A stretch of DNA of 64,000 nucleotides, from positions 397,722-461,721 of the forward strand of contig NZ_KB908056.1 in assembly GCF_000382325.1 (NCBI RefSeq). Reading direction: 5' to 3'. Both the position numbers and the translations under genes were made by a program. This stretch comes from Woodsholea maritima DSM 17123. GTDB lineage: Bacteria; Pseudomonadota; Alphaproteobacteria; Caulobacterales; Maricaulaceae. Numbering within the stretch: position 1 is the first letter of the stretch; each line of letters opens with the position of its first letter. The notes below the pieces were generated by a model. The model was not told the origin of the DNA. It did no database searches and saw nothing but the letters and a program-made list of their open reading frames with translations. Shown here one piece after another: positions 1 to 64,000 of the stretch.

Positions 1-304
1 CGCCCTGGCGAAAGATGTGAAAGCGACACGAAAATTCAGCTTGCCCCGCAAGGGCATCGGAGAGCGCTTTTAAGACCCGAACTTCATCTTCAGGACAAAG
101 GCATCCGCGCCAACGCTCATAAAGTGAGCCACGTTCTTGTGGGTCGATCCCATATAGCGCATAGGTTTGTGCATCCCAAATCCAACAGTGCGCGGACAGA
201 TCCCATTCCCACACGCCTGCACGGGTGACATCCACATCCGGACCTGAAATTTGCATCGTCCCCACGGTGCGCCCCGTATTTTGAACCTTTGGCAGATCTG
301 CCAT
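1..304 (-). CDS. PAS-domain signalling protein, N-terminal part (cut by window edge)
   Basis: An open frame begins at ATG 304-302 on the minus strand and runs off the left edge, giving the first 101 residues. After about 30 residues it shows a PAS_3-like pattern: GVWEWDL, then WIWDAQTYALYGI, then an acidic CPEDEVRVL stretch and the EFSCRFHI strand. PAS domains usually sense small ligands or redox state and sit in front of histidine kinase or diguanylate cyclase modules, but the output domain lies outside the window. A perfect CtrA-type box lies 58-72 bp upstream of the start, suggesting cell-cycle control. The PAS call is good; the full protein class is unknown. Confidence 0.75.
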   Translation of the reverse strand, partial: MADLPKVQNTGRTVGTMQISGPDVDVTRAGVWEWDLSAHCWIWDAQTYALYGIDPQERGSLYERWRGCLCPEDEVRVLKALSDALAGQAEFSCRFHIFRQG

Positions 305-361
305 CGATTTGACCTAACGAATCCACTGACCCTGTTCATTATGCACGTTCACCTCAGCCGG

Positions 362-376
362 TTAACTTAGAATTAA
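362..376. promoter_or_regulatory. Candidate CtrA binding site (TTAA-N7-TTAA)
   Basis: A perfect match to the full CtrA box known from Caulobacter and relatives: TTAA at 362-365, a seven-base spacer, and TTAA at 373-376. It lies in the divergent intergenic region, nearer to the PAS gene on the minus strand. In sequence of this GC content a perfect match is not expected often, but binding is inferred. Confidence 0.5.
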
Positions 377-409
377 TGCGTTCATTGAGTTTGTAAAAAA
401 TTAGCTTGC

Positions 410-432
410 CACGCTAAAACAGCGTGCTTTTT
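410..432 (+). terminator. Terminator-like hairpin in divergent intergenic region
   Basis: CACGCT (410-415) and AGCGTG (421-426) form a six-pair stem with an AAAAC loop, followed by CTTTTT. It faces the plus strand although no plus-strand gene ends here, so it could act in the leader of the downstream lipoprotein gene or end a small unannotated transcript. The stem is short. Confidence 0.3.
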
Positions 433-469
433 GTGATTTATGGTTAAGAGAAAGCAAGCACTCGCACTA

Positions 470-489
470 TTTTTTATTCGAATAAAAAA
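470..489. promoter_or_regulatory. Perfect 20-bp palindrome, candidate operator
   Basis: A perfect dyad centred on TTCGAA with flanking TTTTTTA/TAAAAAA arms lies 64-83 bp upstream of the lipoprotein gene. No matching regulator family is recognised. It could be an operator, or the remains of a hairpin. Confidence 0.35.
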
Positions 490-552
490 GGCAACTTAGC
501 CCTAATCACGACCTATTTTCGCCCATCGTAAGAACTAAATCAGTCTTGGGAT

Positions 553-1290
553 ATGCATCAGATGGAACAGATCATGGCAGCTTGGCGTGTGGGGATTTTA
601 GCCGCCTTATTTTTAGGGCAAGGTGCGTGCACATCGAATTTTGAGGGAGAACCTCAGCTCTCCACTTATGATAACCTCCACGAAGGACGGCGCGGCTTCA
701 TTGACGTTCAAGAATATGCCAATGACACTGCGTTGGCCCAAATGGATGGGCTTTATATCGCCCCCGTCATTATTGCAGATGGCGTCGCCCGAGACAGTGG
801 GCTCTCACCTGAGCAAATCGAAGACTTGCAAGAAGAATTACGCGGGACCACCTGCCGCAGCTTTGCTTTCTCCAAATTGCGTATTGTCAATGAGCCAAGC
901 TTGGCCAGCCATGAAATTCGCATTTTTGTGACGGGTTTAACCACAACCAATGTTGCAGCCGCCAGCGCATCCTGGGTCGCAGGCTGGGCTCTGCCCGTGG
1001 CCGTACGCGCGCCTATGGGCCGCGGCTCATTGGGCGTGGACGCCGAAATTCTCGACAACACAACAGGCGAGCAAGCCGCCGCCCTGAAATGGGGCCGTCA
1101 AGCCAGCCTTGCTGCTGATGGAGGCTTCACAGAGCATACCGATGCTTTGAACCTCTCCAGCGATTTTGTCGATGCTATGAAAGACATCATCCTTGAAGCT
1201 CGCCGGCGCGAAGATGCACCAACGCAGCACACCGAACGCGATACCTGTGACAAACCAGATGTGGCGCGCACCATTCAGCGCTTTCTCTAA
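553..1290 (+). CDS. Probable DUF3313-type lipoprotein
   Basis: A 245-residue exported protein. A hydrophobic N-terminus (GILAALFLGQGAC) ends in Cys26; the lipobox is poor, because position -3 is Gln rather than Leu. The body has the layout I associate with DUF3313: an early FIDVQEYAN/LYIAPV segment, then a long helix (LSPEQIEDLQEELR), strand EIRIFVTGL, and a late sheet pattern with LGVDAEILDNTTGE. DUF3313 proteins are predicted outer-membrane-associated lipoproteins of unknown role. No good Shine-Dalgarno precedes ATG 553; ATG 574 (after GGAA at 564) would give a more normal signal peptide, with the Cys at position 19. The family assignment is from memory and moderate. Confidence 0.7.
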   Translation: MHQMEQIMAAWRVGILAALFLGQGACTSNFEGEPQLSTYDNLHEGRRGFIDVQEYANDTALAQMDGLYIAPVIIADGVARDSGLSPEQIEDLQEELRGTTCRSFAFSKLRIVNEPSLASHEIRIFVTGLTTTNVAAASASWVAGWALPVAVRAPMGRGSLGVDAEILDNTTGEQAAALKWGRQASLAADGGFTEHTDALNLSSDFVDAMKDIILEARRREDAPTQHTERDTCDKPDVARTIQRFL

Positions 1291-1383
1291 CCTCTCAAAA
1301 TCGTGACGCGCATAACCGACGCAGTGAAACATGGACGTCACAAAAGCCTGTATAACGAACCTGCTCATTATAGGAGGTTTTAT

Positions 1384-1848
1384 ATGTTATACTGCGCGCT
1401 CGCTCTTTTCAGCCTCACCCTGGTTCTAAGCCCGCTGGCCCAAGCCCAAAGTGCCCAGGTCGATACACGCCCCGTCTATACCGGCACCTTCTCCAACACG
1501 GCGCTGGAAGGCTATGACGCCGTGGCCTATCATAGCGAAGGCCAAGCCATCCGCGGCCATCGTGATTTTCGCACGCAGTGGCGCGGTGCTGAATGGCGCT
1601 TTGTCAGCCAAGACAATTTAGAATTATTCCTGGCCGATCCTGATCGCTATGCGCCGCAATATGGCGGGCATTGTTCCTGGGCTATGGCGCAAGGCTATGG
1701 CGCGAAGGGCGATCCGCTGGCCTGGGACATCGTCGATGGCCGGCTCTATCTCAATTACAACCGCGAAATCCAAGAGCGCTGGCAACAAGACCCCGAAGGC
1801 TTCATCACCCAAGGCGATGAGAACTACCCCCATGTGTTGAGCGAGTAA
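1384..1848 (+). CDS. Exported YHS-domain protein
   Basis: The start is ATG 1384, because a strong AGGAGG lies at 1372-1377, seven bases upstream; the longer open frame from 1303 lacks such a site. The 154-residue product has a Sec signal peptide (MLYCALALFSLTLVLSPLAQAQ). The mature part resembles the YHS family: NTALEGYDAVAYHSEG, then WRFVSQDNLELFLADPDRYAPQ, then YGGHCSWAMAQGY. YHS domains are thought to bind metal through Cys/His residues, and periplasmic versions are common in marine alphaproteobacteria, but their function is not established. It probably forms its own transcription unit. Confidence 0.85.
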   Translation: MLYCALALFSLTLVLSPLAQAQSAQVDTRPVYTGTFSNTALEGYDAVAYHSEGQAIRGHRDFRTQWRGAEWRFVSQDNLELFLADPDRYAPQYGGHCSWAMAQGYGAKGDPLAWDIVDGRLYLNYNREIQERWQQDPEGFITQGDENYPHVLSE

Positions 1849-1932
1849 GCCCCAGCATCCAAATTTCAGACCTTGAATGAAGGGCGAAAGCACGCTTTAG
1901 TTTGGTAAGAGTTTGTTTAAGGACATCAGCAT

Positions 1933-2643
1933 TTGCCCCTTGTCTTTCACACCCACCCAACCCGCCAAGCCCGCGATGTTGCACTCTGCCAAGTCATTGA
2001 AACTCGGTTGAGGTCAGCTCTCGCAGAACGCGGACAAGCTTGCTTTATTGGTGCGGGGGGTGGCACGCCGCGCGGGGTGTATGACGCGCTCTCACACTGC
2101 GATCTGGATTGGCCTCGCATTACGCTGACCACCAGTGACGCCATCTGCCTGCCTGAGGCTTTGATGGATGATTTCCCCCATGTGATGAAAACCGCGCTGC
2201 ATCAGAACAAGGCTGCACATGCGCCCTTTACGGCCCTCTATGAGCGCGGAGAAAGCGCGGATCAAGCCATCACCCGCGCGCAAAACGCCCTCAAGCCGAT
2301 GATGACGGGGCCGGTGTATACACTGCTGGGCATGGGCACTGACGGCCATATCGCCTCGCTCTACCCCCATGCTTTAGGACTAGAACGCGCGCTGGCCCTG
2401 GATACGGATGATCTTATCGCGCCGCTTGCACCCACCAATCTCAACGCCCAACCCTTTGTACGGATAAGCTTTACCTACACCGCATTGATCGCCAGCACCG
2501 CCCTCATGATCCTTCTCGACGGACCTGATAAGCGCGCGGCCCTAGATCAGTTTTTGAACAATGATGACCTCATCGCCCATCCCGCCAGCGCAGTTCTGCG
2601 TCAAGAGCAAACACCGGTCGAGATTTATTGGTCGCAGGTGTGA
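1933..2643 (+). CDS. pgl: 6-phosphogluconolactonase (divergent)
   Basis: A 236-residue SugarP_isomerase-fold protein of the Pgl/DevB type, which hydrolyses 6-phosphogluconolactone in the oxidative pentose phosphate and Entner-Doudoroff routes. The start is TTG 1933 with AAGGA at 1919-1923. The phosphate-binding GAGGGTPRGVYDAL and the signature GMGTDGHIASLYP are present, as is the C-terminal VLR/VEIYW end. Oddly, the conserved DERWVP segment after the ITL strand reads TSDAICLP here, and the following SNxG region is also lost (DDFPHVMKTAL). No zwf or edd lies nearby in the window. It may be a diverged paralogue with altered activity. Confidence 0.75.
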   Translation: MPLVFHTHPTRQARDVALCQVIETRLRSALAERGQACFIGAGGGTPRGVYDALSHCDLDWPRITLTTSDAICLPEALMDDFPHVMKTALHQNKAAHAPFTALYERGESADQAITRAQNALKPMMTGPVYTLLGMGTDGHIASLYPHALGLERALALDTDDLIAPLAPTNLNAQPFVRISFTYTALIASTALMILLDGPDKRAALDQFLNNDDLIAHPASAVLRQEQTPVEIYWSQV

Positions 2644-2793
2644 GGGGGACGCGCTTAGATCGCACGTATAAATCCTCTTACACCTGACGCACCATCGCTC
2701 CAATCATCGCCCAGAAAATACCCCGCAATAATGAAGACGTGTGGCGGTGAGATGCAGCTCGCCCCTTTAAACGCGGCACATTAAATGTAATAA

Positions 2794-2811
2794 GATATGT
2801 TATATCATAAC
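2794..2811. promoter_or_regulatory. Overlapping inverted repeats upstream of TonB receptor
   Basis: GATAT-GTT-ATATC (2794-2806) and GTTAT-ATC-ATAAC (2799-2811) are two overlapping perfect dyads, ending 24 bp before the receptor start codon in an AT-rich stretch. They are placed as an operator would be, for example for an iron-responsive repressor. They do not clearly match a Fur or Irr/ICE box that I can name. Confidence 0.35.
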
Positions 2812-2834
2812 CCTTCATTTCGGAGCCTTCTTAC

Positions 2835-4961
2835 ATGTACCGCATACTGTCGCTCCTCAGCGCTTCAATTCTAACAACACCCCCCATCTATGCTCAGCCC
2901 AGTGAGGACGCGCCGATCATCGATAGGATTGTGGTAACTGCGCCTGCACTCAACCGCGTTCATGAAATTAATGCCGGTGCCTTTGGTGCAAGAGACGTGA
3001 TGGAGATTCCCTTGGCCATTCAGAGCTATGACGCGCGCGCCATCACTGAAGCCTCAGCGCGAACCGCTGCAGACATAGTATTAAGAGACCCCTCTGTGCT
3101 CAGTGCGAGTGGCGGATCTGCGTTCGATAATTTCCGGTTGCGCGGTTTTGCGATGGATAGCTTTAACACGATCCGACGCGATGGTCTGACCTTGGCCCCA
3201 CACCATGATGTGCAGTTGGAGAATGTTGAGCGTATCGACATTCTCAAAGGCCCTTCCGGCTTCCTCTACGGTTTCAACTCTCCCGGCGGGACAATCAACT
3301 ATATTCTAAAACGCCCCACCCAAGAGCCCTTTTTAACCGCGACATTAGGCGGGTCATCTCTTGAACAGACCTATATCGCCCTTGATGGCAGCTTAACCAC
3401 CATGCAAGACACGCTGGGGGTCCGTGTGAATGCAGGCCATGAAAAGACCGGCAATTTCGACCATGCGCGCGATATGGAACGCAGCTTTTTCGGGCTCGCG
3501 ACAGACATCCGCTTCAGTGAGGGCGCGCTTCTTCAAATCAATGGTGACTGGTCCAAAAAGTCGACCATTGCTGACCCGCTCCTGCGCGCGGATCAAAGCC
3601 CGCGTACCGACCCGCTTGACCCAGCAAGCTTTATCTTGCCGCCCCGCATTGACCGGCGCGACCTTCTCACAGGGAGCTGGTATCGTCATGAAACCGAAGG
3701 ATTAAACTTCGATACCCGGCTTGAACTCGCGCTTTCGCAAAATTGGCTCACCATCCTTCAGGCCAATTATTCGCGCGTTGAGCGCAATGGCGGCTACACC
3801 GATCTTTTTGATATTCAGCCCAATGGCGATATTGGTTGGGGCGATCTTTACGCCTCTCGTGGCGAAATTTTCACGACCTGGTCCGTTCAAGGCTACCTCG
3901 CGGGTCAATTCGAAACTCAAGGCATCAGCCATGATGTTTTCTTCGGCGTGTCTCATCGCAGCTTCAGCGATAAAAGCCCATTTTGGGACTATGTCGACAC
4001 CGATGGCCCCTTAGGGATGAATGGCATTACCGTCGGCAATATTCTAAACCCCGTTCAACCGCCCGTTTATGATTTTGGCCCTGAACAAGCGATTAATTTC
4101 AAATCCAGTATTAAAGAAAGCTCCGTCTTCGCCACGGACCTTGTTACACTCAATGATCAGGTTCAGCTCCTGTTCGGGGGACGTTACATCTGGTACCGGG
4201 CGGACGACCTGTCTGCAGACGCGCTGCCCCAGCGGGAAAACACCTTCGTCCCGACCGGGGCCGTAATGTTTCGCCCCACGACTAACATCCTGACATATGC
4301 CAGTTATTCACGCGGACTTGAAAAAGGCGATTATGCACCGTTTAACGCAAACAACGCCAATCAGCCCACCGATCCCATCGAAAGTCGTCAATATGAAGTT
4401 GGCATCAAGGCCGACCTTCTGACCAACCTCAATCTCGGATTGGCGCTCTTTGACATCAAACGGGACGCCAGCTACCTCAATCTGGACAATGATTATGTCA
4501 GTGCGGGGCGCTATCACCATCGCGGAATGGAATTCACCCTAACCGGACAGGTAACCGACACACTCTCTCTTACCGGCGCTCTGGCCTGGATTGACACTGA
4601 ACTTAAAGATGTAAGCGATGAAACGACTCTAGGCAAACGCACTGAAAGTGTTCCCGAATGGAAGACAACTCTTGGCGCACGCTATCAAATTCAGGCGCTA
4701 CCCGGCCTTTCAGTCGACGGCCAAGTCAACTATGTTGGAAACCAGCCTGTTGATGCGCAAAACAGCGGCTTTATTCCATCTTTCACCGTTGTTGATGCGG
4801 GTATCAGTTATGATACATCAATTATGAAAAGACCTGTTCAATTGCGCGTGCAAGCAAAAAATCTCTTTGATAAATATTACTACGCCAGCGCTTATTACTC
4901 AGGGGGCCTAGATATTGGTCGACCCCGTGAAGTCTTTGTTACACTTAAAACAAGCTTCTAA
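2835..4961 (+). CDS. TonB-dependent siderophore receptor
   Basis: This 708-residue outer-membrane transporter imports ferric siderophores using TonB energy. It has a signal peptide (MYRILSLLSASILTTPPIYAQ), a TonB-box-like DRIVVTAP near residue 33, a plug domain (about 55-165, with FRLRGFAMDSFNTIRRDG, NVERIDILKGPSGFLYG and SPGGTINYILKRP, typical of siderophore receptors), and a 22-strand barrel ending in FVTLKTSF with terminal Phe. The plug wording fits the TIGR01783-type family. A GGAG lies at 2822-2825. The substrate cannot be told from the sequence, and no siderophore biosynthesis or ABC uptake genes are adjacent. Confidence 0.92.
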   Translation: MYRILSLLSASILTTPPIYAQPSEDAPIIDRIVVTAPALNRVHEINAGAFGARDVMEIPLAIQSYDARAITEASARTAADIVLRDPSVLSASGGSAFDNFRLRGFAMDSFNTIRRDGLTLAPHHDVQLENVERIDILKGPSGFLYGFNSPGGTINYILKRPTQEPFLTATLGGSSLEQTYIALDGSLTTMQDTLGVRVNAGHEKTGNFDHARDMERSFFGLATDIRFSEGALLQINGDWSKKSTIADPLLRADQSPRTDPLDPASFILPPRIDRRDLLTGSWYRHETEGLNFDTRLELALSQNWLTILQANYSRVERNGGYTDLFDIQPNGDIGWGDLYASRGEIFTTWSVQGYLAGQFETQGISHDVFFGVSHRSFSDKSPFWDYVDTDGPLGMNGITVGNILNPVQPPVYDFGPEQAINFKSSIKESSVFATDLVTLNDQVQLLFGGRYIWYRADDLSADALPQRENTFVPTGAVMFRPTTNILTYASYSRGLEKGDYAPFNANNANQPTDPIESRQYEVGIKADLLTNLNLGLALFDIKRDASYLNLDNDYVSAGRYHHRGMEFTLTGQVTDTLSLTGALAWIDTELKDVSDETTLGKRTESVPEWKTTLGARYQIQALPGLSVDGQVNYVGNQPVDAQNSGFIPSFTVVDAGISYDTSIMKRPVQLRVQAKNLFDKYYYASAYYSGGLDIGRPREVFVTLKTSF

Positions 4962-4985
4962 TCAGCCTCAACACTCTTTTGTAAG

Positions 4986-5026
4986 CCCTGCCCGTTACGG
5001 TGCTTTCGCCGTCGGGCGGGGTTTTA
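4986..5026 (+). terminator. Rho-independent terminator of TonB receptor gene
   Basis: CCCTGCCCG (4986-4994) pairs with CGGGCGGGG (5013-5021) with one G-U pair, followed by TTTTATT. It lies 25 bp after the receptor stop codon. Confidence 0.75.
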
Positions 5027-5227
5027 TTCACTTTAGCTCTTAAAAAGGGCCGCGTAACAGCACATATCTGCCCACTCGCGCAGGCTTCGCGACATCGTAT
5101 TGGATTTGAAGAGGAATGGCGCGCCTTGGCGGGCCCACTTCGAACCCGCAGGGTTCGCAAGGGCGACCGCCCGCCCGCAGCGTGAGCGAGGATCGACTGA
5201 GCGGACGCGAAGGAGAACAAGTAAAAA
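5027..5227. other. GC-rich tRNA-flanking region with perfect hairpin
   Basis: No credible gene here. The notable element is a perfect seven-pair hairpin, CGAACCC-GCA-GGGTTCG, at 5141-5157. It is followed by a run of CGCCCG/GCAGCGTGAGCG/GAGCGGACGCG motifs up to the tRNA 3' side. Sequences like this next to tRNA genes recur in alphaproteobacterial genomes, in my recollection, so it may be a dispersed element. Nothing in the window confirms a second copy. Confidence 0.35.
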
Positions 5228-5303
5228 TGGCGCGCTGGGGAAGATTCGAACTCCCGACCCTCAGATTCGTAGTCTGATGCTCTATCCAGCTGAGCTACCA
5301 GCG
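5228..5303 (-). tRNA. tRNA-Arg (anticodon ACG), CCA encoded
   Basis: Read on the minus strand, a full cloverleaf is visible. The acceptor GCGCTGG pairs with CCAGCGC; the D arm is GCTC-AGCTGGATA-GAGC; the anticodon stem TCAGA/TCTGA encloses CTACGAA, giving anticodon ACG; the variable loop has five bases; and the T arm is GGGAG-TTCGAAT-CTTCC. The discriminator is G and the CCA end is encoded. ACG, read as ICG, decodes CGU/CGC/CGA arginine codons. Confidence 0.97.
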
Positions 5304-5475
5304 CCAAGCGGTGTGTGCGTCGTGGCCAACACCGCTGAAGAGGCGCGGAAACTAGCGGAGGGTTTCGCACTTGGCAAGCACCGGTCTGCACATAAAGTGC
5401 AGCCATATGCAGCGCGCACCATTATTCCATATGTATCAATATGTTAGCTTCACGCCAGGCTCTAAATTAAGACAC

Positions 5476-6465
5476 CTAGCCCTCTCCTTTCGCCGCATGA
5501 CAGCCGCGCGCCACGGCGCGGGCCAGACAATCGGCCGCCAGACTGCCCAGGCGCGCCAAGGTGAAGGGCTGGGGCTCACTTAGAGGCTTCAGACCTGTTG
5601 AGACCACAAAGACCACATCGCCATCGAAGGGCGTGTGGATGGGGCGCAGCGCGCGCGCCAAACCATCTTGGGCCATCACCGCCATGCGCCGCGCCTGATC
5701 CTTGGTGAGGATCGCATCGGTGGCAATCACCCCAATCGTGGTATTGGTGCGTGGACTTGCCTCAACCTTGGCCGCGCCCCAATCCTCACCGTTGAGGACA
5801 TAATCCGCGGGCGGACGCACGCCGCCAAACTCGCCCTCAATCTCCAAAGGCCAGGCCCAATAGGCCTCAGTCCCTGGCAAGGTGGGCGATCCAAAACTGT
5901 TGACACAGACCAGCGCCGCAATTGTAAAGCCCTCATCGGTGACAAAACTCGCTGAGCCCGTGCCGCCGGGATATTGCCCCGCCTGTGCGCCATAGCCGGC
6001 CCCGGCCTTACCCTGTTTGACCGGACCATCGCTTAAGGCTTCAAACGCTGCGATGCCTAAATCACGGTAAGGAGGATGATCGCCCCAGGCCTTATCCCCG
6101 CCATTGGCGAGATCATAAAGAATAGCACCGGGCACAATCGGACTTTTGGGTACGCCGGGCAAATCCATCAGGCCATAGCCGCGCCCCATCGCGCCCAGGC
6201 GCGCACACACGCCATCACAGGCCGCCAGCCCATAGACAGATCCGCCTGACAGCACGATAGCATCGACCTGATCGACCAGACCGCCCGCATTCAGCGTATC
6301 GGTTTCGCGCGTACCCGGTCCGCCGCCACGCACATCAACCCCGGCGGTCATCGGTTGATCGCCGACAATCACGCTGACCCCGGTTTTTACGTCTAGACTG
6401 TGGGCCTGACCCACTTTAAGCCCCTTAACATCGGTGAGATCATTCCTATATCCGGGCCCGGCCAT
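5476..6465 (-). CDS. P1 family peptidase (DmpA/S58-like)
   Basis: A 329-residue member of the P1/S58 family, self-processing N-terminal nucleophile hydrolases that include DmpA (L-aminopeptidase/D-amidase/esterase) and beta-peptidyl aminopeptidases. Visible signatures are the N-terminal NDLTDVKGLKVG, GVDVRGGGPGTRETD, VLSGGSVYGLAACDGV, GKAGAGYGAQAG, and ALVCVNSFGS near residue 200, where the autocleavage and nucleophilic Ser is expected. No signal peptide is seen, so it is probably cytoplasmic. The start ATG 6465-6463 follows AAAGGA. It is divergent from a gamma-glutamyltransferase gene; both act on peptide bonds at termini, a loose thematic link. Substrate unknown. Confidence 0.88.
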   Translation of the reverse strand: MAGPGYRNDLTDVKGLKVGQAHSLDVKTGVSVIVGDQPMTAGVDVRGGGPGTRETDTLNAGGLVDQVDAIVLSGGSVYGLAACDGVCARLGAMGRGYGLMDLPGVPKSPIVPGAILYDLANGGDKAWGDHPPYRDLGIAAFEALSDGPVKQGKAGAGYGAQAGQYPGGTGSASFVTDEGFTIAALVCVNSFGSPTLPGTEAYWAWPLEIEGEFGGVRPPADYVLNGEDWGAAKVEASPRTNTTIGVIATDAILTKDQARRMAVMAQDGLARALRPIHTPFDGDVVFVVSTGLKPLSEPQPFTLARLGSLAADCLARAVARGCHAAKGEG

Positions 6466-6537
6466 GGCATTTTCCTTTGTCAGTCAGACGTTGGACGTTA
6501 TGGTGAGTATTCTGCGGTAAAGAGCAAGGGGGGAGCT

Positions 6538-8322
6538 ATGCGCTCGATCGGTCTTTTCACGTCATTGTGCCTTGGCGCATCCTTGATCAGCCTGGCCGCG
6601 TGTCAGCCCGCTCCCGAGGCGACACAAACCCAGACGGCCCCTTCCCCTGCCCCCAGCGTGCAAGAGGTTCTGACCCCCACCCCGGTCAATGTCTCGCAAG
6701 AGCGCCCCAAAGCCATGGTCGCGGCGGCCAATCCTTTGGCGGTTGAAGCGGGCCTGAAGGCACTGCGTGATGGCGGTGATGTGGTCGATGCCGCGATTGC
6801 GATCCAGGCCGTTCTGGGCCTGGTAGAGCCGCAAAGCTCTGGCATTGGCGGCGGGGCATTTATGCTGCGCTATGATGCCAAGGCGCAAACCATCACTGTC
6901 TATGATGGACGTGAAACCGCACCCAGCGCCGTTGATGAGACGTTATTCCTCAGCGAAAGCGACCAACCGCTTGATTTCCTGACCGCCTGGACCAGTGGAC
7001 GCGCCGTGGGCGTGCCCGGCGTCATCGCCATGTTGGCCATCGCCCATGACGATCATGGCAAGCTGGACTGGGCGAGTGATTTTTCCAGCGCCATCAGCCT
7101 GGCCAATCACGGCTTCCCGGTTGCCAAACGCCTGCATGATGTCAGCGAGCAAGTGATGGCCTATTCCCCCCTGGATGAGCGCCCGGCCACGGCCAGCTAT
7201 TTCTATGACGATCAGGGTCGGCCTTGGCCCATTGGCCATGTGCTGACCAATACCGCTTATGCCCAGACTTTGAGCTTGATCGCCGCCGATTGGCGTAACT
7301 TCTATGAAGGCCCGATCGCGCTGGGCATTGTTGAGGCCACCCGTGCCGAGCCCTTACCTGGGGCAATTACCATGGAAGATCTCGCCAGCTATACCCCGGT
7401 AAAGCGCGAGGCGTTGTGTGTGCCCTATCGCAGCTATCAAGTGTGTGGCGCGCCGCCGCCCGCCTCTGGCGGCGTCGCCGTGGGCCAGATCATGGGCATG
7501 CTCAACCATTTCGATATGCAGGCCCTGGGCCCGACCCGCGATGGCTGGCACGTCTTCATTGACGCTAATCGTCTGGCCTATGCCGACCGCGATCAATATG
7601 TCGGTGATCCGGATTTTGTAGATGTGCCCATCGAGGGCTTATTGGATAGCGATTATCTCGCCAGTCGGGCCGCCCTGATCACCATGGATCAAGCCCTGGT
7701 GCGGGCCTTGCCCGGTGAACCGCCGCGGGCTGAAACCATGGGCATTGATGCCTCCAACGATGCGCCCGGCACCAGCCATTTTGTCATTCGCGATAATGAC
7801 GGCAATGTCCTGTCGATGACCACGACGGTGGAAAGCCCTTTCGGCAGTCAGCGCATGACCCATGGCTTCCTGCTGAACAACCAACTCACCGATTTTGCGC
7901 GCGCGCCGCGCGATGAAGAAGGGCGTTTGATGGCCAATGCCCCGGCAGCGGGAAAGCGTCCACGCTCATCCATGTCGCCGACGATTGTTTTGGATCAGGA
8001 CAATAATTTTGTGCTGGCCACAGGCTCACCGGGCGGTAATTCCATCATCGGTTACACCGTGAAATCTCTGGTCGCCATGCTGGACTGGGGCATGACCCCG
8101 GGTGAAGCCGCTGCCATGCCCAATGTGGTTGCGCGCGGGGAAATCACCCGCATGGAAGAAGGGTTTGATCCGGACATCCAACAAGACCTACGCGCCCAAG
8201 GTCACCGCATCGAAGGCGGACGCGGCGAAGTGTCCGGCATTCACATCATTCGCGCTCTACCCGATGGCGGCAGTGAAGGCGCGGCAGATCCGCGCCGCGA
8301 TGGTCAGGCCCGCCATCCTTAA
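6538..8322 (+). CDS. ggt: Gamma-glutamyltransferase, lipoprotein form
   Basis: GGT cleaves or transfers gamma-glutamyl groups from glutathione and related peptides. The start is ATG 6538, after a purine-rich AGGGGGGAG; the frame upstream is open but has no signal peptide. The 594-residue product has a lipoprotein signal ending LISLAAC (Cys22) and a Pro/Thr-rich linker. The core follows: VAAANPLAVEAGLKAL, GSSGIGGG-like PQSSGIGGGAFML, the catalytic Thr412 at the small-subunit start (PGTSHFVIRDNDG), and GSPGGNSIIGYT. The protein is expected to autoprocess before Thr412. It is probably anchored in the periplasm. Its stop shares four bases with the stop of the convergent histidine kinase gene. Confidence 0.92.
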   Translation: MRSIGLFTSLCLGASLISLAACQPAPEATQTQTAPSPAPSVQEVLTPTPVNVSQERPKAMVAAANPLAVEAGLKALRDGGDVVDAAIAIQAVLGLVEPQSSGIGGGAFMLRYDAKAQTITVYDGRETAPSAVDETLFLSESDQPLDFLTAWTSGRAVGVPGVIAMLAIAHDDHGKLDWASDFSSAISLANHGFPVAKRLHDVSEQVMAYSPLDERPATASYFYDDQGRPWPIGHVLTNTAYAQTLSLIAADWRNFYEGPIALGIVEATRAEPLPGAITMEDLASYTPVKREALCVPYRSYQVCGAPPPASGGVAVGQIMGMLNHFDMQALGPTRDGWHVFIDANRLAYADRDQYVGDPDFVDVPIEGLLDSDYLASRAALITMDQALVRALPGEPPRAETMGIDASNDAPGTSHFVIRDNDGNVLSMTTTVESPFGSQRMTHGFLLNNQLTDFARAPRDEEGRLMANAPAAGKRPRSSMSPTIVLDQDNNFVLATGSPGGNSIIGYTVKSLVAMLDWGMTPGEAAAMPNVVARGEITRMEEGFDPDIQQDLRAQGHRIEGGRGEVSGIHIIRALPDGGSEGAADPRRDGQARHP

Positions 8323-9821
8323 GCGCTTAAAGATTGGTGCTCCGCCAGATGTGCGCGTTTGAAGAGCACTTCGAACGCGCTACCGCGCTCATCGGTTTTT
8401 ACCAGGCGCACATCCCCGCCCATATTGCGTGCCAATTCGCGCGCAATGGAGAGGCCCAAGCCTGAGCCCCCCACGCGGGTGCTGGTGCCGAAGGCCTGAA
8501 ATAGGCTGTCCCGCACACGCTCTGGGATGCCTGGACCACAATCTTCAATCTGGATCCGCACCTCATCACCCTCCACCACCGCATCAACCCGCAGACACCG
8601 CTGCTCTTGGCCCTCCATGGCCTGCAGAGCGTTGCGAAACAGGTTGAGGAAGATGCGATAAGCTTGCTCGCGATCGGCCTCGATATGGATCTCAGCCTCA
8701 ATCGCGTTGATCCATTCAGCATCGCCCAGGATTTCCAAGGCATCGCGGCCCGCCTCATCCAGTAGCGCTCCCAAAGGCGTGGCATCCAGAACCGGCGCAC
8801 GCTCGCTGGTGCGGCCATAGGCCAACACATCCTGACACAGGCCAATCCCGCGATTGACCGCGCGCACCAGACGCTCGCCCAGCGCGGCCGTCCTTTGATC
8901 GCGCGACATCGCCAAGCGGTCTGACATCAATTGCGCAGACGCCAGCACATTCCTAAGATCATGATTGATCTTGGCCACCGCCCCGCCCAAAGCCGCCAAA
9001 CGCTCGCGCTGGCGCAGGGCATCGCGCACATCCTTTTGCATCTCGGCTAAAGCCTTTTCGGCTTCACCGATTTCATCCCCAGATACCGACGGCGTGATCT
9101 GACGGGTAATATCCATGGGATTTTCTTGAAACGCCGTCATCGACTTGGCAAGACGACGCATCGGGCGCACCAAGAGAAACAGGAGGGAGATATAGATCAG
9201 GCCACCGGTCAGGATCGAAGTAAACAGCGAAACCCCCAGCATATAGCGCGAATAACGCGACAGCGCTTGCTGCAAAGGGGCCTCTGGTACGATCACAAAG
9301 ACCAGCTCATCTGGGCGCGAAGGCGGGCGGGCTTTGATCAGAATATGGCGGGGTTTCTGATTAAAAAAGAAATCCATCAAAGCGATCATGTTCGACCAGG
9401 GATTGACGTGATCAAGATCAGCTTCGATCAGATGTTCCGGCACCGTCTTGGTGCCCAGCACCAATTCATTGAAGCCATCCCAAACCCGCGACACCGCAAT
9501 CGCATCCACACCGCTTAACAACTCCAGGGCGATTTCATCCCCCACCGGCATACCACCCGCCGCATCTACGGCGAGAATCGCTAAATGCGCGTCCGCCGCG
9601 CGCCCTTCCAACCAACGAATCCGAAAGCTGGCCGCCGAAGGGATAAAAATCATCACCTGGGCCAACATGACAAAAAAGATGGTGAGCAGCAGCAACTTAC
9701 CCGGCAGGGAGCTTAAGGCACGCCCAAGCCCATGCCACGCCCGCCCAATCAGACCGGTGCGCGCCTGCATATCGTGTGTGTGTGCGTCCTTCAACGTCAC
9801 ACGCGGCCCCCTTAAGATCAT
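8319..9821 (-). CDS. Orphan membrane sensor histidine kinase
   Basis: A 500-residue kinase: a first membrane helix (about 40-62, KLLLLTIFFVMLAQVMIFI), a periplasmic sensor region of about 130 residues, a second helix (about 195-218), a HAMP linker (VRPMRRLAKSMTAFQ), a HisKA domain with AKINHDLRNVLASAQL (phospho-acceptor His287), and a HATPase domain with NLFRNALQAM, IEDCGPGIPE and GGSGLGLSIARELA. It autophosphorylates and would pass phosphate to a response regulator, but none is adjacent. The HINHDLRN form is like kinases grouped with stress or cell-cycle control, but no ligand can be named. The stop overlaps ggt convergently. Confidence 0.92.
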   Translation of the reverse strand: MILRGPRVTLKDAHTHDMQARTGLIGRAWHGLGRALSSLPGKLLLLTIFFVMLAQVMIFIPSAASFRIRWLEGRAADAHLAILAVDAAGGMPVGDEIALELLSGVDAIAVSRVWDGFNELVLGTKTVPEHLIEADLDHVNPWSNMIALMDFFFNQKPRHILIKARPPSRPDELVFVIVPEAPLQQALSRYSRYMLGVSLFTSILTGGLIYISLLFLLVRPMRRLAKSMTAFQENPMDITRQITPSVSGDEIGEAEKALAEMQKDVRDALRQRERLAALGGAVAKINHDLRNVLASAQLMSDRLAMSRDQRTAALGERLVRAVNRGIGLCQDVLAYGRTSERAPVLDATPLGALLDEAGRDALEILGDAEWINAIEAEIHIEADREQAYRIFLNLFRNALQAMEGQEQRCLRVDAVVEGDEVRIQIEDCGPGIPERVRDSLFQAFGTSTRVGGSGLGLSIARELARNMGGDVRLVKTDERGSAFEVLFKRAHLAEHQSLSA

Positions 9822-10145
9822 CCCTCACGCTTCATCACGTGTTATATGGGTAGTTGCATCCGGCTTTGGCATCGCCCACGCGCTACGCACGCCCTTGCGC
9901 CTTGTGCTGGAATGCCTGTCAGTATAGCGATTTTTCACCCAAGCGTGAAATACCCTATGCTGGCCCTGCTTGTATCGCGCTTTATCAGGCCTCAAAATGG
10001 CAAAAACATGAACAATCGGTCATGATAAGCGCAGGCCGTCAGCGAGTTTTCACTGCGTTTACGCATCATCGCCCTTGACTCCTCGCCCCTAGCCACGTAG
10101 ATACGCCCGCTCAAATTCAACGCGCTTAGCCTATGGAGCCCAGCC
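9822..10145. promoter_or_regulatory. rpmH upstream region with sigma70-type promoter
   Basis: This 324-bp region has no gene. It holds a clear promoter for the rpmH operon: TTGACT at 10075-10080, a 17-bp spacer, and TAGATA at 10098-10103, 42 bp before the GTG start. The left half must also hold the promoter of the divergent kinase, but no clear elements were found. Confidence 0.75.
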
Positions 10146-10280
10146 GTGAAACGCACGTACCAACCGTCGAACCTCGTTCGTAAGCGCCGTCATGGCTTCC
10201 GCGCACGCATGGCGACCAAGTCCGGCCAGCAAGTGATTGCTCGTCGTCGCGCTAAAGGTCGTCATCGCTTGTCTGCTTAA
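10146..10280 (+). CDS. rpmH: 50S ribosomal protein L34
   Basis: This 44-residue protein starts at GTG 10146. It begins [20 protein letters not shown], continues with the R-M-A-T-K-S-G segment and ends [10 protein letters not shown], the standard L34 sequence. L34 is a small basic protein of the large ribosomal subunit. It is the first gene of the conserved rpmH-rnpA-yidC-engB block. The promoter 42 bp upstream (TTGACT-N17-TAGATA) fits its high expression. It is easy to miss because it is so short. Confidence 0.97.
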
Positions 10281-10297
10281 GACCAGCGGCCTTACCC

Positions 10298-10717
10298 GTG
10301 TTAGACTATCCAAATCGCGCCGCTCGCCTTCGCAAGCGGCGCGATTTTTTGCGTCTCAGGCATGGCTTTAAGGCCGTGCGTAAAGGCTTGATTGTTCAGG
10401 CTCTTCCTCATCCCACTGAGATGGACGCCAACACGCCCAGCCGCATCGGCTTTACCGCGACCAAGAAAATCGGCAATGCCGTAACGCGCAATCGTGCCAA
10501 GCGCCGGTTGCGCGAAGCCGCACGCCTACTGCTCTCGCAGTATGGATCACATCATACAGACTATGTATTCATCGCTCGAGCTGTTACACCGTCTCGCAAT
10601 TGGACGGCTTTACTGGACGATGTGAAAAGCGCGTTGCTCAGCCTCGCGCCGGATCGACGTGAAGCGGGCACTCGCCCCCCTTCGCAGATGTCCCGGGGAC
10701 ATAGAGAAAAAGGATAG
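10298..10717 (+). CDS. rnpA: Ribonuclease P protein component
   Basis: This 139-residue basic protein binds the RNase P RNA and helps cut tRNA 5' leaders. It starts at GTG 10298, 17 bp after rpmH. Seen are the N-terminal RLRKRRDFLRLRHGFKA, the family signature KIGNAVTRNRAKRRLREAAR, and DYVFIARAVT with a C-terminal helix. An unstructured C-terminal extension follows (TRPPSQMSRGHREKG). The yidD gene often found between rnpA and yidC is absent: yidC starts eight bases later, and its ribosome site lies inside the rnpA end. Confidence 0.95.
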   Translation: MLDYPNRAARLRKRRDFLRLRHGFKAVRKGLIVQALPHPTEMDANTPSRIGFTATKKIGNAVTRNRAKRRLREAARLLLSQYGSHHTDYVFIARAVTPSRNWTALLDDVKSALLSLAPDRREAGTRPPSQMSRGHREKG

Positions 10718-10725
10718 CGCCGCAC

Positions 10726-12528
10726 ATGGGCGATAATAAGAACACGATCATTGCGGTTGTTTTGGCCGTGATCATTTTATTCGGCTATGACTTCTTTGTT
10801 TTGAAGCCTATGCGTGATCGCGCGGCCGCCGAAGCAGAAGCAACCCAGGCGGCGCAAGAGCTGGCCCAGGCCGACGCGCCAACCCCCGATGGCATCACGC
10901 CCGACATGCCCGCAGCCCCTGTTCTGCGCGCGGTTGAAGAGGTGTTAAGCGAAGGCCAGCGCATCCCTGTACGCACCGCCACGATCGAAGGCAGCTTGAA
11001 CCTAACCGGTGCGCGCCTGGATGATATACGTCTGCTCGAATACACAACCGCCGTCGATTCAACGACGCCCGTCACCTTGTTGAGCCCGCAAGATGCGCCT
11101 TTCGCCTATTATGCGGCGAATGGCTGGACCGGAATTGAAAACGCCCCGTCCAATATGCCAGGTCTCAACACGTCTTGGACCTTGGTTGAGGGTGATGTGC
11201 TGACCCCAACCACGCCTGTGGTTTTGGAATACACCACCGGGGATCTGACCTTCCGGCGCACCGTGCGCGTGGATGAACATTATATGTTCACCTATGATGA
11301 CAGCGTCACCAATGCCAGCGCCCAGCCCGTGACTTTGGCGCGCTATGGCCTGGTGCGCCGCCATGGCCAACCCGCAGATCTTGCCAATTTCTACGTCCTG
11401 CATGAAGGCCCGCTGGGCGTCATGGGCAATACCTTCTTTGATCGCAAATATAAGAAGATTGATAAGGATGGCGGCCTGCAAGAGACCGGGCAAGGCGGCT
11501 GGATTGGCAATACCGATAAATATTGGATGGCTGTTACCGGGCCTTTGGGTGAAAATCCAAATCTGCGCGGGGAAATCCGTACGCTTGAGGCACGCGGTGA
11601 AACCATCTATGAATCGAATTATATTCGTGATGGTCAGATCATTGCGCCCGGTGAAACCCTCACCTCGCAAGCCTTCATCTATGCTGGTGTAAAATCCTCA
11701 GGGCTGCTGCATGACTATGAAGAAGAGCTGGGCATCCCCCGCTTTGACATGGCCATCGACTGGGGCATGTTCTGGTTCCTGACCCGTCCTTTCTTCTATC
11801 TCTTGCACCTATTTAATGGCTTCCTGGGTAATTTCGCCCTGGCCATTTTGCTGCTGACGGTTCTGATCAAGCTGGTGCTTTATCCGCTGAACAATCGCGC
11901 CTTCAGCTCGATGGCGAAAATGCGCGCCGTTCAGCCCAAAGTCCAGGAATTGCGTGAGCGCTTTGAGAATGACAAAGAGCGCCAAAGCAAGGAAATGATG
12001 GAGCTTTATAAACGCGAAAAGATCAATCCGGTCGCCGGATGCTTGCCCATCCTACCGCAGATCCCGATCTTCTTTGCGCTCTATAAAACCGTGTTCATCT
12101 CGCTCGATGCGCGCCATGAAAGCTTCACCTGGATCCAAGACCTGTCAGCCGTTGATCCCACCACGATTTGGAATTTGTTTGGATTATTGCCGTTTGACCC
12201 GTCTGGATTGCCGATTTTGGGCACGAGCCTGCATATCGGGGCATGGCCACTGATCATGGGGATTACCATGTGGGCTCAGCAGGCGCTGAACCCACCGCCC
12301 CCAGATCCGATGCAGCGGCGCATCTTTGCCTTCATGCCGATCATTTTCACCTTCGTGATGGCAAAATTCCCTGCGGCTTTGATCATTTACTGGGCCTGGA
12401 ACAACACCCTGACCGTGCTGCAACAATACATTATCATGCGCACCCAGGGCCAAACCACCGAAGTTGATCGCCAGATTGCCAAGCTTCGCGATCGCTTCCT
12501 GCCCCGTAAGGGCGAAGGAGAGAATTAA
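10726..12528 (+). CDS. yidC: Membrane protein insertase YidC
   Basis: YidC inserts and folds inner-membrane proteins, alone or with SecYEG. The 600-residue product has an N-terminal anchor (IIAVVLAVIILFGYDFFV), an Ala-rich linker, a large periplasmic beta-sandwich domain (about 70-345), and the 60KD_IMP core: NFALAILLLTVLIKLVLYPL, a cytoplasmic hairpin (MAKMRAVQPKVQELRERF) and the last TM helices (FTFVMAKFPAALIIYWAWNN). The length is normal for alphaproteobacteria. It abuts engB with no gap (TAA followed directly by GTG), suggesting translational coupling. Confidence 0.97.
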   Translation: MGDNKNTIIAVVLAVIILFGYDFFVLKPMRDRAAAEAEATQAAQELAQADAPTPDGITPDMPAAPVLRAVEEVLSEGQRIPVRTATIEGSLNLTGARLDDIRLLEYTTAVDSTTPVTLLSPQDAPFAYYAANGWTGIENAPSNMPGLNTSWTLVEGDVLTPTTPVVLEYTTGDLTFRRTVRVDEHYMFTYDDSVTNASAQPVTLARYGLVRRHGQPADLANFYVLHEGPLGVMGNTFFDRKYKKIDKDGGLQETGQGGWIGNTDKYWMAVTGPLGENPNLRGEIRTLEARGETIYESNYIRDGQIIAPGETLTSQAFIYAGVKSSGLLHDYEEELGIPRFDMAIDWGMFWFLTRPFFYLLHLFNGFLGNFALAILLLTVLIKLVLYPLNNRAFSSMAKMRAVQPKVQELRERFENDKERQSKEMMELYKREKINPVAGCLPILPQIPIFFALYKTVFISLDARHESFTWIQDLSAVDPTTIWNLFGLLPFDPSGLPILGTSLHIGAWPLIMGITMWAQQALNPPPPDPMQRRIFAFMPIIFTFVMAKFPAALIIYWAWNNTLTVLQQYIIMRTQGQTTEVDRQIAKLRDRFLPRKGEGEN

Positions 12529-13191
12529 GTGAGCGAGGAGACCTCTAGCTCATCTGATGACGCCCATGCGGCCCGCCTCGAGGCGGGCCGCATGCTCTTT
12601 GCTGCCGGTTGCGAGTTCATGATGGGCGCGGTGAATATGAACCATTTACCGCCCAGCGATGTGCCAGAGATTGCCTTTGCCGGACGTTCAAATGTGGGCA
12701 AATCCTCGCTGGTGAATGCCATTACAGGGCGCAAATCCATTGCGCGCACCTCTGGCGATCCAGGCCGGACACGCGAGCTCAACTTCTTCAATCTCTCCGA
12801 TCGCCTGCGCATTGTTGACTTGCCGGGCTATGGCTTTGCCAAAGCCCCCAAGGATGTCGCCCAGCGCTGGACCAGCCTGACGCAGGATTATCTGCGCGGC
12901 CGCGTCAATCTCAAGCGCGTCATTTTGCTGATCGATTCGCGCCATGGCATTAAAGAGAGCGATGAAGCCATCATGCAGGTCTTGGATAAATCCGCAGTGG
13001 TCTACCAGATCTGTCTGACCAAGCTCGATAAGCTGCGCCCCGATGAGCAAGAGCCCGCGAAAATCGCCGCTGCGCAAAAAGTTGTCCGCCGCGCCGCCGC
13101 TTACCCCTTGATTGCCGCGACATCCTCAGCCAAAAAACTAGGGATTGAGGAATTAAGGGCCGATCTTGCTGATCTGGCCCTACCAGGATAG
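12529..13191 (+). CDS. engB: Ribosome biogenesis GTPase EngB (YihA/YsxC)
   Basis: This 220-residue GTPase takes part in 50S subunit assembly. It has G1 (GRSNVGKSSLVNAI), the G2 Thr (SIARTSGDPGRTRELNFF), G3 (DLPGYGFAKAP), G4 (TKLDKL) and a G5-like SATSS region. It starts at GTG 12529, directly after the yidC stop, and ends five bases before the next gene. An N-terminal extension of about 35 residues precedes the GTPase domain. In many relatives argB follows; here it does not. Confidence 0.96.
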   Translation: MSEETSSSSDDAHAARLEAGRMLFAAGCEFMMGAVNMNHLPPSDVPEIAFAGRSNVGKSSLVNAITGRKSIARTSGDPGRTRELNFFNLSDRLRIVDLPGYGFAKAPKDVAQRWTSLTQDYLRGRVNLKRVILLIDSRHGIKESDEAIMQVLDKSAVVYQICLTKLDKLRPDEQEPAKIAAAQKVVRRAAAYPLIAATSSAKKLGIEELRADLADLALPG

Positions 13192-13196
13192 AGCCG

Positions 13197-14204
13197 ATGA
13201 TCAAAACCTCGTTAAGCGCCTGTGCCCTTGTGATCGCGTTAAGCGCACCCGTACTGGCCGGAGAGGTTTGTAACGAAACCAGCTTCGTGGTGGAGATCGC
13301 CACCGCCTGGGATGGCGAGAATGCCATGACGGTCGCGGGCTGGACCCGGCTGCGCCCCGGTGAATGTGGCGAGACCCAACCGCGCACCGCGCCTGAAGGC
13401 GGCTCGGTCTTTCTCTATGCCCGCTCCAGTGATGCTTATCTGGGCGGCGTGCGCGAATGGCGCGGGGCTCATCCTTTCTGTGTCGGTGATGACACCTTCA
13501 GCTATGAAGGCGTGCAAGACTGCCTGCCCCTGGGCATGCAGGAACGCCATTTCCGCCAATTGAGCGCCGATGAGATCACCCGCACCATCTTGGTTGAGCC
13601 CTCAAACTTTGGCGAGCGCGCCGATGAGGCGGGCTTGCAGCGCCTGTTACAAAGCGCGGGCTATGACATCCGTAATATCGACGGCTATGCCGGGCGACGG
13701 ACCACGCGCGCGGTGTCGGCCTTTGAAGGCGATGTCGATCAGCAATTTGGCTCAAACCGGGCTGGCCTTATGGATGCGCTGGAGCGCGCGGCCATCGCAC
13801 GCAATGCCAGCGCAGGCCTGAGTATTTGCAATGATGCGAGCGCCCCCCTCGCGGTAGCCGTGGCGCGCCTTCGCCCTGAAGGCTGGCAAAGTAAGGGCTG
13901 GTGGCGTATTGAAACGGGCACGTGTGAACGCACCATTGCGGCGCGTTTAAGCGCCAATGAAACCTTCGCCTATGCCATGCGCATTGACGGCGATACGCCC
14001 GAACCTATGGTGACCGGCACACAAGGTTTTTGCCTGGCACCCGCGCGTTTCCTGGCTGAAGGGGAAAATGAGTGCGAGGCGCGCGGCTATCAATCGGCGC
14101 AATTTCGCGCCGTCCCCGCGCCTGAAAACGGCGCGACCATTCTGCGCTTCAACGATAGCGATTTCGTCTCCGCCCCACAGCCGCGCCAAGCAGGAGGCCA
14201 ATAA
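13197..14204 (+). CDS. Exported protein with two DUF1036 repeats around a peptidoglycan-binding-like domain
   Basis: This 335-residue protein has a signal peptide (MIKTSLSACALVIALSAPVLA). Residues about 22-120 form one DUF1036-like unit (VCNETSFVVEIATAWD, WTRLRPGECGE), and residues about 205-320 form a second (ICNDASAPLAVAVARL, GWWRIETGTCER). Between them, about 145-185, is a PG_binding_1-like motif (LQRLLQSAGYDIRNIDGYAG, RTTRAVSAFEGD). The paired Cys residues suggest periplasmic disulfides. DUF1036 has no known function; the middle domain suggests contact with the cell wall. It is five bases after engB and overlaps the next gene by one base, so it is probably co-transcribed with both. Confidence 0.8.
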   Translation: MIKTSLSACALVIALSAPVLAGEVCNETSFVVEIATAWDGENAMTVAGWTRLRPGECGETQPRTAPEGGSVFLYARSSDAYLGGVREWRGAHPFCVGDDTFSYEGVQDCLPLGMQERHFRQLSADEITRTILVEPSNFGERADEAGLQRLLQSAGYDIRNIDGYAGRRTTRAVSAFEGDVDQQFGSNRAGLMDALERAAIARNASAGLSICNDASAPLAVAVARLRPEGWQSKGWWRIETGTCERTIAARLSANETFAYAMRIDGDTPEPMVTGTQGFCLAPARFLAEGENECEARGYQSAQFRAVPAPENGATILRFNDSDFVSAPQPRQAGGQ

Positions 14205-14914
14205 TGGCCCCAAACCTTTTCAAGCCCGATCTCAACCATGTTGAGACCTGGGTTTTTGACCTAGATCAGACCCTGTATCCGGCCGAAACCGCCGTAATGA
14301 GCCAGGTTCAAGACCGCATGACACTCTATGTCATGCAGCTGTTAGACTTGCCCCGAGACGAGGCCAAACAGGTCCAATCGACCTATTTTCGTGAATATGG
14401 CACAACGCTAAGCGGTTTGATGCACCATCATAAGGTGGATATTCACGAATTCCTGGATTTCGTGCACGATATTGATCATTCGGTGATCACGCCTGATCCG
14501 CGCTTGGGTGAGCATCTCGCCCGCCTGGACGGCAAGCGCTATGTCTACACCAATGGCTCGCGCAAACATGCCGAAGACGTGCTTAAAGCGCTGAAGATAG
14601 AGCATCTTTTCGATGATCTCTTCGATATCGCCGCAGCCAATTTCACCCCCAAGCCCGAACGCGCGGCCTTTGATCAGTTTTCCAAGCATTTCGCCCTGGC
14701 CCCTAAGGCAACGGCCATGTTTGAAGATTCTGCACGCAATCTGGAAACCGCTGCAGCGCTGGGCTTTACGACCATTCTTGTAAGGTCCAAAACCGACCTC
14801 AAGGATGGCCATACTGCGGGGCCGGGCGAACATCCCGCCCATGTCCATTACGCGGTTGACTGTCTGCCGACCTTTCTTAGCCAATTGGACTTTAGTGCGC
14901 GCAAGGCCCGCTAA
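14204..14914 (+). CDS. HAD-family pyrimidine 5'-nucleotidase
   Basis: This 236-residue HAD hydrolase of the SDT1/PPP1-like pyrimidine 5'-nucleotidase group should dephosphorylate nucleoside monophosphates. HAD motif I is FDLDQTLYP (nucleophile Asp in DLDQT), motif II is YTNGSRKHAEDVL, and the Lys of motif III (TPKPERAAF) and motif IV (MFEDSARNLETAAALG) are present. The helical cap carries the family's YFREYGTTLSGL. A strong AGGAGG precedes ATG 14204, which overlaps the previous stop by one base. In many alphaproteobacteria this gene stands directly before dapD, as here. Confidence 0.9.
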   Translation: MAPNLFKPDLNHVETWVFDLDQTLYPAETAVMSQVQDRMTLYVMQLLDLPRDEAKQVQSTYFREYGTTLSGLMHHHKVDIHEFLDFVHDIDHSVITPDPRLGEHLARLDGKRYVYTNGSRKHAEDVLKALKIEHLFDDLFDIAAANFTPKPERAAFDQFSKHFALAPKATAMFEDSARNLETAAALGFTTILVRSKTDLKDGHTAGPGEHPAHVHYAVDCLPTFLSQLDFSARKAR

Positions 14915-14941
14915 GCTCCTGTCGATCCGAAGAGGCCCCTC

Positions 14942-15775
14942 ATGTCTATCCTTCTCCAATTGGAAGATGCGGTAAATCGCGCCTGGGACAATCGCGACAC
15001 CATCACCCCAGACACCCAGGGCGAAGCGCGTGAATGCGTAGAGACAACGCTGAGCCAGCTCGATAACGGCACTTTGCGCGTGGCTGAAAAGGGCGCGGAT
15101 GGCAATTGGGCTGTGCGCGAATGGGCCAAGAAAGCCGTGCTTTTGTCTTTCCGCTTGAACCCGATGGCCCCGATTGAGGGCGGCATCGCGGGCGCGCATT
15201 GGTGGGATAAAGTACCATCAAAGTTTGAAGGCTGGAGCGCGCAAGATTTCCAGAAAGCGGGTTTCCGCGCTGTACCGCCCTGCGCCGTGCGCCGCGGGGC
15301 CTATATCGCCAAGGGCGCGGTTTTGATGCCGTCCTATGTCAATCTGGGGGCCTATGTGGATGAAGGCGCGATGATCGACACCTGGGCCACGGTCGGCTCT
15401 TGCGCGCAAATCGGCAAGAATGTGCATATTTCCGGCGGAGCCGGGATTGGCGGCGTTCTAGAGCCTTTACAGGCCAGCCCCGTCATCATTGAAGACAACG
15501 CCTTTATCGGCGCACGCAGTGAAGTCGCAGAAGGTGTGATCGTGCGTGAAGGCGCGGTCCTGTCCATGGGGGTTTTCCTGGGCGCATCCACCAAAATTGT
15601 CGACCGCGCCACGGGCGAAGTCACGCGCGGCGAAGTTCCCGCCTATTCGGTCGTCGTGCCGGGCACCTTGCCTGATCCCAAGGGCGGGCCGTCTTTGGCC
15701 TGTGCGGTCATCGTGAAACGCGTTGATGCCCAGACCCGGTCTAAAACCAGCATTAACGAGCTGTTGCGCGACTAA
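14942..15775 (+). CDS. dapD: Tetrahydrodipicolinate N-succinyltransferase
   Basis: DapD succinylates tetrahydrodipicolinate using succinyl-CoA in the succinylase branch of diaminopimelate/lysine synthesis. The 277-residue product has the N-terminal helical domain and then left-handed beta-helix hexapeptide repeats: [71 protein letters not shown]. It acts as a cytoplasmic trimer. dapE follows 30 bp later, and the fused lysC-lysA is in the same window (57-59.7 kb), so much of the pathway is visible. Confidence 0.97.
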
Positions 15776-15805
15776 GCCCTGCCTTTAATTATTGAGACGC
15801 CGACC

Positions 15806-16966
15806 ATGACAATTGACCCCACTGATCCGATTGCGCTCAGCCAAGCCCTGATCCAGGCCCCCTCTGTCACGCCGCGTGATGAAGGGGCCTTGGACACGGT
15901 TCAAGCCGCGCTGGAGGGTCTGGGCTTTACCTGCACGCGCTATCCATTTGAAGAGGTGGATAATCTCTATGCCCGCCTGGGTACGGCTGAACCCGTGTTC
16001 TGCTTTGCCGGTCACACGGATGTGGTCCCGGAAGGCGATAGCGCGGCGTGGAGCAAAGACCCCTTTGGGGGTGTCATCGAAAACGGCATTCTATGGGGGC
16101 GCGGCGCCGCGGATATGAAGGGCGCGATTGGGGCCTTTATCGCAGCCACAGCGCGCTATCTGAAATCTCACCCCGCGCCAACGGGCTCCATCGCGCTCCT
16201 CATCACCGGTGATGAAGAAGGCCCTGGCCTTCATGGCACCAAGCGGGTCTTGGAAGCCATCACTGCGGCCGGTGAGCGCCTGACCCATTGTCTGGTGGGC
16301 GAGCCGACCAATCCCAACACCCTGGGCGATACCATCAAGGTGGGCCGGCGCGGCTCTCTCAATGGCGTCATCACGGTCCATGGTCGTCAAGGCCATGTCG
16401 CCTACCCGGAGCGGGCCGTTAATCCCATCCCTACCTTGATGGCTTTGCTATCTCGCCTGACCGCTCGGACCCTGGATGAGGGCGCACCGCATTTCCAACC
16501 TTCTAATCTGGAGATCACCAGCCTGGATGTGGGCAATCCCACCCATAATGTGATCCCGGCCAAGGCCAGTGCGCGCTTTAATATCCGCTTCAATGTCGCC
16601 CATCAGGGCCATGATTTGAAACGCTGGATCGAACAAGAAGCCCACGCCATCGACTTGAGCTTTCCCGGCGAGATTGATCTCGATTTGAAAGTCACCGGGG
16701 AGGCTTTCCTGACCGAAGATAACGCCTTCACGGGCCTTTTGAGCGAGGCAGTCGAAGCCCATACCGGACGCAAGCCTGCCCTGACCACCGGCGGGGGAAC
16801 ATCCGATGCGCGCTTCATTAAAAACTATGCCCCTGTGGCCGAGTTTGGCTTGGTCGGTGCCACCATGCATCAGGTTGATGAGCGGGTGCCCGTGGGCGAT
16901 ATCGAGGCCTTAAGCGCGATTTATGAGACCATCCTGACGCGCTATTTTCAGGCCTTTCGCGCATGA
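15806..16966 (+). CDS. dapE: Succinyl-diaminopimelate desuccinylase
   Basis: DapE removes the succinyl group from N-succinyl-LL-diaminopimelate. This 386-residue M20A metallopeptidase-family protein has the zinc ligands in CFAGHTDVVPEGD and WGRGAADMKGAIGAF, the general-base region TGDEEGPG, and TTGGGTSDARF near the C-terminus, with the dimerisation lid in between. The length is typical. It is co-transcribed with dapD and overlaps the next gene by four bases (ATGA). Confidence 0.97.
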   Translation: MTIDPTDPIALSQALIQAPSVTPRDEGALDTVQAALEGLGFTCTRYPFEEVDNLYARLGTAEPVFCFAGHTDVVPEGDSAAWSKDPFGGVIENGILWGRGAADMKGAIGAFIAATARYLKSHPAPTGSIALLITGDEEGPGLHGTKRVLEAITAAGERLTHCLVGEPTNPNTLGDTIKVGRRGSLNGVITVHGRQGHVAYPERAVNPIPTLMALLSRLTARTLDEGAPHFQPSNLEITSLDVGNPTHNVIPAKASARFNIRFNVAHQGHDLKRWIEQEAHAIDLSFPGEIDLDLKVTGEAFLTEDNAFTGLLSEAVEAHTGRKPALTTGGGTSDARFIKNYAPVAEFGLVGATMHQVDERVPVGDIEALSAIYETILTRYFQAFRA

Positions 16967-17544
16967 TCTCGTCCAGCTTGCGTGATATTAAACCCGCCCT
17001 CATCGGCTTTGGTAAATTGATGGCCTATCAAGACGGCTGGAGAGACTATTTCGATGTCTCGACGGCCGGGGTTTTGCGCTCTTTCAGCGCCGCGATCTGG
17101 TCGCTGCCGATCTTCATTCTCTATTATTTTTGCGTCAATTACTTCTTATCGGGCCTAGCGCCTGTCGATGGCGAGCCCATTGCGACACTTGGCCTGTTGG
17201 ATGGCGTCCTGACCTTTGTGCGCATCTGGGTGGCGTTTCCGATTATCGCCTTTGTGACCGTGCGTATTTTAGGCTTAGAGGCTCTCTTGGGGCCCTGGCT
17301 GAGTGTGCATAACTGGACGGTCTTCATCCTTTTACACTTCACCGGTTTTGTCTGGCTGATCTATGCCGCAGGTCTGATCGATGAAAATGGCGTATTGATC
17401 TTCAACGGTTTTTTCTATCCCGTTGTGCGCCTCTTCGTCCATTACCGCGTCGCCGAAGGGGCTTTGGGCTGTCATTGGACCACAGCGCTGGCCGCCGCCG
17501 GCATTCCATTAGTGGCCGATTGGCTGCTGATTCAACTTATATGA
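16963..17544 (+). CDS. Conserved membrane protein of unknown function downstream of dapE
   Basis: This 193-residue protein has four to five predicted membrane helices: SAAIWSLPIFILYYFCVNYF, VRIWVAFPIIAFVTVRILG, VFILLHFTGFVWLIYAAGL, and a C-terminal AALAAAGIPLVADWLLIQLI. I do not recognise a named family. The four-base overlap with dapE shows translational coupling, and I recall similar membrane proteins after dapE in other alphaproteobacteria, so a link to cell-envelope or lysine metabolism is possible but unproven. Confidence 0.8.
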   Translation: MISSSLRDIKPALIGFGKLMAYQDGWRDYFDVSTAGVLRSFSAAIWSLPIFILYYFCVNYFLSGLAPVDGEPIATLGLLDGVLTFVRIWVAFPIIAFVTVRILGLEALLGPWLSVHNWTVFILLHFTGFVWLIYAAGLIDENGVLIFNGFFYPVVRLFVHYRVAEGALGCHWTTALAAAGIPLVADWLLIQLI

Positions 17545-17605
17545 TATTTTAGCGCTTGATTGCTCAAGTCTCTACTCGTAAGTATGATGAAAAAGGATGT
17601 CAAAA

Positions 17606-17779
17606 ATGAGCAACAAGGCTTTCAGACTTGGCTTTTACAAAGGGGTTTCATCTCCTTTACAGTTTTTCTCGCGCGCTAACTTCAAACGCTCCCTTGCATA
17701 TAAACCCTCACACGCACGTGCTTGGATAAACATAACACAAAGCATCAATCGCTCCCTACCAAAAACTGATCCATTATGA
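17606..17779 (+). CDS. Small basic protein in AT-rich islet, coupled to DUF2335 gene
   Basis: A 57-residue ORF from ATG 17606, with AAAAAGGA (17590-17597) eight bases upstream. ATG 17597 in the same frame would give 60 residues but overlaps that site. The protein is basic and aromatic (FRLGFYKGVSSPLQFF, NFKRSLAYKPSHARAWI) and matches no family I know. Its stop overlaps the next start as ATGA, so the two are probably translated together. Base composition is visibly more AT-rich than in dapE or truA, which points to later acquisition. Confidence 0.6.
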   Translation: MSNKAFRLGFYKGVSSPLQFFSRANFKRSLAYKPSHARAWINITQSINRSLPKTDPL

Positions 17780-18258
17780 CAAATAAGCATTTGCCTGAAC
17801 GCAATGATGAAAAAGTCTCTCTAGACAAAGAAATATCGAACATCATTGAAAACACTGTTGGCAATAGCCCTAACGGCAAAATCGCCCAAGAACAAATAAT
17901 TAACGTTTTACATAAGCGTACACAATTCTCAGGTCCATTACCTCCACCTGGACTTCTTCAAGCCTATGAGGAAATTAATCCTGGATCTGCTGAACGAATA
18001 CTCAAAATGGCAGACGAAGATTTAAATCATCAACATAATTTTCATTATAGATTACTTATTGAAGATAGCAAGGATGCCTTATTAGGTCGTATATCTGGAA
18101 TTTTTGCTCTCATACTTATAATTGGTGCCTCAGTTTTCTGTGGGATGAATGGCTTAAAAGAACTTTCATTAGCATTAGTTGGCACTAGTGCTATTGGTGT
18201 TATATCGGCGTTTATTATTGGAAATCGAAATAATACCGGTAGCAATTCTCAATCGTAA
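17776..18258 (+). CDS. DUF2335-like membrane protein
   Basis: A 160-residue protein. A charged N-terminal half leads to QFSGPLPPPGLLQAYEEINP, then GSAERILKMADEDLNHQHNF, the pattern I associate with DUF2335 (GPLPPP, YEE, PG.A.RI..MAE..HR). Two membrane helices follow as a hairpin near residues 107-150 (RISGIFALILIIGASVFCG, LALVGTSAIGVISAFIIG). DUF2335 proteins are scattered, often in accessory regions, with unknown function. It is AT-rich, is coupled to the small ORF upstream, and its last ten bases overlap the end of the convergent truA gene. The family call is from memory. Confidence 0.75.
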   Translation: MTNKHLPERNDEKVSLDKEISNIIENTVGNSPNGKIAQEQIINVLHKRTQFSGPLPPPGLLQAYEEINPGSAERILKMADEDLNHQHNFHYRLLIEDSKDALLGRISGIFALILIIGASVFCGMNGLKELSLALVGTSAIGVISAFIIGNRNNTGSNSQS

Positions 18259-18989
18259 TCGACAAAATCGAGATATAAGCCATCGGGCGGGGCCACCGGA
18301 CCACAGGCCTTACGATCGCCCGCATCCAAGGCCGCTTTAAAATCCTTCGGGCTCCATTTACCCGTGCCAACCTCGGCGAGGGAGCCCACGATGGAGCGCA
18401 CTTGTCGGTGAAGAAAGCTGATCGCCGCGCAGCGAAAATGCACTTCATCGCCCACTTGTGCGACCCAGGCCTTATCCATGGATTTCACCGGGCTATCGGC
18501 CTGACATTGCGCATCGCGAAACGTGGTGAAATCATGCTCGCCGATCAAATATTGCGCCGCGGCATGCATCGCATCGACATCTAAGGGCTTGAAAACCCGC
18601 CAAACCTGGCCTTGGGTCAAGGTCAAAGGCGCGCGGCGATGGATCAGGCGATAGACATAGCCGCGCTTAATCGCGCTGAAGCGGGCATGGAAATCATCAC
18701 TGACCGCTTGGGCCTCAACAATTGCAATAGGTTGGGGTTTCAGGTGATAATTCAAGGCATCGCGCACTTTGTCGGCGCGGATATCGCGCTCTAAATCAAC
18801 ATGGGCAACCTGGCCCAGGGCATGAACCCCGCTATCAGTGCGCCCCGCGCCATAGACCTCGCGCGGACCGCCATCGAGCGCCTCACACGCGGTTTCGATG
18901 GCCTCTTGAATGGAGGGGCCATTATCCTGGCGCTGCCAACCGACATAATTTGTGCCCTCATACTCAATAGTCAGCTTGAAGCGGGCCAT
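18249..18989 (-). CDS. truA: tRNA pseudouridine synthase A
   Basis: TruA makes pseudouridine at positions 38-40 in the anticodon arm of many tRNAs. The 246-residue protein has FKLTIEYEGTNYVGWQRQ at the N-terminus, the catalytic Asp in GRTDSGVHALGQVAHVDL, YVYRLIHR, and FLHRQVRSIVGSLAEVG near the end. It starts two bases after the fmt stop and is clearly co-transcribed with it. Its 3' end overlaps the DUF2335 gene by ten bases on the opposite strand. Confidence 0.96.
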   Translation of the reverse strand: MARFKLTIEYEGTNYVGWQRQDNGPSIQEAIETACEALDGGPREVYGAGRTDSGVHALGQVAHVDLERDIRADKVRDALNYHLKPQPIAIVEAQAVSDDFHARFSAIKRGYVYRLIHRRAPLTLTQGQVWRVFKPLDVDAMHAAAQYLIGEHDFTTFRDAQCQADSPVKSMDKAWVAQVGDEVHFRCAAISFLHRQVRSIVGSLAEVGTGKWSPKDFKAALDAGDRKACGPVAPPDGLYLDFVDYD

Positions 18990-18991
18990 GA

Positions 18992-19921
18992 TTATAGCTG
19001 GCTACCTTTGGGTATATTATTGCCGCGCAAAAAGGTCTCCAGATCCATCGCGCCCTTGCCTTCACGCTGCAAGCGCACCGGGCGCAGCGCGCCAGACCCA
19101 CAGGCAATCGTCATGCGATCATCCAGCACCGTGCCCGGCGAGCCCTCGCCCGCAACGGCTTCGGCCATTAACAGCTTAACCCGCACGGGGCCTTTATCAC
19201 TGTCCATCATGAACCAGGCCCCGGGGAAGGGCGACAGGCCGCGCACATGATTGACGAGATCGCCGCCGGGGCGCGACCAATCCATTCGCGCCTCTTCAGA
19301 GGTGATTTTGTGGGCATAGCTCACCCCCTCTTCGCTTTGCGCCACCGCTTCCAAAGAACCGCGCTCCAAGGCCGCCAGAGCGCGCGGCCACAACTGGGCC
19401 CCAATACCCATCATCCGGTCATGAAGCGTTGCGGCCGTATCTTGCGCTGTGATCGGAACAATTTCAGACAGCAAAATCGCACCAGTATCGAGCCCGGCCT
19501 CCATCTGCATGATCTGCACCCCCGTCATCGCATCACCGGCCATGATCGCGCGCTGAATAGGAGCCGCACCGCGCCAGCGCGGCAATAGCGAGCCATGAAG
19601 GTTGAGGCAGCCCATCTCAGGCGCATCTAACGCCGCCTGGGGCAAGATCTGGCCATAGGCAACGACGCAGGCCACATCCAGTTCTAAGGCGGCAAAATCG
19701 CCAAGAACATCAGGATCACGCAAAGAGGCCGGGGTATGAACCTCTAACCCGAATTGTTCGGCCAGCGCATGAACAGGGGATTTCTGCTCGCTCATCCCAC
19801 GGCCCTTTTTTCGCGGCGGCTGGGAATAGACCCGCACAACCTCATGGCCCGCGCCGACAATTTCAGCCAGCGAGGCGGCCGCAAAATCCGGTGTACCCAT
19901 AAAGGCCAAACGTAGGCTCAT
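18992..19921 (-). CDS. fmt: Methionyl-tRNA formyltransferase
   Basis: Fmt formylates initiator Met-tRNA using 10-formyl-tetrahydrofolate. The 309-residue protein starts RLAFMGTPDFAAASL, has the active-site LNLHGSLLPRWRGAAPIQRA (Asn/His) and GVQIMQMEAGLDTGAIL, and has a C-terminal OB-fold domain ending with the core-binding region. An AAGGAAAG lies before ATG 19921. In relatives it directly follows def; here a Kazal-domain gene on the opposite strand separates the two. Confidence 0.96.
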   Translation of the reverse strand: MSLRLAFMGTPDFAAASLAEIVGAGHEVVRVYSQPPRKKGRGMSEQKSPVHALAEQFGLEVHTPASLRDPDVLGDFAALELDVACVVAYGQILPQAALDAPEMGCLNLHGSLLPRWRGAAPIQRAIMAGDAMTGVQIMQMEAGLDTGAILLSEIVPITAQDTAATLHDRMMGIGAQLWPRALAALERGSLEAVAQSEEGVSYAHKITSEEARMDWSRPGGDLVNHVRGLSPFPGAWFMMDSDKGPVRVKLLMAEAVAGEGSPGTVLDDRMTIACGSGALRPVRLQREGKGAMDLETFLRGNNIPKGSQL

Positions 19922-20105
19922 GTTCTCTTTCCTTCCTAGTTTCCTTATCGCTTAAAACCCCAAGCGCGCCCTGCCAAGCCCAGGCCCGCACCCCTGGGAG
20001 CCTCGCATGCATATTATCGGCCATGGAACACAGCGCCCATTTCTTCGTTTCTTCCCGGATCGCCTTATGGCATACCAAAGTAATCGCAACACCGTGGAGG
20101 GGATT

Positions 20106-20504
20106 ATGCGCGCTTTTTGGCTTGGAGTGATGTTTTTCGTGGCGGCCTGCGCCGCACCCGTGTCCAGCCCATCCCCAGAACCGGTTGATCCCCCGCTTGC
20201 TGGCACTGAACTGCCTGCAAACGCAGAAACCTGCGGCGGGCTAATGGGTAAGATGTGTTCTAACCCTGCTGATTATTGCCGCTATGAGCCAACCGCCCAT
20301 TGCGGGGCCGCTGATCAGATGGGCACCTGCCAAGAACGGACCTTCGCCTGCACCCGGGAATATAATCCAGTATGCGGATGTAATGGCCAAACCTATTCAA
20401 ACCCGTGCGAAGCCGCCGGGGCCGGTGTTAGCGTCGCTCATCACGGCCAATGTGATGGCCCAAGCCTGCAAGACCAGGTCGAAGGCAAGACGACCGAACA
20501 CTAA
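20106..20504 (+). CDS. Kazal-type protease-inhibitor-domain lipoprotein
   Basis: The start is ATG 20106 with GGAGGGG just upstream; the open frame further 5' looks non-coding. The 132-residue product has a short lipoprotein signal (MRAFWLGVMFFVAAC, Cys15), a Pro-rich linker, and a Cys-rich C-terminal half. The last part is a Kazal pattern: CTREYNPVCGCNGQTYSNPC, then a C-terminal HHGQC. A second Cys group precedes it (CGGLMGKMCSNPADYCRYE). Kazal domains inhibit serine proteases; bacterial lipoprotein forms may protect the surface from proteases, but no target is known. It sits between def and fmt on the opposite strand. Confidence 0.88.
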   Translation: MRAFWLGVMFFVAACAAPVSSPSPEPVDPPLAGTELPANAETCGGLMGKMCSNPADYCRYEPTAHCGAADQMGTCQERTFACTREYNPVCGCNGQTYSNPCEAAGAGVSVAHHGQCDGPSLQDQVEGKTTEH

Positions 20505-20519
20505 GTTATAAGGCTTTGA

Positions 20520-20560
20520 AAACACAAAATCCCCAAGCCAAGCTTGGGGATTTTGTGTTT
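20520..20560. terminator. Strong hairpin terminator, probably bidirectional
   Basis: A perfect 19-pair stem (20520-20538 with 20542-20560) and CAA loop lies 16 bp after the Kazal gene stop. The arms end in AAA/TTT with TTTTGTGTTT in the right arm, so it can stop transcription from either side. It also insulates fmt-truA from def. Confidence 0.85.
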
Positions 20561-20658
20561 CAAGCGATAGGGGATTGGCTGCGCCCTAGCGATGCCCCTA
20601 GCGAGGCTTAGAGGCTTAAACGATCTATGCGTCAGGCCATGCAGGCCTTGTTACAGGG

Positions 20659-21180
20659 CTAAGCCGCGTCGGAGCGGGTCTTGACCAGCTTTTGAACCTT
20701 CTTAACCGCGCGTTCGCGTTTCAGGCGCGAGAGATAGTCAATAAAGACAATGCCTTCCAGATGATCCATCTCATGCTGGATACAGGTGGCGAACATGCCT
20801 TCAGCGATTTCCTCGCGCGCTTCACCCTCGTAATCGAGATAGGTAAGCTTGACCTTGGCCGGGCGCTCAACCTCATCATAAACATCGGGGATCGACAAAC
20901 ACCCCTCTTGATAGGGCCGCACATCCTCGGTTAAGGGCGTGATCACCGGATTAACAAAATAGCGCGGTTCTGCACGCTCTTCAGGACCGGAGAGATCCAT
21001 CACGATCACGCGCTTTGCAACACCCACTTGGATTGCCGCAAGACCAATGCCATCCGCAGCATACATCGTCTCCAGCATATCATCCATCAAGGCGCGTAGA
21101 TCATCATCAACCCCGTCAACGGGGTCAGAGACGAGCTTCAAGCGCGGATCAGGAACGGTTAAAATGTCTCGAATAGCCAT
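20659..21180 (-). CDS. def: Peptide deformylase
   Basis: Def removes the formyl group from nascent proteins. The 173-residue enzyme has all three motifs: [19 protein letters not shown] and [14 protein letters not shown], with Cys and two His as metal ligands and Glu as the catalytic residue. A charged C-terminal tail follows ([16 protein letters not shown]). It lies 61 bp after rmuC on the same strand, so the two are probably co-transcribed. Its usual partner fmt is displaced by about 740 bp. Confidence 0.97.
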
Positions 21181-21241
21181 GAATATAACTTAATCTCAGC
21201 GCCCTTGCCTTTCAAGGGACTTCACCCTTGGTGCACACAGC

Positions 21242-22762
21242 CTAGCCTTCAGTGTCTTGCGAAGCGGTTACACTGACCTGGCGGGGCGCATCTTCCACCT
21301 GAACCGGGGCTTCAATCGCCTTCACCCCTGAGGTGGCGTTTAAATCCGACATCTTACGCGCTGAGACCAGCACCCGGCCCTCTAAGGAGGCCACCGCCTT
21401 ATTATAATTGCTGGTGGCCGTTTTCAGCCCCGTACCCACACGGCCCAAATGATCGCTAAAGGTTGAGAGACGATCATAAATTTCCGCCCCCAGGGCTGAG
21501 ATCTGCTTGGCATTGGCTTCCAGGGCTTGTTGGTTCCAGCCATAGGACACCGCCTTAGACAGCGCCAGCAATGTTGCTGGCGTAACGATAATCACCCCGG
21601 CCGCAATGGCATCATCAAAAAGGCCCGGATCTTCATCCACCGCCGCAGAATAAAAGCTCTCACCGGGAATAAACAGCGCCACAAAGTCGATCGCCCCATC
21701 GACATGCTTGGCATAATCCTTTTTGGCGAGCTGCTTCATATGGGTGCGCACCTGATGGGCATGACGGCGTAGCGCATCTTTGCGCGCAGTATCATCGCGC
21801 GCTTCAACGGCATCGAGATAGGCGCTCAAGGCGACTTTGGAATCAATGACAAAGCGGCCCCCACCAGGCAGGCGCACCACGAAATCAGGGCGCAGGGCAT
21901 CCCCCTCCCCGGTGCGGGTCTGGTGCTGGCCTTCATAATCAATGCCCTTGGTGAGCCCCGCAAGCTCTAGGATATTCTCAACCGTGCGTTCGCCCCATTG
22001 ACCGCGCGTCGTGGAGGAGCGCTGCAGGGCATGCACCAGCTTGGTGGTTTCTTGATGTTGACGCGCGAGACCTTCAGACAATTTGCCAATTTGGCTTTCC
22101 ATCTGGCCACGATGTTCGGCGCGTTCTTTTTCAATGCCTTCGATTTTGGTTTTAAACGCGTCCAAGCGCTCGCGGATCGGTTCAACCAGGCTTTTGACGC
22201 CAACCTGATTATGCTCGGCCTGAACTTTAAAACTTTCCTGGGCCTGCTCAAAAAAGCGTTTCTGGCTCTCGCCCAACACATCATGGGCCATAACTTTGAG
22301 GCGTTCTTCGATCTCACCGCGCAATTGGGTCAGGGCCTCGGACTTCTCGGTAAACCCCTTTTGGCGCTCTTCACTTTCAGATTTCAACCGAGCCAGTTCG
22401 GTTTCCACCTTTCGGCGCTCATCGAGTTCTAATTGCACGCGGTTTTCAAGGGTTTCGATCCGGCTGGCGCGCGCTTCTAAATCTGCGGCGCGGGTTTCGG
22501 CGCGCTGACGACGTTCGGCCTCCTCCTCTAAGCGCGCTTCTAAGCCTTCAACACGCAAGGCTTTGGCTTCGGCCACAGCATGGGCTTGTTCTGATTGCGC
22601 TTTTAAGATTTCGGTCTCGCGCAACTGGCGCTGTACGTCCTCCAGACGAGCATTGAGGCTCTTCATCTGACCTTCGCGCAGAAAACCATAGGCAAGCAAG
22701 ATCGCAAAGCTCGCCAGCATCGCTGCGCCCATCAGAAGATATGCCACATTCAACCCGTCCAT
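21242..22762 (-). CDS. rmuC: DNA recombination protein RmuC homologue
   Basis: RmuC proteins limit inversions at short repeats; the C-terminal domain looks like a restriction-type nuclease fold. The product is about 506 residues from ATG 22762; a TTG four codons earlier is less likely. It has one N-terminal membrane helix (VAYLLMGAAMLASFAILLAYGF), a long coiled coil rich in Glu/Arg (about 30-230), and the RmuC core: RGQWGERTVENILELAGL, DFVVRLPGGGRFVIDSKVAL, ALFIPGESFYSAAV, and ATLLALSKAVSYGWNQQ. It is upstream of def on the same strand, as in relatives. Confidence 0.93.
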   Translation of the reverse strand: MDGLNVAYLLMGAAMLASFAILLAYGFLREGQMKSLNARLEDVQRQLRETEILKAQSEQAHAVAEAKALRVEGLEARLEEEAERRQRAETRAADLEARASRIETLENRVQLELDERRKVETELARLKSESEERQKGFTEKSEALTQLRGEIEERLKVMAHDVLGESQKRFFEQAQESFKVQAEHNQVGVKSLVEPIRERLDAFKTKIEGIEKERAEHRGQMESQIGKLSEGLARQHQETTKLVHALQRSSTTRGQWGERTVENILELAGLTKGIDYEGQHQTRTGEGDALRPDFVVRLPGGGRFVIDSKVALSAYLDAVEARDDTARKDALRRHAHQVRTHMKQLAKKDYAKHVDGAIDFVALFIPGESFYSAAVDEDPGLFDDAIAAGVIIVTPATLLALSKAVSYGWNQQALEANAKQISALGAEIYDRLSTFSDHLGRVGTGLKTATSNYNKAVASLEGRVLVSARKMSDLNATSGVKAIEAPVQVEDAPRQVSVTASQDTEG

Positions 22763-22860
22763 CCTGCACCCCAATCCTTGTTCTCGTTATGTTTCGCACA
22801 TCTTTTCACGTTCGGCAAGAGGTTTGCATAACGCCTCTCAAGTGAAAGGAAAACCAGCTG

Positions 22861-23988
22861 ATGCGCTATTTTAATGTCTCAATTCAAGACTTAAAGACCC
22901 GCGATCTAGCGCTATGGCAGGAGTATGCGGCCCCGAACGGTCAGCTGATCAGTCCTTATTTGACCCCGGATTTTGCCCAGGCAGTGGCGCGCGTACGCAC
23001 TGATTGCCGAGTTTTGCTCCTTGAAGATCAGCAAAAACCAGTGGGATTTCTGCCCTTTCATGCCCCTGCGCGCGGCATTGTGCGCCCCATCGCGGCCCCA
23101 ATGTCTGACTATCAAGGCTTGGTTGCGAAACCGGGTTTGACCCTTGATCCCGAGGCCGCGCTCTCGCATATGAAGGCCAGCGCGATGGTGTTCAATAACT
23201 GGACGGGCCCGATACCCAGCGGCGTGCGTCAACGGGCGGGGTCGGCAGTGATTGACCTTTCTAAAGGCGCGCAATGTTATTTCGCCGCGCAAAGTGCGCG
23301 TTTTAAAGATCATTTCAAGAAAATGGCCCGCCGCCTTCGTAAAGCTGAAGCTGAGTTTGGCCCGATGCGCGTTGAGCTGGGCGATGCCACAGGCACGGCG
23401 TTTCAAACGCTTAAAGCCTGGAAATCGCGCCAGTATCAAATGTCGGGCAAGCTTGATCTCTTCGCGATCGAGTGGGTCGACCAGCTGCTAAGCGATCTGG
23501 CGAGCCGCCGGTTTGGGACCTTAAAGGGCATCGTCGCCTCGCTCTATTTTGGCGACACTGTGGCGGCGGTTGAGTTTGGGATTGCCGCCGGGGATGTCTA
23601 CCATTCCTGGTTTCCGGCCTATAATCCACAATTTGCTAAAGTTTCACCCGGATTATTACTGCTGCATGGCCTGATTGAAACCGTAGGCCGTCAAGGCATC
23701 ACCCGCATTGATCTGGGCAAGGGCGATTGTGCGTATAAGAAGTATTACACCAGTTATGAAATGCCCTTGATGGAGGGGCGCATGCTGGCCCCCGGCCTGG
23801 CCGCGGCACGCATTTATGGCATGGAATTGGCGCAAGACATGTGTGATCACCTCCCCGGTGTCGTCTCCAAAGGCGTCAAGAAATTGCGCGGGCGCTGGGC
23901 CCATACGGCGGCGTTTGAACGCCGGTTGGATCGCCGTTTCCAGTTGATGGGAGCCGCCATGGCCGCGCAGCTCAGTGCGAAGTCATAA
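22861..23988 (+). CDS. GNAT-fold acyltransferase, CelD/BcsL-like
   Basis: This 375-residue protein has no signal peptide. The C-terminal half has the GNAT pattern of the CelD/BcsL (BioF2-like) group: LKGIVASLYFGDTVAAVEFG, YHSWFPAYNPQFAKVSPGLL, LLHGLIETVGRQGITRIDLG and KGDCAYKKYY. Members are linked to exopolysaccharide or cellulose modification, or to peptidoglycan-type FemAB chemistry. No polysaccharide genes are adjacent, so the substrate is unknown. AAAGGA precedes the ATG. It is divergent from rmuC. Confidence 0.85.
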   Translation: MRYFNVSIQDLKTRDLALWQEYAAPNGQLISPYLTPDFAQAVARVRTDCRVLLLEDQQKPVGFLPFHAPARGIVRPIAAPMSDYQGLVAKPGLTLDPEAALSHMKASAMVFNNWTGPIPSGVRQRAGSAVIDLSKGAQCYFAAQSARFKDHFKKMARRLRKAEAEFGPMRVELGDATGTAFQTLKAWKSRQYQMSGKLDLFAIEWVDQLLSDLASRRFGTLKGIVASLYFGDTVAAVEFGIAAGDVYHSWFPAYNPQFAKVSPGLLLLHGLIETVGRQGITRIDLGKGDCAYKKYYTSYEMPLMEGRMLAPGLAAARIYGMELAQDMCDHLPGVVSKGVKKLRGRWAHTAAFERRLDRRFQLMGAAMAAQLSAKS

Positions 23989-24082
23989 TCCTCACGCAGA
24001 TATGATCGCTTGGACCGTGCACGTGGGCTGAAACGGCGACGCCTTCGCGTTATTCTCCCCTCACCAGATCAGGGGAGAGACT

Positions 24083-25210
24083 ATGTATAAATCAGCACTC
24101 TTAGCGTTCAGCCTTTTAAGTGTCAGCGCGCCCAGCTTCGCACAAGATGTGATCGAAAGCGAACAGGCCCGTTTCCAGATTGAAACCGTCGCCGAGGGTC
24201 TCGCCTTCCCCTGGAGCCTGGCCTTTATTGATGAGACAACCTTATTGGTCAGCGAGCGCGATGGCTTTATGCGCCTGATCAAAAACGGTGTCGTTCAACC
24301 ACGCCTGGCCAACACACCTGAAGCCTTTGTCTCGCGTCAAGCGGGCATGTTTGATATTGCCCTGGCCCCAGATTTTGCCGAAAGCGGTATGATTTATTTC
24401 AGCTTTGCCCAAGGCGATGCGGACAATAATCATACCACCCTGGCCAAAGCCCGCCTCAATATCGAAGCCAATGCTCTTGAGAAGGTTGAGATTATCTACA
24501 CCGCCCACCCCGACAAACGCCGTGCTCTTCATTTCGGGGGTCGTATTGCAGTGATGAGAGATGGCACCCTCCTCCTCTCCATCGGAGAGGGCTATATCCA
24601 CATGCAAGAAGCGCAAAATCCCCAGGTAAGCTTTGGCAAGCTGATCCGGATCAATCCCGATGGCTCAATCCCGGCCGATAACCCGTTCGCAGACGGCGTA
24701 AATGGCGCGCCAGAGGTCTATAGCTATGGCCATCGCAACCCCCAGGGCCTGGCGCTGCACCCTGATACCGGGGCGATCTGGATGCATGAACATGGCCCAC
24801 GCGGCGGGGATGAGATCAATATCATCACCCCCGGCACCAATTATGGCTGGCCCCTGATCACCTATGGCATTGATTATTCTGGTGAGATCATCACCGAAGA
24901 TCGCACAGGCCCCGGTATGGTCGAACCGATCTGGTATTGGGTGCCCTCCATCGCGCCTTCTGGCATGACCTTCTATCAGGGCGAAGCCTTCCCTGAATGG
25001 CAGGGCGATCTGTTTGTCGGGGCCTTAGCGGGTTCAAAGATCGAGCGCTTTGAGCTGGATGGCGATCGCATCATCTCCACCGAGGAGTTATTATTTGATG
25101 AGTTGGGCGAGCGGATCCGCGATGTGCGCACCGGACCGGATGGCTATCTCTACGCTCTGATTGATGACGCCGAGGGGCGCATTATTCGTCTGGTGCCAGC
25201 AGGGGATTAG
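24083..25210 (+). CDS. PQQ-dependent aldose sugar dehydrogenase (YliI/GSDH type)
   Basis: This 375-residue periplasmic oxidoreductase should oxidise aldose sugars with pyrroloquinoline quinone. It has a signal peptide (MYKSALLAFSLLSVSAPSFAQ) and a six-blade beta-propeller. Family signatures are RRALHFGGRIAVMRDG (catalytic His), SYGHRNPQGLALHPDTG, EHGPRGGDEINI, NYGWPLITYG, and WVPSIAPSGMTFYQGEAFP. The length fits the soluble YliI/ASD group. No PQQ synthesis genes are in the window. A palindromic repeat island follows it. Confidence 0.92.
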   Translation: MYKSALLAFSLLSVSAPSFAQDVIESEQARFQIETVAEGLAFPWSLAFIDETTLLVSERDGFMRLIKNGVVQPRLANTPEAFVSRQAGMFDIALAPDFAESGMIYFSFAQGDADNNHTTLAKARLNIEANALEKVEIIYTAHPDKRRALHFGGRIAVMRDGTLLLSIGEGYIHMQEAQNPQVSFGKLIRINPDGSIPADNPFADGVNGAPEVYSYGHRNPQGLALHPDTGAIWMHEHGPRGGDEINIITPGTNYGWPLITYGIDYSGEIITEDRTGPGMVEPIWYWVPSIAPSGMTFYQGEAFPEWQGDLFVGALAGSKIERFELDGDRIISTEELLFDELGERIRDVRTGPDGYLYALIDDAEGRIIRLVPAGD

Positions 25211-25652
25211 TCAGGGATCTCGGCTCAAGGAGCTGATATAAAACCCCTAAAACATGTCATCCCCGATTTAATCGGGGATCTATGGACCTTAATGGCGCGC
25301 TCATTAGTTCCCGGAGGGGCGCTTCGCGGCTCCAGGATGAGCGTTTCTTGAGTGTGGCAGAGAACACTATAGATCCCGGCTCAAGGCCGGGATGACAGTA
25401 ATTGAGTGCCCCCGACTGGCATGCCCCCTCCGGTCCTAACGGGCCACCTCCCCCGTAAACAGGGGAGGACAAGCTAACGCTAAAACCATCCCTAAGGGCT
25501 TTGCTATCAGAGCCTGCATGGGGCCCGGCTCAAGGCCGGGAGCCCGTATTCGATCCGCATCGTAAGTAAGGATTTCCCCGGCATGAAAACCGCACGGCCC
25601 CGGCCTTGCGCCGGGGTCTAGGATGACAAAGGGCGCAGCTGCGTTCAGGCCC
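25211..25652. repeat. Intergenic island of palindromic repeats (copy 1)
   Basis: This 440-bp non-coding stretch is a mosaic of short palindromes: ATCCCCGAT-TTA-ATCGGGGAT at 25259-25279, CCCGGCTCAAGGCCGGG near 25377-25393 and again near 25526-25542, a CCCCTCCGGTCC...GGGGAGGAC unit at about 25424-25472, and CCCCGGCC...GGCCGGGG-type arms near 25599-25616. Closely similar units recur at 60790-61290. They look like a dispersed REP/PU-like family. The inner palindromes could also terminate transcription from both flanking genes. Confidence 0.8.
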
Positions 25653-26414
25653 TTAGCCCTTTAGATCTAAAATAAAATCCAGTGTCCCAATACGCGAAAG
25701 CCCAGCGGCACGCGCCAGCCCTATAGAGGCGATATGGTCAAGCTGACAGCGATATTGGGGGACATATCCTTTTGCAGTAATCGCTTGAGCGATGGCCCGC
25801 ACCAGGCGCGCACCATAGCCCTTGCCGCGCGCATCAGGGTGCGTAATCACGCCAATGTCGGCAATTTTCCCATCCCCATCGGGATAAGCGCTGGCGATGC
25901 TTACCAATTGCCCCTGGATGAAAAGCCCCCTCACCATCCAGTGATCCAATACGACAAAGCCTTGATCAAGATCATCTTCTGAACATTGGGCTTCAAAGGC
26001 TTCAAACACCCCCTGATCAGTGGCATTAAGCGTACGCACATCACCATCTTCACATAAACGCTTAGCGTCCTCGTCATCATAGCCGAAGAGGTAATCTTCG
26101 CCGTGAAAGGCATAGCCCAGCTCGATCACAGCCGCGCGAAATCCGGCTACATCCTGAATAGGCTTGCAAAGCTCGCGCGATTGGAAGGCCGGGGCAAGAT
26201 CAGGCCCTAGCACAGCCAGAGCAGGCGCATGCTCGAAACAATATAGCACACCCATATCCTGGGCGTGTTGATCATAGACGACCTCAAGCGCCTGTGAGGC
26301 CATCAAACCTTGCGCGCGTGATTTTATCGCCATCCATTGCGCTTGCATGGCCTCAGGAATTGCCGAACCCGTCAAACGCGGCAGGGATGAACGCTGAGTT
26401 GAGCTGTCCGTCAT
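25653..26414 (-). CDS. GNAT family N-acetyltransferase
   Basis: This 253-residue protein has a C-terminal GNAT domain (about 150-250): GLFIQGQLVSIASAYPDGDG, IADIGVITHPDARGKGYGAR (acetyl-CoA loop with RGKGYG), and YRCQLDHIASIGLARAAGL, which resembles the FR47/Ribosomal-alanine-type end. The N-terminal 130 residues do not match a domain I know, though such two-part GNATs are common. Substrate unknown. It is separated from recR by about 100 bp and from the repeat island on its 3' side by only its stop codon. Confidence 0.85.
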   Translation of the reverse strand: MTDSSTQRSSLPRLTGSAIPEAMQAQWMAIKSRAQGLMASQALEVVYDQHAQDMGVLYCFEHAPALAVLGPDLAPAFQSRELCKPIQDVAGFRAAVIELGYAFHGEDYLFGYDDEDAKRLCEDGDVRTLNATDQGVFEAFEAQCSEDDLDQGFVVLDHWMVRGLFIQGQLVSIASAYPDGDGKIADIGVITHPDARGKGYGARLVRAIAQAITAKGYVPQYRCQLDHIASIGLARAAGLSRIGTLDFILDLKG

Positions 26415-26517
26415 GAGGGTGTGCCACTCAAAAAAAATCCAATAAGACGCCTCGTTATCGAAAAGCGCCTACGCGGACAAACCTTTTTGTTAATTTATGA
26501 GTAGCTTTAGGCGATAG

Positions 26518-27114
26518 CTAACGTCGGCTTTTAAACGCCGCGCTGAGCGTGCCTTCATCGAGATAATCCAGCTCACCGCCGACCGGCACCCCGCGCGCCA
26601 GCGAGGTGACGCCGACCCCGGCATGTTCAAGCTTATCGGAAATATAATGGGCCGTGGTTTGACCATCGACCGTGGCATTGAGCGCCAGAATAATTTCCTG
26701 GGTATCTTCGCGGCCCGCGCGTTCGAGAAGTTTGGGGATGTTGAGCTGATCAGGCCCGACCCCATCGAGCGCAGATAAGACCCCGCCCAGCACATGATAG
26801 CGTCCACGAAAGGCCCCCGCGCGCTCCAAGGCCCACAAATCGCCCACACTTTCCACGACGCAAATACTGGTGATATCGCGGCCCGGCGAGCGGCAGATCG
26901 CGCAAGGATCGCTGACATCCAGATTGCCACATTCCCCGCAAGGCCGGATCTTGTCCGCCGCCTCTTGGATTGCCGCCGCCAAGGGCTCCATCAAGGCTTC
27001 GCGCTTTTGCAACATATAAAGCGCAGCCCGGCGCGCCGAACGCGAGCCCAGCCCAGGTAGTTTAGCAAGCAATTGGATCAGACGTTCAATTTCCGGACCA
27101 GAAGCGGCAGACAT
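26518..27114 (-). CDS. recR: Recombination protein RecR
   Basis: RecR works with RecO/RecF in RecF-pathway gap repair. The protein is about 198 residues from ATG 27114 (GGGGAT upstream); a start at 27126 would add four residues. It has an N-terminal helix-hairpin-helix ([17 protein letters not shown]), a C4 zinc finger ([16 protein letters not shown]), a Toprim domain ([19 protein letters not shown], then [20 protein letters not shown]), and a C-terminal Walker B-like region. It is the last gene of the SRP RNA-dnaX-ybaB-recR block. Confidence 0.97.
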
Positions 27115-27190
27115 CATTATCCCCATACGAATCAGCCCTGCCAGCTTAAACCGGCAGGGCCATTGGGAAAGAGGGCGTTCTCAGACGTGC

Positions 27191-27526
27191 TTACAAGGTC
27201 TTACCGAAGGGCAGATCAATGCCCGGTGGCAAGCCCAGACCTTGCGTGGCTTCAGAGAGGATTTTCTGCTGCACCTGATCGGCCTTGCGCTTGGCATCAT
27301 GAAGCGCGGCGAGGATCAAATCTTCCAGCACTTCTTTTTCATTGGGATCAATCGCCACCTTGTCGATCATCACCGACTTGGGATCGCCCTTAGCCGACAT
27401 GGTGATCGCGACCAAGCCCGCCCCGGCTTCACCGGTTACGGTCGCATCATCAAGACGTTTTTGCGCTTCGCCCATTTTGCTTTGCATTTCTTGGGCTTGC
27501 TTCATCAAACCGGCAAGGTCTTTCAT
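27191..27526 (-). CDS. YbaB/EbfC nucleoid-associated protein
   Basis: This 111-residue DNA-binding protein belongs to the YbaB/EbfC family, usually encoded between dnaX and recR as here. It starts MKDLAGLMKQAQEMQSKM, has the family's GLVAITMSAKGDPKSVMIDK core, then LEDLILAALHDAKRKADQ. Family members bind DNA as dimers and affect nucleoid shape and gene expression. The start overlaps the dnaX stop by four bases (ATGA), showing translational coupling. Confidence 0.95.
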   Translation of the reverse strand: MKDLAGLMKQAQEMQSKMGEAQKRLDDATVTGEAGAGLVAITMSAKGDPKSVMIDKVAIDPNEKEVLEDLILAALHDAKRKADQVQQKILSEATQGLGLPPGIDLPFGKTL

Positions 27527-29364
27527 GGATATTGCTCCTGTAAGGGGGGATGGCCATCGCGTGATCCCGCTTCATCCTCATCTGGGGCTTCAACGGGCGC
27601 GGGCATAGCCTCTACCGATAATATTTCTGCGCCGGGAAACAGCGCCATCGCTTTGACTAAAACGGGATCGCGCGCGGCGCGTTCCATATGTTCACGCGCT
27701 TCACGCTCGCGCTTTTCATAGAGGGTTTCACCGCCCTCGCGTTGACGCTCGGCCAAAACCATCCAGGCTTGGCCCGTGGCATCTTGTAAAAAGCGCGACA
27801 ACTCATTGGCAAGATTGGGCGGTGCGGTTTTCGTCGGCTGGAAGACCAGCTGACCCGGCTTCATGGAGATCAGACGCACACAGCGCTCCACATTCAGCTT
27901 CATCTCCAGATCGCGGGCCTCGGCCAGCATGGCGATCAAGCCTTCCAAAGTGGTGGGTCCAGTGAGGCCCGCGCCCGGATCTTCAGGCTGCGCCGGGTCC
28001 GCCATGCGCGGATCAGGACCCGGCGGGGCCTCCCCCTGGGGCGGTGCCCCGGTGGCCTGAGGCGTCATCTGAACTGCCCCATTTTGCAAGCCAGCAAGAA
28101 GGCGCGCGGCCTCTTCCGGGCCGGGCATTGCGCCTGCGGCCATCAAGCGAATGACAACCATCTCGGCGGCGGCCACGGGATCAGGCGCGGCGCGCACATC
28201 ATCCAGCCCACCGAGCATAATCTTCCAAAGCCGGGCCAGCGCGCCCAAAGACTGCGCCTGCGCCATGCGGGCCAGGCGCGCGGTCGTTTCGACCGACTCG
28301 CCCAAATCCGCCGCATCACCCGCCGCTTTGACCCGCGCCATAGCGTGCAGATAATCAAGCAGATCGCGCACCAAAACGACCGGATCAGCGCCGCTATCAT
28401 ATTGGTGGCGCACTTCTTTCAGCGCCTCTGGCCCTCGGCCCTCAAGCGCAGCGTCTAACAGATCTAACACCCGCGAGCGATCGGCCAGGCCCAGCATATC
28501 GCGGATCTGAGCTTCGCTGACCGGGCCATCGCCTTCGGCCTGGACAATCGCTTGATCCAGCAAAGATAAACCATCACGCACCGAGCCTTCGGCGGCACGT
28601 GCCAAGGCGATCAGACCATCGCGCGCAATCTCAGCGCCTTCTTTTTGGGCAATCCGGCCCAAATGATCGGCCAGCACATCGCGGTCAATCCGCTTTAAAT
28701 CGAAGCGCTGACAGCGCGACAGCACCGTCACCGGTACTTTACGGATTTCTGTGGTGGCAAAGATAAATTTGGCGTGGGGCGGAGGTTCTTCTAGCGTCTT
28801 CAACAAGGCGTTGAAGGCCGCAGTAGAGAGCATGTGCACTTCGTCGATGATATAGACTTTATAGCGCGCCGAAACCGGGCCATAGCGCACGCTGTCCAAA
28901 ATCTCGCGCATATCGCCCACACCGGTGCGCGAGGCAGCGTCCATCTCCATCACATCGACATGAGAGGATTTGGCAATCGCCGCGCAATGACGCCCCGGCG
29001 GGGTTAAAATCATACTGGGCGCGTTGACCTGATCGCTTTCATAATTGAGCGCGCGCGCAATCAAACGCGCTGTGGTGGTCTTTCCCACACCGCGCACGCC
29101 GGTCAGCATATAGGCCTGGGCAATCCGGCCCGCGCCAAAGGCATGGGTCAAGGTGCGCACCATCGCCTCTTGACCGATCAAATCTTCAAAGGTTTGCGGG
29201 CGATATTTGCGCGCCAACACCTGATAGCCTGGATCACTTTGGCCAGAATGACCGCCCAAGGCCGGAGCCTCAAAGCCAGGCAAAGCGATGTCATCGGGTC
29301 CGGGCCCGTCATGGCTGTCATCAGGGGGGGAAGCTAAGGGCTCCTCGCTCACGGCGCACGACAC
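27523..29364 (-). CDS. dnaX: DNA polymerase III subunits gamma and tau
   Basis: DnaX is the clamp-loader ATPase and organises the replisome. The 613-residue protein has Walker A (LTGVRGVGKTTTARLIARAL), Walker B (VYIIDEVHML), sensor 1 (FIFATTEIRKVPVTVLSRCQ) and the AAA+ lid SVRDGLSLLDQAI. A Pro/Gly-rich linker leads to a tau-like C-terminal domain (about 450-600). The zinc-module cysteines of E. coli DnaX are mostly gone (only one Cys, in GRHCAAIAK), as in many alphaproteobacteria. A 45-residue N-terminal extension precedes QVLARKYRPQTFEDLIGQ. The SRP RNA gene lies 74 bp upstream. Confidence 0.96.
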   Translation of the reverse strand: MSCAVSEEPLASPPDDSHDGPGPDDIALPGFEAPALGGHSGQSDPGYQVLARKYRPQTFEDLIGQEAMVRTLTHAFGAGRIAQAYMLTGVRGVGKTTTARLIARALNYESDQVNAPSMILTPPGRHCAAIAKSSHVDVMEMDAASRTGVGDMREILDSVRYGPVSARYKVYIIDEVHMLSTAAFNALLKTLEEPPPHAKFIFATTEIRKVPVTVLSRCQRFDLKRIDRDVLADHLGRIAQKEGAEIARDGLIALARAAEGSVRDGLSLLDQAIVQAEGDGPVSEAQIRDMLGLADRSRVLDLLDAALEGRGPEALKEVRHQYDSGADPVVLVRDLLDYLHAMARVKAAGDAADLGESVETTARLARMAQAQSLGALARLWKIMLGGLDDVRAAPDPVAAAEMVVIRLMAAGAMPGPEEAARLLAGLQNGAVQMTPQATGAPPQGEAPPGPDPRMADPAQPEDPGAGLTGPTTLEGLIAMLAEARDLEMKLNVERCVRLISMKPGQLVFQPTKTAPPNLANELSRFLQDATGQAWMVLAERQREGGETLYEKREREAREHMERAARDPVLVKAMALFPGAEILSVEAMPAPVEAPDEDEAGSRDGHPPLQEQYP

Positions 29365-29437
29365 TCCTCTTTCGCGTTTGAACCCATGCTAGAGGATGGG
29401 GCGCAGTTGGCCAATCAAGAACTGGCGCAAAAGCGGT

Positions 29438-29531
29438 GGAAGACTGGACGCGACCCGAACGAAAACTCGTTACGGCTGCTTCCTTCCGGACCTGACCGGG
29501 TTGGCGAGGCGCTCGTCCGCGCCAGCCTTCC
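29438..29531 (-). ncRNA. ffs: Signal recognition particle RNA (4.5S type)
   Basis: Read on the minus strand, the core GTCAGGTCCGGAAGGAAGC is the universal SRP RNA apical region, followed by AGCCGTAACGAG. The ends pair as GGAAGGCTGG (29531-29522) with CCAGTCTTCC (29447-29438), with one G-U pair, giving a hairpin of about 94 nt, the usual bacterial size. The RNA binds Ffh and directs membrane proteins to SecYEG. Its place upstream of dnaX is conserved in alphaproteobacteria. The ends are accurate to a few bases. Confidence 0.95.
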
Positions 29532-29594
29532 TCATGGAATATTGCGTCTTCGCAGCGCGAACGCAAGACACCCGCTCAGCCCGAACGCAGCCCC

Positions 29595-29624
29595 TTGACA
29601 GGAAACCAAAAGGTTTTATTTATA
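29595..29624 (+). promoter_or_regulatory. Promoter and candidate ArsR operator
   Basis: TTGACA (29595-29600), an 18-bp spacer and TTTATA (29619-29624) form a good promoter for the ArsR gene that starts at 29647. A dyad AAACC-AAAA-GGTTT (29603-29616) fills the spacer, where a repressor would block RNA polymerase. Autorepression by the encoded ArsR protein is the simplest inference. Confidence 0.6.
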
Positions 29625-29646
29625 CGAAACTGAAAGGTTACATATC

Positions 29647-29988
29647 ATGCTACACCTCGATACTCATCAACCCGTCTTTCGTGCGCTCGCCGATCCCACC
29701 CGGCGCGCGATTTTAAAACTTCTGAGCAAGGCCCCGTTAAGAGTCAATGACATCGCCGAGCATTTCGAGATGACCCGCCCTGCGGTTGCGAAGCATCTCG
29801 ACATTCTGGAACACGCCCAACTCATCGCTACCGAAAAAAAGGGACGTGAACGCCTCAACCACCTCACCCCTGCCCCTCTGGCCCAGGCTGCGGACTGGCT
29901 CAGCTTCTTTGATCATTTCTGGGATCAGCGTTTGGCTGACCTCAAAACCGCTGTGGAGACCTCTTATGACCGTGATGAAAATCGTTAA
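29647..29988 (+). CDS. ArsR-family transcriptional regulator
   Basis: This 113-residue winged-helix repressor contains HQPVFRALADPTRRAILKLL, the recognition-helix region NDIAEHFEMTRPAVAKHLDI and a wing with LIATEKKGRERLNHLTPAPL. No metal-binding CxC is present in helix 3, so it is the non-metal type usually paired with SRPBCC (AHSA1) proteins, as here. It overlaps the next gene by 23 bases. A promoter with a dyad in its spacer lies just upstream. Confidence 0.93.
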   Translation: MLHLDTHQPVFRALADPTRRAILKLLSKAPLRVNDIAEHFEMTRPAVAKHLDILEHAQLIATEKKGRERLNHLTPAPLAQAADWLSFFDHFWDQRLADLKTAVETSYDRDENR

Positions 29989-30391
29989 AACCCTGATCTT
30001 GAAAGCCCCACCTCACCATGTCTGGAGCTTTCTCACCCAAGCCGATCGCTTGGCCCTGTGGTTTATGAAGGGCGAAGCCGATATCCAAGCCGATGGCCCC
30101 TACACCCTCGTCACCAATTCCTATGGCCGCGAAGGCGAGCGCGTCATCACCGGAGACGTCCTGGCTTTTGATCCGCCCAAGCGCTTGGTTCACACCTTCA
30201 CCCATCCCTATCTAGACGGGATCATCACCCAATGCGAATGGACGTTAGAGCCCCTTGCCCAAGGCACGCTGTTGACCTTGACGCATACCGGTTGGGAAGA
30301 TCTGGGCCAAGATAAAGTCCTGGGCCTTCTTAGTGATCACGACAAAGGCTGGGATGAGCATTTCATCCGATTGCGCAGTGTCACGGCTTAG
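29966..30391 (+). CDS. SRPBCC (AHSA1-like) domain protein
   Basis: A START-like fold protein of about 141 residues. The true start is ATG 29966 or 29975, inside the ArsR gene; the longer open frame upstream is a shadow of ArsR. It shows KTLILKAPPHHVWSFLTQAD, LALWFMKGEADIQADGPYT, VLAFDPPKRLVHTFTHPYLD, and the family end LLTLTHTGWEDLG, GWDEHFIRLR. Such proteins bind hydrophobic ligands; with an ArsR partner they are common but mostly uncharacterised. It is translationally coupled to ArsR. Its stop overlaps that of the convergent 78-residue gene by four bases. Confidence 0.88.
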   Translation: MTVMKIVKTLILKAPPHHVWSFLTQADRLALWFMKGEADIQADGPYTLVTNSYGREGERVITGDVLAFDPPKRLVHTFTHPYLDGIITQCEWTLEPLAQGTLLTLTHTGWEDLGQDKVLGLLSDHDKGWDEHFIRLRSVTA

Positions 30392-30624
30392 TCCCGTCGC
30401 AATCGCGCCCATCTTAAAAAGTCGGCATGACGATCAAGAACCGCGATCACTTGATCGTCGCCGCCCTCACTGATCAAGAGATCGCGCCAATAGGCCACAA
30501 CATGGCCTTGGGTCTCCAGCCACTCCAGAGCGGCCTCCGTGACCGGTGACCGCTCATGCTCCTTCGCCATAAAAGCCGCGACGCGGCCGGATGACGGGTT
30601 CTGAAAAGATAGAATCTCGCTCAT
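30388..30624 (-). CDS. Small hypothetical protein
   Basis: A 78-residue soluble protein I do not recognise: VAAFMAKEHERSPVTEAALE, then WLETQGHVVAYWRDLL and VIAVLDRHADFLRWARLRRD. It is mostly helical with many charges. There is no clear ribosome site. Support comes from normal codon use, its close fit against the convergent SRPBCC gene (four-base stop overlap), and the lack of any other gene there. It may be an antisense-strand artefact, but that seems less likely. Confidence 0.55.
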   Translation of the reverse strand: MSEILSFQNPSSGRVAAFMAKEHERSPVTEAALEWLETQGHVVAYWRDLLISEGGDDQVIAVLDRHADFLRWARLRRD

Positions 30625-30713
30625 GATGCCAGTTTATGCGACTAATTCTCATAAGCAAGCCTTAAGCGCTACAATCTCACACCCAAGTGTCGCAGGCCCT
30701 TAGCCCAATAAAA

Positions 30714-30742
30714 ACACCCCGCAAGTAAAACCTGCGGGGTGT
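30714..30742 (-). terminator. Terminator of first outer-membrane barrel gene
   Basis: ACACCCCGCA (30714-30723) and TGCGGGGTGT (30733-30742) form a perfect ten-pair stem. On the minus strand it is followed by TTTTTATT. It lies 28 bp past the stop codon. Confidence 0.9.
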
Positions 30743-30769
30743 AAAACTCAGCCTCAAGAAGACCAGATT

Positions 30770-31339
30770 TTAGAAGCGACGTACGAAAGATACGCCCCAT
30801 TGATCCAGCTCAACATTATTATCATGGTCATGACGTGTGTAGTCAAAGCGGACGCTATTTTGGCCGGCAAAGGCCCATTCCACACCCGCGCCATAAGCAA
30901 CACCGTCGCTGGTATCTGAAATAGAACCCTTGATCGCAGTACCATTCACGGTCCCGTCCACATCAGCTTCAGCCTTACCACGGCTATAACCTAAACGCGC
31001 AAATACAGAAAACTGCTCGTTCAACGGATATTGAACTTTTGCGAAAGCTGCGATTGTATGCTTCAGCTTGATATCAATCGAACCCGTCGCGGTATTGCCC
31101 GCATAAGTCACGGAACCGGAATATGTTTCATCCGTGACGCCCAAAGAGCCCTCAGCTTCCAGACCGAGATACTCATTGAAGTCATAGCCGCCACGTACGG
31201 TGACAGCGTGAACTTTTGCAACATCCTGATCAAAGTATGACCAACCTGCACCCAAATGCCACTCACCTTTAGACTCTTGCGCTTGAGCCCCTGCACAGAC
31301 CAAAACAGCTGCGGCAGACGCCAACATCAAAGCTTTCAT
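30770..31339 (-). CDS. Outer-membrane beta-barrel protein (paralogue 1)
   Basis: This 189-residue protein has a signal peptide (MKALMLASAAAVLVCAGAQAQ) and an eight-strand barrel pattern of the OmpA/Omp25-like porin family: WHLGAGWSYFDQD, VTVRGGYDFNEYLGLEAEG, AFAKVQYPLNEQFSVFARLG, GVAYGAGVEWAFAGQNSVRF, ending VSFVRRF with terminal Phe. It is the first of three paralogues; the closest is the next gene upstream. A strong terminator follows, and a terminator-like hairpin also lies just before the start. The function may be structural, or small-solute passage; no ligand can be inferred. Confidence 0.9.
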   Translation of the reverse strand: MKALMLASAAAVLVCAGAQAQESKGEWHLGAGWSYFDQDVAKVHAVTVRGGYDFNEYLGLEAEGSLGVTDETYSGSVTYAGNTATGSIDIKLKHTIAAFAKVQYPLNEQFSVFARLGYSRGKAEADVDGTVNGTAIKGSISDTSDGVAYGAGVEWAFAGQNSVRFDYTRHDHDNNVELDQWGVSFVRRF

Positions 31340-31352
31340 AGGATCCCCCTAA

Positions 31353-31379
31353 TAAAAAAATGAGCCGAAAACGACTCAT
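31353..31379 (-). terminator. Terminator-like hairpin directly upstream of barrel gene 1
   Basis: On the minus strand ATGAGTCG (31379-31372), loop TTTT and CGGCTCAT (31367-31360) form an eight-pair stem with one G-U pair, followed by TTTTTT (31359-31354). Only 14 bases remain before the start codon at 31339, so there is no room for a promoter in between. It may be a leader attenuator, or it may end a short upstream transcript. Confidence 0.65.
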
Positions 31380-31467
31380 CGGTTTATGAATTACGGGAAA
31401 ACGCCTAACAAGAGAAAATGCGCGCATTTACAGAATTGTCATAAATTTGATCAACCTACACACGAAA

Positions 31468-31493
31468 AAGGCTCCGTCAATGGACGGAGCCTT
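31468..31493 (-). terminator. Terminator of second outer-membrane barrel gene
   Basis: AAGGCTCCGTC (31468-31478) pairs perfectly with GACGGAGCCTT (31483-31493) around a four-base loop, with a T run on the minus strand from 31469 to 31465. It lies 28 bp past the stop codon. Confidence 0.9.
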
Positions 31494-31520
31494 GATACGC
31501 AACCTCAAGCGAGGTTTAAC

Positions 31521-32054
31521 TTAGAAGCGGCGAACGTAAGACACGCCCCACTGATCGAACTCAGCATCGTCTTCATAGTCATGACGCGCGTAATCGAAAC
31601 GCACAGCGTTAGGACCCGCAAATGCCCACTCGAAGCCAGCGCCGTAAATCACACCGTCAGCATTGCCGTCCGCAGATACAACAGCGTTACCAGCTTTTGC
31701 AGAGGCTTCGATCTCAGCCGTGCCGTAACCCAAACGGGCAAATACAGAGAATTGCTCGTTGAAGGGGTATTGAACTTTAGCGAAACCCGCCAAAGCATAT
31801 TCCAGTTTGTAATCAACATCGACGCCCGCGAAAGTCGCGTCTTTTTCGTTGATGCCGATTGAGCCTTCGGCTTCCAGGCCGAAGTATGGGTTGAAGTCGT
31901 AACCACCACGTGCAGTGATCGCGCTCAGATTGCCGCCATCGGCGTCAAACAGAGAGTAACCACCACCCAAATGCCATTGACCTTCAGCGGTTTGAGCCTG
32001 AGCACCAGCAACAGTAGCCAAAGCAGCGGCGGAAGCGAGGAGAAGTGTTTTCAT
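31521..32054 (-). CDS. Outer-membrane beta-barrel protein (paralogue 2)
   Basis: This 177-residue paralogue of the neighbouring barrel has signal peptide MKTLLLASAAALATVAGAQAQ, then WHLGGGYSLFDADGGNL, ITARGGYDFNPYFGLEAEGS, FAKVQYPFNEQFSVFARLGY, IYGAGFEWAFAGPNAVRFDY, ending QWGVSYVRRF. The strands match paralogue 1 closely, while the loops differ (KDATFAGVDVD, SAKAGNAVVSADGNADG), as expected for surface-exposed loops. It has its own terminator. The upstream region of about 330 bp shares a short motif with the upstream region of paralogue 3. Confidence 0.9.
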   Translation of the reverse strand: MKTLLLASAAALATVAGAQAQTAEGQWHLGGGYSLFDADGGNLSAITARGGYDFNPYFGLEAEGSIGINEKDATFAGVDVDYKLEYALAGFAKVQYPFNEQFSVFARLGYGTAEIEASAKAGNAVVSADGNADGVIYGAGFEWAFAGPNAVRFDYARHDYEDDAEFDQWGVSYVRRF

Positions 32055-32383
32055 TGATCCTAATCCCTTTGTTAGACAGTCATTTTTTTGCGAGCGTTAA
32101 CGCCCGTGCCGCCCACAATTGGGGAAGGAGCCCTCGTCTTACAAGCGCCTTCTGCGGTAAAATGCATGTTTTAAATGAGGAGCTCACCTCTCTGTGTCGC
32201 AAAAAACACATATTTGAGAAAAGAGGGCAACATTGCCGACAAGTTGCCACATTTCGGCCATAAAAATTAAGCCCCACTCACGAAGAATGGGGCTTAAAAT
32301 CAGATCGTTCGCGCGACGGAGGTCAAAATTGAGCCCAAACGGCAAACTTCACTTAAGTTGTGACTGAATAGTCACACTTAATC
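32055..32383. other. Intergenic region between barrel genes 2 and 3
   Basis: No gene is supported. It holds a terminator for barrel gene 3 (32267-32297), a small dyad TGTGACT-GAAT-AGTCACA (32359-32376), a CGGGCG-TTAA-CGCTCG-type dyad near 32090-32106, and at about 32197-32240 a CGCAAAAAA/CACAT/TTTG/AAGA stretch that resembles a stretch upstream of barrel gene 3. Confidence 0.5.
32267..32297 (-). terminator. Terminator of third outer-membrane barrel gene
   Basis: TTAAGCCCCA (32267-32276) pairs with TGGGGCTTAA (32288-32297), and the minus strand then reads TTTTTA. It lies about 87 bp past the stop codon, further away than in the two sister genes. Confidence 0.75.
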
Positions 32384-32890
32384 TTAGAAGCGGTAAACGT
32401 AGGATACGTTCCACTGGTTCGCTTTGGCGGCATGGTGACGGGTGAAGTCTAAACGCAGACCGCTATTGTCAGAGAAGTTCCACTCTGCGCCAGCGCCGTA
32501 AGCCAAACCGCTTTTGGTGTCGTTGTAGTTTTTGCTTGGGAAGTCATACTTCAACTTCATGGTAGAATAACCAACACGGCCATATACGTTGAACTGCTCA
32601 CCCAATGGCATTTGAGCGCGAGCAAAAGCACCCAAAGCATAGTTCAATTTTACATCGCCAGTGTAGCCATTCAGGCCAATTTTGTCGCTCTTAATGCCCA
32701 TAGAGCCTTCTAGGTCTACACCAAACATTTCTGAAACATTGTAACCACCGCGCAAAGTCAACGCGTTGACGTCACCTTGTTTCAGGTCAAACAAAGAATA
32801 GCCTGCGCTCAAATTGAATGCGCTGTCTTGAGCTTGAGCACCGAAACCGACCACAGCAGCCAAAGCTGCAGATACCAAAAGAGTTTTCAT
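32384..32890 (-). CDS. Outer-membrane beta-barrel protein (paralogue 3)
   Basis: A 168-residue barrel, more distant from the other two: signal peptide MKTLLVSAALAAVVGFGAQAQ, NLSAGYSLFDLKQGDVNALT, LRGGYNVSEMFGVDLEGSMG, FARAQMPLGEQFNVYGRVGY, LAYGAGAEWNFSDNSGLRLD, ending QWNVSYVYRF. It keeps the GGY, EG, GRVGYS and RLDFTRHH strand motifs of its sisters. It has its own promoter region and terminator, so the three genes look like separate units born by tandem duplication. Confidence 0.9.
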   Translation of the reverse strand: MKTLLVSAALAAVVGFGAQAQDSAFNLSAGYSLFDLKQGDVNALTLRGGYNVSEMFGVDLEGSMGIKSDKIGLNGYTGDVKLNYALGAFARAQMPLGEQFNVYGRVGYSTMKLKYDFPSKNYNDTKSGLAYGAGAEWNFSDNSGLRLDFTRHHAAKANQWNVSYVYRF

Positions 32891-33451
32891 TGTTCTGTCC
32901 CCCAGGACTGAGCCTGATTTGAGAGTTAAAAGTCGAGAAGGTCATCGCTGTATTGCGTCTTCCGTGAGGGTGTTATCGGCGCAAAAAAAGGCACATTTGG
33001 GACAAGAATGCGGCCTATAGTCGGTCAATATATGTCTAACCCTTCAATATCGCCAAAAATTCACCCCCTTCACTTTAATCTTTACTAAGGCAGATCATTC
33101 GCTTTAATAATATTAAATCTATGCCGCTGATTTCACTGATCAATTTTTCTCAACTCACGGTGCTGCGCAGTTAAGCTTCAAATAGGCGGCTTCCCCAAAG
33201 CTCTGCAAAGCCCAAATAACGTGATTTTTTTATCACGCTTCATCCGGAGCACAGCAAGGGATTAGCGCCAAAACGACCTAAATCTAAATGCGGAATGAAT
33301 GGAAAAAGACATAAAGACCCAACTTTGCCCCAATCCCTAATGCATGCGCCAAAAAAGCAACGCCCCGGTGAGGGGGGATCACCGGGGCGTCGGGAGCGCG
33401 GCGCGTTGGGGGGGAGGGAGATCGCGGGCGCCCTTTCTCGATAGTCTTTAC
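32891..33451. other. Gene-free region of about 560 bp
   Basis: No coding ORF is supported. It must contain the promoter of barrel gene 3. Other elements are a CGTGAT-T6-ATCACG dyad at 33220-33237, AT-rich DNA at 33060-33130, and the terminator of the mini-chemoreceptor gene at 33360-33390. The piece at about 32978-33010 resembles the region upstream of barrel gene 2. Confidence 0.5.
33360..33390 (-). terminator. Terminator of the mini-chemoreceptor-like gene
   Basis: ACGCCCCGGTG (33360-33370) pairs perfectly with CACCGGGGCGT (33380-33390). On the minus strand the stem is followed by TTGCTTTTTT. It lies about 60 bp after the stop codon. Confidence 0.85.
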
Positions 33452-33829
33452 TTAACGCTTACAAACCACCTCTTTGACCTGACCTTCATCCTGAAACAGC
33501 CGCGTCATCTGATCGAGCCGCTCTATCATCGCTGAAAGCTCATCTGAGCTAATCACGCCTTCAAGGCCAGCCAGCTGATTGAGCGATTTTAACAGCTCAA
33601 TCTCCTGCAACACATCCTCTGCGGCCCGCGCAGTTTGTGCGGCGAGCGTGTGGACCCGCTCAGCGGCATCCATAATCTGATCATTGTTTTTGAGGGACAT
33701 GGCATCGCTGGCCACTTTTAACGCCAGCACGTTAGAGCGCATCACGATTTCATTGACCATATCGACGACACGGCCCTGATCGTCTATGCTTTCGAAGTCT
33801 GGAAACGTATGTGCAACCCCAAGCGTCAT
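33452..33829 (-). CDS. Short cytoplasmic chemoreceptor-signalling-like protein
   Basis: A 125-residue protein without membrane or sensor segments. Residues about 20-75 read VVDMVNEIVMRSNVLALKVA, SDAMSLKNN, IMDAAERVHTLAAQTARAAE, DVLQEI. This resembles the hairpin tip of methyl-accepting chemotaxis proteins (I..I..QTN.LALNA..EAA...V..EVR.LA...A.A..EI) but is shorter and lacks the canonical Glu-rich tip. The C-terminal part is a further coiled coil (ELSAMIERLDQMTRLFQ). It could interact with CheA/CheW-like partners or be a decayed receptor. No chemotaxis gene is adjacent. A CtrA-like near-match lies upstream. Confidence 0.7.
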   Translation of the reverse strand: MTLGVAHTFPDFESIDDQGRVVDMVNEIVMRSNVLALKVASDAMSLKNNDQIMDAAERVHTLAAQTARAAEDVLQEIELLKSLNQLAGLEGVISSDELSAMIERLDQMTRLFQDEGQVKEVVCKR

Positions 33830-34155
33830 GCTGACCCCATTAACTTGACCGGTTCGGTGAACGCGTTTGTTAACTATGTTGTATTATGAGTCGTTTCGCG
33901 TGTTAAGCAAGAATTGAATTTTCCACAGCCTTGCGTTTTGTCACGCAAGATCTTGATTTTAAAAAGCGTATTTGATTATTTCAACAGACCATAAAGTTTT
34001 CCACGCCCTTTTCCACACCTCAAGACGTCGATTGAGGCAAACCCTCGCACCCCAAAGCCCCCTCGCCGCCCCACATCATTGACCCGCGCGCTTAACAGCG
34101 CGAAGACTATGCTTCACACCCCCTCTTTATGCCCAGCCCATCCCATAGGTGCCCT
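33830..34155. promoter_or_regulatory. Intergenic region with three DnaA-box-like motifs
   Basis: This AT-rich region (until about 34020) has TTTTCCACA at 33919-33927 and 34009-34017, both fitting the DnaA box TTWTNCACA, plus TTTTCCACG at 33997-34005, all in the same orientation. Also present are TTAA-N7-TTGA (33903-33917, a CtrA near-match) and a dyad CTTGCGT-TTTGTC-ACGCAAG (33930-33949). It may be a DnaA/CtrA-controlled promoter region; an origin of replication is a weaker possibility because typical oriC neighbours are missing. Confidence 0.35.
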
Positions 34156-35031
34156 ATGCCCCTCAGCTTTACAGCCTCCCCCTTGGACTTTTCTGGACTT
34201 GAGCGCCCCAACACCGACTGGCTAAGGGCGCAGCACGAGCATAAAGACGCGCAGATCGTGCTTTTTCATGGTCTCGATCTCATCGAAGCCCAACCTTCGA
34301 CCCCGATGGTAGCGGCTATACGCTTTATATCTATGGATGATCTCGACAGCTTAGGTCCGATTTACCTGGGTCAGGTAGAGGGCACACCCTGGTTTGCGGC
34401 CAGCCTCGCCCAGGCTCATGGCGAAAAACCCGCCTGGAATTTTCGCGCCGCGACCATGGCCCTACCTCATGATATCGCCGCGATTGCCGGGCGCGCACGG
34501 GCTCTGCTCGCCTGGCATGGCCGACGGCGGTTTTGTTCCAACTGCGGGGGACATAATCACCCCAAAGACGGCGGGCTACGCTTGCAATGTGGTTCCTGCG
34601 AAATGGAGCATTTCCCGCGCATTGACCCTTGCGTCATTATGCTGGTCCATTGTGGTGAGCGCTGCCTTCTGGGCCGCCAAGCCAATTGGCCCGACGGCGC
34701 CTATACGACATTGGCGGGATTTATGGAGCCCGGCGAAACCATTGAAGAGGCCTGCGCGCGTGAGGTGTATGAAGAGAGCAATCAGCGCGTCATCAAGACC
34801 GAATATATCGCGAGCCAGCCTTGGCCCTTTCCCTCTTCCCTTATGATTGGCCTCTTGGCCGAGATCACGCCGGATCAAGAGGTGATTGCGCGCGATGATC
34901 TGGAGGATGCGCGCTGGTTCGATCGCGAATCATTGCGCACGCTCTTGGATGGCCCCTTAAAGGCTATGGCCCCGGATCATTACTCCATTTCCCGTCTTTT
35001 GTTGAAAACCTGGCTTGATCGCGGGGTCTAG
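34156..35031 (+). CDS. nudC: NADH pyrophosphatase NudC
   Basis: NudC hydrolyses NAD(H) and can remove NAD caps from RNA. From ATG 34156 the product is 291 residues (ATG 34129 would add nine). It has an N-terminal NUDIX-like domain, a zinc ribbon (RRFCSNCGGHN and RLQCGSCEMEHFPRID), the Nudix box (GFMEPGETIEEACAREVYEE), and the NudC signature SQPWPFPSSLM. In the Nudix box the Gly after REVYEES is replaced by Asn; the catalytic Glu residues are intact. It appears to be a single-gene unit. Confidence 0.93.
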   Translation: MPLSFTASPLDFSGLERPNTDWLRAQHEHKDAQIVLFHGLDLIEAQPSTPMVAAIRFISMDDLDSLGPIYLGQVEGTPWFAASLAQAHGEKPAWNFRAATMALPHDIAAIAGRARALLAWHGRRRFCSNCGGHNHPKDGGLRLQCGSCEMEHFPRIDPCVIMLVHCGERCLLGRQANWPDGAYTTLAGFMEPGETIEEACAREVYEESNQRVIKTEYIASQPWPFPSSLMIGLLAEITPDQEVIARDDLEDARWFDRESLRTLLDGPLKAMAPDHYSISRLLLKTWLDRGV

Positions 35032-35167
35032 CCCGCGACCTCTCGCCGCATACGCACGTGCTTACGGCAATATAAAGTCTTTGGCAGCGTCAATGTGTTG
35101 CGTCATGGGCCAGCCCGTGCCAAACACAAGCCCAATTTTGTCATGATCGAGCAGAGAGAGGACGTCG

Positions 35168-35917
35168 ATGGGCGATCTTTTCTGGAATAAAGTCGCTGGA
35201 GCCATTTTGGCTCTGTTATTGGTTATTATGGGCATCCGCACCTTTGGTGATGCGATGTTCCACGTCGAAGACCCAGAAGACGTCGGTTATCCGGTGGATC
35301 TGTCGGCCATGGCCTCATCCGGTGGTGAAGCCGAAGAGGATGCAGGCCCTGTAGACTACGGTCTATTGCTAGCTTCTGCCGATGTCGGTGCCGGTGAGCG
35401 CGTTGCGCGCCGTTGCGCCAGCTGCCACACCTTTGAACAAGGGGGCGCGGATATGACCGGGCCGCATTTGTGGGGTGTGGTTGGGCGTGAGATCGCCTCT
35501 GCCTCTGGCTTTAATTACTCAGATGCTTTGAAGGGCCTTCAAGCTGAGCACGGCCAATGGTTGTGGGCATCTTTGGATGGCTTCTTAGAAAGCCCACGTC
35601 GTTATGCGCCGGGCACCGCGATGAGCTTTGCCGGTCTGCGCGATCAACAAGATCGTATCAATTTGATCGCCTATCTACGCACTTTATCTGACTCTCCAGT
35701 GGCTCTGCCGGCGGCTCTGCCTTCTGAGCCCAATGTCGAAGCCACCGAGATGGCCGACGCGGCCGGTGAAATGGTCGAAAATGCTGGCGAAGCCGTTGAA
35801 GCTGCTGCTCAAGACGCAGGTGAAGCGGTAAGCGAAGGTGCAGAGCATGTCGCGCAAGAGGCCAGTGAAGCGGCTGAAGACGCGAGCGGCGCGCATCAAG
35901 AAGAAGGCGGTCACTAA
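35168..35917 (+). CDS. Membrane-anchored cytochrome c with acidic C-terminal tail
   Basis: This 249-residue cytochrome has an uncleaved N-terminal anchor (WNKVAGAILALLLVIMGIRT), a short linker, and a class I cytochrome c domain (about 70-180). The haem site is Cys83-Ala-Ser-Cys86-His87, with GPHLWGVVGREIAS and a Met ligand in GTAMSFAGL. This is the CycM/cytochrome c552 type that carries electrons between the bc1 complex and oxidases. Unusually, about 60 residues follow that are almost only Ala, Glu, Asp, Gly and Val in a repeating helical pattern (NAGEAVEAAAQDAGEAVSEG). Its role is unknown. A bidirectional terminator follows. Confidence 0.92.
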   Translation: MGDLFWNKVAGAILALLLVIMGIRTFGDAMFHVEDPEDVGYPVDLSAMASSGGEAEEDAGPVDYGLLLASADVGAGERVARRCASCHTFEQGGADMTGPHLWGVVGREIASASGFNYSDALKGLQAEHGQWLWASLDGFLESPRRYAPGTAMSFAGLRDQQDRINLIAYLRTLSDSPVALPAALPSEPNVEATEMADAAGEMVENAGEAVEAAAQDAGEAVSEGAEHVAQEASEAAEDASGAHQEEGGH

Positions 35918-35940
35918 GACCCCTCTCTTCAAATCCAAAT

Positions 35941-35972
35941 AAAAAAGGCGGTGAGAAATCACCGCCTTTTTT
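35941..35972. terminator. Bidirectional terminator
   Basis: A perfect 14-pair stem, AAAAAAGGCGGTGA (35941-35954) with its complement (35959-35972) around GAAA, lies between the convergent cytochrome c and NlpC/P60 genes. T runs are present on both strands. Confidence 0.95.
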
Positions 35973-35990
35973 ATTGTCCCGGTTTCAGAC

Positions 35991-36761
35991 TTAAAGCCGA
36001 ATGATGCTGCGAATCGGCGCGTGTTTAAAGGCAATGCGCTTGGCAGCCAGGCTGATCGGCTCGATCACACAAGCCATGTGATGGGCATTGGCATGTAGGA
36101 AGCGGGTTTCATCAACCATCACCCCAACATGACCCGGCCAAAACACAACATCGCCGCGTTGCAGCCCAGAAAGATCCTCGTTGATGGCGAGGGTCTCGCC
36201 GCGTTCGCGCATCCAGGCTTCTTGATCGCCACTATCGCGCGGTGCACGCAGCCCCGCAGCCTCCAGCGCGGTCTGGATCAGGCCCGAACAATCCAGCCCA
36301 ATGCTTTCACGCCCGCCCCACTGATAAGGCGCGCCTTGAAACTGTTCGGCTACGGCGACCCAATCGGCCTCCCATTCACCCAAAGCGGCTAAGTGAGGGG
36401 TAAAGACCCAGCCCAGTCGAGGCACTTGCGTAAACCGATCCTGGCGCACACCGGCTGCAATCTTGGCATTCATCGACAACACACCAAGGGTCGCGGTTTT
36501 CAGATTGGGCTCTGGAAAGACATAAGTGCGTAACGCCCGCACCCGGTGCGTGGGGATCAAGACCGGTTCGGCCAGATCGGATCGTTTGACCCAGCCCTGA
36601 TAGCCATCACGGATGGCGCGGGCATAGACCCAGCCCGCCGCCTCACGCTCAAACGTCACGACCTCACCATGTAACAGCTGGCTGGCCAGCTCACTCTCAT
36701 CACTGGGGCCTTGGCGTTGCGCGCTAATGGGGGTGATGACCTGGAACTGGGTCTCAGACAT
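35991..36761 (-). CDS. NlpC/P60 peptidase with SH3 domain (YkfC-like)
   Basis: A 256-residue C40 cysteine peptidase without a signal peptide. An SH3b-like region comes first (ELASQLLHGEVVTFEREAAG, WVKRSDLAEPV), then the catalytic domain: GAPYQWGGRESIGLDCSGLI (catalytic Cys), RGDVVFWPGHVGVMVDETRF (His), and HANAHHM. Cytoplasmic SH3b-NlpC proteins such as YkfC cut gamma-D-Glu bonds in murein peptides. The gene is directly followed upstream by leucyl aminopeptidase (gap of three bases to its stop), so a murein-peptide recycling pair is plausible. Confidence 0.88.
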   Translation of the reverse strand: MSETQFQVITPISAQRQGPSDESELASQLLHGEVVTFEREAAGWVYARAIRDGYQGWVKRSDLAEPVLIPTHRVRALRTYVFPEPNLKTATLGVLSMNAKIAAGVRQDRFTQVPRLGWVFTPHLAALGEWEADWVAVAEQFQGAPYQWGGRESIGLDCSGLIQTALEAAGLRAPRDSGDQEAWMRERGETLAINEDLSGLQRGDVVFWPGHVGVMVDETRFLHANAHHMACVIEPISLAAKRIAFKHAPIRSIIRL

Positions 36762-36764
36762 GGG

Positions 36765-38129
36765 TTAAGCCTTCACATACTGGGTTTTCAGCCAATGATA
36801 GAGCGCGCGCGATAATTGCGCATTACCGCCCTTGGGATGACCCGGGCGATCCTTAGGGGTCCAGGCGAAAATATCACCATGAACCCAGCGCCTTGTCTTC
36901 ACAAAACGTCGCAGGTACAGACCGGCAAGGATCGAGCCCCCCAGCGGCCCCTCACCCATATTGGAAAGATCAGAGATGGCCCCCTCCAGCTGCGCATCAT
37001 AGCCATCCCACAAGGGTAGACGCCAGGCCGGGTCTTCAACCGCCTGGGCCGCCTTCGCGATCCCGTCGGCAAATTCCTCGTCATCAGTATAGAAGGGAGA
37101 CACCTCTGGCCCCATGGCGATCCGCGCCGCGCCGGTCAGGGTGGCAAGATCAATGAGCATATCCGGTTCATCCTCGCCCGCACGCACCAAGGCATCACAC
37201 AGCACCAAACGCCCTTCGGCATCGGTATTATCAACTTCAATGGTCAAGCCATTACGCGCGGTCAAAATATCGCCCGGACGAAAAGCATTGCCGGAGATGG
37301 CATTCTCTACCGCCGGGATCAGAACATGTAACCGCACCGGCAAGTTCGCATCCATAATCATCAAGGCCAGGCCCAGAATATTCGCCGCCCCGCCCATATC
37401 TTTCTTCATATTGCGCATGCCCTCGGCAGGCTTAATATCCAAGCCTCCGCTATCAAAGCACACACCCTTACCCACCAAGGCCAAACGCGGATGGCTGGGA
37501 TCGCCCCACTCCAGCTCGATCAGGCGCGGCGCATCCTCCGCGGCGCGTCCCACGGCATGAATGACAGGGAAGTTTTCAACCAGCAGGTCTTCACCCTCGG
37601 TAACATGCACGCCAGCGCCAAAGCGCGCGGCCAGGGCGCGCGCAGCCGCTTCCAGATCGCTGGGCAGCATATCGCCCGCGGGCGTATTGACCAGATCGCG
37701 GGTCAAAGTCACGCCATCGACCACGCGGGCGACTTCAGCCAAATCCGCGCCTTCTAAAGCGACCAATTGCGCTGGCGCACGGCTCGCATCTTTGTAGGCG
37801 TTAAACTGATAGGCCCCCAGTCCCCAGGCCGTCATGGCCAGCGTCGGATCAAAGCTTTCAGGCAGGTTTTCAACGCGCCACACCCCTTCAGGTAGGCTCA
37901 AAGGCGCTTTACCCAAGGTGAAAACGCTTTTACCCGCACCCAGGCCCAGCACTGCGCCCGCTTCGGGTAGAATAACAATCTCACCAGATTTGGCCTTAAA
38001 CCCAACCCGCCCCAGATATTGAATATCGCGCGCGCTTAAACCCGATCGCGCCGCATCTTGCCATTGCGCTTGGGTAAGAACGATCAGGCGCTCTCCAGCG
38101 GTGTCAGGCGATACGAACAGGTCTTGCAT
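36765..38129 (-). CDS. M17 leucyl aminopeptidase family protein
   Basis: M17 enzymes remove N-terminal residues from peptides using two metal ions. ATG 38129 is chosen because GGAGAAG precedes it; the frame could start at 38171. The product is about 454 residues. The metal-binding and active sites are clear: LALVGKGVCFDSGGLDIKPA, MKKDMGGAANILGLAL, and the signature NTDAEGRLVLCDALV. The N-terminal macro-like domain is shorter than in PepA, as in the PepB/YtjP-type proteins of alphaproteobacteria. It is co-transcribed with the NlpC/P60 gene downstream. Confidence 0.93.
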   Translation of the reverse strand: MQDLFVSPDTAGERLIVLTQAQWQDAARSGLSARDIQYLGRVGFKAKSGEIVILPEAGAVLGLGAGKSVFTLGKAPLSLPEGVWRVENLPESFDPTLAMTAWGLGAYQFNAYKDASRAPAQLVALEGADLAEVARVVDGVTLTRDLVNTPAGDMLPSDLEAAARALAARFGAGVHVTEGEDLLVENFPVIHAVGRAAEDAPRLIELEWGDPSHPRLALVGKGVCFDSGGLDIKPAEGMRNMKKDMGGAANILGLALMIMDANLPVRLHVLIPAVENAISGNAFRPGDILTARNGLTIEVDNTDAEGRLVLCDALVRAGEDEPDMLIDLATLTGAARIAMGPEVSPFYTDDEEFADGIAKAAQAVEDPAWRLPLWDGYDAQLEGAISDLSNMGEGPLGGSILAGLYLRRFVKTRRWVHGDIFAWTPKDRPGHPKGGNAQLSRALYHWLKTQYVKA

Positions 38130-38181
38130 GATGTCTTCTCCGGCTAGCGACAAAAGGGCAGGTGCGATCAAAGGATCAGCG

Positions 38182-38196
38182 TTAACACATCCTTGA
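38182..38196. promoter_or_regulatory. CtrA near-match upstream of tadD
   Basis: TTAA (38182-38185), seven bases, TTGA (38193-38196): seven of eight consensus bases, 46 bp before the tadD start. Pilus genes are CtrA-controlled in Caulobacter, which favours function, but near-matches of this quality also arise by chance several times in a window of this size. Confidence 0.3.
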
Positions 38197-38241
38197 CCGA
38201 CTAAGGCAAATGTAAGCAGTCACAGCATAAAGAGGTAGGAT

Positions 38242-39072
38242 ATGCGTGTGCTTTTGTCTGCCCTGGGATTGAGCTGTCTTACAGCGCTCGCCGGGTGTGC
38301 CACCAGTCAAAGCGCGCAAGGTTTAGCGCGCTCGGTTGAAGAGGACGCCCTCGCCGATGAGGTGCTGGGGCAAAACATTGCGCCCTCTACCGCCAGCGAA
38401 CGCGCGGCCATTGAAAACCAAGACCTGCTGACCCAGGCCGCCTTCTGGGCCGAAGCCTATGAGTTGAACCCGGCCGATCTGGAAGCGGCCACCAAGCTCT
38501 CCACCGTACTGCGCAAGATCGGCGGCACCCAGCGTGCCGCAGAAGTTTCGCGTCAGGCCTTGGCGCTTTATCCTGACAATATCGAGCTTCAAGCCAATTA
38601 TGGCCTAGCCCTCGTTCAATTGGGCCAGGCCCAATCCGCGATTGAGCCCTTAAGCCGTGCCGCGCAAAGCGATCCCACTAATTGGAAAGTCATCAATGGC
38701 TTGGGCATTGCCTTAGAGCAGACCGGGCGCAGCGATGGCGCGCGGGTGCGCTTTCAAGAAGCGGTTGTCGTCTCTGGGGGGGAGCCCTCGGTCATGGCCA
38801 ATCTGGGGCTTTCCTATGCCCTGGATGGCGATCTGGATCAGGCCGAAGACTATCTGCGCCGCGCGCTGAGCCATGAACGCGCCGGGCCGGAAGTGCGTCA
38901 AAACCTTGCGCTGGTGCTGGCCCTGCAGGGGCGTTTTGATGAAGCTGAACGCTTTGCCCTGATCGACAGCACACCGACCATGGTTGAGGGGAATATGGCC
39001 TATGTCCGCGCCCTCATGTCCAATCCGCGACGCTGGGATGCCCTGCGCCAAGATACTGGCCCGCAAGGCTAA
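38242..39072 (+). CDS. tadD: Flp pilus assembly lipoprotein TadD
   Basis: This 276-residue lipoprotein (signal ending LTALAGC, Cys19) consists of TPR repeats from about residue 60: FWAEAYELNPADLEAATKLS, ALALYPDNIELQANYGLALV, AAQSDPTNWKVINGLGIALE, VMANLGLSYALDGDLDQAED. TadD acts in Flp/Tad pilus biogenesis, helping the secretin in the outer membrane. It is transcribed towards the end of the main cpa/tad operon from its own promoter, with a CtrA near-match upstream. Confidence 0.88.
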   Translation: MRVLLSALGLSCLTALAGCATSQSAQGLARSVEEDALADEVLGQNIAPSTASERAAIENQDLLTQAAFWAEAYELNPADLEAATKLSTVLRKIGGTQRAAEVSRQALALYPDNIELQANYGLALVQLGQAQSAIEPLSRAAQSDPTNWKVINGLGIALEQTGRSDGARVRFQEAVVVSGGEPSVMANLGLSYALDGDLDQAEDYLRRALSHERAGPEVRQNLALVLALQGRFDEAERFALIDSTPTMVEGNMAYVRALMSNPRRWDALRQDTGPQG

Positions 39073-39080
39073 GGCTTACG

Positions 39081-39584
39081 CTAAAACTCATCCCCATGGG
39101 CGCCCGGTGCAATGGCTTTGGGCGGCGGGGCGATTTGCGTCTCTTCCCCCTTCTTCAAAGGGAAGCGAGATTTCAGCGCATTACAGACCAGAGTGTGGTC
39201 AAAGCGGAAGTTTTCTGTCAGTTCGCGTATCTCTGTCGAGGGGCGACCATTTTTCGCATTTTCGATGGCGCGATAACGCGCAAACAGGCGCAGATACCCC
39301 TTATCATCGCGCGTCAAACTGGTTTCATCCAAGCGCTTACAAAACTCAAGAAGCTTGCTGAAGCCCTTATTGCGCTTGTCATCGGCGAATTCAACCAGGG
39401 ACCAGACAAGGGTCACCTTCCAGCCGATATCAGCAAAATCAACACGCTTGGGCACGGCGGCCAGCTCCGCACGCGCACGTGCGACATCCTCCTCGCGCAG
39501 GGCCAGCAAAGCATTCTCCGCAGCCGTGTCCGCGAGCTTATTCGCTTCACGCCGCTTTTCTGCAGATTTTTGACCCCCAAACAC
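39081..39584 (-). CDS. Unknown protein at the end of the tad operon
   Basis: A 167-residue protein I do not recognise. It starts at GTG 39584 with AAAGGGG upstream. The N-terminus is a charged helix (KRREANKLADTAAENALLAL, REEDVARARAELAAV), then WKVTLVWSLVEFADDKRNKG, FSKLLEFCKRLDETSLTRDD and RLFARYRAIENAKNGRPSTE; the tail is Pro-rich. It is probably soluble and helical. Being 54 bp behind tadC in the same direction, it may be co-transcribed with the pilus genes, but a pilus role is only a guess. Confidence 0.75.
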   Translation of the reverse strand: MFGGQKSAEKRREANKLADTAAENALLALREEDVARARAELAAVPKRVDFADIGWKVTLVWSLVEFADDKRNKGFSKLLEFCKRLDETSLTRDDKGYLRLFARYRAIENAKNGRPSTEIRELTENFRFDHTLVCNALKSRFPLKKGEETQIAPPPKAIAPGAHGDEF

Positions 39585-39637
39585 GCGAACCCCTTTCGCC
39601 GCTAATGTGGAATAGCCATAGCGCGTATTGGCTTATG

Positions 39638-40624
39638 TCACAAACCCGGAAACGTCAGAATGGCAGGACCCAAGATCACGACGAAGATTACAGGCAGGAA
39701 AAACAAGATCATAGGTACTGTCAGCTGAGCAGGCAGCGCGGCGGCTTTTTTCTCGGCCTGGGCCATGCGCATATCGCGGTTTTCCTTGGCCATCACCCGC
39801 AAGGCTTGGCCCATCGGCGTACCATAACGCTCTGCCTGAATGAGGGCCGTCGCCACAGATTTCACACCGGGGTGATTAGTGCGCCGGGCGAGATTATCAT
39901 AGGCCTGACGACGATCTTGAAGATACGACAGCTCTGCCGTGGTTTGAGATAATTCTTCTGCCAGTTCAATCGAGTTCGAGCCAATCTCACCGGAGACTTT
40001 TTGAAACGCCGCCTCAATCGACATCCCGGCTTCCACACAGATCAACAAAAGATCCAGGGCATCAGGAAAGGCGCGCATGATAGAATCTCGGCGCTTTTGC
40101 GCAGCGTTCGAAAGATAGATATTCGGCGCATAATAGCCGCAAATCCCAATGCCGACGATCAAGGACCAGCGGGTAATGCCGGGCAAGCCGAAGTCATTGA
40201 TAAAGCTCAAATAAAGCCCAGATCCGATCCATAATATGAAAGGGCTCGCCAGACGAAAAAAGTAAAAAGTGAAGATCGGGCCCTGGCCGCGCAAACCCGC
40301 CTGAACCAACTTGTCCTTCAGATCGGGATCTTCCAGCAGCTTTTGCAGGTTCAGCTTTTCCACCACATTGCGATAGAGCCCCTTACCCTGATCCCCGCGC
40401 AGGCGCTGATTTTGCGGTTTATGGGCATTATCAATGGCTTCACGCGACTTACGGCGCAGCTCTTCGCGGCGTACATGCACGGCCTTGATGCGTTTATCCA
40501 ACGAATCCCCGCCCATTAAAGGCTTGGTCAGGGTCAAAATCGTGGCAAAGACCAAAACGGCCGCGATCAGCGCAAACAAAGTGCCTGGATTGGTGATGAA
40601 CTCGGCAAATTCAGTATAGCCCAT
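39638..40624 (-). CDS. tadC: Tad pilus platform protein TadC
   Basis: This 328-residue inner-membrane T2SSF-domain protein is half of the pilus platform with TadB. It has an N-terminal helix (TLFALIAAVLVFATILTLTK), a cytoplasmic region, and the T2SSF domain: FPDALDLLLICVEAGMSIEA, AFQKVSGEIGSNSIELAEEL, TALIQAERYGTPMGQALRVM, and a last membrane helix (FFLPVIFVVILGPAILTF). It follows tadB by nine bases. Confidence 0.95.
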   Translation of the reverse strand: MGYTEFAEFITNPGTLFALIAAVLVFATILTLTKPLMGGDSLDKRIKAVHVRREELRRKSREAIDNAHKPQNQRLRGDQGKGLYRNVVEKLNLQKLLEDPDLKDKLVQAGLRGQGPIFTFYFFRLASPFILWIGSGLYLSFINDFGLPGITRWSLIVGIGICGYYAPNIYLSNAAQKRRDSIMRAFPDALDLLLICVEAGMSIEAAFQKVSGEIGSNSIELAEELSQTTAELSYLQDRRQAYDNLARRTNHPGVKSVATALIQAERYGTPMGQALRVMAKENRDMRMAQAEKKAAALPAQLTVPMILFFLPVIFVVILGPAILTFPGL

Positions 40625-40633
40625 AGCCCAGCC

Positions 40634-41623
40634 CTACATCTTGAAATTGATCATGCCGCGCATGACCAAAATACCAATGCCCATCCATACCACCCCGCCA
40701 ATCAACAGGAATTGTCCCTTGGGCTGGGTGAACAGGACATCGGTATAACCCGGTGAGACCAGGGAGATAATCACCAACAAGAGCGGCGGCAGCGCACCGA
40801 TAATCCCGGCTGAAGCCTTGGCTTCGCTGGATAGGGCCCCGATCTTCTCGCGCATCATCTTACGCGAGCGCAACACAATCGCCAGATTGCCCAAGGCTTC
40901 GGCCAGATTGCCCCCGGTCTTTTGTTGGATGGTCAATACGATGGAGAAGAAATTAAGTTCGGGCAGCGGCATGCGCTCGGTCATCCGGCGTAGCCCCTCG
41001 TCCACCGGTACGCCCACGGCGATCCCCTCGATCAGCTCTTGAAATTCGCTCTTGATGGGTTCAGGCGTATCGGCAGCAATGATCTTCAAGCATTCATGCA
41101 GCGGCAGGCCGGACTTGATCCCGCGCACGATAATCTCCAGCGCATCGGCGAAATTCTCGGTGAATTTCTTTTGCCGCTTGGCCGTGATCATGCCCAAAAT
41201 CCAGCGAGGTAGGCCCAGACCGGCAGATACACTCAAACCCGCAGCGATCAAGATATGCTGGCCCAGCACCAAAATCGTCACAAAGACAATCGCGCCAATA
41301 ACCCCAGAGCCAATCCAAAATTGCTGGGGCGTGAAGGTCATCCCGGCTTGCTCAATTCGCGCTTTCAAGCTGACTTTACGCTTGCGGGCCAGCTTTTGAC
41401 GCTCTTCGATGTCCTTAATCGAATCCTGGATCTGCTTTTTCTTCTGCGCGGCCATATCCAGCGCGGCGGTATGGCGCCGGCCCCGATGGAGGGGCGCGCC
41501 CACGGCCTGGGTCACACGCTCAGTTTGGCGCTTATTACCGCTAGGAATAAGGGCAAAGCCAACGCCCGCAATGGCGATAAAGACCGCAACGGCCGCAAAG
41601 ATGAAGGCAAGATCGGAGCTCAT
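40634..41623 (-). CDS. tadB: Tad pilus platform protein TadB
   Basis: This 329-residue inner-membrane protein has a T2SSF domain (FADALEIIVRGIKSGLPLHE, CLKIIAADTPEPIKSEFQEL, FSIVLTIQQKTGGNLAEALG) and membrane helices at both ends (FAAVAVFIAIAGVGFALIPS; LIGGVVWMGIGILVMRGM). With TadC it forms the base on which the CpaF ATPase acts. It begins two bases after the cpaF stop. Confidence 0.95.
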   Translation of the reverse strand: MSSDLAFIFAAVAVFIAIAGVGFALIPSGNKRQTERVTQAVGAPLHRGRRHTAALDMAAQKKKQIQDSIKDIEERQKLARKRKVSLKARIEQAGMTFTPQQFWIGSGVIGAIVFVTILVLGQHILIAAGLSVSAGLGLPRWILGMITAKRQKKFTENFADALEIIVRGIKSGLPLHECLKIIAADTPEPIKSEFQELIEGIAVGVPVDEGLRRMTERMPLPELNFFSIVLTIQQKTGGNLAEALGNLAIVLRSRKMMREKIGALSSEAKASAGIIGALPPLLLVIISLVSPGYTDVLFTQPKGQFLLIGGVVWMGIGILVMRGMINFKM

Positions 41624-41625
41624 CT

Positions 41626-43164
41626 TTATCCTTCCGCCGCATCCAGGGCATCAGCGAGTTCTTTTTCCAGCCCGTAATAGCGTGCCCGATCCCAGAATTT
41701 CGGCCGGGCGATCCCGGTCGAGACATGGCGACCTTCGATATCGCCATTGGCATCTTCCCCGGTGATTTCATAAAGGAAGAGATCCTGGGTGACGATAACA
41801 TCGCCTTCCATGCCCAGCACTTCAGTGATGTGGGTGATCCGGCGCGAGCCATCGCGCAGACGCGCGGCCTGAACAATCACATCAATCGAGCCGGAAATCA
41901 TCTCGCGAATGGTCCGGTTGGGCAGGTTATAGCCGCCCATCGTGATCATGGATTCAATACGCGAAAGCGCCTCACGCGGGGAGTTGGCGTGCAGCGTGCC
42001 CATGGAGCCATCATGGCCGGTATTCATCGCCTGCAACAGGTCAAAGGCCTCTGGCCCGCGCACCTCACCCACGATGATCCGCTCGGGACGCATACGTAGA
42101 CAGTTCTTGACCAGATCGCGCATGGTGACCTGGCCCTGGCCCTCTAAGTTTGGGGGACGCGTTTCCAAACGCACGACATGAGGCTGTTGCAATTGCAATT
42201 CGGCGGCGTCTTCGCAGGTTACGATACGCTCATCAGCATCAATAAAGCCGGTTAAACAGTTCAGAAGCGTCGTCTTACCCGAGCCCGTACCGCCGGAGAT
42301 CAAGACATTACACCGCGACGCCCCGATAATCTGCAGAACTTTCGCCCCTTCGGGAGAGATGGATTTGAACCTGACCAGATTATCCATGGTCAATTTGTCT
42401 TTTTTGAATTTCCGGATGGTCAGCGTCGGGCCATCCAGCGCCAAAGGCGGCGCAATGACGTTGACCCGCGAGCCATCGGCCAGACGCGCGTCACAAATTG
42501 GACTGGATTCATCGACCCGGCGGCCCACCTGGCTGACGATGCGCTGACAGATATTCATCAACTGGGCATTATCGCGAAAGCGCACATTGGTTTTGCGCAC
42601 CTTGCCGGCAACCTCGATAAAGACATCGCCTGCGCCATTGACCATGATATCGGCGATATCATCACGCGCCAGCAAGGGCTCTAACGGGCCATAGCCCAGA
42701 ACATCGTTACAAATGTCTTCCAGCAGGCGTTCCTGCTCGGCAATCGACATCGCAACATTTTTGATCGAAATGATCTCGGTAACGATATCGCGGATCTCTT
42801 CGGCCGCGGTCTCATTATCCAGGCGCGAAAGCTGACCCAGATCAATGGTATCAATCAGCGCATTAAAGATCGTCGTCTTAATGGCATAGTATTCGGCAGA
42901 GCGTTCCCCGCCGACATCTTCAACGACCGTATTAGGCTTGGTGGTTTTTTGAGGCGGCGTTTTGGCGGCCGGGGCCTTGACGGCAGGGCCTTTCGGGGCC
43001 GCTTTCGGCATGCCGATAGGGGCTTTCGGGGCTGGCTTAGGCGTAGCTGGACGCGCCGCAACAGGCGCAGCCTGAGGCCTGGGCGGTGTGGCAACACCGG
43101 CCCCTGGGCCTACGCTGGGCGTTGTCGGACGACCCTCGGGTCCGGCGCTGCGTTTGCCGAACAT
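41626..43164 (-). CDS. cpaF: Pilus assembly ATPase CpaF/TadA
   Basis: This 512-residue secretion ATPase drives assembly, and in CpaF systems also retraction, of Flp pili. A Pro/Ala-rich basic N-terminal segment (about 1-75) comes before the ATPase. Walker A is [17 protein letters not shown], Walker B is [20 protein letters not shown], and the Asp and His boxes are also present ([32 protein letters not shown]). It is part of the cpaA-F operon. Confidence 0.97.
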
Positions 43165-43182
43165 GCGCTACCTCACCTTTTT

Positions 43183-44847
43183 CTAACGCGAAAACAATTT
43201 CTTAAAGAAGGACTGACGCACTGGCGCAATGGGGCGCCCCGCGATCGCTCCCGCCAGATGGGCAAAGCCTTCTGCCGCTTTTGAGGCTTGATCGACCTCA
43301 CCCACCATCTGACCATTATTGGCGGCCTTGCCGAACAGCTCCGGCTCGAACGGGAGAACCAAGGCGGGCGAGGCCCCCAAGGCATCGGTAAAATCCTTCA
43401 ACGGAATTTCCGGACGCTTAGGACAGCTCGCCATATTCACCACCACTTTGGGTGGCTCATCATTAGGGCGGTTCTGACGGATCAGATCGAACATATTCTT
43501 GGCATTGCGCAGGCACGCCAGATCCGGCGTCACCGTGACAATGACCTGATCCGCGCTCAACAAGGTATGGCGCACCCAGGGGCTCCATTGATGGGGTAGA
43601 TCCAAGGTCACATAGGGGGCCTGGCGGCGCACCTTATCGAGGACATTCTCATAAGCCTCTGGATCATATTGCCATTCGCGCTCCAATGTCGCGGGCGCAG
43701 AAAACAGCGTCAAACGCTCACTACACCGCACCAGCAAACGATCGAGCAGCGCATCATCCAAGCGATCTGGGTCATCAAGCGCATCAGAAATCGTCTGAGC
43801 GGGATCTTGATTGAAGTCGAGCCCGGCCGTGCCGAACGACAGATCAAGATCGACCAAGACCGCATCAGAGCGCAGATTTTCTGTCAGGCTCCAAGCCACA
43901 TTGTGCGCAATGGTCGATGAGCCCACCCCACCCTTCGCGCCAATAAAGGCGATGGATTTACCGGCGAAGGGCGCTTCAGGATCTAAGAATAATTCAGAGA
44001 TCGTCTTGATCATATGTAGCGGAGAGAATGGCGGAACCAAATATTCGCTAATCCCGCGCCGGATCAATTCGCGATACAGCGTGATGTCATTGGCCGCGCC
44101 AATGATCACAACTTTCGTGTCGCCATCACAGACCCCAGCCAGTTCATCAAGCTGATCAAAAAGCCCCTGGCCGCGCATTCCGGTCTCAATAATGAGAAGG
44201 TTAGGCGTGCCATGATCATGAAAGCGCTCAATCGCAGCGGCCAGACCGCCCAGCTCCACCGTGACATGAGCCTTGGCCAAACGCCGATCATTACCCGCCG
44301 TATGGATCAAACGCCCGGTTTCCGGGCTTTCACAGAAGGCTTGAATATCAATGCGCGGTATGGGCTGATAAATGGTCGGATCGTCTTCATCAATTTCGCC
44401 ATAAAGCCCGCCCTGCACACTCATCTCGGGCGCGACATGCATCGCCTCTAAGGTCATGGCGGTAGGGTCGGTTTGCGCAGGCGTTACCGGGGCAGGCGCA
44501 TGAACCGCTGGCCCCTCGAAGGGATTATCAAAGCCGGTAGATCCACTGGAATCGAAGTCATGATAATCTTCGGCCATCGTCTCAGCGCGATTGGCGTCGG
44601 CCAGACGCGCGCCAAAGGGACGCTTGGTTTGAGGATCGCCGAGACTATCGAAATCACCCTCATCACCCAGAGTAGACGCAGGCGAGGCCTGGGGGGCAGA
44701 CGCGCTGAGACCTTGGGAAAACATCCGGCGCTCAACTTCATCCGCGTCCAGGAAGGGGTCAAATTCATCCAGGCCCGGATCTTGATCATCCAGAAAATCA
44801 TCATTCGGATCGAAAGGATTATCGTCTGCCGGTTTGGGGTGTGACAT
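43183..44847 (-). CDS. cpaE: Pilus localisation ATPase CpaE/TadZ
   Basis: CpaE is a MinD/ParA-like protein that places the pilus machine at the cell pole. ATG 44847 is chosen because AAAGGA precedes it; the open frame starts further upstream. The product is about 554 residues: an acidic N-terminal region (DDNPFDPNDDFLDDQDPGLD), a receiver-like domain (about 190-295, LLIIETGMRGQGLFDQLDEL), and a MinD-like ATPase with deviant Walker A (FIGAKGGVGSSTIAHNVAWS) and VLVDLDLSFGTAGLDF. The acidic N-terminal extension is longer than in most CpaE proteins I can recall. Confidence 0.94.
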   Translation of the reverse strand: MSHPKPADDNPFDPNDDFLDDQDPGLDEFDPFLDADEVERRMFSQGLSASAPQASPASTLGDEGDFDSLGDPQTKRPFGARLADANRAETMAEDYHDFDSSGSTGFDNPFEGPAVHAPAPVTPAQTDPTAMTLEAMHVAPEMSVQGGLYGEIDEDDPTIYQPIPRIDIQAFCESPETGRLIHTAGNDRRLAKAHVTVELGGLAAAIERFHDHGTPNLLIIETGMRGQGLFDQLDELAGVCDGDTKVVIIGAANDITLYRELIRRGISEYLVPPFSPLHMIKTISELFLDPEAPFAGKSIAFIGAKGGVGSSTIAHNVAWSLTENLRSDAVLVDLDLSFGTAGLDFNQDPAQTISDALDDPDRLDDALLDRLLVRCSERLTLFSAPATLEREWQYDPEAYENVLDKVRRQAPYVTLDLPHQWSPWVRHTLLSADQVIVTVTPDLACLRNAKNMFDLIRQNRPNDEPPKVVVNMASCPKRPEIPLKDFTDALGASPALVLPFEPELFGKAANNGQMVGEVDQASKAAEGFAHLAGAIAGRPIAPVRQSFFKKLFSR

Positions 44848-44860
44848 GGCCGATCCTTTC

Positions 44861-45535
44861 CTAATTCTGACTGCGGATTGCGGTCGATACGGCACCGCTT
44901 TCCCCGTCATTGCGCTGGCTGGCCGTGCGTTCGCCAGATTGATAGGCATCGGTGACCGTTTGGCGCCGCTCGGTGCTGGCCGGATCAGAGCCGCGCGGCG
45001 CGATCAGATCATGGGGATCGCTAATAATCGCCGCAAAATTCTGTGCCGTGGCACAGCCAAAACGCGCGTGATTATCCGCAAGATTGGCCATGGTCATATC
45101 TTCCCAACCGCCGGGGCATTTATCGGCCACCGCCTGATAGCGCATATAGGTGACGAGCAGGTGCGCAGGGGCATCCGCGTCCAAATCCATCCCGGCACCG
45201 CGCAGATTCTGCCAAGCGATACCCTGTTCATTCAAATGCGCGCGCGCCCAGGCCGCGGCCTGGACCAGAGCCGGCGTATTTTCTGTGCGCTCAGGGTAAG
45301 CAATGATCAAAGGCCCATGTCCGCGCGCTTTATACTCAGCGGCGATGGCGTTCAGCTCCGCCGTCTGCGCCCAGGTGAGGCCAGTATCGGCACTATTCAC
45401 CGGGATAACCTTGTTCATGATGACGGGTTGAGCCTGAACCTGAGGCAATTGATGAGGCACATGGCCAGAGGTGACACATCCGCTGAGCCCCAGGGCGACA
45501 CCCATCAAGCCTGAAATGACAATCGCGCGCATCAT
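44861..45535 (-). CDS. cpaD: Pilus assembly lipoprotein CpaD
   Basis: A 224-residue lipoprotein (signal ending LGLSGC, Cys20) of the CpaD family. Seen are FSVS-like QPVIMNKVIPVNSADTGLTW, AEYKARGHGPLIIAYPERT, AWARAHLNEQGIAWQNLRG, and the family end CPGGWEDMTMANLADNHARF followed by GCATAQNFAAIISDPHDLI. CpaD is needed for the CpaC secretin channel. It lies between cpaC and cpaE with gaps of a few bases. Confidence 0.95.
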   Translation of the reverse strand: MMRAIVISGLMGVALGLSGCVTSGHVPHQLPQVQAQPVIMNKVIPVNSADTGLTWAQTAELNAIAAEYKARGHGPLIIAYPERTENTPALVQAAAWARAHLNEQGIAWQNLRGAGMDLDADAPAHLLVTYMRYQAVADKCPGGWEDMTMANLADNHARFGCATAQNFAAIISDPHDLIAPRGSDPASTERRQTVTDAYQSGERTASQRNDGESGAVSTAIRSQN

Positions 45536-45538
45536 GTC

Positions 45539-47119
45539 TTACTCCACCACAAATCCAATAGGGCCAGACCAGCCCTTACCCTCGATATCCGCGCCCGGTG
45601 CCGCATAGACGACATTCAAGCGCCCCAGGAGGAAACCCGCCAAAGTCGAAGCCGGGGCAAAGCCATAGGCCGGGTCGGTTAATTCACTCTGGCCCACGGG
45701 ATCGACCAGATAGGGCGTAACGATGATGACCAGCTCGGTTTCATTATTCACAAAGTCACGCGAGCGGAACAACGCGCCCAAGACAGGAAGCGCCCCAACA
45801 CCTGGAACAGAATCAATCGCTTGACGCGTTTCCTCTTTGATCAGACCGGCCAGAACCATGCTGCCACCAGACGGCAGTTCCACGGTCGTCTCCGCCCGGC
45901 TGACTGAGAGAGCAGGCACGTTCAGACCATCGACTTGCTGGACCACATTGCCCTGATCGTCACGAATAGTGGTGCCGCCCAAGGTGATCGAGCCTTCATT
46001 GGACAGCTCCGAGACCTCGGTAGAAATGCGTAAAGATATGCGCCCTTCCGACATCACCACGGGAGTAAAGCCCAACCCCACACCGAAGGGTTTAAACTGC
46101 AAGGTGATATTGCCATCGCGGTCACGGCCACTGGGGACGGGGAATTCGCCCCCCGCCAAAAAGTTTGCCGCTTCACCAGAGATCGCCGTCAAATTGGGCT
46201 CGGCGAGCGTGCGCACCAGGCCCACGCGCTCTAACGCATTCAGGGTCGCGCCCAGCGAGCTTTGCAGCACGCCATCGACATAATTGTTATAGCCCAGACC
46301 GCCCGTGAGACCGCCCAGCGCCGCGCCCGCCACCCCGAAGGAGTTTTGGGTTTTGATGGTGTTATTGCTGCCAAAGGAGCCCGGCGCCACGGTTTCCCAA
46401 ATCTGGTTACCGAACTGATCATAAACTAGATTGCTGTTGCCATCCAACAAAGGCCGGCGCACAGGGGGGCGGAACTCGCCAAAATTGGTCGTGCCATTAA
46501 GGTTCACACCCAGCTGGCGCACCACATTGCGCTGCATCTCGACAATGCGCACTTTCAGCATCACCTGATCACGCCCTTCAATGCTCACCAGGCTGATCAC
46601 ATCTTCGGGATCATCGACGAAGCGGCGCGCGACATTCAAGGCGGTATCGGCCGCCGCCGCACTGGGCACACTGCCCGACAGAACGATGTTAGAATTCAGG
46701 CTTTCTGCACGCACCCGGCCATCGGGGATGAAGCGATCAAGCGCATCTTGCAGGCCCGACATATCGCGCTCAACCCGGACATTAAGATCAAGGATTAATT
46801 GACCATCTTCGGCGAAGAAGAAAATATTTGTACGCCCGACGGCCTGGCTCATCACGAAGGCGCGATTGGCACTGCGCACCACGGCATCAGCCACGCTGGG
46901 GTTGGCCACCACCACATCGGCCACATCTTTGTGCGGGATATTGATCACCGCAGCTTGACCCAGCGGCAAATTAAGATTTTCCGAGACAGGCCCCTGTCCG
47001 GGCTGGCGAATATCAATGCGCAGAGTATTGGTCGCTTCTTGCGCTACACCCGGCGCGCTGAGCGCCACTGCAAGCCCCAACGCCCCTGCCAGCCATGCGA
47101 CAAAACCGTGTTTGATCAT
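45539..47119 (-). CDS. cpaC: Pilus secretin CpaC/RcpA
   Basis: This 526-residue outer-membrane secretin lets the Flp pilus cross the membrane. It has a signal peptide (ending LSAPGVA), an N-terminal pilus domain (LPLGQAAVINIPHKDVADVV, VANPSVADAVVRSANRAFVM), a BON/secretin N domain (SLNSNIVLSGSVPSAAAADT), and the secretin core with VGLVRTLAEPNLTAISGEAA, FLAGGEFPVPSGRDRDG and ELVIIVTPYLVDP. A second copy of the N-terminal domain type is encoded as a separate gene at 49165. It overlaps cpaB by four bases. Confidence 0.96.
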   Translation of the reverse strand: MIKHGFVAWLAGALGLAVALSAPGVAQEATNTLRIDIRQPGQGPVSENLNLPLGQAAVINIPHKDVADVVVANPSVADAVVRSANRAFVMSQAVGRTNIFFFAEDGQLILDLNVRVERDMSGLQDALDRFIPDGRVRAESLNSNIVLSGSVPSAAAADTALNVARRFVDDPEDVISLVSIEGRDQVMLKVRIVEMQRNVVRQLGVNLNGTTNFGEFRPPVRRPLLDGNSNLVYDQFGNQIWETVAPGSFGSNNTIKTQNSFGVAGAALGGLTGGLGYNNYVDGVLQSSLGATLNALERVGLVRTLAEPNLTAISGEAANFLAGGEFPVPSGRDRDGNITLQFKPFGVGLGFTPVVMSEGRISLRISTEVSELSNEGSITLGGTTIRDDQGNVVQQVDGLNVPALSVSRAETTVELPSGGSMVLAGLIKEETRQAIDSVPGVGALPVLGALFRSRDFVNNETELVIIVTPYLVDPVGQSELTDPAYGFAPASTLAGFLLGRLNVVYAAPGADIEGKGWSGPIGFVVE

Positions 47120-47976
47120 TGTGGTTGCCCCCGGCGTGGTACTTGAAGGGTTTGCGCCTGGCCGTTCGCCACCATGCGCACCTGACGGGTCGCGGTCGCG
47201 GTGCGCGGGCCCTCCCCGCCCGAAGTTGGGCCCCCCGCATTATCGGCATAGCTGCGCAACACCACGGAAATATAGCCCTCATAGCGGGAGTTCAAAACCA
47301 GAACCGCCTGCTCGGGCAGCATCTCCAAAGTGATGGTTTCCCCCACATAGGCGTTTTCTTCAAAACCGCCTGCGATCTGATCGACGCCTAGAACGCGTGA
47401 ATTTTCAACCAGCACGCGCGACTGGGCAACGCGTTTGGATTGCTCCACGCTTTGGCCCGCTTCACTACCGCCTATAAGGCTGCGTGATTGCTGCTCCATC
47501 GGAATACTGACAATCACATCAACATGATCACCGGGCAGAACAAAGCCGCCCGCGCCGGTATCGGCAGCAATGGGAATGGAAACCGCGCGCATGCCCGGTT
47601 CAACCAGGGCCGCCATCATGCCCGCTTCACCGGCCTGAACGACTTTGCGCGGATCGAAGACTTCCCCGCTATAAAGCTCAAAGCGCACGATGGCACCGGC
47701 CAGCGCTTCACGGGCATCGGGTTGGGCCGAACGTACCAGTGCGCTCTCTAAAACGCTATCTTTCGGCCAGGCGCGCCATTGCAAATGATCGGGGGTCAAA
47801 CGCATGCCCGCGCCGATATCCTCGCGCAGGGTCAACACATCAACGGTTTGGACTTCTGCCACAGGCGCAGGGATATTCGCAGCAGGCCCGGGCGCAGGTT
47901 GCATCGCCTGGCGTACGAACAAAGCCGCCGCCAAGGCCGCCACACCGGCGAGTATTAAGACTAATATCCTAACCAT
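47116..47976 (-). CDS. cpaB: Pilus assembly protein CpaB/RcpC
   Basis: This 286-residue protein has an N-terminal anchor (RILVLILAGVAALAAALFVR), a SAF domain (LREDIGAGMRLTPDHLQWRA, IVRFELYSGEVFDPRKVV), and the RcpC/CpaB region (MRAVSIPIAADTGAGGFVLP, GDHVDVIVSIPM), with a disordered Gly/Thr-rich end. It acts in the periplasm with the CpaC secretin. It overlaps the cpaC start by four bases. Confidence 0.94.
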   Translation of the reverse strand: MVRILVLILAGVAALAAALFVRQAMQPAPGPAANIPAPVAEVQTVDVLTLREDIGAGMRLTPDHLQWRAWPKDSVLESALVRSAQPDAREALAGAIVRFELYSGEVFDPRKVVQAGEAGMMAALVEPGMRAVSIPIAADTGAGGFVLPGDHVDVIVSIPMEQQSRSLIGGSEAGQSVEQSKRVAQSRVLVENSRVLGVDQIAGGFEENAYVGETITLEMLPEQAVLVLNSRYEGYISVVLRSYADNAGGPTSGGEGPRTATATRQVRMVANGQAQTLQVPRRGQPQ

Positions 47977-48053
47977 ATTCGAGGCCCCGTTCCCTCAGCA
48001 CGCATTGCGTCACCCGATAGGAAAGCGCGAAAACCTCAAAGCAGCGTTAACGG

Positions 48054-48557
48054 TTAGCCCAAAAGCGCAGTTAAAAGATGACTATTCGGTAAAACGCTCA
48101 GCATTCCAGCTGCAATCGCGACACCATAAGGCGCAGGCGCGCCCTCTTCCACCACACATCTGGGCGCGTGGGTCGCAATATAGGGGATATGAGCCAGCTG
48201 ACGGCGCATGATAAGAAGACCAATGGCCAGAACCCCGCCCCATAATGCACTGAAACTGACAAAAGCGATCAGATCACTCCAGCCGACCCACAGCGCTAAA
48301 GCGGCCATCAGCTTGGCATCGCCCCCGCCAATCCAGCCCGGCGCAAACAGGGCAAAGCCGATCACCAGCATCAAGCCCCCGGCCAGCACAGCGTTCATAA
48401 TATCAGGCAGCGTCATCCCTAAAGCGAAAATTCCGACCGGAAATAAACCGATCAAGGCCAGCGCGATCCAATTAGGAATGGTATAGCCCATGACATCTTT
48501 GGCAGCCGCGACGAGGCTCAAACCCAGAACAAGAAAAATAACAATCGCAGCCATCAT
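48054..48557 (-). CDS. cpaA: Prepilin peptidase CpaA/TadV
   Basis: CpaA cuts and may methylate the Flp prepilin. ATG 48557 is preferred because AAGGGAG lies seven bases upstream; the frame also opens at a TTG at 48578. The product is about 167 residues with five or six membrane helices. It has the A24 catalytic motif APGWIGGGDAKLMAALALW; the first Asp of the pair is in LPDIMNAVLAGG. It is the first gene after the pilin gene and the head of the operon. Confidence 0.93.
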   Translation of the reverse strand: MMAAIVIFLVLGLSLVAAAKDVMGYTIPNWIALALIGLFPVGIFALGMTLPDIMNAVLAGGLMLVIGFALFAPGWIGGGDAKLMAALALWVGWSDLIAFVSFSALWGGVLAIGLLIMRRQLAHIPYIATHAPRCVVEEGAPAPYGVAIAAGMLSVLPNSHLLTALLG

Positions 48558-48615
48558 GATCAATCTCCCTTGTCTCAAATATAGAATATAGATCTAAACA
48601 TCACTTTAAAATAAA

Positions 48616-48640
48616 GAAGGCCGCCCATTGAGCGGCCTTC
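48616..48640 (-). terminator. Terminator of pilin gene
   Basis: GAAGGCCGC (48616-48624) pairs with GCGGCCTTC (48632-48640) around a seven-base loop, and the minus strand then reads TTTATTTTA. It separates the highly expressed pilin gene from cpaA. Confidence 0.85.
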
Positions 48641-48663
48641 CTCGATGACGACTTAAGCGAAGC

Positions 48664-48864
48664 TTATGTGCCGGTACCGGTACCAGAAGACGCGCTCGCG
48701 CCTTGAACAGCGGTGCCCACTTCGGTGAATTTCGCGCTGATTTGACCGCCGAGTGCGGTGGCAGCGCCGATAATGGCAACAGCAATCAGAGCCGCGATCA
48801 GGCCGTATTCAATTGCAGTGGCGCCAGATTCGTCTTTCAGAAAACGTGAGACTAAATTTTTCAT
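48664..48864 (-). CDS. Flp family type IVb pilin
   Basis: The major Flp prepilin. The start is ATG 48864 with GGAGGA six bases upstream; the longer frame is not coding. The 66-residue protein has a short charged leader (MKNLVSRFLKDESG) cut after Gly14, then ATAIEYGLIAALIAVAIIGA with Glu at +5 and Tyr at +6 as in Flp pilins, and a Gly/Ser/Thr tail (ASASSGTGTGT). It equals PilA of Caulobacter. It is separated from the operon by a terminator, as usual for the abundant subunit. Confidence 0.96.
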   Translation of the reverse strand: MKNLVSRFLKDESGATAIEYGLIAALIAVAIIGAATALGGQISAKFTEVGTAVQGASASSGTGTGT

Positions 48865-49164
48865 TTCGTGTCCTCCAGGAATTACTAAGGGCCCAGGCGC
48901 ACCGTCTTGTCCCGACCGCCTTGAACATGACGCTAATAAACACAAAGAAGCTTGAGAAGTCGTGAAAAGACATGATTAATTATTGATAACCATGCATATT
49001 TTTTCTATAGTTAATTTAAATAAAGATTTTTATTCTCTTAACACGAAATATTTACACTGCGTTAATGCTCTCCCATCTTATATATAAGGTGTAAAACCCT
49101 CGCCTTTACCCTTCATTCACCGCCCTAAGTCATGATAGCGCCAACCCATCTATTGAGGCAGGCT
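48865..49164. promoter_or_regulatory. AT-rich divergent promoter region of pilus genes
   Basis: Three hundred bases between the pilin and the cpaC-like gene, AT-rich at 48960-49060, with TTAA at 48976, 49011, 49016, 49038 and 49062. The best CtrA near-match is TTTA-N7-TTAA at 49051-49065. A 12-bp palindrome CTTATATATAAG at 49077-49088 may overlap a -10 region for the plus-strand genes. No gene lies here. Confidence 0.45.
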
Positions 49165-49605
49165 ATGATCCGGCATTTCGCACTTGCAATTTTGACCCTC
49201 GTTTTATGCAGCGCAGGCGCTTTGGCCGCCCCGATTGAAGCGCCGATATATAAAACGACCCTGTTGCGCCTGCCTGAACCCGCCACCACCTTAGCGGTGG
49301 GCAATACCAGCATTGCCAGCATCGCCCTGCATGACGACCAAACCGTATTGATTACCGGACATCTCGCCGGCACAACCAATATGTTAGCGCTCAACGAAGC
49401 TGGCCAGGTGGTTTATGTGGCCGATATTCATGTCGCCGCGTCCGATGAAAACGCGCTTCGCGTCTTTCGCAATACCCGCCGGGAAAGCTATAATTGTGCA
49501 CCAGACTGCGTCGCCAATCCAGAACCTGGTGATGACAAAGACTGGTTCGACGACATGAATGACGAAATCAATAAAGAACGCGTATCGCTGACACCGCGCA
49601 ACTAA
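49165..49605 (+). CDS. Stand-alone secretin N-terminal (pilus formation) domain protein
   Basis: A 146-residue exported protein from ATG 49165 (GAGGCAGG upstream); the frame opens earlier at 49132. The signal peptide is MIRHFALAILTLVLCSAGALA. The mature part matches the N-terminal domain of CpaC: KTTLLRLPEPATTLAVGNTS, IASIALHDDQTVLITGHLAG, TTNMLALNEAGQVVYVADIH. A Cys pair (YNCAPDCVAN) and an acidic tail follow. It has no secretin barrel, so it may bind to the CpaC channel. It is followed by two TadE-like genes in the same direction. Confidence 0.88.
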   Translation: MIRHFALAILTLVLCSAGALAAPIEAPIYKTTLLRLPEPATTLAVGNTSIASIALHDDQTVLITGHLAGTTNMLALNEAGQVVYVADIHVAASDENALRVFRNTRRESYNCAPDCVANPEPGDDKDWFDDMNDEINKERVSLTPRN

Positions 49606-49683
49606 GTCTTAACCACTCGCTTTCACATCGCTTTAAGCACATGGCGCTAAAGTCACGTCTCAAATGACGAAGGGGCTGGCGCG

Positions 49684-50220
49684 GTGTTGAAACGGCTGAA
49701 ATCCAAACTCGAAGGCTTCAAACACGCCCAATCGGGGGCCGCTGCGGTTGAGTTCGCGCTCATCGCACTGCCCTTCTTTGTGCTGTTATTTGCAATTCTA
49801 GAAACAGCTTTGATGTTTGCGACCAGTTCTATCGTTGAAAACGCGACCCAGATTGCCGCGCGCACCATTCGTACCGGTCAGGTGCAAAATGCCAATTCTC
49901 CCGACCCTGCCGGTGCGTTTCACAATACGATCTGTCGGCGTATCGAAGTCATTGCCGATTGTGCCCGGTTAAGTGTGGATGTGCGCCAACTCAATGGCTT
50001 TGGCGGCGGCGCGCCCGCTATCCCCATGGATTCCAGCGGCAATCTCGACACCGGTTCCATGCAATTTGATCCTGGTGATGCCGGTGAGGTTGTGCTGGTC
50101 CGGGTCTTTTATCGGTATAAATTCCATACCCCAAATGTTGGTCAAGGTTTGGCCAATCTGCCGGGCAATGAACATCTGATCATGTCGACCACCGCGTTCA
50201 AAAACGAACCGTTTAAGTAA
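49684..50220 (+). CDS. TadE-family pilus assembly protein
   Basis: A 178-residue pseudopilin-like protein beginning at GTG 49684. The N-terminus carries the TadE motif HAQSGAAAVEFALIALPFFV, LLFAILETALMFATSSIVEN, with a single membrane helix; a Glu at the +5-like site resembles pilins and suggests processing by CpaA. The periplasmic part has a Cys pair (TICRRIEVIADC). TadE-like minor pilins are required for Flp pilus formation. It is eight bases from the next TadE-like gene. Confidence 0.9.
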   Translation: MLKRLKSKLEGFKHAQSGAAAVEFALIALPFFVLLFAILETALMFATSSIVENATQIAARTIRTGQVQNANSPDPAGAFHNTICRRIEVIADCARLSVDVRQLNGFGGGAPAIPMDSSGNLDTGSMQFDPGDAGEVVLVRVFYRYKFHTPNVGQGLANLPGNEHLIMSTTAFKNEPFK

Positions 50221-50227
50221 GGGGAAG

Positions 50228-50776
50228 ATGACCATGTTCACACGTCTTACCTCTCTACTCAAACGCTTCATTCGCGATCAAAAGGGCTTATCCGCGCTGG
50301 AATTTGCCTTGATTGCACCGGTCATGCTGGGGTTGTATCTGGGCTCGGTTCAAGCCACCTTGGCGCTCAATGCAGACCGTAAATTGGCCGCAGCGGCCAA
50401 TACAGTCGGCGATCTGGTGACCCAGGATGACTTCATAACCACCAATGAAATGACGCAAGTCTTTCAGGCCGCTGATCTGATCTTTGCGCCCTATAGCACC
50501 GACAGCTTGGCCATGGTCGTGACCTCGGTCGTGCTGGATTCTGAAGGCGATCCGATTGTCCATTGGAGCTCTGCGCGCGGCACGAATGCGCTGCTTGTTG
50601 GCTCTGATGTGGACGCCCCGGCCAATTTAATTGATCCGGGCGGGTCCATCATCATGGTCAAAGCCGATTACGCCTATCACAATCTGATTGGCGGCAGTGA
50701 GCTGGATGATCTTCATATGCGCAAAACCGTCTATCTGCGCCCACGCATCTCGCGCATTGTGACCCGTATCCCTTAA
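50228..50776 (+). CDS. TadE-like (TadF-type) pilus assembly protein
   Basis: A 182-residue protein with the same layout as its neighbour: a charged start, then DQKGLSALEFALIAPVMLGL, YLGSVQATLALNADRKLAAA, and a periplasmic domain ending RKTVYLRPRISRIVTRIP. It belongs to the TadE/TadF minor pseudopilin group. Its stop overlaps the convergent pabC stop by four bases. No TadG-like gene with a von Willebrand domain is present in the window. Confidence 0.88.
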   Translation: MTMFTRLTSLLKRFIRDQKGLSALEFALIAPVMLGLYLGSVQATLALNADRKLAAAANTVGDLVTQDDFITTNEMTQVFQAADLIFAPYSTDSLAMVVTSVVLDSEGDPIVHWSSARGTNALLVGSDVDAPANLIDPGGSIIMVKADYAYHNLIGGSELDDLHMRKTVYLRPRISRIVTRIP

Positions 50777-51594
50777 AGCGCGCAGGTTAGCGCTAAGATC
50801 TGATCACGAAGCGGGCAGATTTGATCCAAAGCGCGCCCGTGATAGGACTGCGCCGCCATCATCCCGATCAAAGCATTGGTAAGCAGGATCGCGCTGGCCT
50901 GATCGAGCACGGCAGGCGCAAACGTGCCTTCTTCAATCTCCAGGCCCGCTTGCTGAAGAGCGGCCATCACCCGTGCGCGCATTGTTCCGGGCATCGCCCC
51001 GGTGGAAAGCGCCGGGGTATAAATCCGCTCATCGGTAATCCAGAACACATTCGCACAATCGGCTGAAGCGATATGGCCTTGAGGTGAACCGATGAGCGCC
51101 ATGGTGCCGCCGCCCTGGCGGGCGAGATGCCGCGCGGCAATCATTTCGCCATAGCTGGTAGATTTAAACTGACTAAAGGCGCTGGCGCTATTGCGGCAAA
51201 CATCCTTGACCCAGATCAGATGCGGGGCCTGCATTCGCGCCAAGGGGGCCATCTGCATCACCACCCGGCTGTCAGAGAAGGGCTCGACTGAGAGCCCTCG
51301 GCCCAAGCTGGCGCGTGTGACACTCAAACGAAGCACACCGGTCTGCCCCTTCAACGCTTCAGCCAGGCGCGGCAAAGCGCCCTGACAGGCCGTCCAATCG
51401 GGCGCATCCAGCCCCATCAGCGCCAAGCCGCGCCTCATGCGCGCTTGATGGTCCGGCCAATGGCGCGCCTCACCGCCCTGCCAGCGCAAGGTTTCAAAGA
51501 CGCCATCACCCAACAGAAATCCGCGGTCGGTAAAGGTTAGGCCCGCCTCATCGGCAGGGTAAAATTCGCCATCGCAATAAATCTCGCTCATCAC
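50773..51594 (-). CDS. pabC: Aminodeoxychorismate lyase-like class IV aminotransferase
   Basis: This 273-residue PLP enzyme of fold type IV has YCDGEFYPADEAGLTFTDRG, FLLGDGVFETLRW, the PLP lysine in SAFSQFKSTSYGEMIAARHL, and cofactor-binding ASADCANVFWI and STGAMPGTMRARVM. The family also has branched-chain and D-amino acid transaminases, but the four-base overlap with pabB upstream favours 4-amino-4-deoxychorismate lyase, the last step to p-aminobenzoate for folate. Confidence 0.88.
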   Translation of the reverse strand: MMSEIYCDGEFYPADEAGLTFTDRGFLLGDGVFETLRWQGGEARHWPDHQARMRRGLALMGLDAPDWTACQGALPRLAEALKGQTGVLRLSVTRASLGRGLSVEPFSDSRVVMQMAPLARMQAPHLIWVKDVCRNSASAFSQFKSTSYGEMIAARHLARQGGGTMALIGSPQGHIASADCANVFWITDERIYTPALSTGAMPGTMRARVMAALQQAGLEIEEGTFAPAVLDQASAILLTNALIGMMAAQSYHGRALDQICPLRDQILALTCAL

Positions 51595-52892
51595 CCCTCC
51601 AGCGCCGCGCGGATCGCGGCCAGCTTGGCATGGGTTTCATCCAACTCGTGCTGGGGCTGAGAATCAATGGTAATCGCCCCGCCTGAGCGCGCTTCTAAAG
51701 TCCAATCCGCGCCATGACGCACACAGGATAAAGTGCGGATCATCACGTTTAAATCAGCAGAGCCTGCCCCATCCAGCCAGCCCATCGCGCCACAATAGGC
51801 CCCACGCGACACCCCTTCCAGCTCAGCGATAATCTCCATCGCGCGGCATTTGGGGGCCCCGGTGATCGAGCCCGGTGGAAAGCTGGCCGCCAGAAGATCA
51901 TAAACATCGCGGCCCGGCTGTAACTGACCTTCGATGGTGGAGACCAGATGGTGGACATTGGCAAAGCTTTCAACTTTGAAAAGCTCCGGCACTTTTACCG
52001 ATCCGGCCTGACAGACGCGCGCCAGATCATTGCGCATCAGATCGACAATCATCAGATTTTCTGCGCGGTCTTTAAGACTGGCTTCTAACGCTTCGCGCGC
52101 GCGTGCATCGGCTTCAGGCGTTTTCCCGCGTGCGCGCGTGCCTTTGATGGGCCGCGCCTCAACCCTTCCCGTCTCAAAGAATTTTAAAAACCGCTCCGGC
52201 GAATTGGTAACGATGACGCGGCGCTCATCCAGACAGAAATAGGCGGAAAACCCGGCTGCACTGGTCTGGGCTAAGCGTCGAAACACATCATAGGGCGCGG
52301 CCTCGCCTTTGATCGCGCCTTGAAAAGCGTGTGACAGATTGACCTGAAAAATATCACCCGCACGCACATAATCACGCGCACGCGCGGCGGCGTTCAAATA
52401 CTGCCCATCACTCCAAACCTGATCAAGCTGGCCCGTGGCTGTGGGCGCGGGCAAGGCCGCCGCCCCCAAGGCATCGGCCAGACGGGCGCAGGCATCAGGG
52501 TCTACGCCGCGCACGATCAAGCTTTTCTCATCATGATCAAAGACCGCCACTGCGCCATACCAACCCATGGCGATTTTCGGCCAGGCGCTGATCCCATCGC
52601 TTAAACGCGGGACCGTTTCAAAGGCTTGACCCAGATCATAAGCCATCAGCCCGCAATAACCGCTGTGAAAGCCTTCACCCTGTCCCCTTAAAGGGCGCGC
52701 CTGTTCACGCAGGCGAGAAAAGCCGCGCGCAGCGTCTTCATCCTCAATCGTGAAGTCGGGAAAGGCACAAATATAGCTGAAACGCCCGCTCGCCTTGGCC
52801 CCACCGCCATATAAAAGCTGGCTATAGGCCACCCCCTTCAAGGGCGCGAAGGCCACCAAAGGACATCGCCAAGAAAGCTCGATCACACTCAT
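51591..52892 (-). CDS. pabB: Aminodeoxychorismate synthase component I
   Basis: This 433-residue chorismate-binding enzyme makes aminodeoxychorismate from chorismate. It has RDYVRAGDIFQVNLSHAFQG, FLKFFETGRVEARPIKGTRA, ENLMIVDLMRNDLARVCQAG, FPPGSITGAPKCRAMEIIAE and GAITIDSQPQHELDE. Anthranilate synthase TrpE is related, but TrpE usually stands with trpG; here pabC is coupled downstream. A glutamine amidotransferase partner (PabA) is not in the window. Confidence 0.92.
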   Translation of the reverse strand: MSVIELSWRCPLVAFAPLKGVAYSQLLYGGGAKASGRFSYICAFPDFTIEDEDAARGFSRLREQARPLRGQGEGFHSGYCGLMAYDLGQAFETVPRLSDGISAWPKIAMGWYGAVAVFDHDEKSLIVRGVDPDACARLADALGAAALPAPTATGQLDQVWSDGQYLNAAARARDYVRAGDIFQVNLSHAFQGAIKGEAAPYDVFRRLAQTSAAGFSAYFCLDERRVIVTNSPERFLKFFETGRVEARPIKGTRARGKTPEADARAREALEASLKDRAENLMIVDLMRNDLARVCQAGSVKVPELFKVESFANVHHLVSTIEGQLQPGRDVYDLLAASFPPGSITGAPKCRAMEIIAELEGVSRGAYCGAMGWLDGAGSADLNVMIRTLSCVRHGADWTLEARSGGAITIDSQPQHELDETHAKLAAIRAALEG

Positions 52893-52909
52893 GACCTGGC
52901 GATATAGGC

Positions 52910-53686
52910 TTAGCCCGCCTTGATCACCAGACGTTCGCGCAGCTTTGCCAGATCGGCCTCACTCACTCCGACCGCATCACGCCAGTATTCACTGGCATCT
53001 TTGATCTCATCAAAGGCGGCGTCCAGATATTCGCCCTCAACGCCCAAGAAGGCGCGCATCGCCTCATCACTCATCGTGCGATCAAACTCAGTTTTGATGC
53101 GCTGATGATAGCCCGGCATGATCACGTCGAAATCGACGGCGGTATTCGTCATCATATAATCATCGAGAATATCTTGATAGGAGACACCCAGCTCCGCCTT
53201 CAAGAAGGCACAAAACAGCCCCGTGCGATCCTTACCTGCCGCGCAATGGACGATGAAACCACTGTCGGCGGGCGAATGGGCCAAAGCCTCAATCGCGGAT
53301 TTAAAAATCGCGATATTGCCCGCATCAAAGGGCAAGCGGCGATAGGTATCACGCATAAAGCGCTGAATATTCTCAACGCTGAGATTAGATTCGCGCAGAA
53401 ACACAAAATGCGGCGGCTCTTTATCGCCGACATGATCGGAGGCGAGCACAGTGACGCCCGCCTTCTCGCCCCACCATGAAGGCTCAATCTCACGTTCTTT
53501 GGGCCGGCGCAAATCCGCCACCACGCCAATGCCCAGCGCCTCTAAAGTAGCGCGATCGGTTTGCGAGGCGCGCGAGAATTGGCCGGAGCGATAAAGCCCA
53601 TCTACCAGCTGGCCATCCTGACAGGCATACCCGCCAAAGGTCCGAAAATTGTGAACACCCTCCAGGGGGGTATGGCGCGCGCTCAT
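52910..53686 (-). CDS. Tyrosine-protein phosphatase (Y_phosphatase3 type)
   Basis: From ATG 53686, with AGGAG seven bases upstream, the product is 258 residues; the open frame starts at 53743. Seen are the typical start PLEGVHNFRTFGGYACQDGQ, LYRSGQFSRASQTDRATLEA, VVADLRRPKEREIEPS, and the catalytic P-loop FIVHCAAGKDRTGLFCAFLK (Cys and Arg of CxxGKDR). It is probably a cytoplasmic protein-tyrosine or phosphoinositide phosphatase; the substrate is unknown. It is 18 bp after the pabB start on the minus strand, thus possibly upstream in one operon. Confidence 0.9.
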   Translation of the reverse strand: MSARHTPLEGVHNFRTFGGYACQDGQLVDGLYRSGQFSRASQTDRATLEALGIGVVADLRRPKEREIEPSWWGEKAGVTVLASDHVGDKEPPHFVFLRESNLSVENIQRFMRDTYRRLPFDAGNIAIFKSAIEALAHSPADSGFIVHCAAGKDRTGLFCAFLKAELGVSYQDILDDYMMTNTAVDFDVIMPGYHQRIKTEFDRTMSDEAMRAFLGVEGEYLDAAFDEIKDASEYWRDAVGVSEADLAKLRERLVIKAG

Positions 53687-53797
53687 GGTCTCGCTCCTCA
53701 TCGGGTCCGACATAAAGCCCTGCCTATAGGCCGCTTTGGTCAAACCCGCGAGCGATAAAATATGATGCTTTTTTAAAATTCCAAGGGTTCGCGAGGC

Positions 53798-55294
53798 TTA
53801 ACGGAAGGGCGGCTCGTCAAAACTGCGCAATTTTCGCGAGTGCAGCGCGCCAGAACCTTCCTGCTTGAGAAGCTCAATCGTTTCAACCCCCGCGCGAAGA
53901 TGCTCTGACACCGCGCGTTGATAAAAGAGGTTCGCCGCGCCCGGCAGCTTCAACTCCCCATGCAGCGGCTTATCCGAAACGCACAGCAAAGTCCCATAGG
54001 GCACACGCAGGCGGAAGCCATTGGCCGCAATGGTCGCCGATTCCATATCCACCGCGATGGCGCGTGATTGGTTGATGCGCCGGGCCTCTTGCTGGTAACG
54101 CAATTCCCAGTTGCGATCAGCATAGGTCACGACCGTGCCGGTGCGCATGCGCCGCTTCAAGGCCTCACCAGTATCCCCGGTGACTTTACGCACCGCGCTT
54201 TGCAAGGCGATTTGCAGTTCTGCGATGGGCGGGATCGGAATTTCGCGCGGCAGATCGCGGTCCAATACATGATCATAGCGCAGATACGCGTGCGCCAGCA
54301 CATAATCGCCCAGGCGTTGGGAATGGCGCAGCCCCCCGCAATGGCCAACCATCAACCAACATTCCGGGCGCAACACCGCCAAGTGATCGGTGATGGTTTT
54401 GGCATTCGATGGTCCAACCCCGATATTGACCAGGGTGATCCCGCGCCCGCCCGGGGCCTTCAAATGATAGGCCGGCATCTGGAAACGCCGCCAGGGTGCA
54501 TTGCTGACCTGGGTCACCGGATCTTCACTGGTGCCATCTACGCTGACAAAGCCGGCCGCGCTTAAGGCGTTATATTCATTGTCCGCGCCCAGTTGATCGA
54601 CGGCCCAGGCGACGAATTCATCCACATAGCGATGATAATTGGTGAAGAGGATATATTGCTGAAAATCCTCAACCGGGGTGCCGGTATAATGCTGGAGCCG
54701 TTTGAGCGAATAATCGGTTCTGGCCGCATCAAACAGGGATAGCGCGCGCACTTGATCGGCATCAAACAGCTGCGCCCCATTGGGCAAGCTATCATCGACC
54801 AGGCTGAGATCGGCATACGGGAAATGGCGCACCAGATCGGCGACCTCCACCCCATCCAGATCTAAATCCGCCGCCCCATCCAGCACATAGGAGAAGGGGA
54901 TTTCCTGGGTTGAGAGCCCGGTCTCAATCGCGATCGGATATTCCCCGGCCAATAACGCAATCTGCTCCGTCAAATAGGCCTGAAACAAGCGCGGCTGAGT
55001 GATGGATTGGGCATAGACCCCACTTTCGGAGAATTTCCCGAAGGCGCGGCTGACCGGCGGGACGGAGCCTTCCGGGCGATAGGTAATGCGCAGTTCTGGA
55101 TAGGCAAAACCGCCTGAACGGCGCTGCGCGCCATCAGGCAGTTCACCATGATCGAGATAGGCCCGAAGGGCTTCACGCAAATGGGACACCGATTGATCAA
55201 ACAATCGGATCAGCTCGCTGACCGCACTTTCAGCACTAAGGTGAGTGGTAAAACTCTTTGAGACATCGTGTGGTGCGACCGTGGCAATACCCAT
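53798..55294 (-). CDS. amn: AMP nucleosidase
   Basis: Amn splits AMP to adenine and ribose 5-phosphate. The 498-residue product has the AMP-nucleosidase N-terminal domain (about 1-190, RITYRPEGSVPPVSRAFGKF, YPIAIETGLSTQEIPFSYVL) and a phosphorylase-like domain (ITLVNIGVGPSNAKTITDHL, PECWLMVGHCGGLRHSQRLG, AIAVDMESATIAANGFRLRV). AGGAAAAA precedes ATG 55294. It follows a small conserved ORF by 23 bp. Confidence 0.95.
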   Translation of the reverse strand: MGIATVAPHDVSKSFTTHLSAESAVSELIRLFDQSVSHLREALRAYLDHGELPDGAQRRSGGFAYPELRITYRPEGSVPPVSRAFGKFSESGVYAQSITQPRLFQAYLTEQIALLAGEYPIAIETGLSTQEIPFSYVLDGAADLDLDGVEVADLVRHFPYADLSLVDDSLPNGAQLFDADQVRALSLFDAARTDYSLKRLQHYTGTPVEDFQQYILFTNYHRYVDEFVAWAVDQLGADNEYNALSAAGFVSVDGTSEDPVTQVSNAPWRRFQMPAYHLKAPGGRGITLVNIGVGPSNAKTITDHLAVLRPECWLMVGHCGGLRHSQRLGDYVLAHAYLRYDHVLDRDLPREIPIPPIAELQIALQSAVRKVTGDTGEALKRRMRTGTVVTYADRNWELRYQQEARRINQSRAIAVDMESATIAANGFRLRVPYGTLLCVSDKPLHGELKLPGAANLFYQRAVSEHLRAGVETIELLKQEGSGALHSRKLRSFDEPPFR

Positions 55295-55317
55295 TTTTTC
55301 CTCGTTTTATTATCGGG

Positions 55318-55536
55318 TTAGCCTCCATGATTTTTGACGAAGGTGACACTGAATAACGGCTTACCCTCAAAGGCGGGAGCCGTTTTGCCATCTTCATCAA
55401 TCATCTGGAAGGTAGAGGGCTCAATACGCCCTTCCATATGATAGCCCCTTTTTGCCATCTGTCCGCGGTGAAATTCAAGCGCGGCGGCAGAAAAAGTGTG
55501 GGCCAGATAGGTAATACGATGGGGTTCGTCGTTCAT
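55318..55536 (-). CDS. Small conserved-looking protein upstream of amn
   Basis: A 72-residue soluble protein with a strong AAGGAGGGAG before ATG 55536: ITYLAHTFSAAALEFHRGQM, AKRGYHMEGRIEPSTFQMID, LFSVTFVKNHGG. The pattern looks like an alpha-beta sandwich. I do not know the family. Its place 23 bp before amn suggests one transcript and perhaps a link to AMP turnover, which is only inference. Confidence 0.7.
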   Translation of the reverse strand: MNDEPHRITYLAHTFSAAALEFHRGQMAKRGYHMEGRIEPSTFQMIDEDGKTAPAFEGKPLFSVTFVKNHGG

Positions 55537-55632
55537 GGGGGATCTCCCTCCTTATGGATTGTTTTCCTCTAGGAGAGAGATCCTTCCAAATTCAACGCGT
55601 ACTGAAAAGTCTAAAATTGTGAAATTATAGTC

Positions 55633-56937
55633 CTAGTGAAAGCTGGGGCAGCTTTGGCTCAGCAAGCTTTCCACCAAAGCGGCATCGCCATCGGTCTGCG
55701 CAGGCTCCAAGCCTAAGATACACGCAATCATCAGATAGACATTGACGTTTTCAAAGCTGTCCGGACGGGCACCCACCGGGAATGCCGGACCCTGGCCGAT
55801 GAAGGTCGCATGCATATCTTTTTCGCGGTTATCATAGCCATGATTGCCAGGAATGGGCGTCGGCCATTGCGGCTCTGGCGCGCGCAAACGAATAGAGCGG
55901 CCCAGATCGGCTTCGACAAACAGATCCGCCCCGCGATCTGGATGGTTGAAATGATAGGTCTCTGGCAGAGCATCCCGGCGATAGACCTGCATGTGCGGGT
56001 TCACACCGTTCAACGCATCATAAACCGCATCCATATCCTGGCCATCGTGTTCGGCAAAGATCTGCACAAAGGGATGATAGCTATTGCCATAGCGCCCTTC
56101 CAGCTCGGGCACATAAATCCCGTCGAGCGAGACATAATCATCCAAATAGATGTAGTCGCTTTGCAGAGTATGGGTCATGCCGTGGTCAGAAACGATAATG
56201 ATATTGGCCTGATCGCGAAGGCCCAAAGCCTCTAACCCGTCTAAGAAAGACGCGATGGTTTGATCGACCAGAGCAATCGCCTCACCTTCTTCTTCGCTTT
56301 CAGGGCCGAACCGGTGCGCGGCGGTGTCTACAGCCGACATGTAGAAGGCGACAAAGCCCGGACGCTCATCGCCTTCGCGCGCCAGCCAGCCGAGCACTTC
56401 TTCAACGCGCTCATCATAGGGTTTATTCTGATCAAAAGGACGCCATTCTGTGGGACGAACGCCCTTGATGGGCGCTTCTGAGCCCAGCCAGAACATCACA
56501 CCCGTGCGCACATCTTGTTGCTCGGCGGTGACCCAGATCGGCTCTCCCCCCCACCAGCGCGCTTCGCCGGGGCTGGTCTGATTGACGAAGCCCTCACCGA
56601 AGGCGCGATCATAGGGCGCGTTGGTCACAATCCCGTGATGTTCAGGATAAAGCCCTGTGGCCAGAGAGTAGAAATTGACAAAGGTTTTGGTCGGCATCAC
56701 CGGGATCATGCTCTCAGGACGCATGCCATTTTGCGCTAAGCTCTGCAAAGTTGGGGCATTATGGCGATCAATCGCATCCCAACGCAGACCATCCACGCCA
56801 ATCATCACGACAAGCGGTGCCGCATTGGCGTGCATATCCGCCACACTCGCAGTGTCCTGACCATCTATCTCGTTTTGCGGTTCGTGAGCACAAGAGGCCA
56901 CCACCAGAGAGAGAAAACTCAACAAAATCCGACGCAT
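55633..56937 (-). CDS. Lipoprotein nucleotide pyrophosphatase/phosphodiesterase (ENPP-like)
   Basis: From ATG 56937 (GGGAGG upstream) the product is 434 residues. A lipoprotein signal ends LVVASC (Cys16). The rest is a type I phosphodiesterase domain: VVMIGVDGLRWDAIDRHNAP (first metal Asp), nucleophilic Thr in MIPVMPTKTFVNFYSLATGL, AFYMSAVDTAAHRFGP (metal Asp and His), IIIVSDHGMTHTLQ and a late GNHGYDNREKDMHATFIGQG. It should hydrolyse nucleotide or phosphodiester substrates in the periplasm or on the surface. Confidence 0.93.
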   Translation of the reverse strand: MRRILLSFLSLVVASCAHEPQNEIDGQDTASVADMHANAAPLVVMIGVDGLRWDAIDRHNAPTLQSLAQNGMRPESMIPVMPTKTFVNFYSLATGLYPEHHGIVTNAPYDRAFGEGFVNQTSPGEARWWGGEPIWVTAEQQDVRTGVMFWLGSEAPIKGVRPTEWRPFDQNKPYDERVEEVLGWLAREGDERPGFVAFYMSAVDTAAHRFGPESEEEGEAIALVDQTIASFLDGLEALGLRDQANIIIVSDHGMTHTLQSDYIYLDDYVSLDGIYVPELEGRYGNSYHPFVQIFAEHDGQDMDAVYDALNGVNPHMQVYRRDALPETYHFNHPDRGADLFVEADLGRSIRLRAPEPQWPTPIPGNHGYDNREKDMHATFIGQGPAFPVGARPDSFENVNVYLMIACILGLEPAQTDGDAALVESLLSQSCPSFH

Positions 56938-57090
56938 AACCACCTCCCAAAAGTTGTAGGACGCACCTTAGCGCTTCCACACGACAGGTCCATGACATGA
57001 TGAAGCTTTTGCGCATGCGAAGACAACGCGCTAGGACAAGCCGCCCTTGGCCTTTTGCCCAGGGCTTAGTGTTTGAAGGAATGAAAAAGG

Positions 57091-59661
57091 ATGACTACGC
57101 TGACTTCGCCTTGGATCGTCATGAAATTCGGTGGCACCTCTGTGGCCCAGCCGAAAACGTGGGGTCTGATTGCGGAGCTGGCGCGAAAACGGATCGAGGA
57201 CAAGCGAAAGGTCCTCATCGTTCATTCCGCGCTGTCTGGCGTATCTAATCTTTTGGAAGCCTTGCCCGAACAGGCCCTGAAAGGCCATGGCGAGGCCAGC
57301 GTCAAAGCGATCAAGCTGCGCCATCTCGATTTTGCCCGCGATGCCAAGCTCGAGGGTCAGGCCTTGCTGGCCGAGCATTTTTCGCGCCTGGATCAGCTTG
57401 CCGCCGGGATTGCCCTGATCGGTGAGGCGAGCGCACGCGTACGCGCTGAACTGATGGCACTGGGTGAGCTGATGGCCTCGGCCCTGGGATTGGCCTGCCT
57501 CAAGGCCCATGGCCTCAAACCCTATGGTTTGGATAGCCGTAGCGTGATGAAAGCCGCTTTTGAGGGCGAAGATGCGCGCGCCTATCTCGATAACGCCGTT
57601 GAAGATGGCCCCGATAGCTATCTACAAACGCGCCTGGATGATTATCAGCTGGTGTTGGCCCAGGGCTTCATCGCCTCGAACGCGCACGATGAAACGGTGC
57701 TGTTGGGCCGCGGCGGGTCTGACACCTCGGCGAGCTATTATGCCGCCAAGTTAGAGGCACAAAGCGTTGAGATCTGGACCGATGTGCCAGGTCTCTTCTC
57801 CGCCGATCCTCGCCTCACCTCCGGCGCACGGCTTCTGTCCGCGCTCAGCTATGAGGAAGCCCAGGAAATCGCCACCATGGGCGGTAAAGTTCTTCATCCG
57901 CGCTCTATTGGCCCAGCCCGGCGTGCGGGCATTCCCATGGTCGTGCGTGACACCTTCCGCCCGGAATTACCCGGTACGACCATTACCGAAAAGCCCGGCG
58001 ATGATGCCCCGGCCCTCAAAGCCGTTTCGGTTAAAACCGGCGTGCGCCTGGTGGTCATGGAAGGCTCCAGCATGTGGCGCCAAGCCGGCTTCCTGGCCGA
58101 GATTTTTGCCTGCTTCAAACACTGCGGCGTCTCGGTCGATCTGGTTTCAACCTCTGAAACCAATGTCACGGTCTCACTTGATCCCGATCCAGGTCTGGAT
58201 GAAGCGCGTTTGCAGCGCTTGAAAACGGCGCTGGAGGCCTATTGCCGCGTTCAGATCGTGGAAAACACCGCCGCCGTCAGCCTGGTCGGTTATGGTGTGC
58301 GCCGGATCCTGCATAAACTCGCGCCCGCCCTGGAAGTCTTTCAAGATAAGCCAATCCGGCTCGTCTCTCAGGCGGCCAATGACCTCAATTTTACCGTTGT
58401 CGTGGATGAAGATGAGGGGCGCGCCCTGGCCGTACGCCTGCATGACGGCCTGATCGGGGATGCAGACGGCCCGGTCTTTGGCCCCAGCTGGGCGGAAATC
58501 ACCGCGCCGGTCAAAGCCAAGCCCCAGCGCCCCGATCCCTGGTGGCGGGCCAAACGCGAGCAACTTTTGCAAAACGCCCCGCGTGAAGGCGGGCTTTATG
58601 TCTATGACCGCGAAACCGTTCATGCGCGCGCCCGCGCCATTGCCGGTTTGAAATCGGTCGACCGCGCCTGGTTCGCCATGAAGGCCAACCCTCATCCTGA
58701 GCTGCTGAAAACCGTTGAGACCACGGGCGTTGGCTTTGAATGCGTCTCCCTGGGAGAGGTCAATCGCGTGCGCGAGGTCCTGCCCGATCTGCCCATGGAT
58801 CGGATCTTGTTCACGCCCAATTTTGCCGCGCGCAGTGAATATGAAGCCGCTCTGGCGCTAGGCACGCATCTGACTTTGGATAGCCTGCACCCGCTGCACC
58901 ATTGGCCCGAATTGTTCAACGATAAAAACGTGATCGTGCGCCTTAATCCTGATCGCCCGCGTGGCCATCACCAGCACGTCAAAACGGCTGGACCCAAGGC
59001 CAAGTTCGGCATTCCGCTCGATCAGCTTGATGACTTAAAAGCTGCGGTGGCGAGCAGCGGGGTCAACGTCATTGGCTTCCATTGCCATGCGGGCTCCGGC
59101 GTGACCGAGCCAGATCACTGGAAAGAATTGGGCGCTATTCTCGCCAAGGCGGCCGAGCATTTCCCCGACATCCGCATTTTGAATGTGGGCGGGGGCCTGG
59201 GCATTCCAGAAAGCGCCGATGCGCCAATTTTGGATCTGGAACTGGTCGACCAAAATCTCGCAGATTTGCGTAAAGCCGTCCCCGATTACCAAATCTGGAT
59301 GGAGCCGGGCCGCTATCTGGTGGCTGAAGCCGGCGTTCTGCTCACACCCGTCACCCAGATCAAAATGAGCTTCTCTACGCGCTTTATCGGTACTGGCACG
59401 GGGATGAACAGCCTTATTCGCCCTGCGCTTTATGGCGCGCGTCATGAGATTTATAATCTCTCCAAGCTGGATGAGGCCCCTTCCGGACTGGCCTCTATCG
59501 TCGGGCCGATCTGCGAAAGCGCCGACCTTTTGGGGGCCGACCGTCTGCTCCCCGAAACTGAAGAAGGCGATATCCTCATCATCACCGAAACCGGGGCCTA
59601 TGGCCGGGTGATGAGCTCGCATTATAATCTGCGCGAACCCGCAGGCGAGCTGGTGATTTAA
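57091..59661 (+). CDS. lysAC: Bifunctional aspartate kinase/diaminopimelate decarboxylase
   Basis: An 856-residue fusion of the first and last enzymes of lysine synthesis. Residues about 1-465 are aspartate kinase: VMKFGGTSVAQPKTWGLIAE, VLLGRGGSDTSASYYAAKLE, VEIWTDVPGLFSADPRLTSG, and ACT domains. Residues about 485-856 are a fold type III decarboxylase: WFAMKANPHPELLKTVE with PLP Lys531, IGFHCHAGSGVTEPDHW, LNVGGGLGIPES, WMEPGRYLVAEAGVLLTPVT, and GPICESADLL with the catalytic Cys. Such fusions are known in Xanthomonas-type bacteria and some others. Coupling both ends of the pathway may help feedback control. dapD and dapE are at 15-17 kb. Confidence 0.95.
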   Translation: MTTLTSPWIVMKFGGTSVAQPKTWGLIAELARKRIEDKRKVLIVHSALSGVSNLLEALPEQALKGHGEASVKAIKLRHLDFARDAKLEGQALLAEHFSRLDQLAAGIALIGEASARVRAELMALGELMASALGLACLKAHGLKPYGLDSRSVMKAAFEGEDARAYLDNAVEDGPDSYLQTRLDDYQLVLAQGFIASNAHDETVLLGRGGSDTSASYYAAKLEAQSVEIWTDVPGLFSADPRLTSGARLLSALSYEEAQEIATMGGKVLHPRSIGPARRAGIPMVVRDTFRPELPGTTITEKPGDDAPALKAVSVKTGVRLVVMEGSSMWRQAGFLAEIFACFKHCGVSVDLVSTSETNVTVSLDPDPGLDEARLQRLKTALEAYCRVQIVENTAAVSLVGYGVRRILHKLAPALEVFQDKPIRLVSQAANDLNFTVVVDEDEGRALAVRLHDGLIGDADGPVFGPSWAEITAPVKAKPQRPDPWWRAKREQLLQNAPREGGLYVYDRETVHARARAIAGLKSVDRAWFAMKANPHPELLKTVETTGVGFECVSLGEVNRVREVLPDLPMDRILFTPNFAARSEYEAALALGTHLTLDSLHPLHHWPELFNDKNVIVRLNPDRPRGHHQHVKTAGPKAKFGIPLDQLDDLKAAVASSGVNVIGFHCHAGSGVTEPDHWKELGAILAKAAEHFPDIRILNVGGGLGIPESADAPILDLELVDQNLADLRKAVPDYQIWMEPGRYLVAEAGVLLTPVTQIKMSFSTRFIGTGTGMNSLIRPALYGARHEIYNLSKLDEAPSGLASIVGPICESADLLGADRLLPETEEGDILIITETGAYGRVMSSHYNLREPAGELVI

Positions 59662-59687
59662 TCACTCACGACTTCGCGTAAATGATC

Positions 59688-59716
59688 AAAGGCGGAAGGG
59701 GGCCCCTTCCGCCTTT
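59688..59716 (+). terminator. Terminator of the lysC-lysA fusion gene
   Basis: AAAGGCGGAAGG pairs with CCTTCCGCCTTT, followed by TTTTA, 26 bp after the stop codon. Confidence 0.9.
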
Positions 59717-59898
59717 TTTATGCTTTCAAAGCGCTATGACTTGGCGCGCGCCCTTTCGGGCACCGCATCATCCTTGATTATTCCTGCGGGCTTAGCGCGA
59801 AGACCGAGCCGTCTTCCTCCAACCATACCGGTTTTGACCATAATTGACCGCTAGGCCCGTTTTACGCTGACCCTCTCAGCGCGAAATGGAGCGCCCCC

Positions 59899-60765
59899 AT
59901 GTCCTCTGACGCCTCACTTGAGCCCAAACCCATCACCCATGGCCAATTGTTTCGCCAAAATTGGCTGAAAATCACCGGCACCTTCGCCCTTCTCGCCTTC
60001 GAGAACCTCTTTACCTTGATAGAGCCTCTGGTCCTGGGCATCGCGATCAATGGCCTGATCGCCAAGGAATGGACGGGCTTTGCCCTCTTGTGTGCGGTCA
60101 TGGCTGGTAGCCTCACCGTTGGCACTTTGCGCCGCGTGTATGATACACGGGTGTATGCAGGCATTTACGCCAAAGTCGGCGCGGATCTGGTCGAGCGTGA
60201 ACAGGCCAAGGACGCCCCCCTCTCGCAGATCAGTGCGCGCGCCAATCTGATCCGCGAAGTCGTCGATTTCTTTGAAAACGAACTGCCCATTGCCTTGACC
60301 GCCGCAATTAGCCTCTTCGGGTCGGTGATCATGATCGCCTTCCTGAACGGGCGGGTATTCTGGGTGACACTTGGCGCATGCCTAGCTGTCACTGCGATTT
60401 TTGCCATCGCCAGCCCGCGCATTAAACGCCTGAACAAAGCGCTGAATGATGAAATAGAACAGCAAGTTGCCATCTTCGAAAGCCGTGAAAAGGCGCGCCA
60501 GCGCAGCCATTTCAAAACGCTCGCACGCTGGCGGATTTCTCTATCAGACCTAGAATCGCGCAATTTCGGCCTGACCTATCTCTTGATCATCCTGGCCATC
60601 CTCTTTGGGCTGTATGATGGCATTATGCGCCTTGAGGCTCCCGTCGGAACCGTCTTTGCCCTGATGACCTATCTGATGCAATTCGCCGAAGGCGTGGTGA
60701 TCCTGCCTTATACCTATCAACAGCTCTTACGCACCCAGGACATAACTGGCCGGGTCAATGGGTAA
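59899..60765 (+). CDS. ABC-transporter six-TM domain protein without ATPase
   Basis: A 288-residue membrane protein resembling the ABC_membrane_3 family (six-TM domain without an ATPase). Helices: ITGTFALLAFENLFTLIEPL, VLGIAINGLIA, GFALLCAVMAGSLTVGTL, ALTAAISLFGSVIMIAFL, VFWVTLGACLAVTAIFAIAS, LTYLLIILAILFGLYDGI and a last APVGTVFALMTYLMQFAEGV. Between them is the cytoplasmic region with VYDTRVYAGIYAKVGADLVE. No nucleotide-binding gene is adjacent, so it either uses a remote ATPase or has another role. A palindromic repeat island follows it. Confidence 0.82.
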   Translation: MSSDASLEPKPITHGQLFRQNWLKITGTFALLAFENLFTLIEPLVLGIAINGLIAKEWTGFALLCAVMAGSLTVGTLRRVYDTRVYAGIYAKVGADLVEREQAKDAPLSQISARANLIREVVDFFENELPIALTAAISLFGSVIMIAFLNGRVFWVTLGACLAVTAIFAIASPRIKRLNKALNDEIEQQVAIFESREKARQRSHFKTLARWRISLSDLESRNFGLTYLLIILAILFGLYDGIMRLEAPVGTVFALMTYLMQFAEGVVILPYTYQQLLRTQDITGRVNG

Positions 60766-61295
60766 GCCTGTTTAGGGCGCTAAACTGAAGTGGACGCTCC
60801 CTATGTCACCCCAAACTTGATTTGGGGGCCATGCCGAGCGGGTGGAGCACGCTCACGCCATGGATGCCAGATCACGTGTGGCATGACAGAGGGGTGTGCT
60901 CCTCTGTTTACGGGGGAGCTGTCAGCGAAGCTGACTGAGGGGGCATGACAACACAGACGCTTACACTCAAAGCATACCCATAGTGTCATCCCGGAGAAGC
61001 GTTAGCGCTCAAGTAGCCGAAAGGCGGTAGCGCACTCAAAGTCGCGAGCCGGGATCTATTGTGTATGCCGTCAAAGTACATAGATCCCCGATCAAGTCGG
61101 GGATGACAGTGTTACTTAATCTGCAAAGACATAAAAACGCCCCCTCCGGTCCTGACGGACCACCTCCCCCGCTTCGCAGGGGAGGACAGGGTCACATATG
61201 TCATCCAGAACTTGATTTGGGGTCCATGCCGCGCGGGTAGAGCAAGCTCACAGCATGGGTCCCGGCTCAAGGCCGCGATGACAAGCACTCAGACC
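60766..61295. repeat. Intergenic island of palindromic repeats (copy 2)
   Basis: A 530-bp non-coding stretch with the same units as 25211-25652: ATCCCCGA-TCAAG-TCGGGGAT at 61084-61104, the CCCCTCCGGTCC...GGGGAGGAC unit at 61139-61190 and in reverse near 60899-60946, CCCGGCTCAAGGCCGCG near 61261-61277, and CATGCCG(A/C)GCGGGT units at about 60831 and 61228. The unit orientation partly differs from copy 1. It likely belongs to a genome-wide repeat family. Confidence 0.8.
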
Positions 61296-62336
61296 TTACT
61301 CCGCGGGTACGTTCAAAGTCCGCTTAGCCGATTTCCACTTGTCAAAGTTTGACCAAACACCGGCATCGCCATGCCAATCGCCTTTGGTCGCGCCTTTGGA
61401 ATATTCCGTGGCACGCGCTTCGAAGAAGTTGGCGTGCTCTACCCCGTTAAGGATTTCAGTCAGCCAGGGAATGGGATGTTCTTGAATGCCATAAATCGGA
61501 TCAAGCTTGAGCTGTTTCATGCGCCAATCGGCGATATAGCGGATATAGTTTTTGATATCCTGCGCGGTCATGCCTTCGACCTCACCGGCCTCGAAGGCTA
61601 GCTCGATGAATTTATCTTCCAGCTTCACAACGGTCTGACAGCAATCAGCGATATTGTCTTTGACCGCCTTGGTCAGCGCCCCGGTTTCCGCAGCAAAGGT
61701 GTGGAACAGCTTGATCATGCCTTCGCAGTGCAAGCTCTCATCACGCACCGACCACGACACGATCTGGCCCATGCCCTTCATCTTGTTAAAGCGTGGGAAA
61801 TTCATCAACATGGCGAAAGAGGCAAACAGCTGCAGCCCTTCGGTAAAGCCGCCAAATACGGCCATCGAGGTTAGGATATCCGCCTCTGTCTCGACGCCAA
61901 ATTGACCTAGATAATCATGCTTGGCGGCCATTTCCTCATACTCCATAAAGGCGGAGAATTCAGAATCCGGCATGCCGATGGTTTCGAGCAAAAGCGCATA
62001 GGCCGCGATATGGACGGTTTCCATGTTGGAGAAGGCTGCCAACATCATGCGCACTTCAACCGGTTTGAAGAGCGGCATGTAGTTTTCCATATAGTTCGCG
62101 CCAACTTCGACATCCGACTGGGTAAAGAAGCGGAAAATCTGGGTCAGCAGATTACGCTCTTTATCGGTCAGCTTCACGGCCCAGTCTTTACAGTCCTCGC
62201 CCAAGGGCACCTCTTCCGGCATCCAGTGAACCTGTTGCTGGCGCTGCCAAAACTGATAGGCCCAAGGGTATTTGAACGGCTTGTAAGACAAGCTGGGCGC
62301 CATCAGGCCTGGAAGATCTGTAATAATTTTGCTCAT
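61296..62336 (-). CDS. nrdB: Ribonucleotide reductase class I beta subunit
   Basis: NrdB carries the di-iron/tyrosyl radical cofactor of aerobic ribonucleotide reductase. The 346-residue protein has WAYQFWQRQQQVHWMPEEVP, TQSDVEVGANYMENYMPLFK, MLAAFSNMETVHIAAYALLL (metal Glu and His), MEYEEMAAKHDYLG, SVRDESLHCEGMIKLFHTFA (metal Glu and His), and an acidic end. nrdA is not in the window. It may be controlled by NrdR, as a box-like motif lies about 100 bp upstream. Confidence 0.96.
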   Translation of the reverse strand: MSKIITDLPGLMAPSLSYKPFKYPWAYQFWQRQQQVHWMPEEVPLGEDCKDWAVKLTDKERNLLTQIFRFFTQSDVEVGANYMENYMPLFKPVEVRMMLAAFSNMETVHIAAYALLLETIGMPDSEFSAFMEYEEMAAKHDYLGQFGVETEADILTSMAVFGGFTEGLQLFASFAMLMNFPRFNKMKGMGQIVSWSVRDESLHCEGMIKLFHTFAAETGALTKAVKDNIADCCQTVVKLEDKFIELAFEAGEVEGMTAQDIKNYIRYIADWRMKQLKLDPIYGIQEHPIPWLTEILNGVEHANFFEARATEYSKGATKGDWHGDAGVWSNFDKWKSAKRTLNVPAE

Positions 62337-62567
62337 CGCTAAACACCCTCACACGTCGCGCATCGCTCTATTCAGTTGAATTTAGACCCAATTGCGCAGA
62401 ATCATAGTCTGTAAACTGTAACCTCAGTTTATCTACATATAGTATATCAGCACGTCTGAATACCGACGGGTAGTGGTTTTCCCGCAAAAAACCCACAATC
62501 GGGCGCATGCGTCGCACCGTGTAATTAAAAATCACTGGACCCCACATAAACATATCTTTATATCTTG
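62337..62567. promoter_or_regulatory. nrdB upstream region with NrdR-box-like motif
   Basis: CTACATATAG at 62433-62442 (reverse CTATATGTAG) matches the NrdR core CwATATaTwG with one change, inside an AT-rich stretch. NrdR boxes usually occur in pairs about three helical turns apart; no second box was found. The region also carries the promoter for the metX riboswitch transcript on the plus strand; TATATCTT near 62560 is a possible -10. Confidence 0.35.
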
Positions 62568-62622
62568 GCTTGCGCCGATTTGAAGTCAGCTTGCGGGCGC
62601 GTAAAAAGTACGGCTAAAGCGA
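62568..62622 (+). promoter_or_regulatory. SAM-II riboswitch
   Basis: The leader has the SAM-II (metA) pattern known from alphaproteobacteria. The P1 strand GCGCC (62572-62576) pairs with GGCGC (62596-62600). Between them lie GATTTG (62577-62582) and AGCTTGC (62588-62594); after them come GTAAAAAGTACGG and GCTAAAG (62613-62619), the conserved 3' strand of the H-type pseudoknot. SAM-binding RNAs of this class repress translation or transcription of methionine genes. The metX start codon is about 70 bp downstream, so the location fits as well. Confidence 0.88.
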
Positions 62623-62690
62623 TGCGTGAGCCTCCACCCATCCTTTGGTCCCCGTAAAACGGCGCAAGCGCAAAAAGACGTGGATGAAGA

Positions 62691-63671
62691 ATGACGACAG
62701 CCTTGGCCTCTAACGTGATCACCGCCTTCACCCCAGCGCAGCCCGAGCGAAATACGGCCGCGATGGAGGCTCAACCGCTGCGCCGCGCCCTGCGCGCGAC
62801 GGTGACCTTGGCCAATGGGCAACGCGTTCAGGCCCGGGGTCAGATCTTAGGGCCCCAAGGGGCTCCCGCCTACATCGTATTAGGCGGGGTTTCCGCCAAT
62901 GACCAATTATGTCCCTGTTTTGACGATACCGGCTGGTGGCCCGGCATTGCGGGCATCGGTAAAGCGCTGTGTCCAAACGCCTATCAATTATTGTCGGTGT
63001 GTTTTTTGGGCGAAGAGGTTCGCCCCTTCCCCACCCTGGACGATCAAGCCCAAGCGATTATGGCTCTTGCCGATCAAGCCGGTCTCGATACTTTTGGCCT
63101 GATCGGAGCATCCTATGGCGGCACGATCGCCATGACGATTGCAGCCCACCATCCTGAGCGCGTCACCGCCTTAAAAGTATTAAGTGCTGCGGCCCGGCCC
63201 CATCCGATGATTACAGCCTGGCGCTCCATCCAGCGTGAAACCGTCAAAATGGCCCGCGATTTAGGCGCGCCGGAACAGGGCGTTGATCTTGCCCGCCGCC
63301 TGGCCATGACGACCTATCGCACCCCGGATGAATTTAAAGAGCGCTTCCTCGATCCAAAGCCCGGCAGCCGCGATGAAGCCGGGATTGAGGCCTATTTAGA
63401 GGCGCGCGGCAAAGCCTATGCCCAGAAAACCAGTGCGGAACGGTTTCTGGCCTTGTCCTATTCCATGGACAGCGCCAATGTCGCGGTAGAGCGCATCACC
63501 GCGCCTACGCAGTTTTTTGCCGTCGATGAAGATCGTCTGGCCCCGCCAGAAGATATTGCTGATACGGCCGCGCGCATGGCCCATGCGCGGATCACACGCC
63601 ATTCCAGCCTCTATGGCCATGATGCATTTTTGAAAGATATTGAGGCGGTGACCCGCTTCTTGACGGAGTAA
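62691..63671 (+). CDS. metX: Homoserine O-acyltransferase MetX-like
   Basis: A 326-residue alpha/beta-hydrolase of the MetX family, which acylates homoserine (with acetyl- or succinyl-CoA) as the entry to methionine synthesis. Seen are APAYIVLGGVSANDQLCP, GWWPGIAGIGKAL, the nucleophile elbow FGLIGASYGGTIAMTI (Ser), Asp in FFAVDEDRLAPPED, and His in SSLYGHDAFLKDIE. It is shorter than classical MetX and has GASYGG instead of GGSMGG, like the group in Xanthomonas that uses succinyl-CoA; the acyl donor cannot be fixed here. The SAM-II riboswitch upstream and metB directly downstream support the pathway. Confidence 0.88.
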   Translation: MTTALASNVITAFTPAQPERNTAAMEAQPLRRALRATVTLANGQRVQARGQILGPQGAPAYIVLGGVSANDQLCPCFDDTGWWPGIAGIGKALCPNAYQLLSVCFLGEEVRPFPTLDDQAQAIMALADQAGLDTFGLIGASYGGTIAMTIAAHHPERVTALKVLSAAARPHPMITAWRSIQRETVKMARDLGAPEQGVDLARRLAMTTYRTPDEFKERFLDPKPGSRDEAGIEAYLEARGKAYAQKTSAERFLALSYSMDSANVAVERITAPTQFFAVDEDRLAPPEDIADTAARMAHARITRHSSLYGHDAFLKDIEAVTRFLTE

Positions 63672-63674
63672 GCC

Positions 63675-64000
63675 ATGACTGAAAAGCCCACCCCCACCGA
63701 ACGCTTTGAAACGCGTGCGGCCCGGGCCGGTATTAACCGCGATCCAGGCTATAACTCCGTTGTTGCGCCAATTTGCGTGTCTGCGACCTTCATCCGTGAA
63801 GACGCCACAAAACCCGGCGGTTTTGATTATGCGCGCACCAACAACCCCACCCGCCAGGTCTTCGCCGATGCCGTCACGGCGTTGGAAGGCGGTGCGGGCA
63901 CGGTCGCGACGACATCGGGCATGGCCGCCATTGATCTCTTGTTCAATGACCTTCCCATCGGGGCGCGCATTGTGGCCGCCCATGATTGCTATGGCGGCAC
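63675..64000 (+). CDS. metB: Cystathionine gamma-synthase, N-terminal part (cut by window edge)
   Basis: Starts at ATG 63675, three bases after metX, and runs off the right end; 108 residues are visible. They show FETRAARAGINRDPGYNSVV, APICVSATF, FDYARTNNPTRQVFADAVTA, LEGGAGTVATTSGMAAIDLL and HDCYGGT, the Cys/Met-metabolism PLP-enzyme family. With metX in one operon under a SAM-II riboswitch, cystathionine gamma-synthase is most likely; O-acylhomoserine sulfhydrylase (MetZ) is the alternative. The PLP lysine lies beyond the window. Confidence 0.9.
   Translation, partial: MTEKPTPTERFETRAARAGINRDPGYNSVVAPICVSATFIREDATKPGGFDYARTNNPTRQVFADAVTALEGGAGTVATTSGMAAIDLLFNDLPIGARIVAAHDCYGG

Follow-up and report, generated by a model that had tools for sequence, protein, structure and literature searches.

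A terminator-like hairpin directly before the start codon of a tandemly duplicated outer-membrane barrel gene in Woodsholea maritima

Introduction

What does a structure with the features of a transcription terminator do immediately in front of a start codon? This question is raised by gene 1, one of three neighbouring outer-membrane beta-barrel genes of Woodsholea maritima. Here we examine the leader of this gene in the stretch of 64,000 nucleotides that we analysed (hereafter the window), together with the other barrel genes of the cluster and their homologues in related genomes. The features discussed are collected in Table 1, and all positions are those of the window.

Table 1. Features in and around the leader of gene 1
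Feature	Position	Strand	Remarks
Gene 1 3' intrinsic terminator	30714..30742	-	terminator scan
Gene 1, outer-membrane beta-barrel protein, 189 aa	30770..31339	-	PF13505
Shine-Dalgarno-like AGGGGG	31345..31350	-	5 bases 5' of gene 1 ATG
Seven-T run	31354..31360	-	first T pairs within the stem
Terminator-like hairpin	31359..31380	-	9 pairs (8 without terminal G-T), TTTT loop
Degenerate candidate gene 1 promoter, CTTGTT-N16-TTCATAA / CTTGTT-N16-TTCATAAA	31383..31412	-	box at -73; chance-level score
UUUCCC pairing with Shine-Dalgarno in predicted longer (read-through) transcripts	31395..31400	-	folds; no better than shuffles
Gene 2 3' intrinsic terminator	31468..31493	-	11 pairs, tail TTTCG
Gene 2, outer-membrane beta-barrel protein, 177 aa	31521..32054	-	PF13505
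Gene 2 RpoH-type promoter motif, CTTGTA-N16-CCCAATT	32117..32145	-	8/8 conserved positions; predicted start ~32107
Gene 3, outer-membrane beta-barrel protein, 168 aa	32384..32890	-	PF13505

Results

The leader hairpin exceeds chance

Read along the minus strand, the leader of gene 1 consists of GATGAGTCG-TTTT-CGGCTCATT (31380-31359), seven T (31360-31354), ATTAGGGGGATCCT and the ATG of gene 1 (31339). The stem has eight pairs, one of them T-G, between ATGAGTCG (31379-31372) and CGGCTCAT (31367-31360) around a TTTT loop (31371-31368), and the terminator scan added a ninth pair, G-T (31380-31359). Six of the seven T fall after the eight-pair stem, and 14 bases lie between the end of the T-run and the ATG. 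The sequence thus confirms what a preliminary description of this DNA had reported, namely an eight-pair stem with a TTTT loop and six or seven T ending 14 bases before the start of gene 1. The arrangement is that of an intrinsic terminator, with a stable stem-loop (loop of 3-8 bases) directly before a T-run in the sense orientation. The region 31385-31345 folds with -11.5 kcal/mol (z -3.05), and only one of 200 shuffled sequences was equally stable.

To set the hairpin against chance, we scanned for terminator-like sites under a strict rule that asks for 8 or more pairs, 4 or more of them G-C, and 6 or more T in 8 bases, using a window gene list that was picked by hand. Seven sites were found on the two strands of the window, compared with one in six Markov-simulated 64-kb single strands, from which about 0.3 sites are expected per two-stranded window. 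A loose rule gave 18 sites in a 10-kb region against 12.1 +- 3.9 in shuffles; as this is near the shuffle level, it is the strict rule only that sets the hairpin apart from chance. By that rule the terminator-like hairpin is real and beyond chance. Its stem is nevertheless the weakest of the seven. It reaches -10.9 kcal/mol, while the 3' terminators of the barrel genes reach -19.8 (gene 2), -22.8 (gene 1) and -21.0 (gene 3) kcal/mol, with G-C in 4 of its 9 pairs and G-T, A-T and T-A pairs at its base.

The position of the hairpin is also unusual. In 264 kb of the same genome, with simple ORF calls, the strict rule yielded 26 sites, of which 16 follow a called stop by no more than 80 bases, four precede a called start by no more than 40, and four lie inside called ORFs. 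The leader hairpin is the nearest of all 26 to a called start codon, at 20 bases. The second-nearest, 22 bases from a start, is an ordinary 3' terminator 32 bases past a stop.

We also considered that the hairpin might be a dispersed palindrome or DNA operator. A palindrome scan of the genome found the exact 8-4-8 palindrome at one site, with one more site at one mismatch and two more at two mismatches, while the control scan of the backward sequence gave one site. These counts are near the control, so no operator family is evident and this candidate was set aside.

Genes 1, 2 and 3 are tandem duplicates with contrasting codon bias

In a protein tree of 62 rows, which includes gene 1 twice (two loci, in the same place), genes 1 and 2 group together (98/91) and are joined by gene 3 (98/85), which has a long branch and an unusual composition. 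Because the three group, they are lineage-specific tandem duplicates. Tandem pairs of related barrel genes are also present in other genomes. A first search of genome contigs yielded no relative; a second contig search, with protein alignment, gave nine named loci with 28-50% identity. The named relatives belong to Marinicauda, Oceanicaulis, Alkalicaulis and a Maricaulaceae bacterium, with a more distant one in Hirschia.

Codon bias differs among the copies. Gene 2 ranks 4th among 219 called genes, gene 3 51st and gene 1 74th, in a ranking based on simple ORF calls that takes only groEL and dnaK as reference (groES dropped out) and includes groEL itself among the 219. The terminator scan also bore out the earlier claim that gene 2, upstream, has its own terminator (31493-31468). 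This terminator combines a strong stem with a tail of only TTTCG, whereas the leader hairpin has a weaker stem and the seven-T run. The 87 bases between the gene 2 terminator stem and the leader hairpin contain no minus-strand ORF of at least 100 aa.

A conserved RpoH-type promoter motif in the barrel family

Leaders of the barrel family were taken from loci L001-L052, without 11 loci that belong to other families of the order; a start had to be at least 200 bases away from the end of its locus. Among the resulting 49 distinct family leaders, 38 contain CTTG between -102 and -71. We aligned these 38 leaders on CTTG together with gene 3, which was placed by hand at -116, and the 39 rows showed conservation at positions 23 (C, 30 rows), 25 (C, 30), 26 (A, 26) and 29 (T, 30). 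For counting, the three window genes and nine redundant leaders were removed and 37 were kept. Fifteen of these non-redundant leaders have the bipartite motif without a mismatch (mean 0.06, maximum 2, in 500 block shuffles), and 24 have it with at most one mismatch (CTTG-N18-CNCANNT), against 1.4 in shuffles. At 13 alternative spacings the counts ranged from 0 to 4.

As the motif was derived from the same leaders, most weight falls on the control with other spacings and on gene 2 as a held-out test. A matrix built from the 24 foreign sites placed the gene 2 site first of 127,924 window positions. Over 264 kb the same matrix placed it second, behind a site inside an ORF. Among the best 40 of 53 matches with a score of at least 9 in the 264 kb, four are intergenic, and only that of gene 2 lies less than 300 bases before a called start. 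Its promoter-motif rank and codon bias together make gene 2 look strongly driven.

The motif resembles the promoters of the heat-shock sigma factor RpoH (sigma32). For alphaproteobacteria, two articles give CTTGAA-N15-16-CCTATAT or CTTGCC-N15-16-CCTATCT for Sinorhizobium meliloti (PMC4843759) and C-37, TTG, A-12 and T-9 for Rhodobacter sphaeroides (PMC3441632). Gene 2 and the homologous leaders share CTTG, A and T with these promoters, spaced alike, but, unlike the published promoters, the barrel genes have C, not T, before the conserved A. In uncontrolled counts, the heat-shock genes groES, dnaK and hsp20 of this genome carry 7, 7 and 8 of the 8 motif positions, the last from an unsure start codon. 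Scored with the barrel matrix, the groES site comes no higher than 79th among 2516 CTTG positions of the 264 kb; it carries a T in place of the C of the barrel genes. A precedent for sigma32 serving an outer-membrane gene promoter comes from the Ehrlichia p28-Omp promoters, which are transcribed with sigma32 in vitro and yet give more transcript with sigma70 (PMC3836757).

By its pattern the motif of gene 2 and the barrel family is RpoH-type, which suggests heat-shock sigma control of this outer-membrane protein family. Among the titles and beginnings of abstracts listed by a literature search, none reports this promoter family for Maricaulaceae. We regard the conserved motif as a more robust and more interesting result than the hairpin. 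A conserved RpoH-type motif in Maricaulaceae barrel genes would link the make-up of the outer membrane to the heat-shock sigma factor.

A further recurrent element was seen in the same alignment. A GGGCTGGGG-like stretch recurs about 38-46 bases past the start of CTTG, close to where the homologous mRNAs are predicted to begin; of the 39 rows, 27 have G at position 43 and 28 at position 44. It could be a pairing site for a C-rich small RNA.

A candidate promoter would start the RNA of gene 1 inside the hairpin

The likeness to RpoH promoters that holds for gene 2 is unconvincing for gene 1. The candidate box of gene 1 matches 6 of the 8 motif positions and lacks the first C and the conserved final T (T-9); after shuffling, 13.3 of 37 leaders still reach 6 of 8. 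The best RpoH-type scores upstream of gene 1 rank 1031 and 2307 of 127,924, the latter being the -73 box. A sigma70-like scan with approximate weights found in 88% of shuffles a site at least as good as the best one upstream of gene 1. An RpoH promoter for gene 1 was at first favoured from the CTTG at -73 and was then lowered by the matrix and sigma70-like scans.

Other tandem arrays give mixed evidence on this box. A degenerate CTTGT box at -72 is found in the downstream copies of two other arrays (7/8 and 6/8 positions); the two copies are orthologous to each other and therefore count once, and they mildly support the -73 box of gene 1. In six further downstream copies this box is absent at -72. 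Across eight other arrays, the downstream copies match 8 of 8 positions in G063 and G035, 7 in G033 and G114 (the latter without CTTG), 6 in G119 and G129, and 4 in G107 and G117, compared with 8/8 for the upstream copies of seven arrays and 7/8 for that of G035. Downstream copies have thus often, though not always, lost the box.

If used, the -73 box would start the gene 1 RNA at about 31377-31374, within the 5' arm of the hairpin. This bears on the earlier argument that, with no room for a promoter between hairpin and ATG, gene 1 transcripts must read through the hairpin, which would suggest attenuation. The premise is borne out, as the hairpin is too close to the start codon. The conclusion does not follow, because a gene 1 start need only precede the Shine-Dalgarno sequence and could fall inside the 5' arm, so that full read-through is not required. 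At this predicted start the 5' arm contains GAGTC (31376-31372, minus strand). This is a GANTC sequence, the type of site that CcrM methylates in Caulobacterales.

The reading that we favour, tentatively and at somewhat less than even confidence, is that the hairpin and T-run form an insulating second terminator against read-through from gene 2 and overlap the start site of gene 1. Some polymerases would escape termination at the short tail behind the strongly expressed gene 2, and a second stop just before gene 1 would halt them, so that gene 1 would not be swept along by the RpoH-type promoter of gene 2. Gene 1, the lower-expressed copy, would be transcribed from a weak promoter that starts RNA within the 5' arm of the hairpin or at its edge. 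The transcript of gene 1 would then have a partial stem, or a 5'-terminal stem unable to stop polymerase, while incoming read-through RNA would bear the complete terminator. The low G-C content of the stem (4 of 9 pairs) counts against an insulator, since termination may be poor.

Folding of the leader and possible regulation by premature termination

A terminator signature immediately before a gene could also mark a true attenuator, in which RNA begun between the two hairpins, or leaked from gene 2, is stopped or passed under the control of a regulator or of translation and so sets the output of gene 1. Premature termination in 5' leaders is described for E. coli in a 3'-end mapping study (PMC7815308). 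The leader of gene 1 resembles these cases in its terminator-like element and differs from them in that no antiterminator, riboswitch or leader peptide was identified. A sigma70-like site, TTGATC-N18-TAAATG at 31454, would give a leader of about 80 nt with the hairpin near its end, but this promoter is no better than those in shuffles. A minus-strand frame of 52 aa (31427-31269) crosses the hairpin, and its translation would block the stem; inspection of the sequence before this frame showed no Shine-Dalgarno. In minimum-energy folds for seven 5' ends from 31467 to 31377 the terminator stem was always kept (with six pairs at 31377) and no competing antiterminator fold appeared; with a 5' end at 31374 the stem was gone. 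Searches of the leader region against Rfam families gave no match, even at E up to 1. On this evidence we consider an attenuator distinctly unlikely.

The preliminary description had also raised a short RNA made between the two hairpins. Such an RNA, of about 65-80 nt, would start between the gene 2 terminator and the leader hairpin, end at the T-run and perhaps act on barrel mRNAs through UUUUCCC. The two hairpins do frame 87 bases with promoter-like sites, and UUUCCC is able to pair with the AGGGGG of gene 1. Against this, the sigma70-like scan found no significant promoter, the Rfam search was empty, and the pairing is no better than with shuffled upstream sequence, which for a start at 31419 masked the Shine-Dalgarno equally in 33% of 300 cases. 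The region 31467-31300 is not conserved in a DNA search of 98 other genomes, which returned one 19-base match (E 0.009) that we judged to be chance. We consider a short RNA very unlikely.

The same pairing could make the leader an RNA thermometer or otherwise mask the Shine-Dalgarno, and a thermometer in an ompA leader of Yersinia is reported (PMC8245352). For transcripts that begin at 31400 or further upstream the Shine-Dalgarno is predicted to be mostly paired with UUUCCC, and for starts at 31380 and 31377 to be about half open. Yet warming from 10 to 50 C is predicted hardly to free it, with a predicted accessibility of 0.11 to 0.21 for a start at 31419, and, as above, shuffled upstream sequence masks it as well. 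On these predictions the thermometer was rejected, and either form of masking is extremely improbable.

Leaders of homologous genes

We surveyed the leaders of homologues for comparable hairpins, using 33 of the 37 leaders after removal of four with unsure start codons. None of the 33 has a hairpin with a T-run (1.25 expected from shuffles). A stem of six pairs or longer, no more than 70 bases away from the ATG, is found in 23 of 33, where dinucleotide shuffles gave 11.3 +- 2.7. There is also an excess among other genes of the window's own genome, as defined by simple ORF calls (41 of 103 against 20.7, compared with 23 of 33 against 7.2 for the family, in mononucleotide shuffles), which weakens the leader hairpin as a family signature. 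The rate is higher in the family (Fisher p 0.003-0.005), whose leaders come from other genomes and have a G+C of 0.56 rather than 0.49. With the excess shared by family and other genes, and the T-run absent in 33 leaders, the stem is a widespread feature and the T-run particular to gene 1.

The stems raise the alternative that the hairpin is a 5'-terminal stabilising stem-loop. In this case the mRNA of gene 1 would start just before the hairpin, the stem would shield its 5' end from RNase E, and the T-run would serve as an A/U-rich linker to the Shine-Dalgarno. The 5'-terminal stem-loops of E. coli ompA and papA are reportedly mRNA stabilisers, as described by Emory, Bouvet and Belasco in 1992. 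The ompA precedent is also given in a review (PMC7509114) and in titles cited in another article (PMC3997798). Like them, gene 1 is a small barrel gene with a leader stem-loop shortly before the Shine-Dalgarno; unlike them, its stem runs into a seven-T run, its 5' end is a prediction, and it is a different barrel-family member. The family excess over dinucleotide shuffles fits this alternative, as does the layout of three downstream copies (L046_2176, L038_2175 and L007_2177), in which a hairpin of 6-8 pairs at -44 to -17 is followed by a short linker with AGGGG and then the ATG. The weak candidate promoter box of gene 1 would likewise put the hairpin at the 5' end of the RNA. The excess in other genes of the same genome and the origin of the higher family rate in G+C-richer leaders of other genomes argue against it, and a stabiliser has no need of the seven-T run that the relatives lack. 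We consider a stabilising role possible but rather unlikely.

A known kind of element in an unusual place

A T-run hairpin specific to gene 1 is what would be expected of an insulating second terminator, if the element is tied to the tandem layout and not to the gene family. Intrinsic (Rho-independent) terminators that stand in tandem, or that insulate neighbouring genes from read-through, are a known kind of element. The leader of gene 1 resembles tandem terminators in having a stem-loop and T-run in the sense orientation, second after the gene 2 terminator. It is unlike them in lying 20 nt from the next start codon and 87 bases past the first terminator stem, in its weak stem, and in overlapping the predicted start site of the next gene. 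The hairpin is a familiar type of element in an uncommon position.

The overlap could have a further consequence. Since the RNA of gene 1 itself would be without the 5' part of the stem, a start-overlapping terminator might act as a one-way filter that halts polymerases coming from gene 2, under strong heat-shock drive, and not those of gene 1, a proposal that we hold to be unlikely. If true, it would let a tandem duplicate escape the regulation of its parent, with a fresh tandem barrel copy uncoupled from the strong upstream copy by a 27-base element over its start site.

Other hairpins and neighbouring features

Two other terminator-like hairpins before genes were seen in this genome. One, of 14 pairs (48643-48613, minus strand), lies 35 bases before a PF01478 frame (type IV leader peptidase, 48054-48578), and the window gene list has no same-strand gene end nearby. 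The other, of 12 pairs (G000:C1:539722, minus strand, L083), precedes a called start by 40 bases, with the closest same-strand stop 484 bases away.

The barrel cluster itself is separated from dnaX by a gene for the bacterial small SRP RNA (29434-29532, minus strand). One distant homologue (L032) also adjoins an SRP-RNA-like stretch, as judged by eye.
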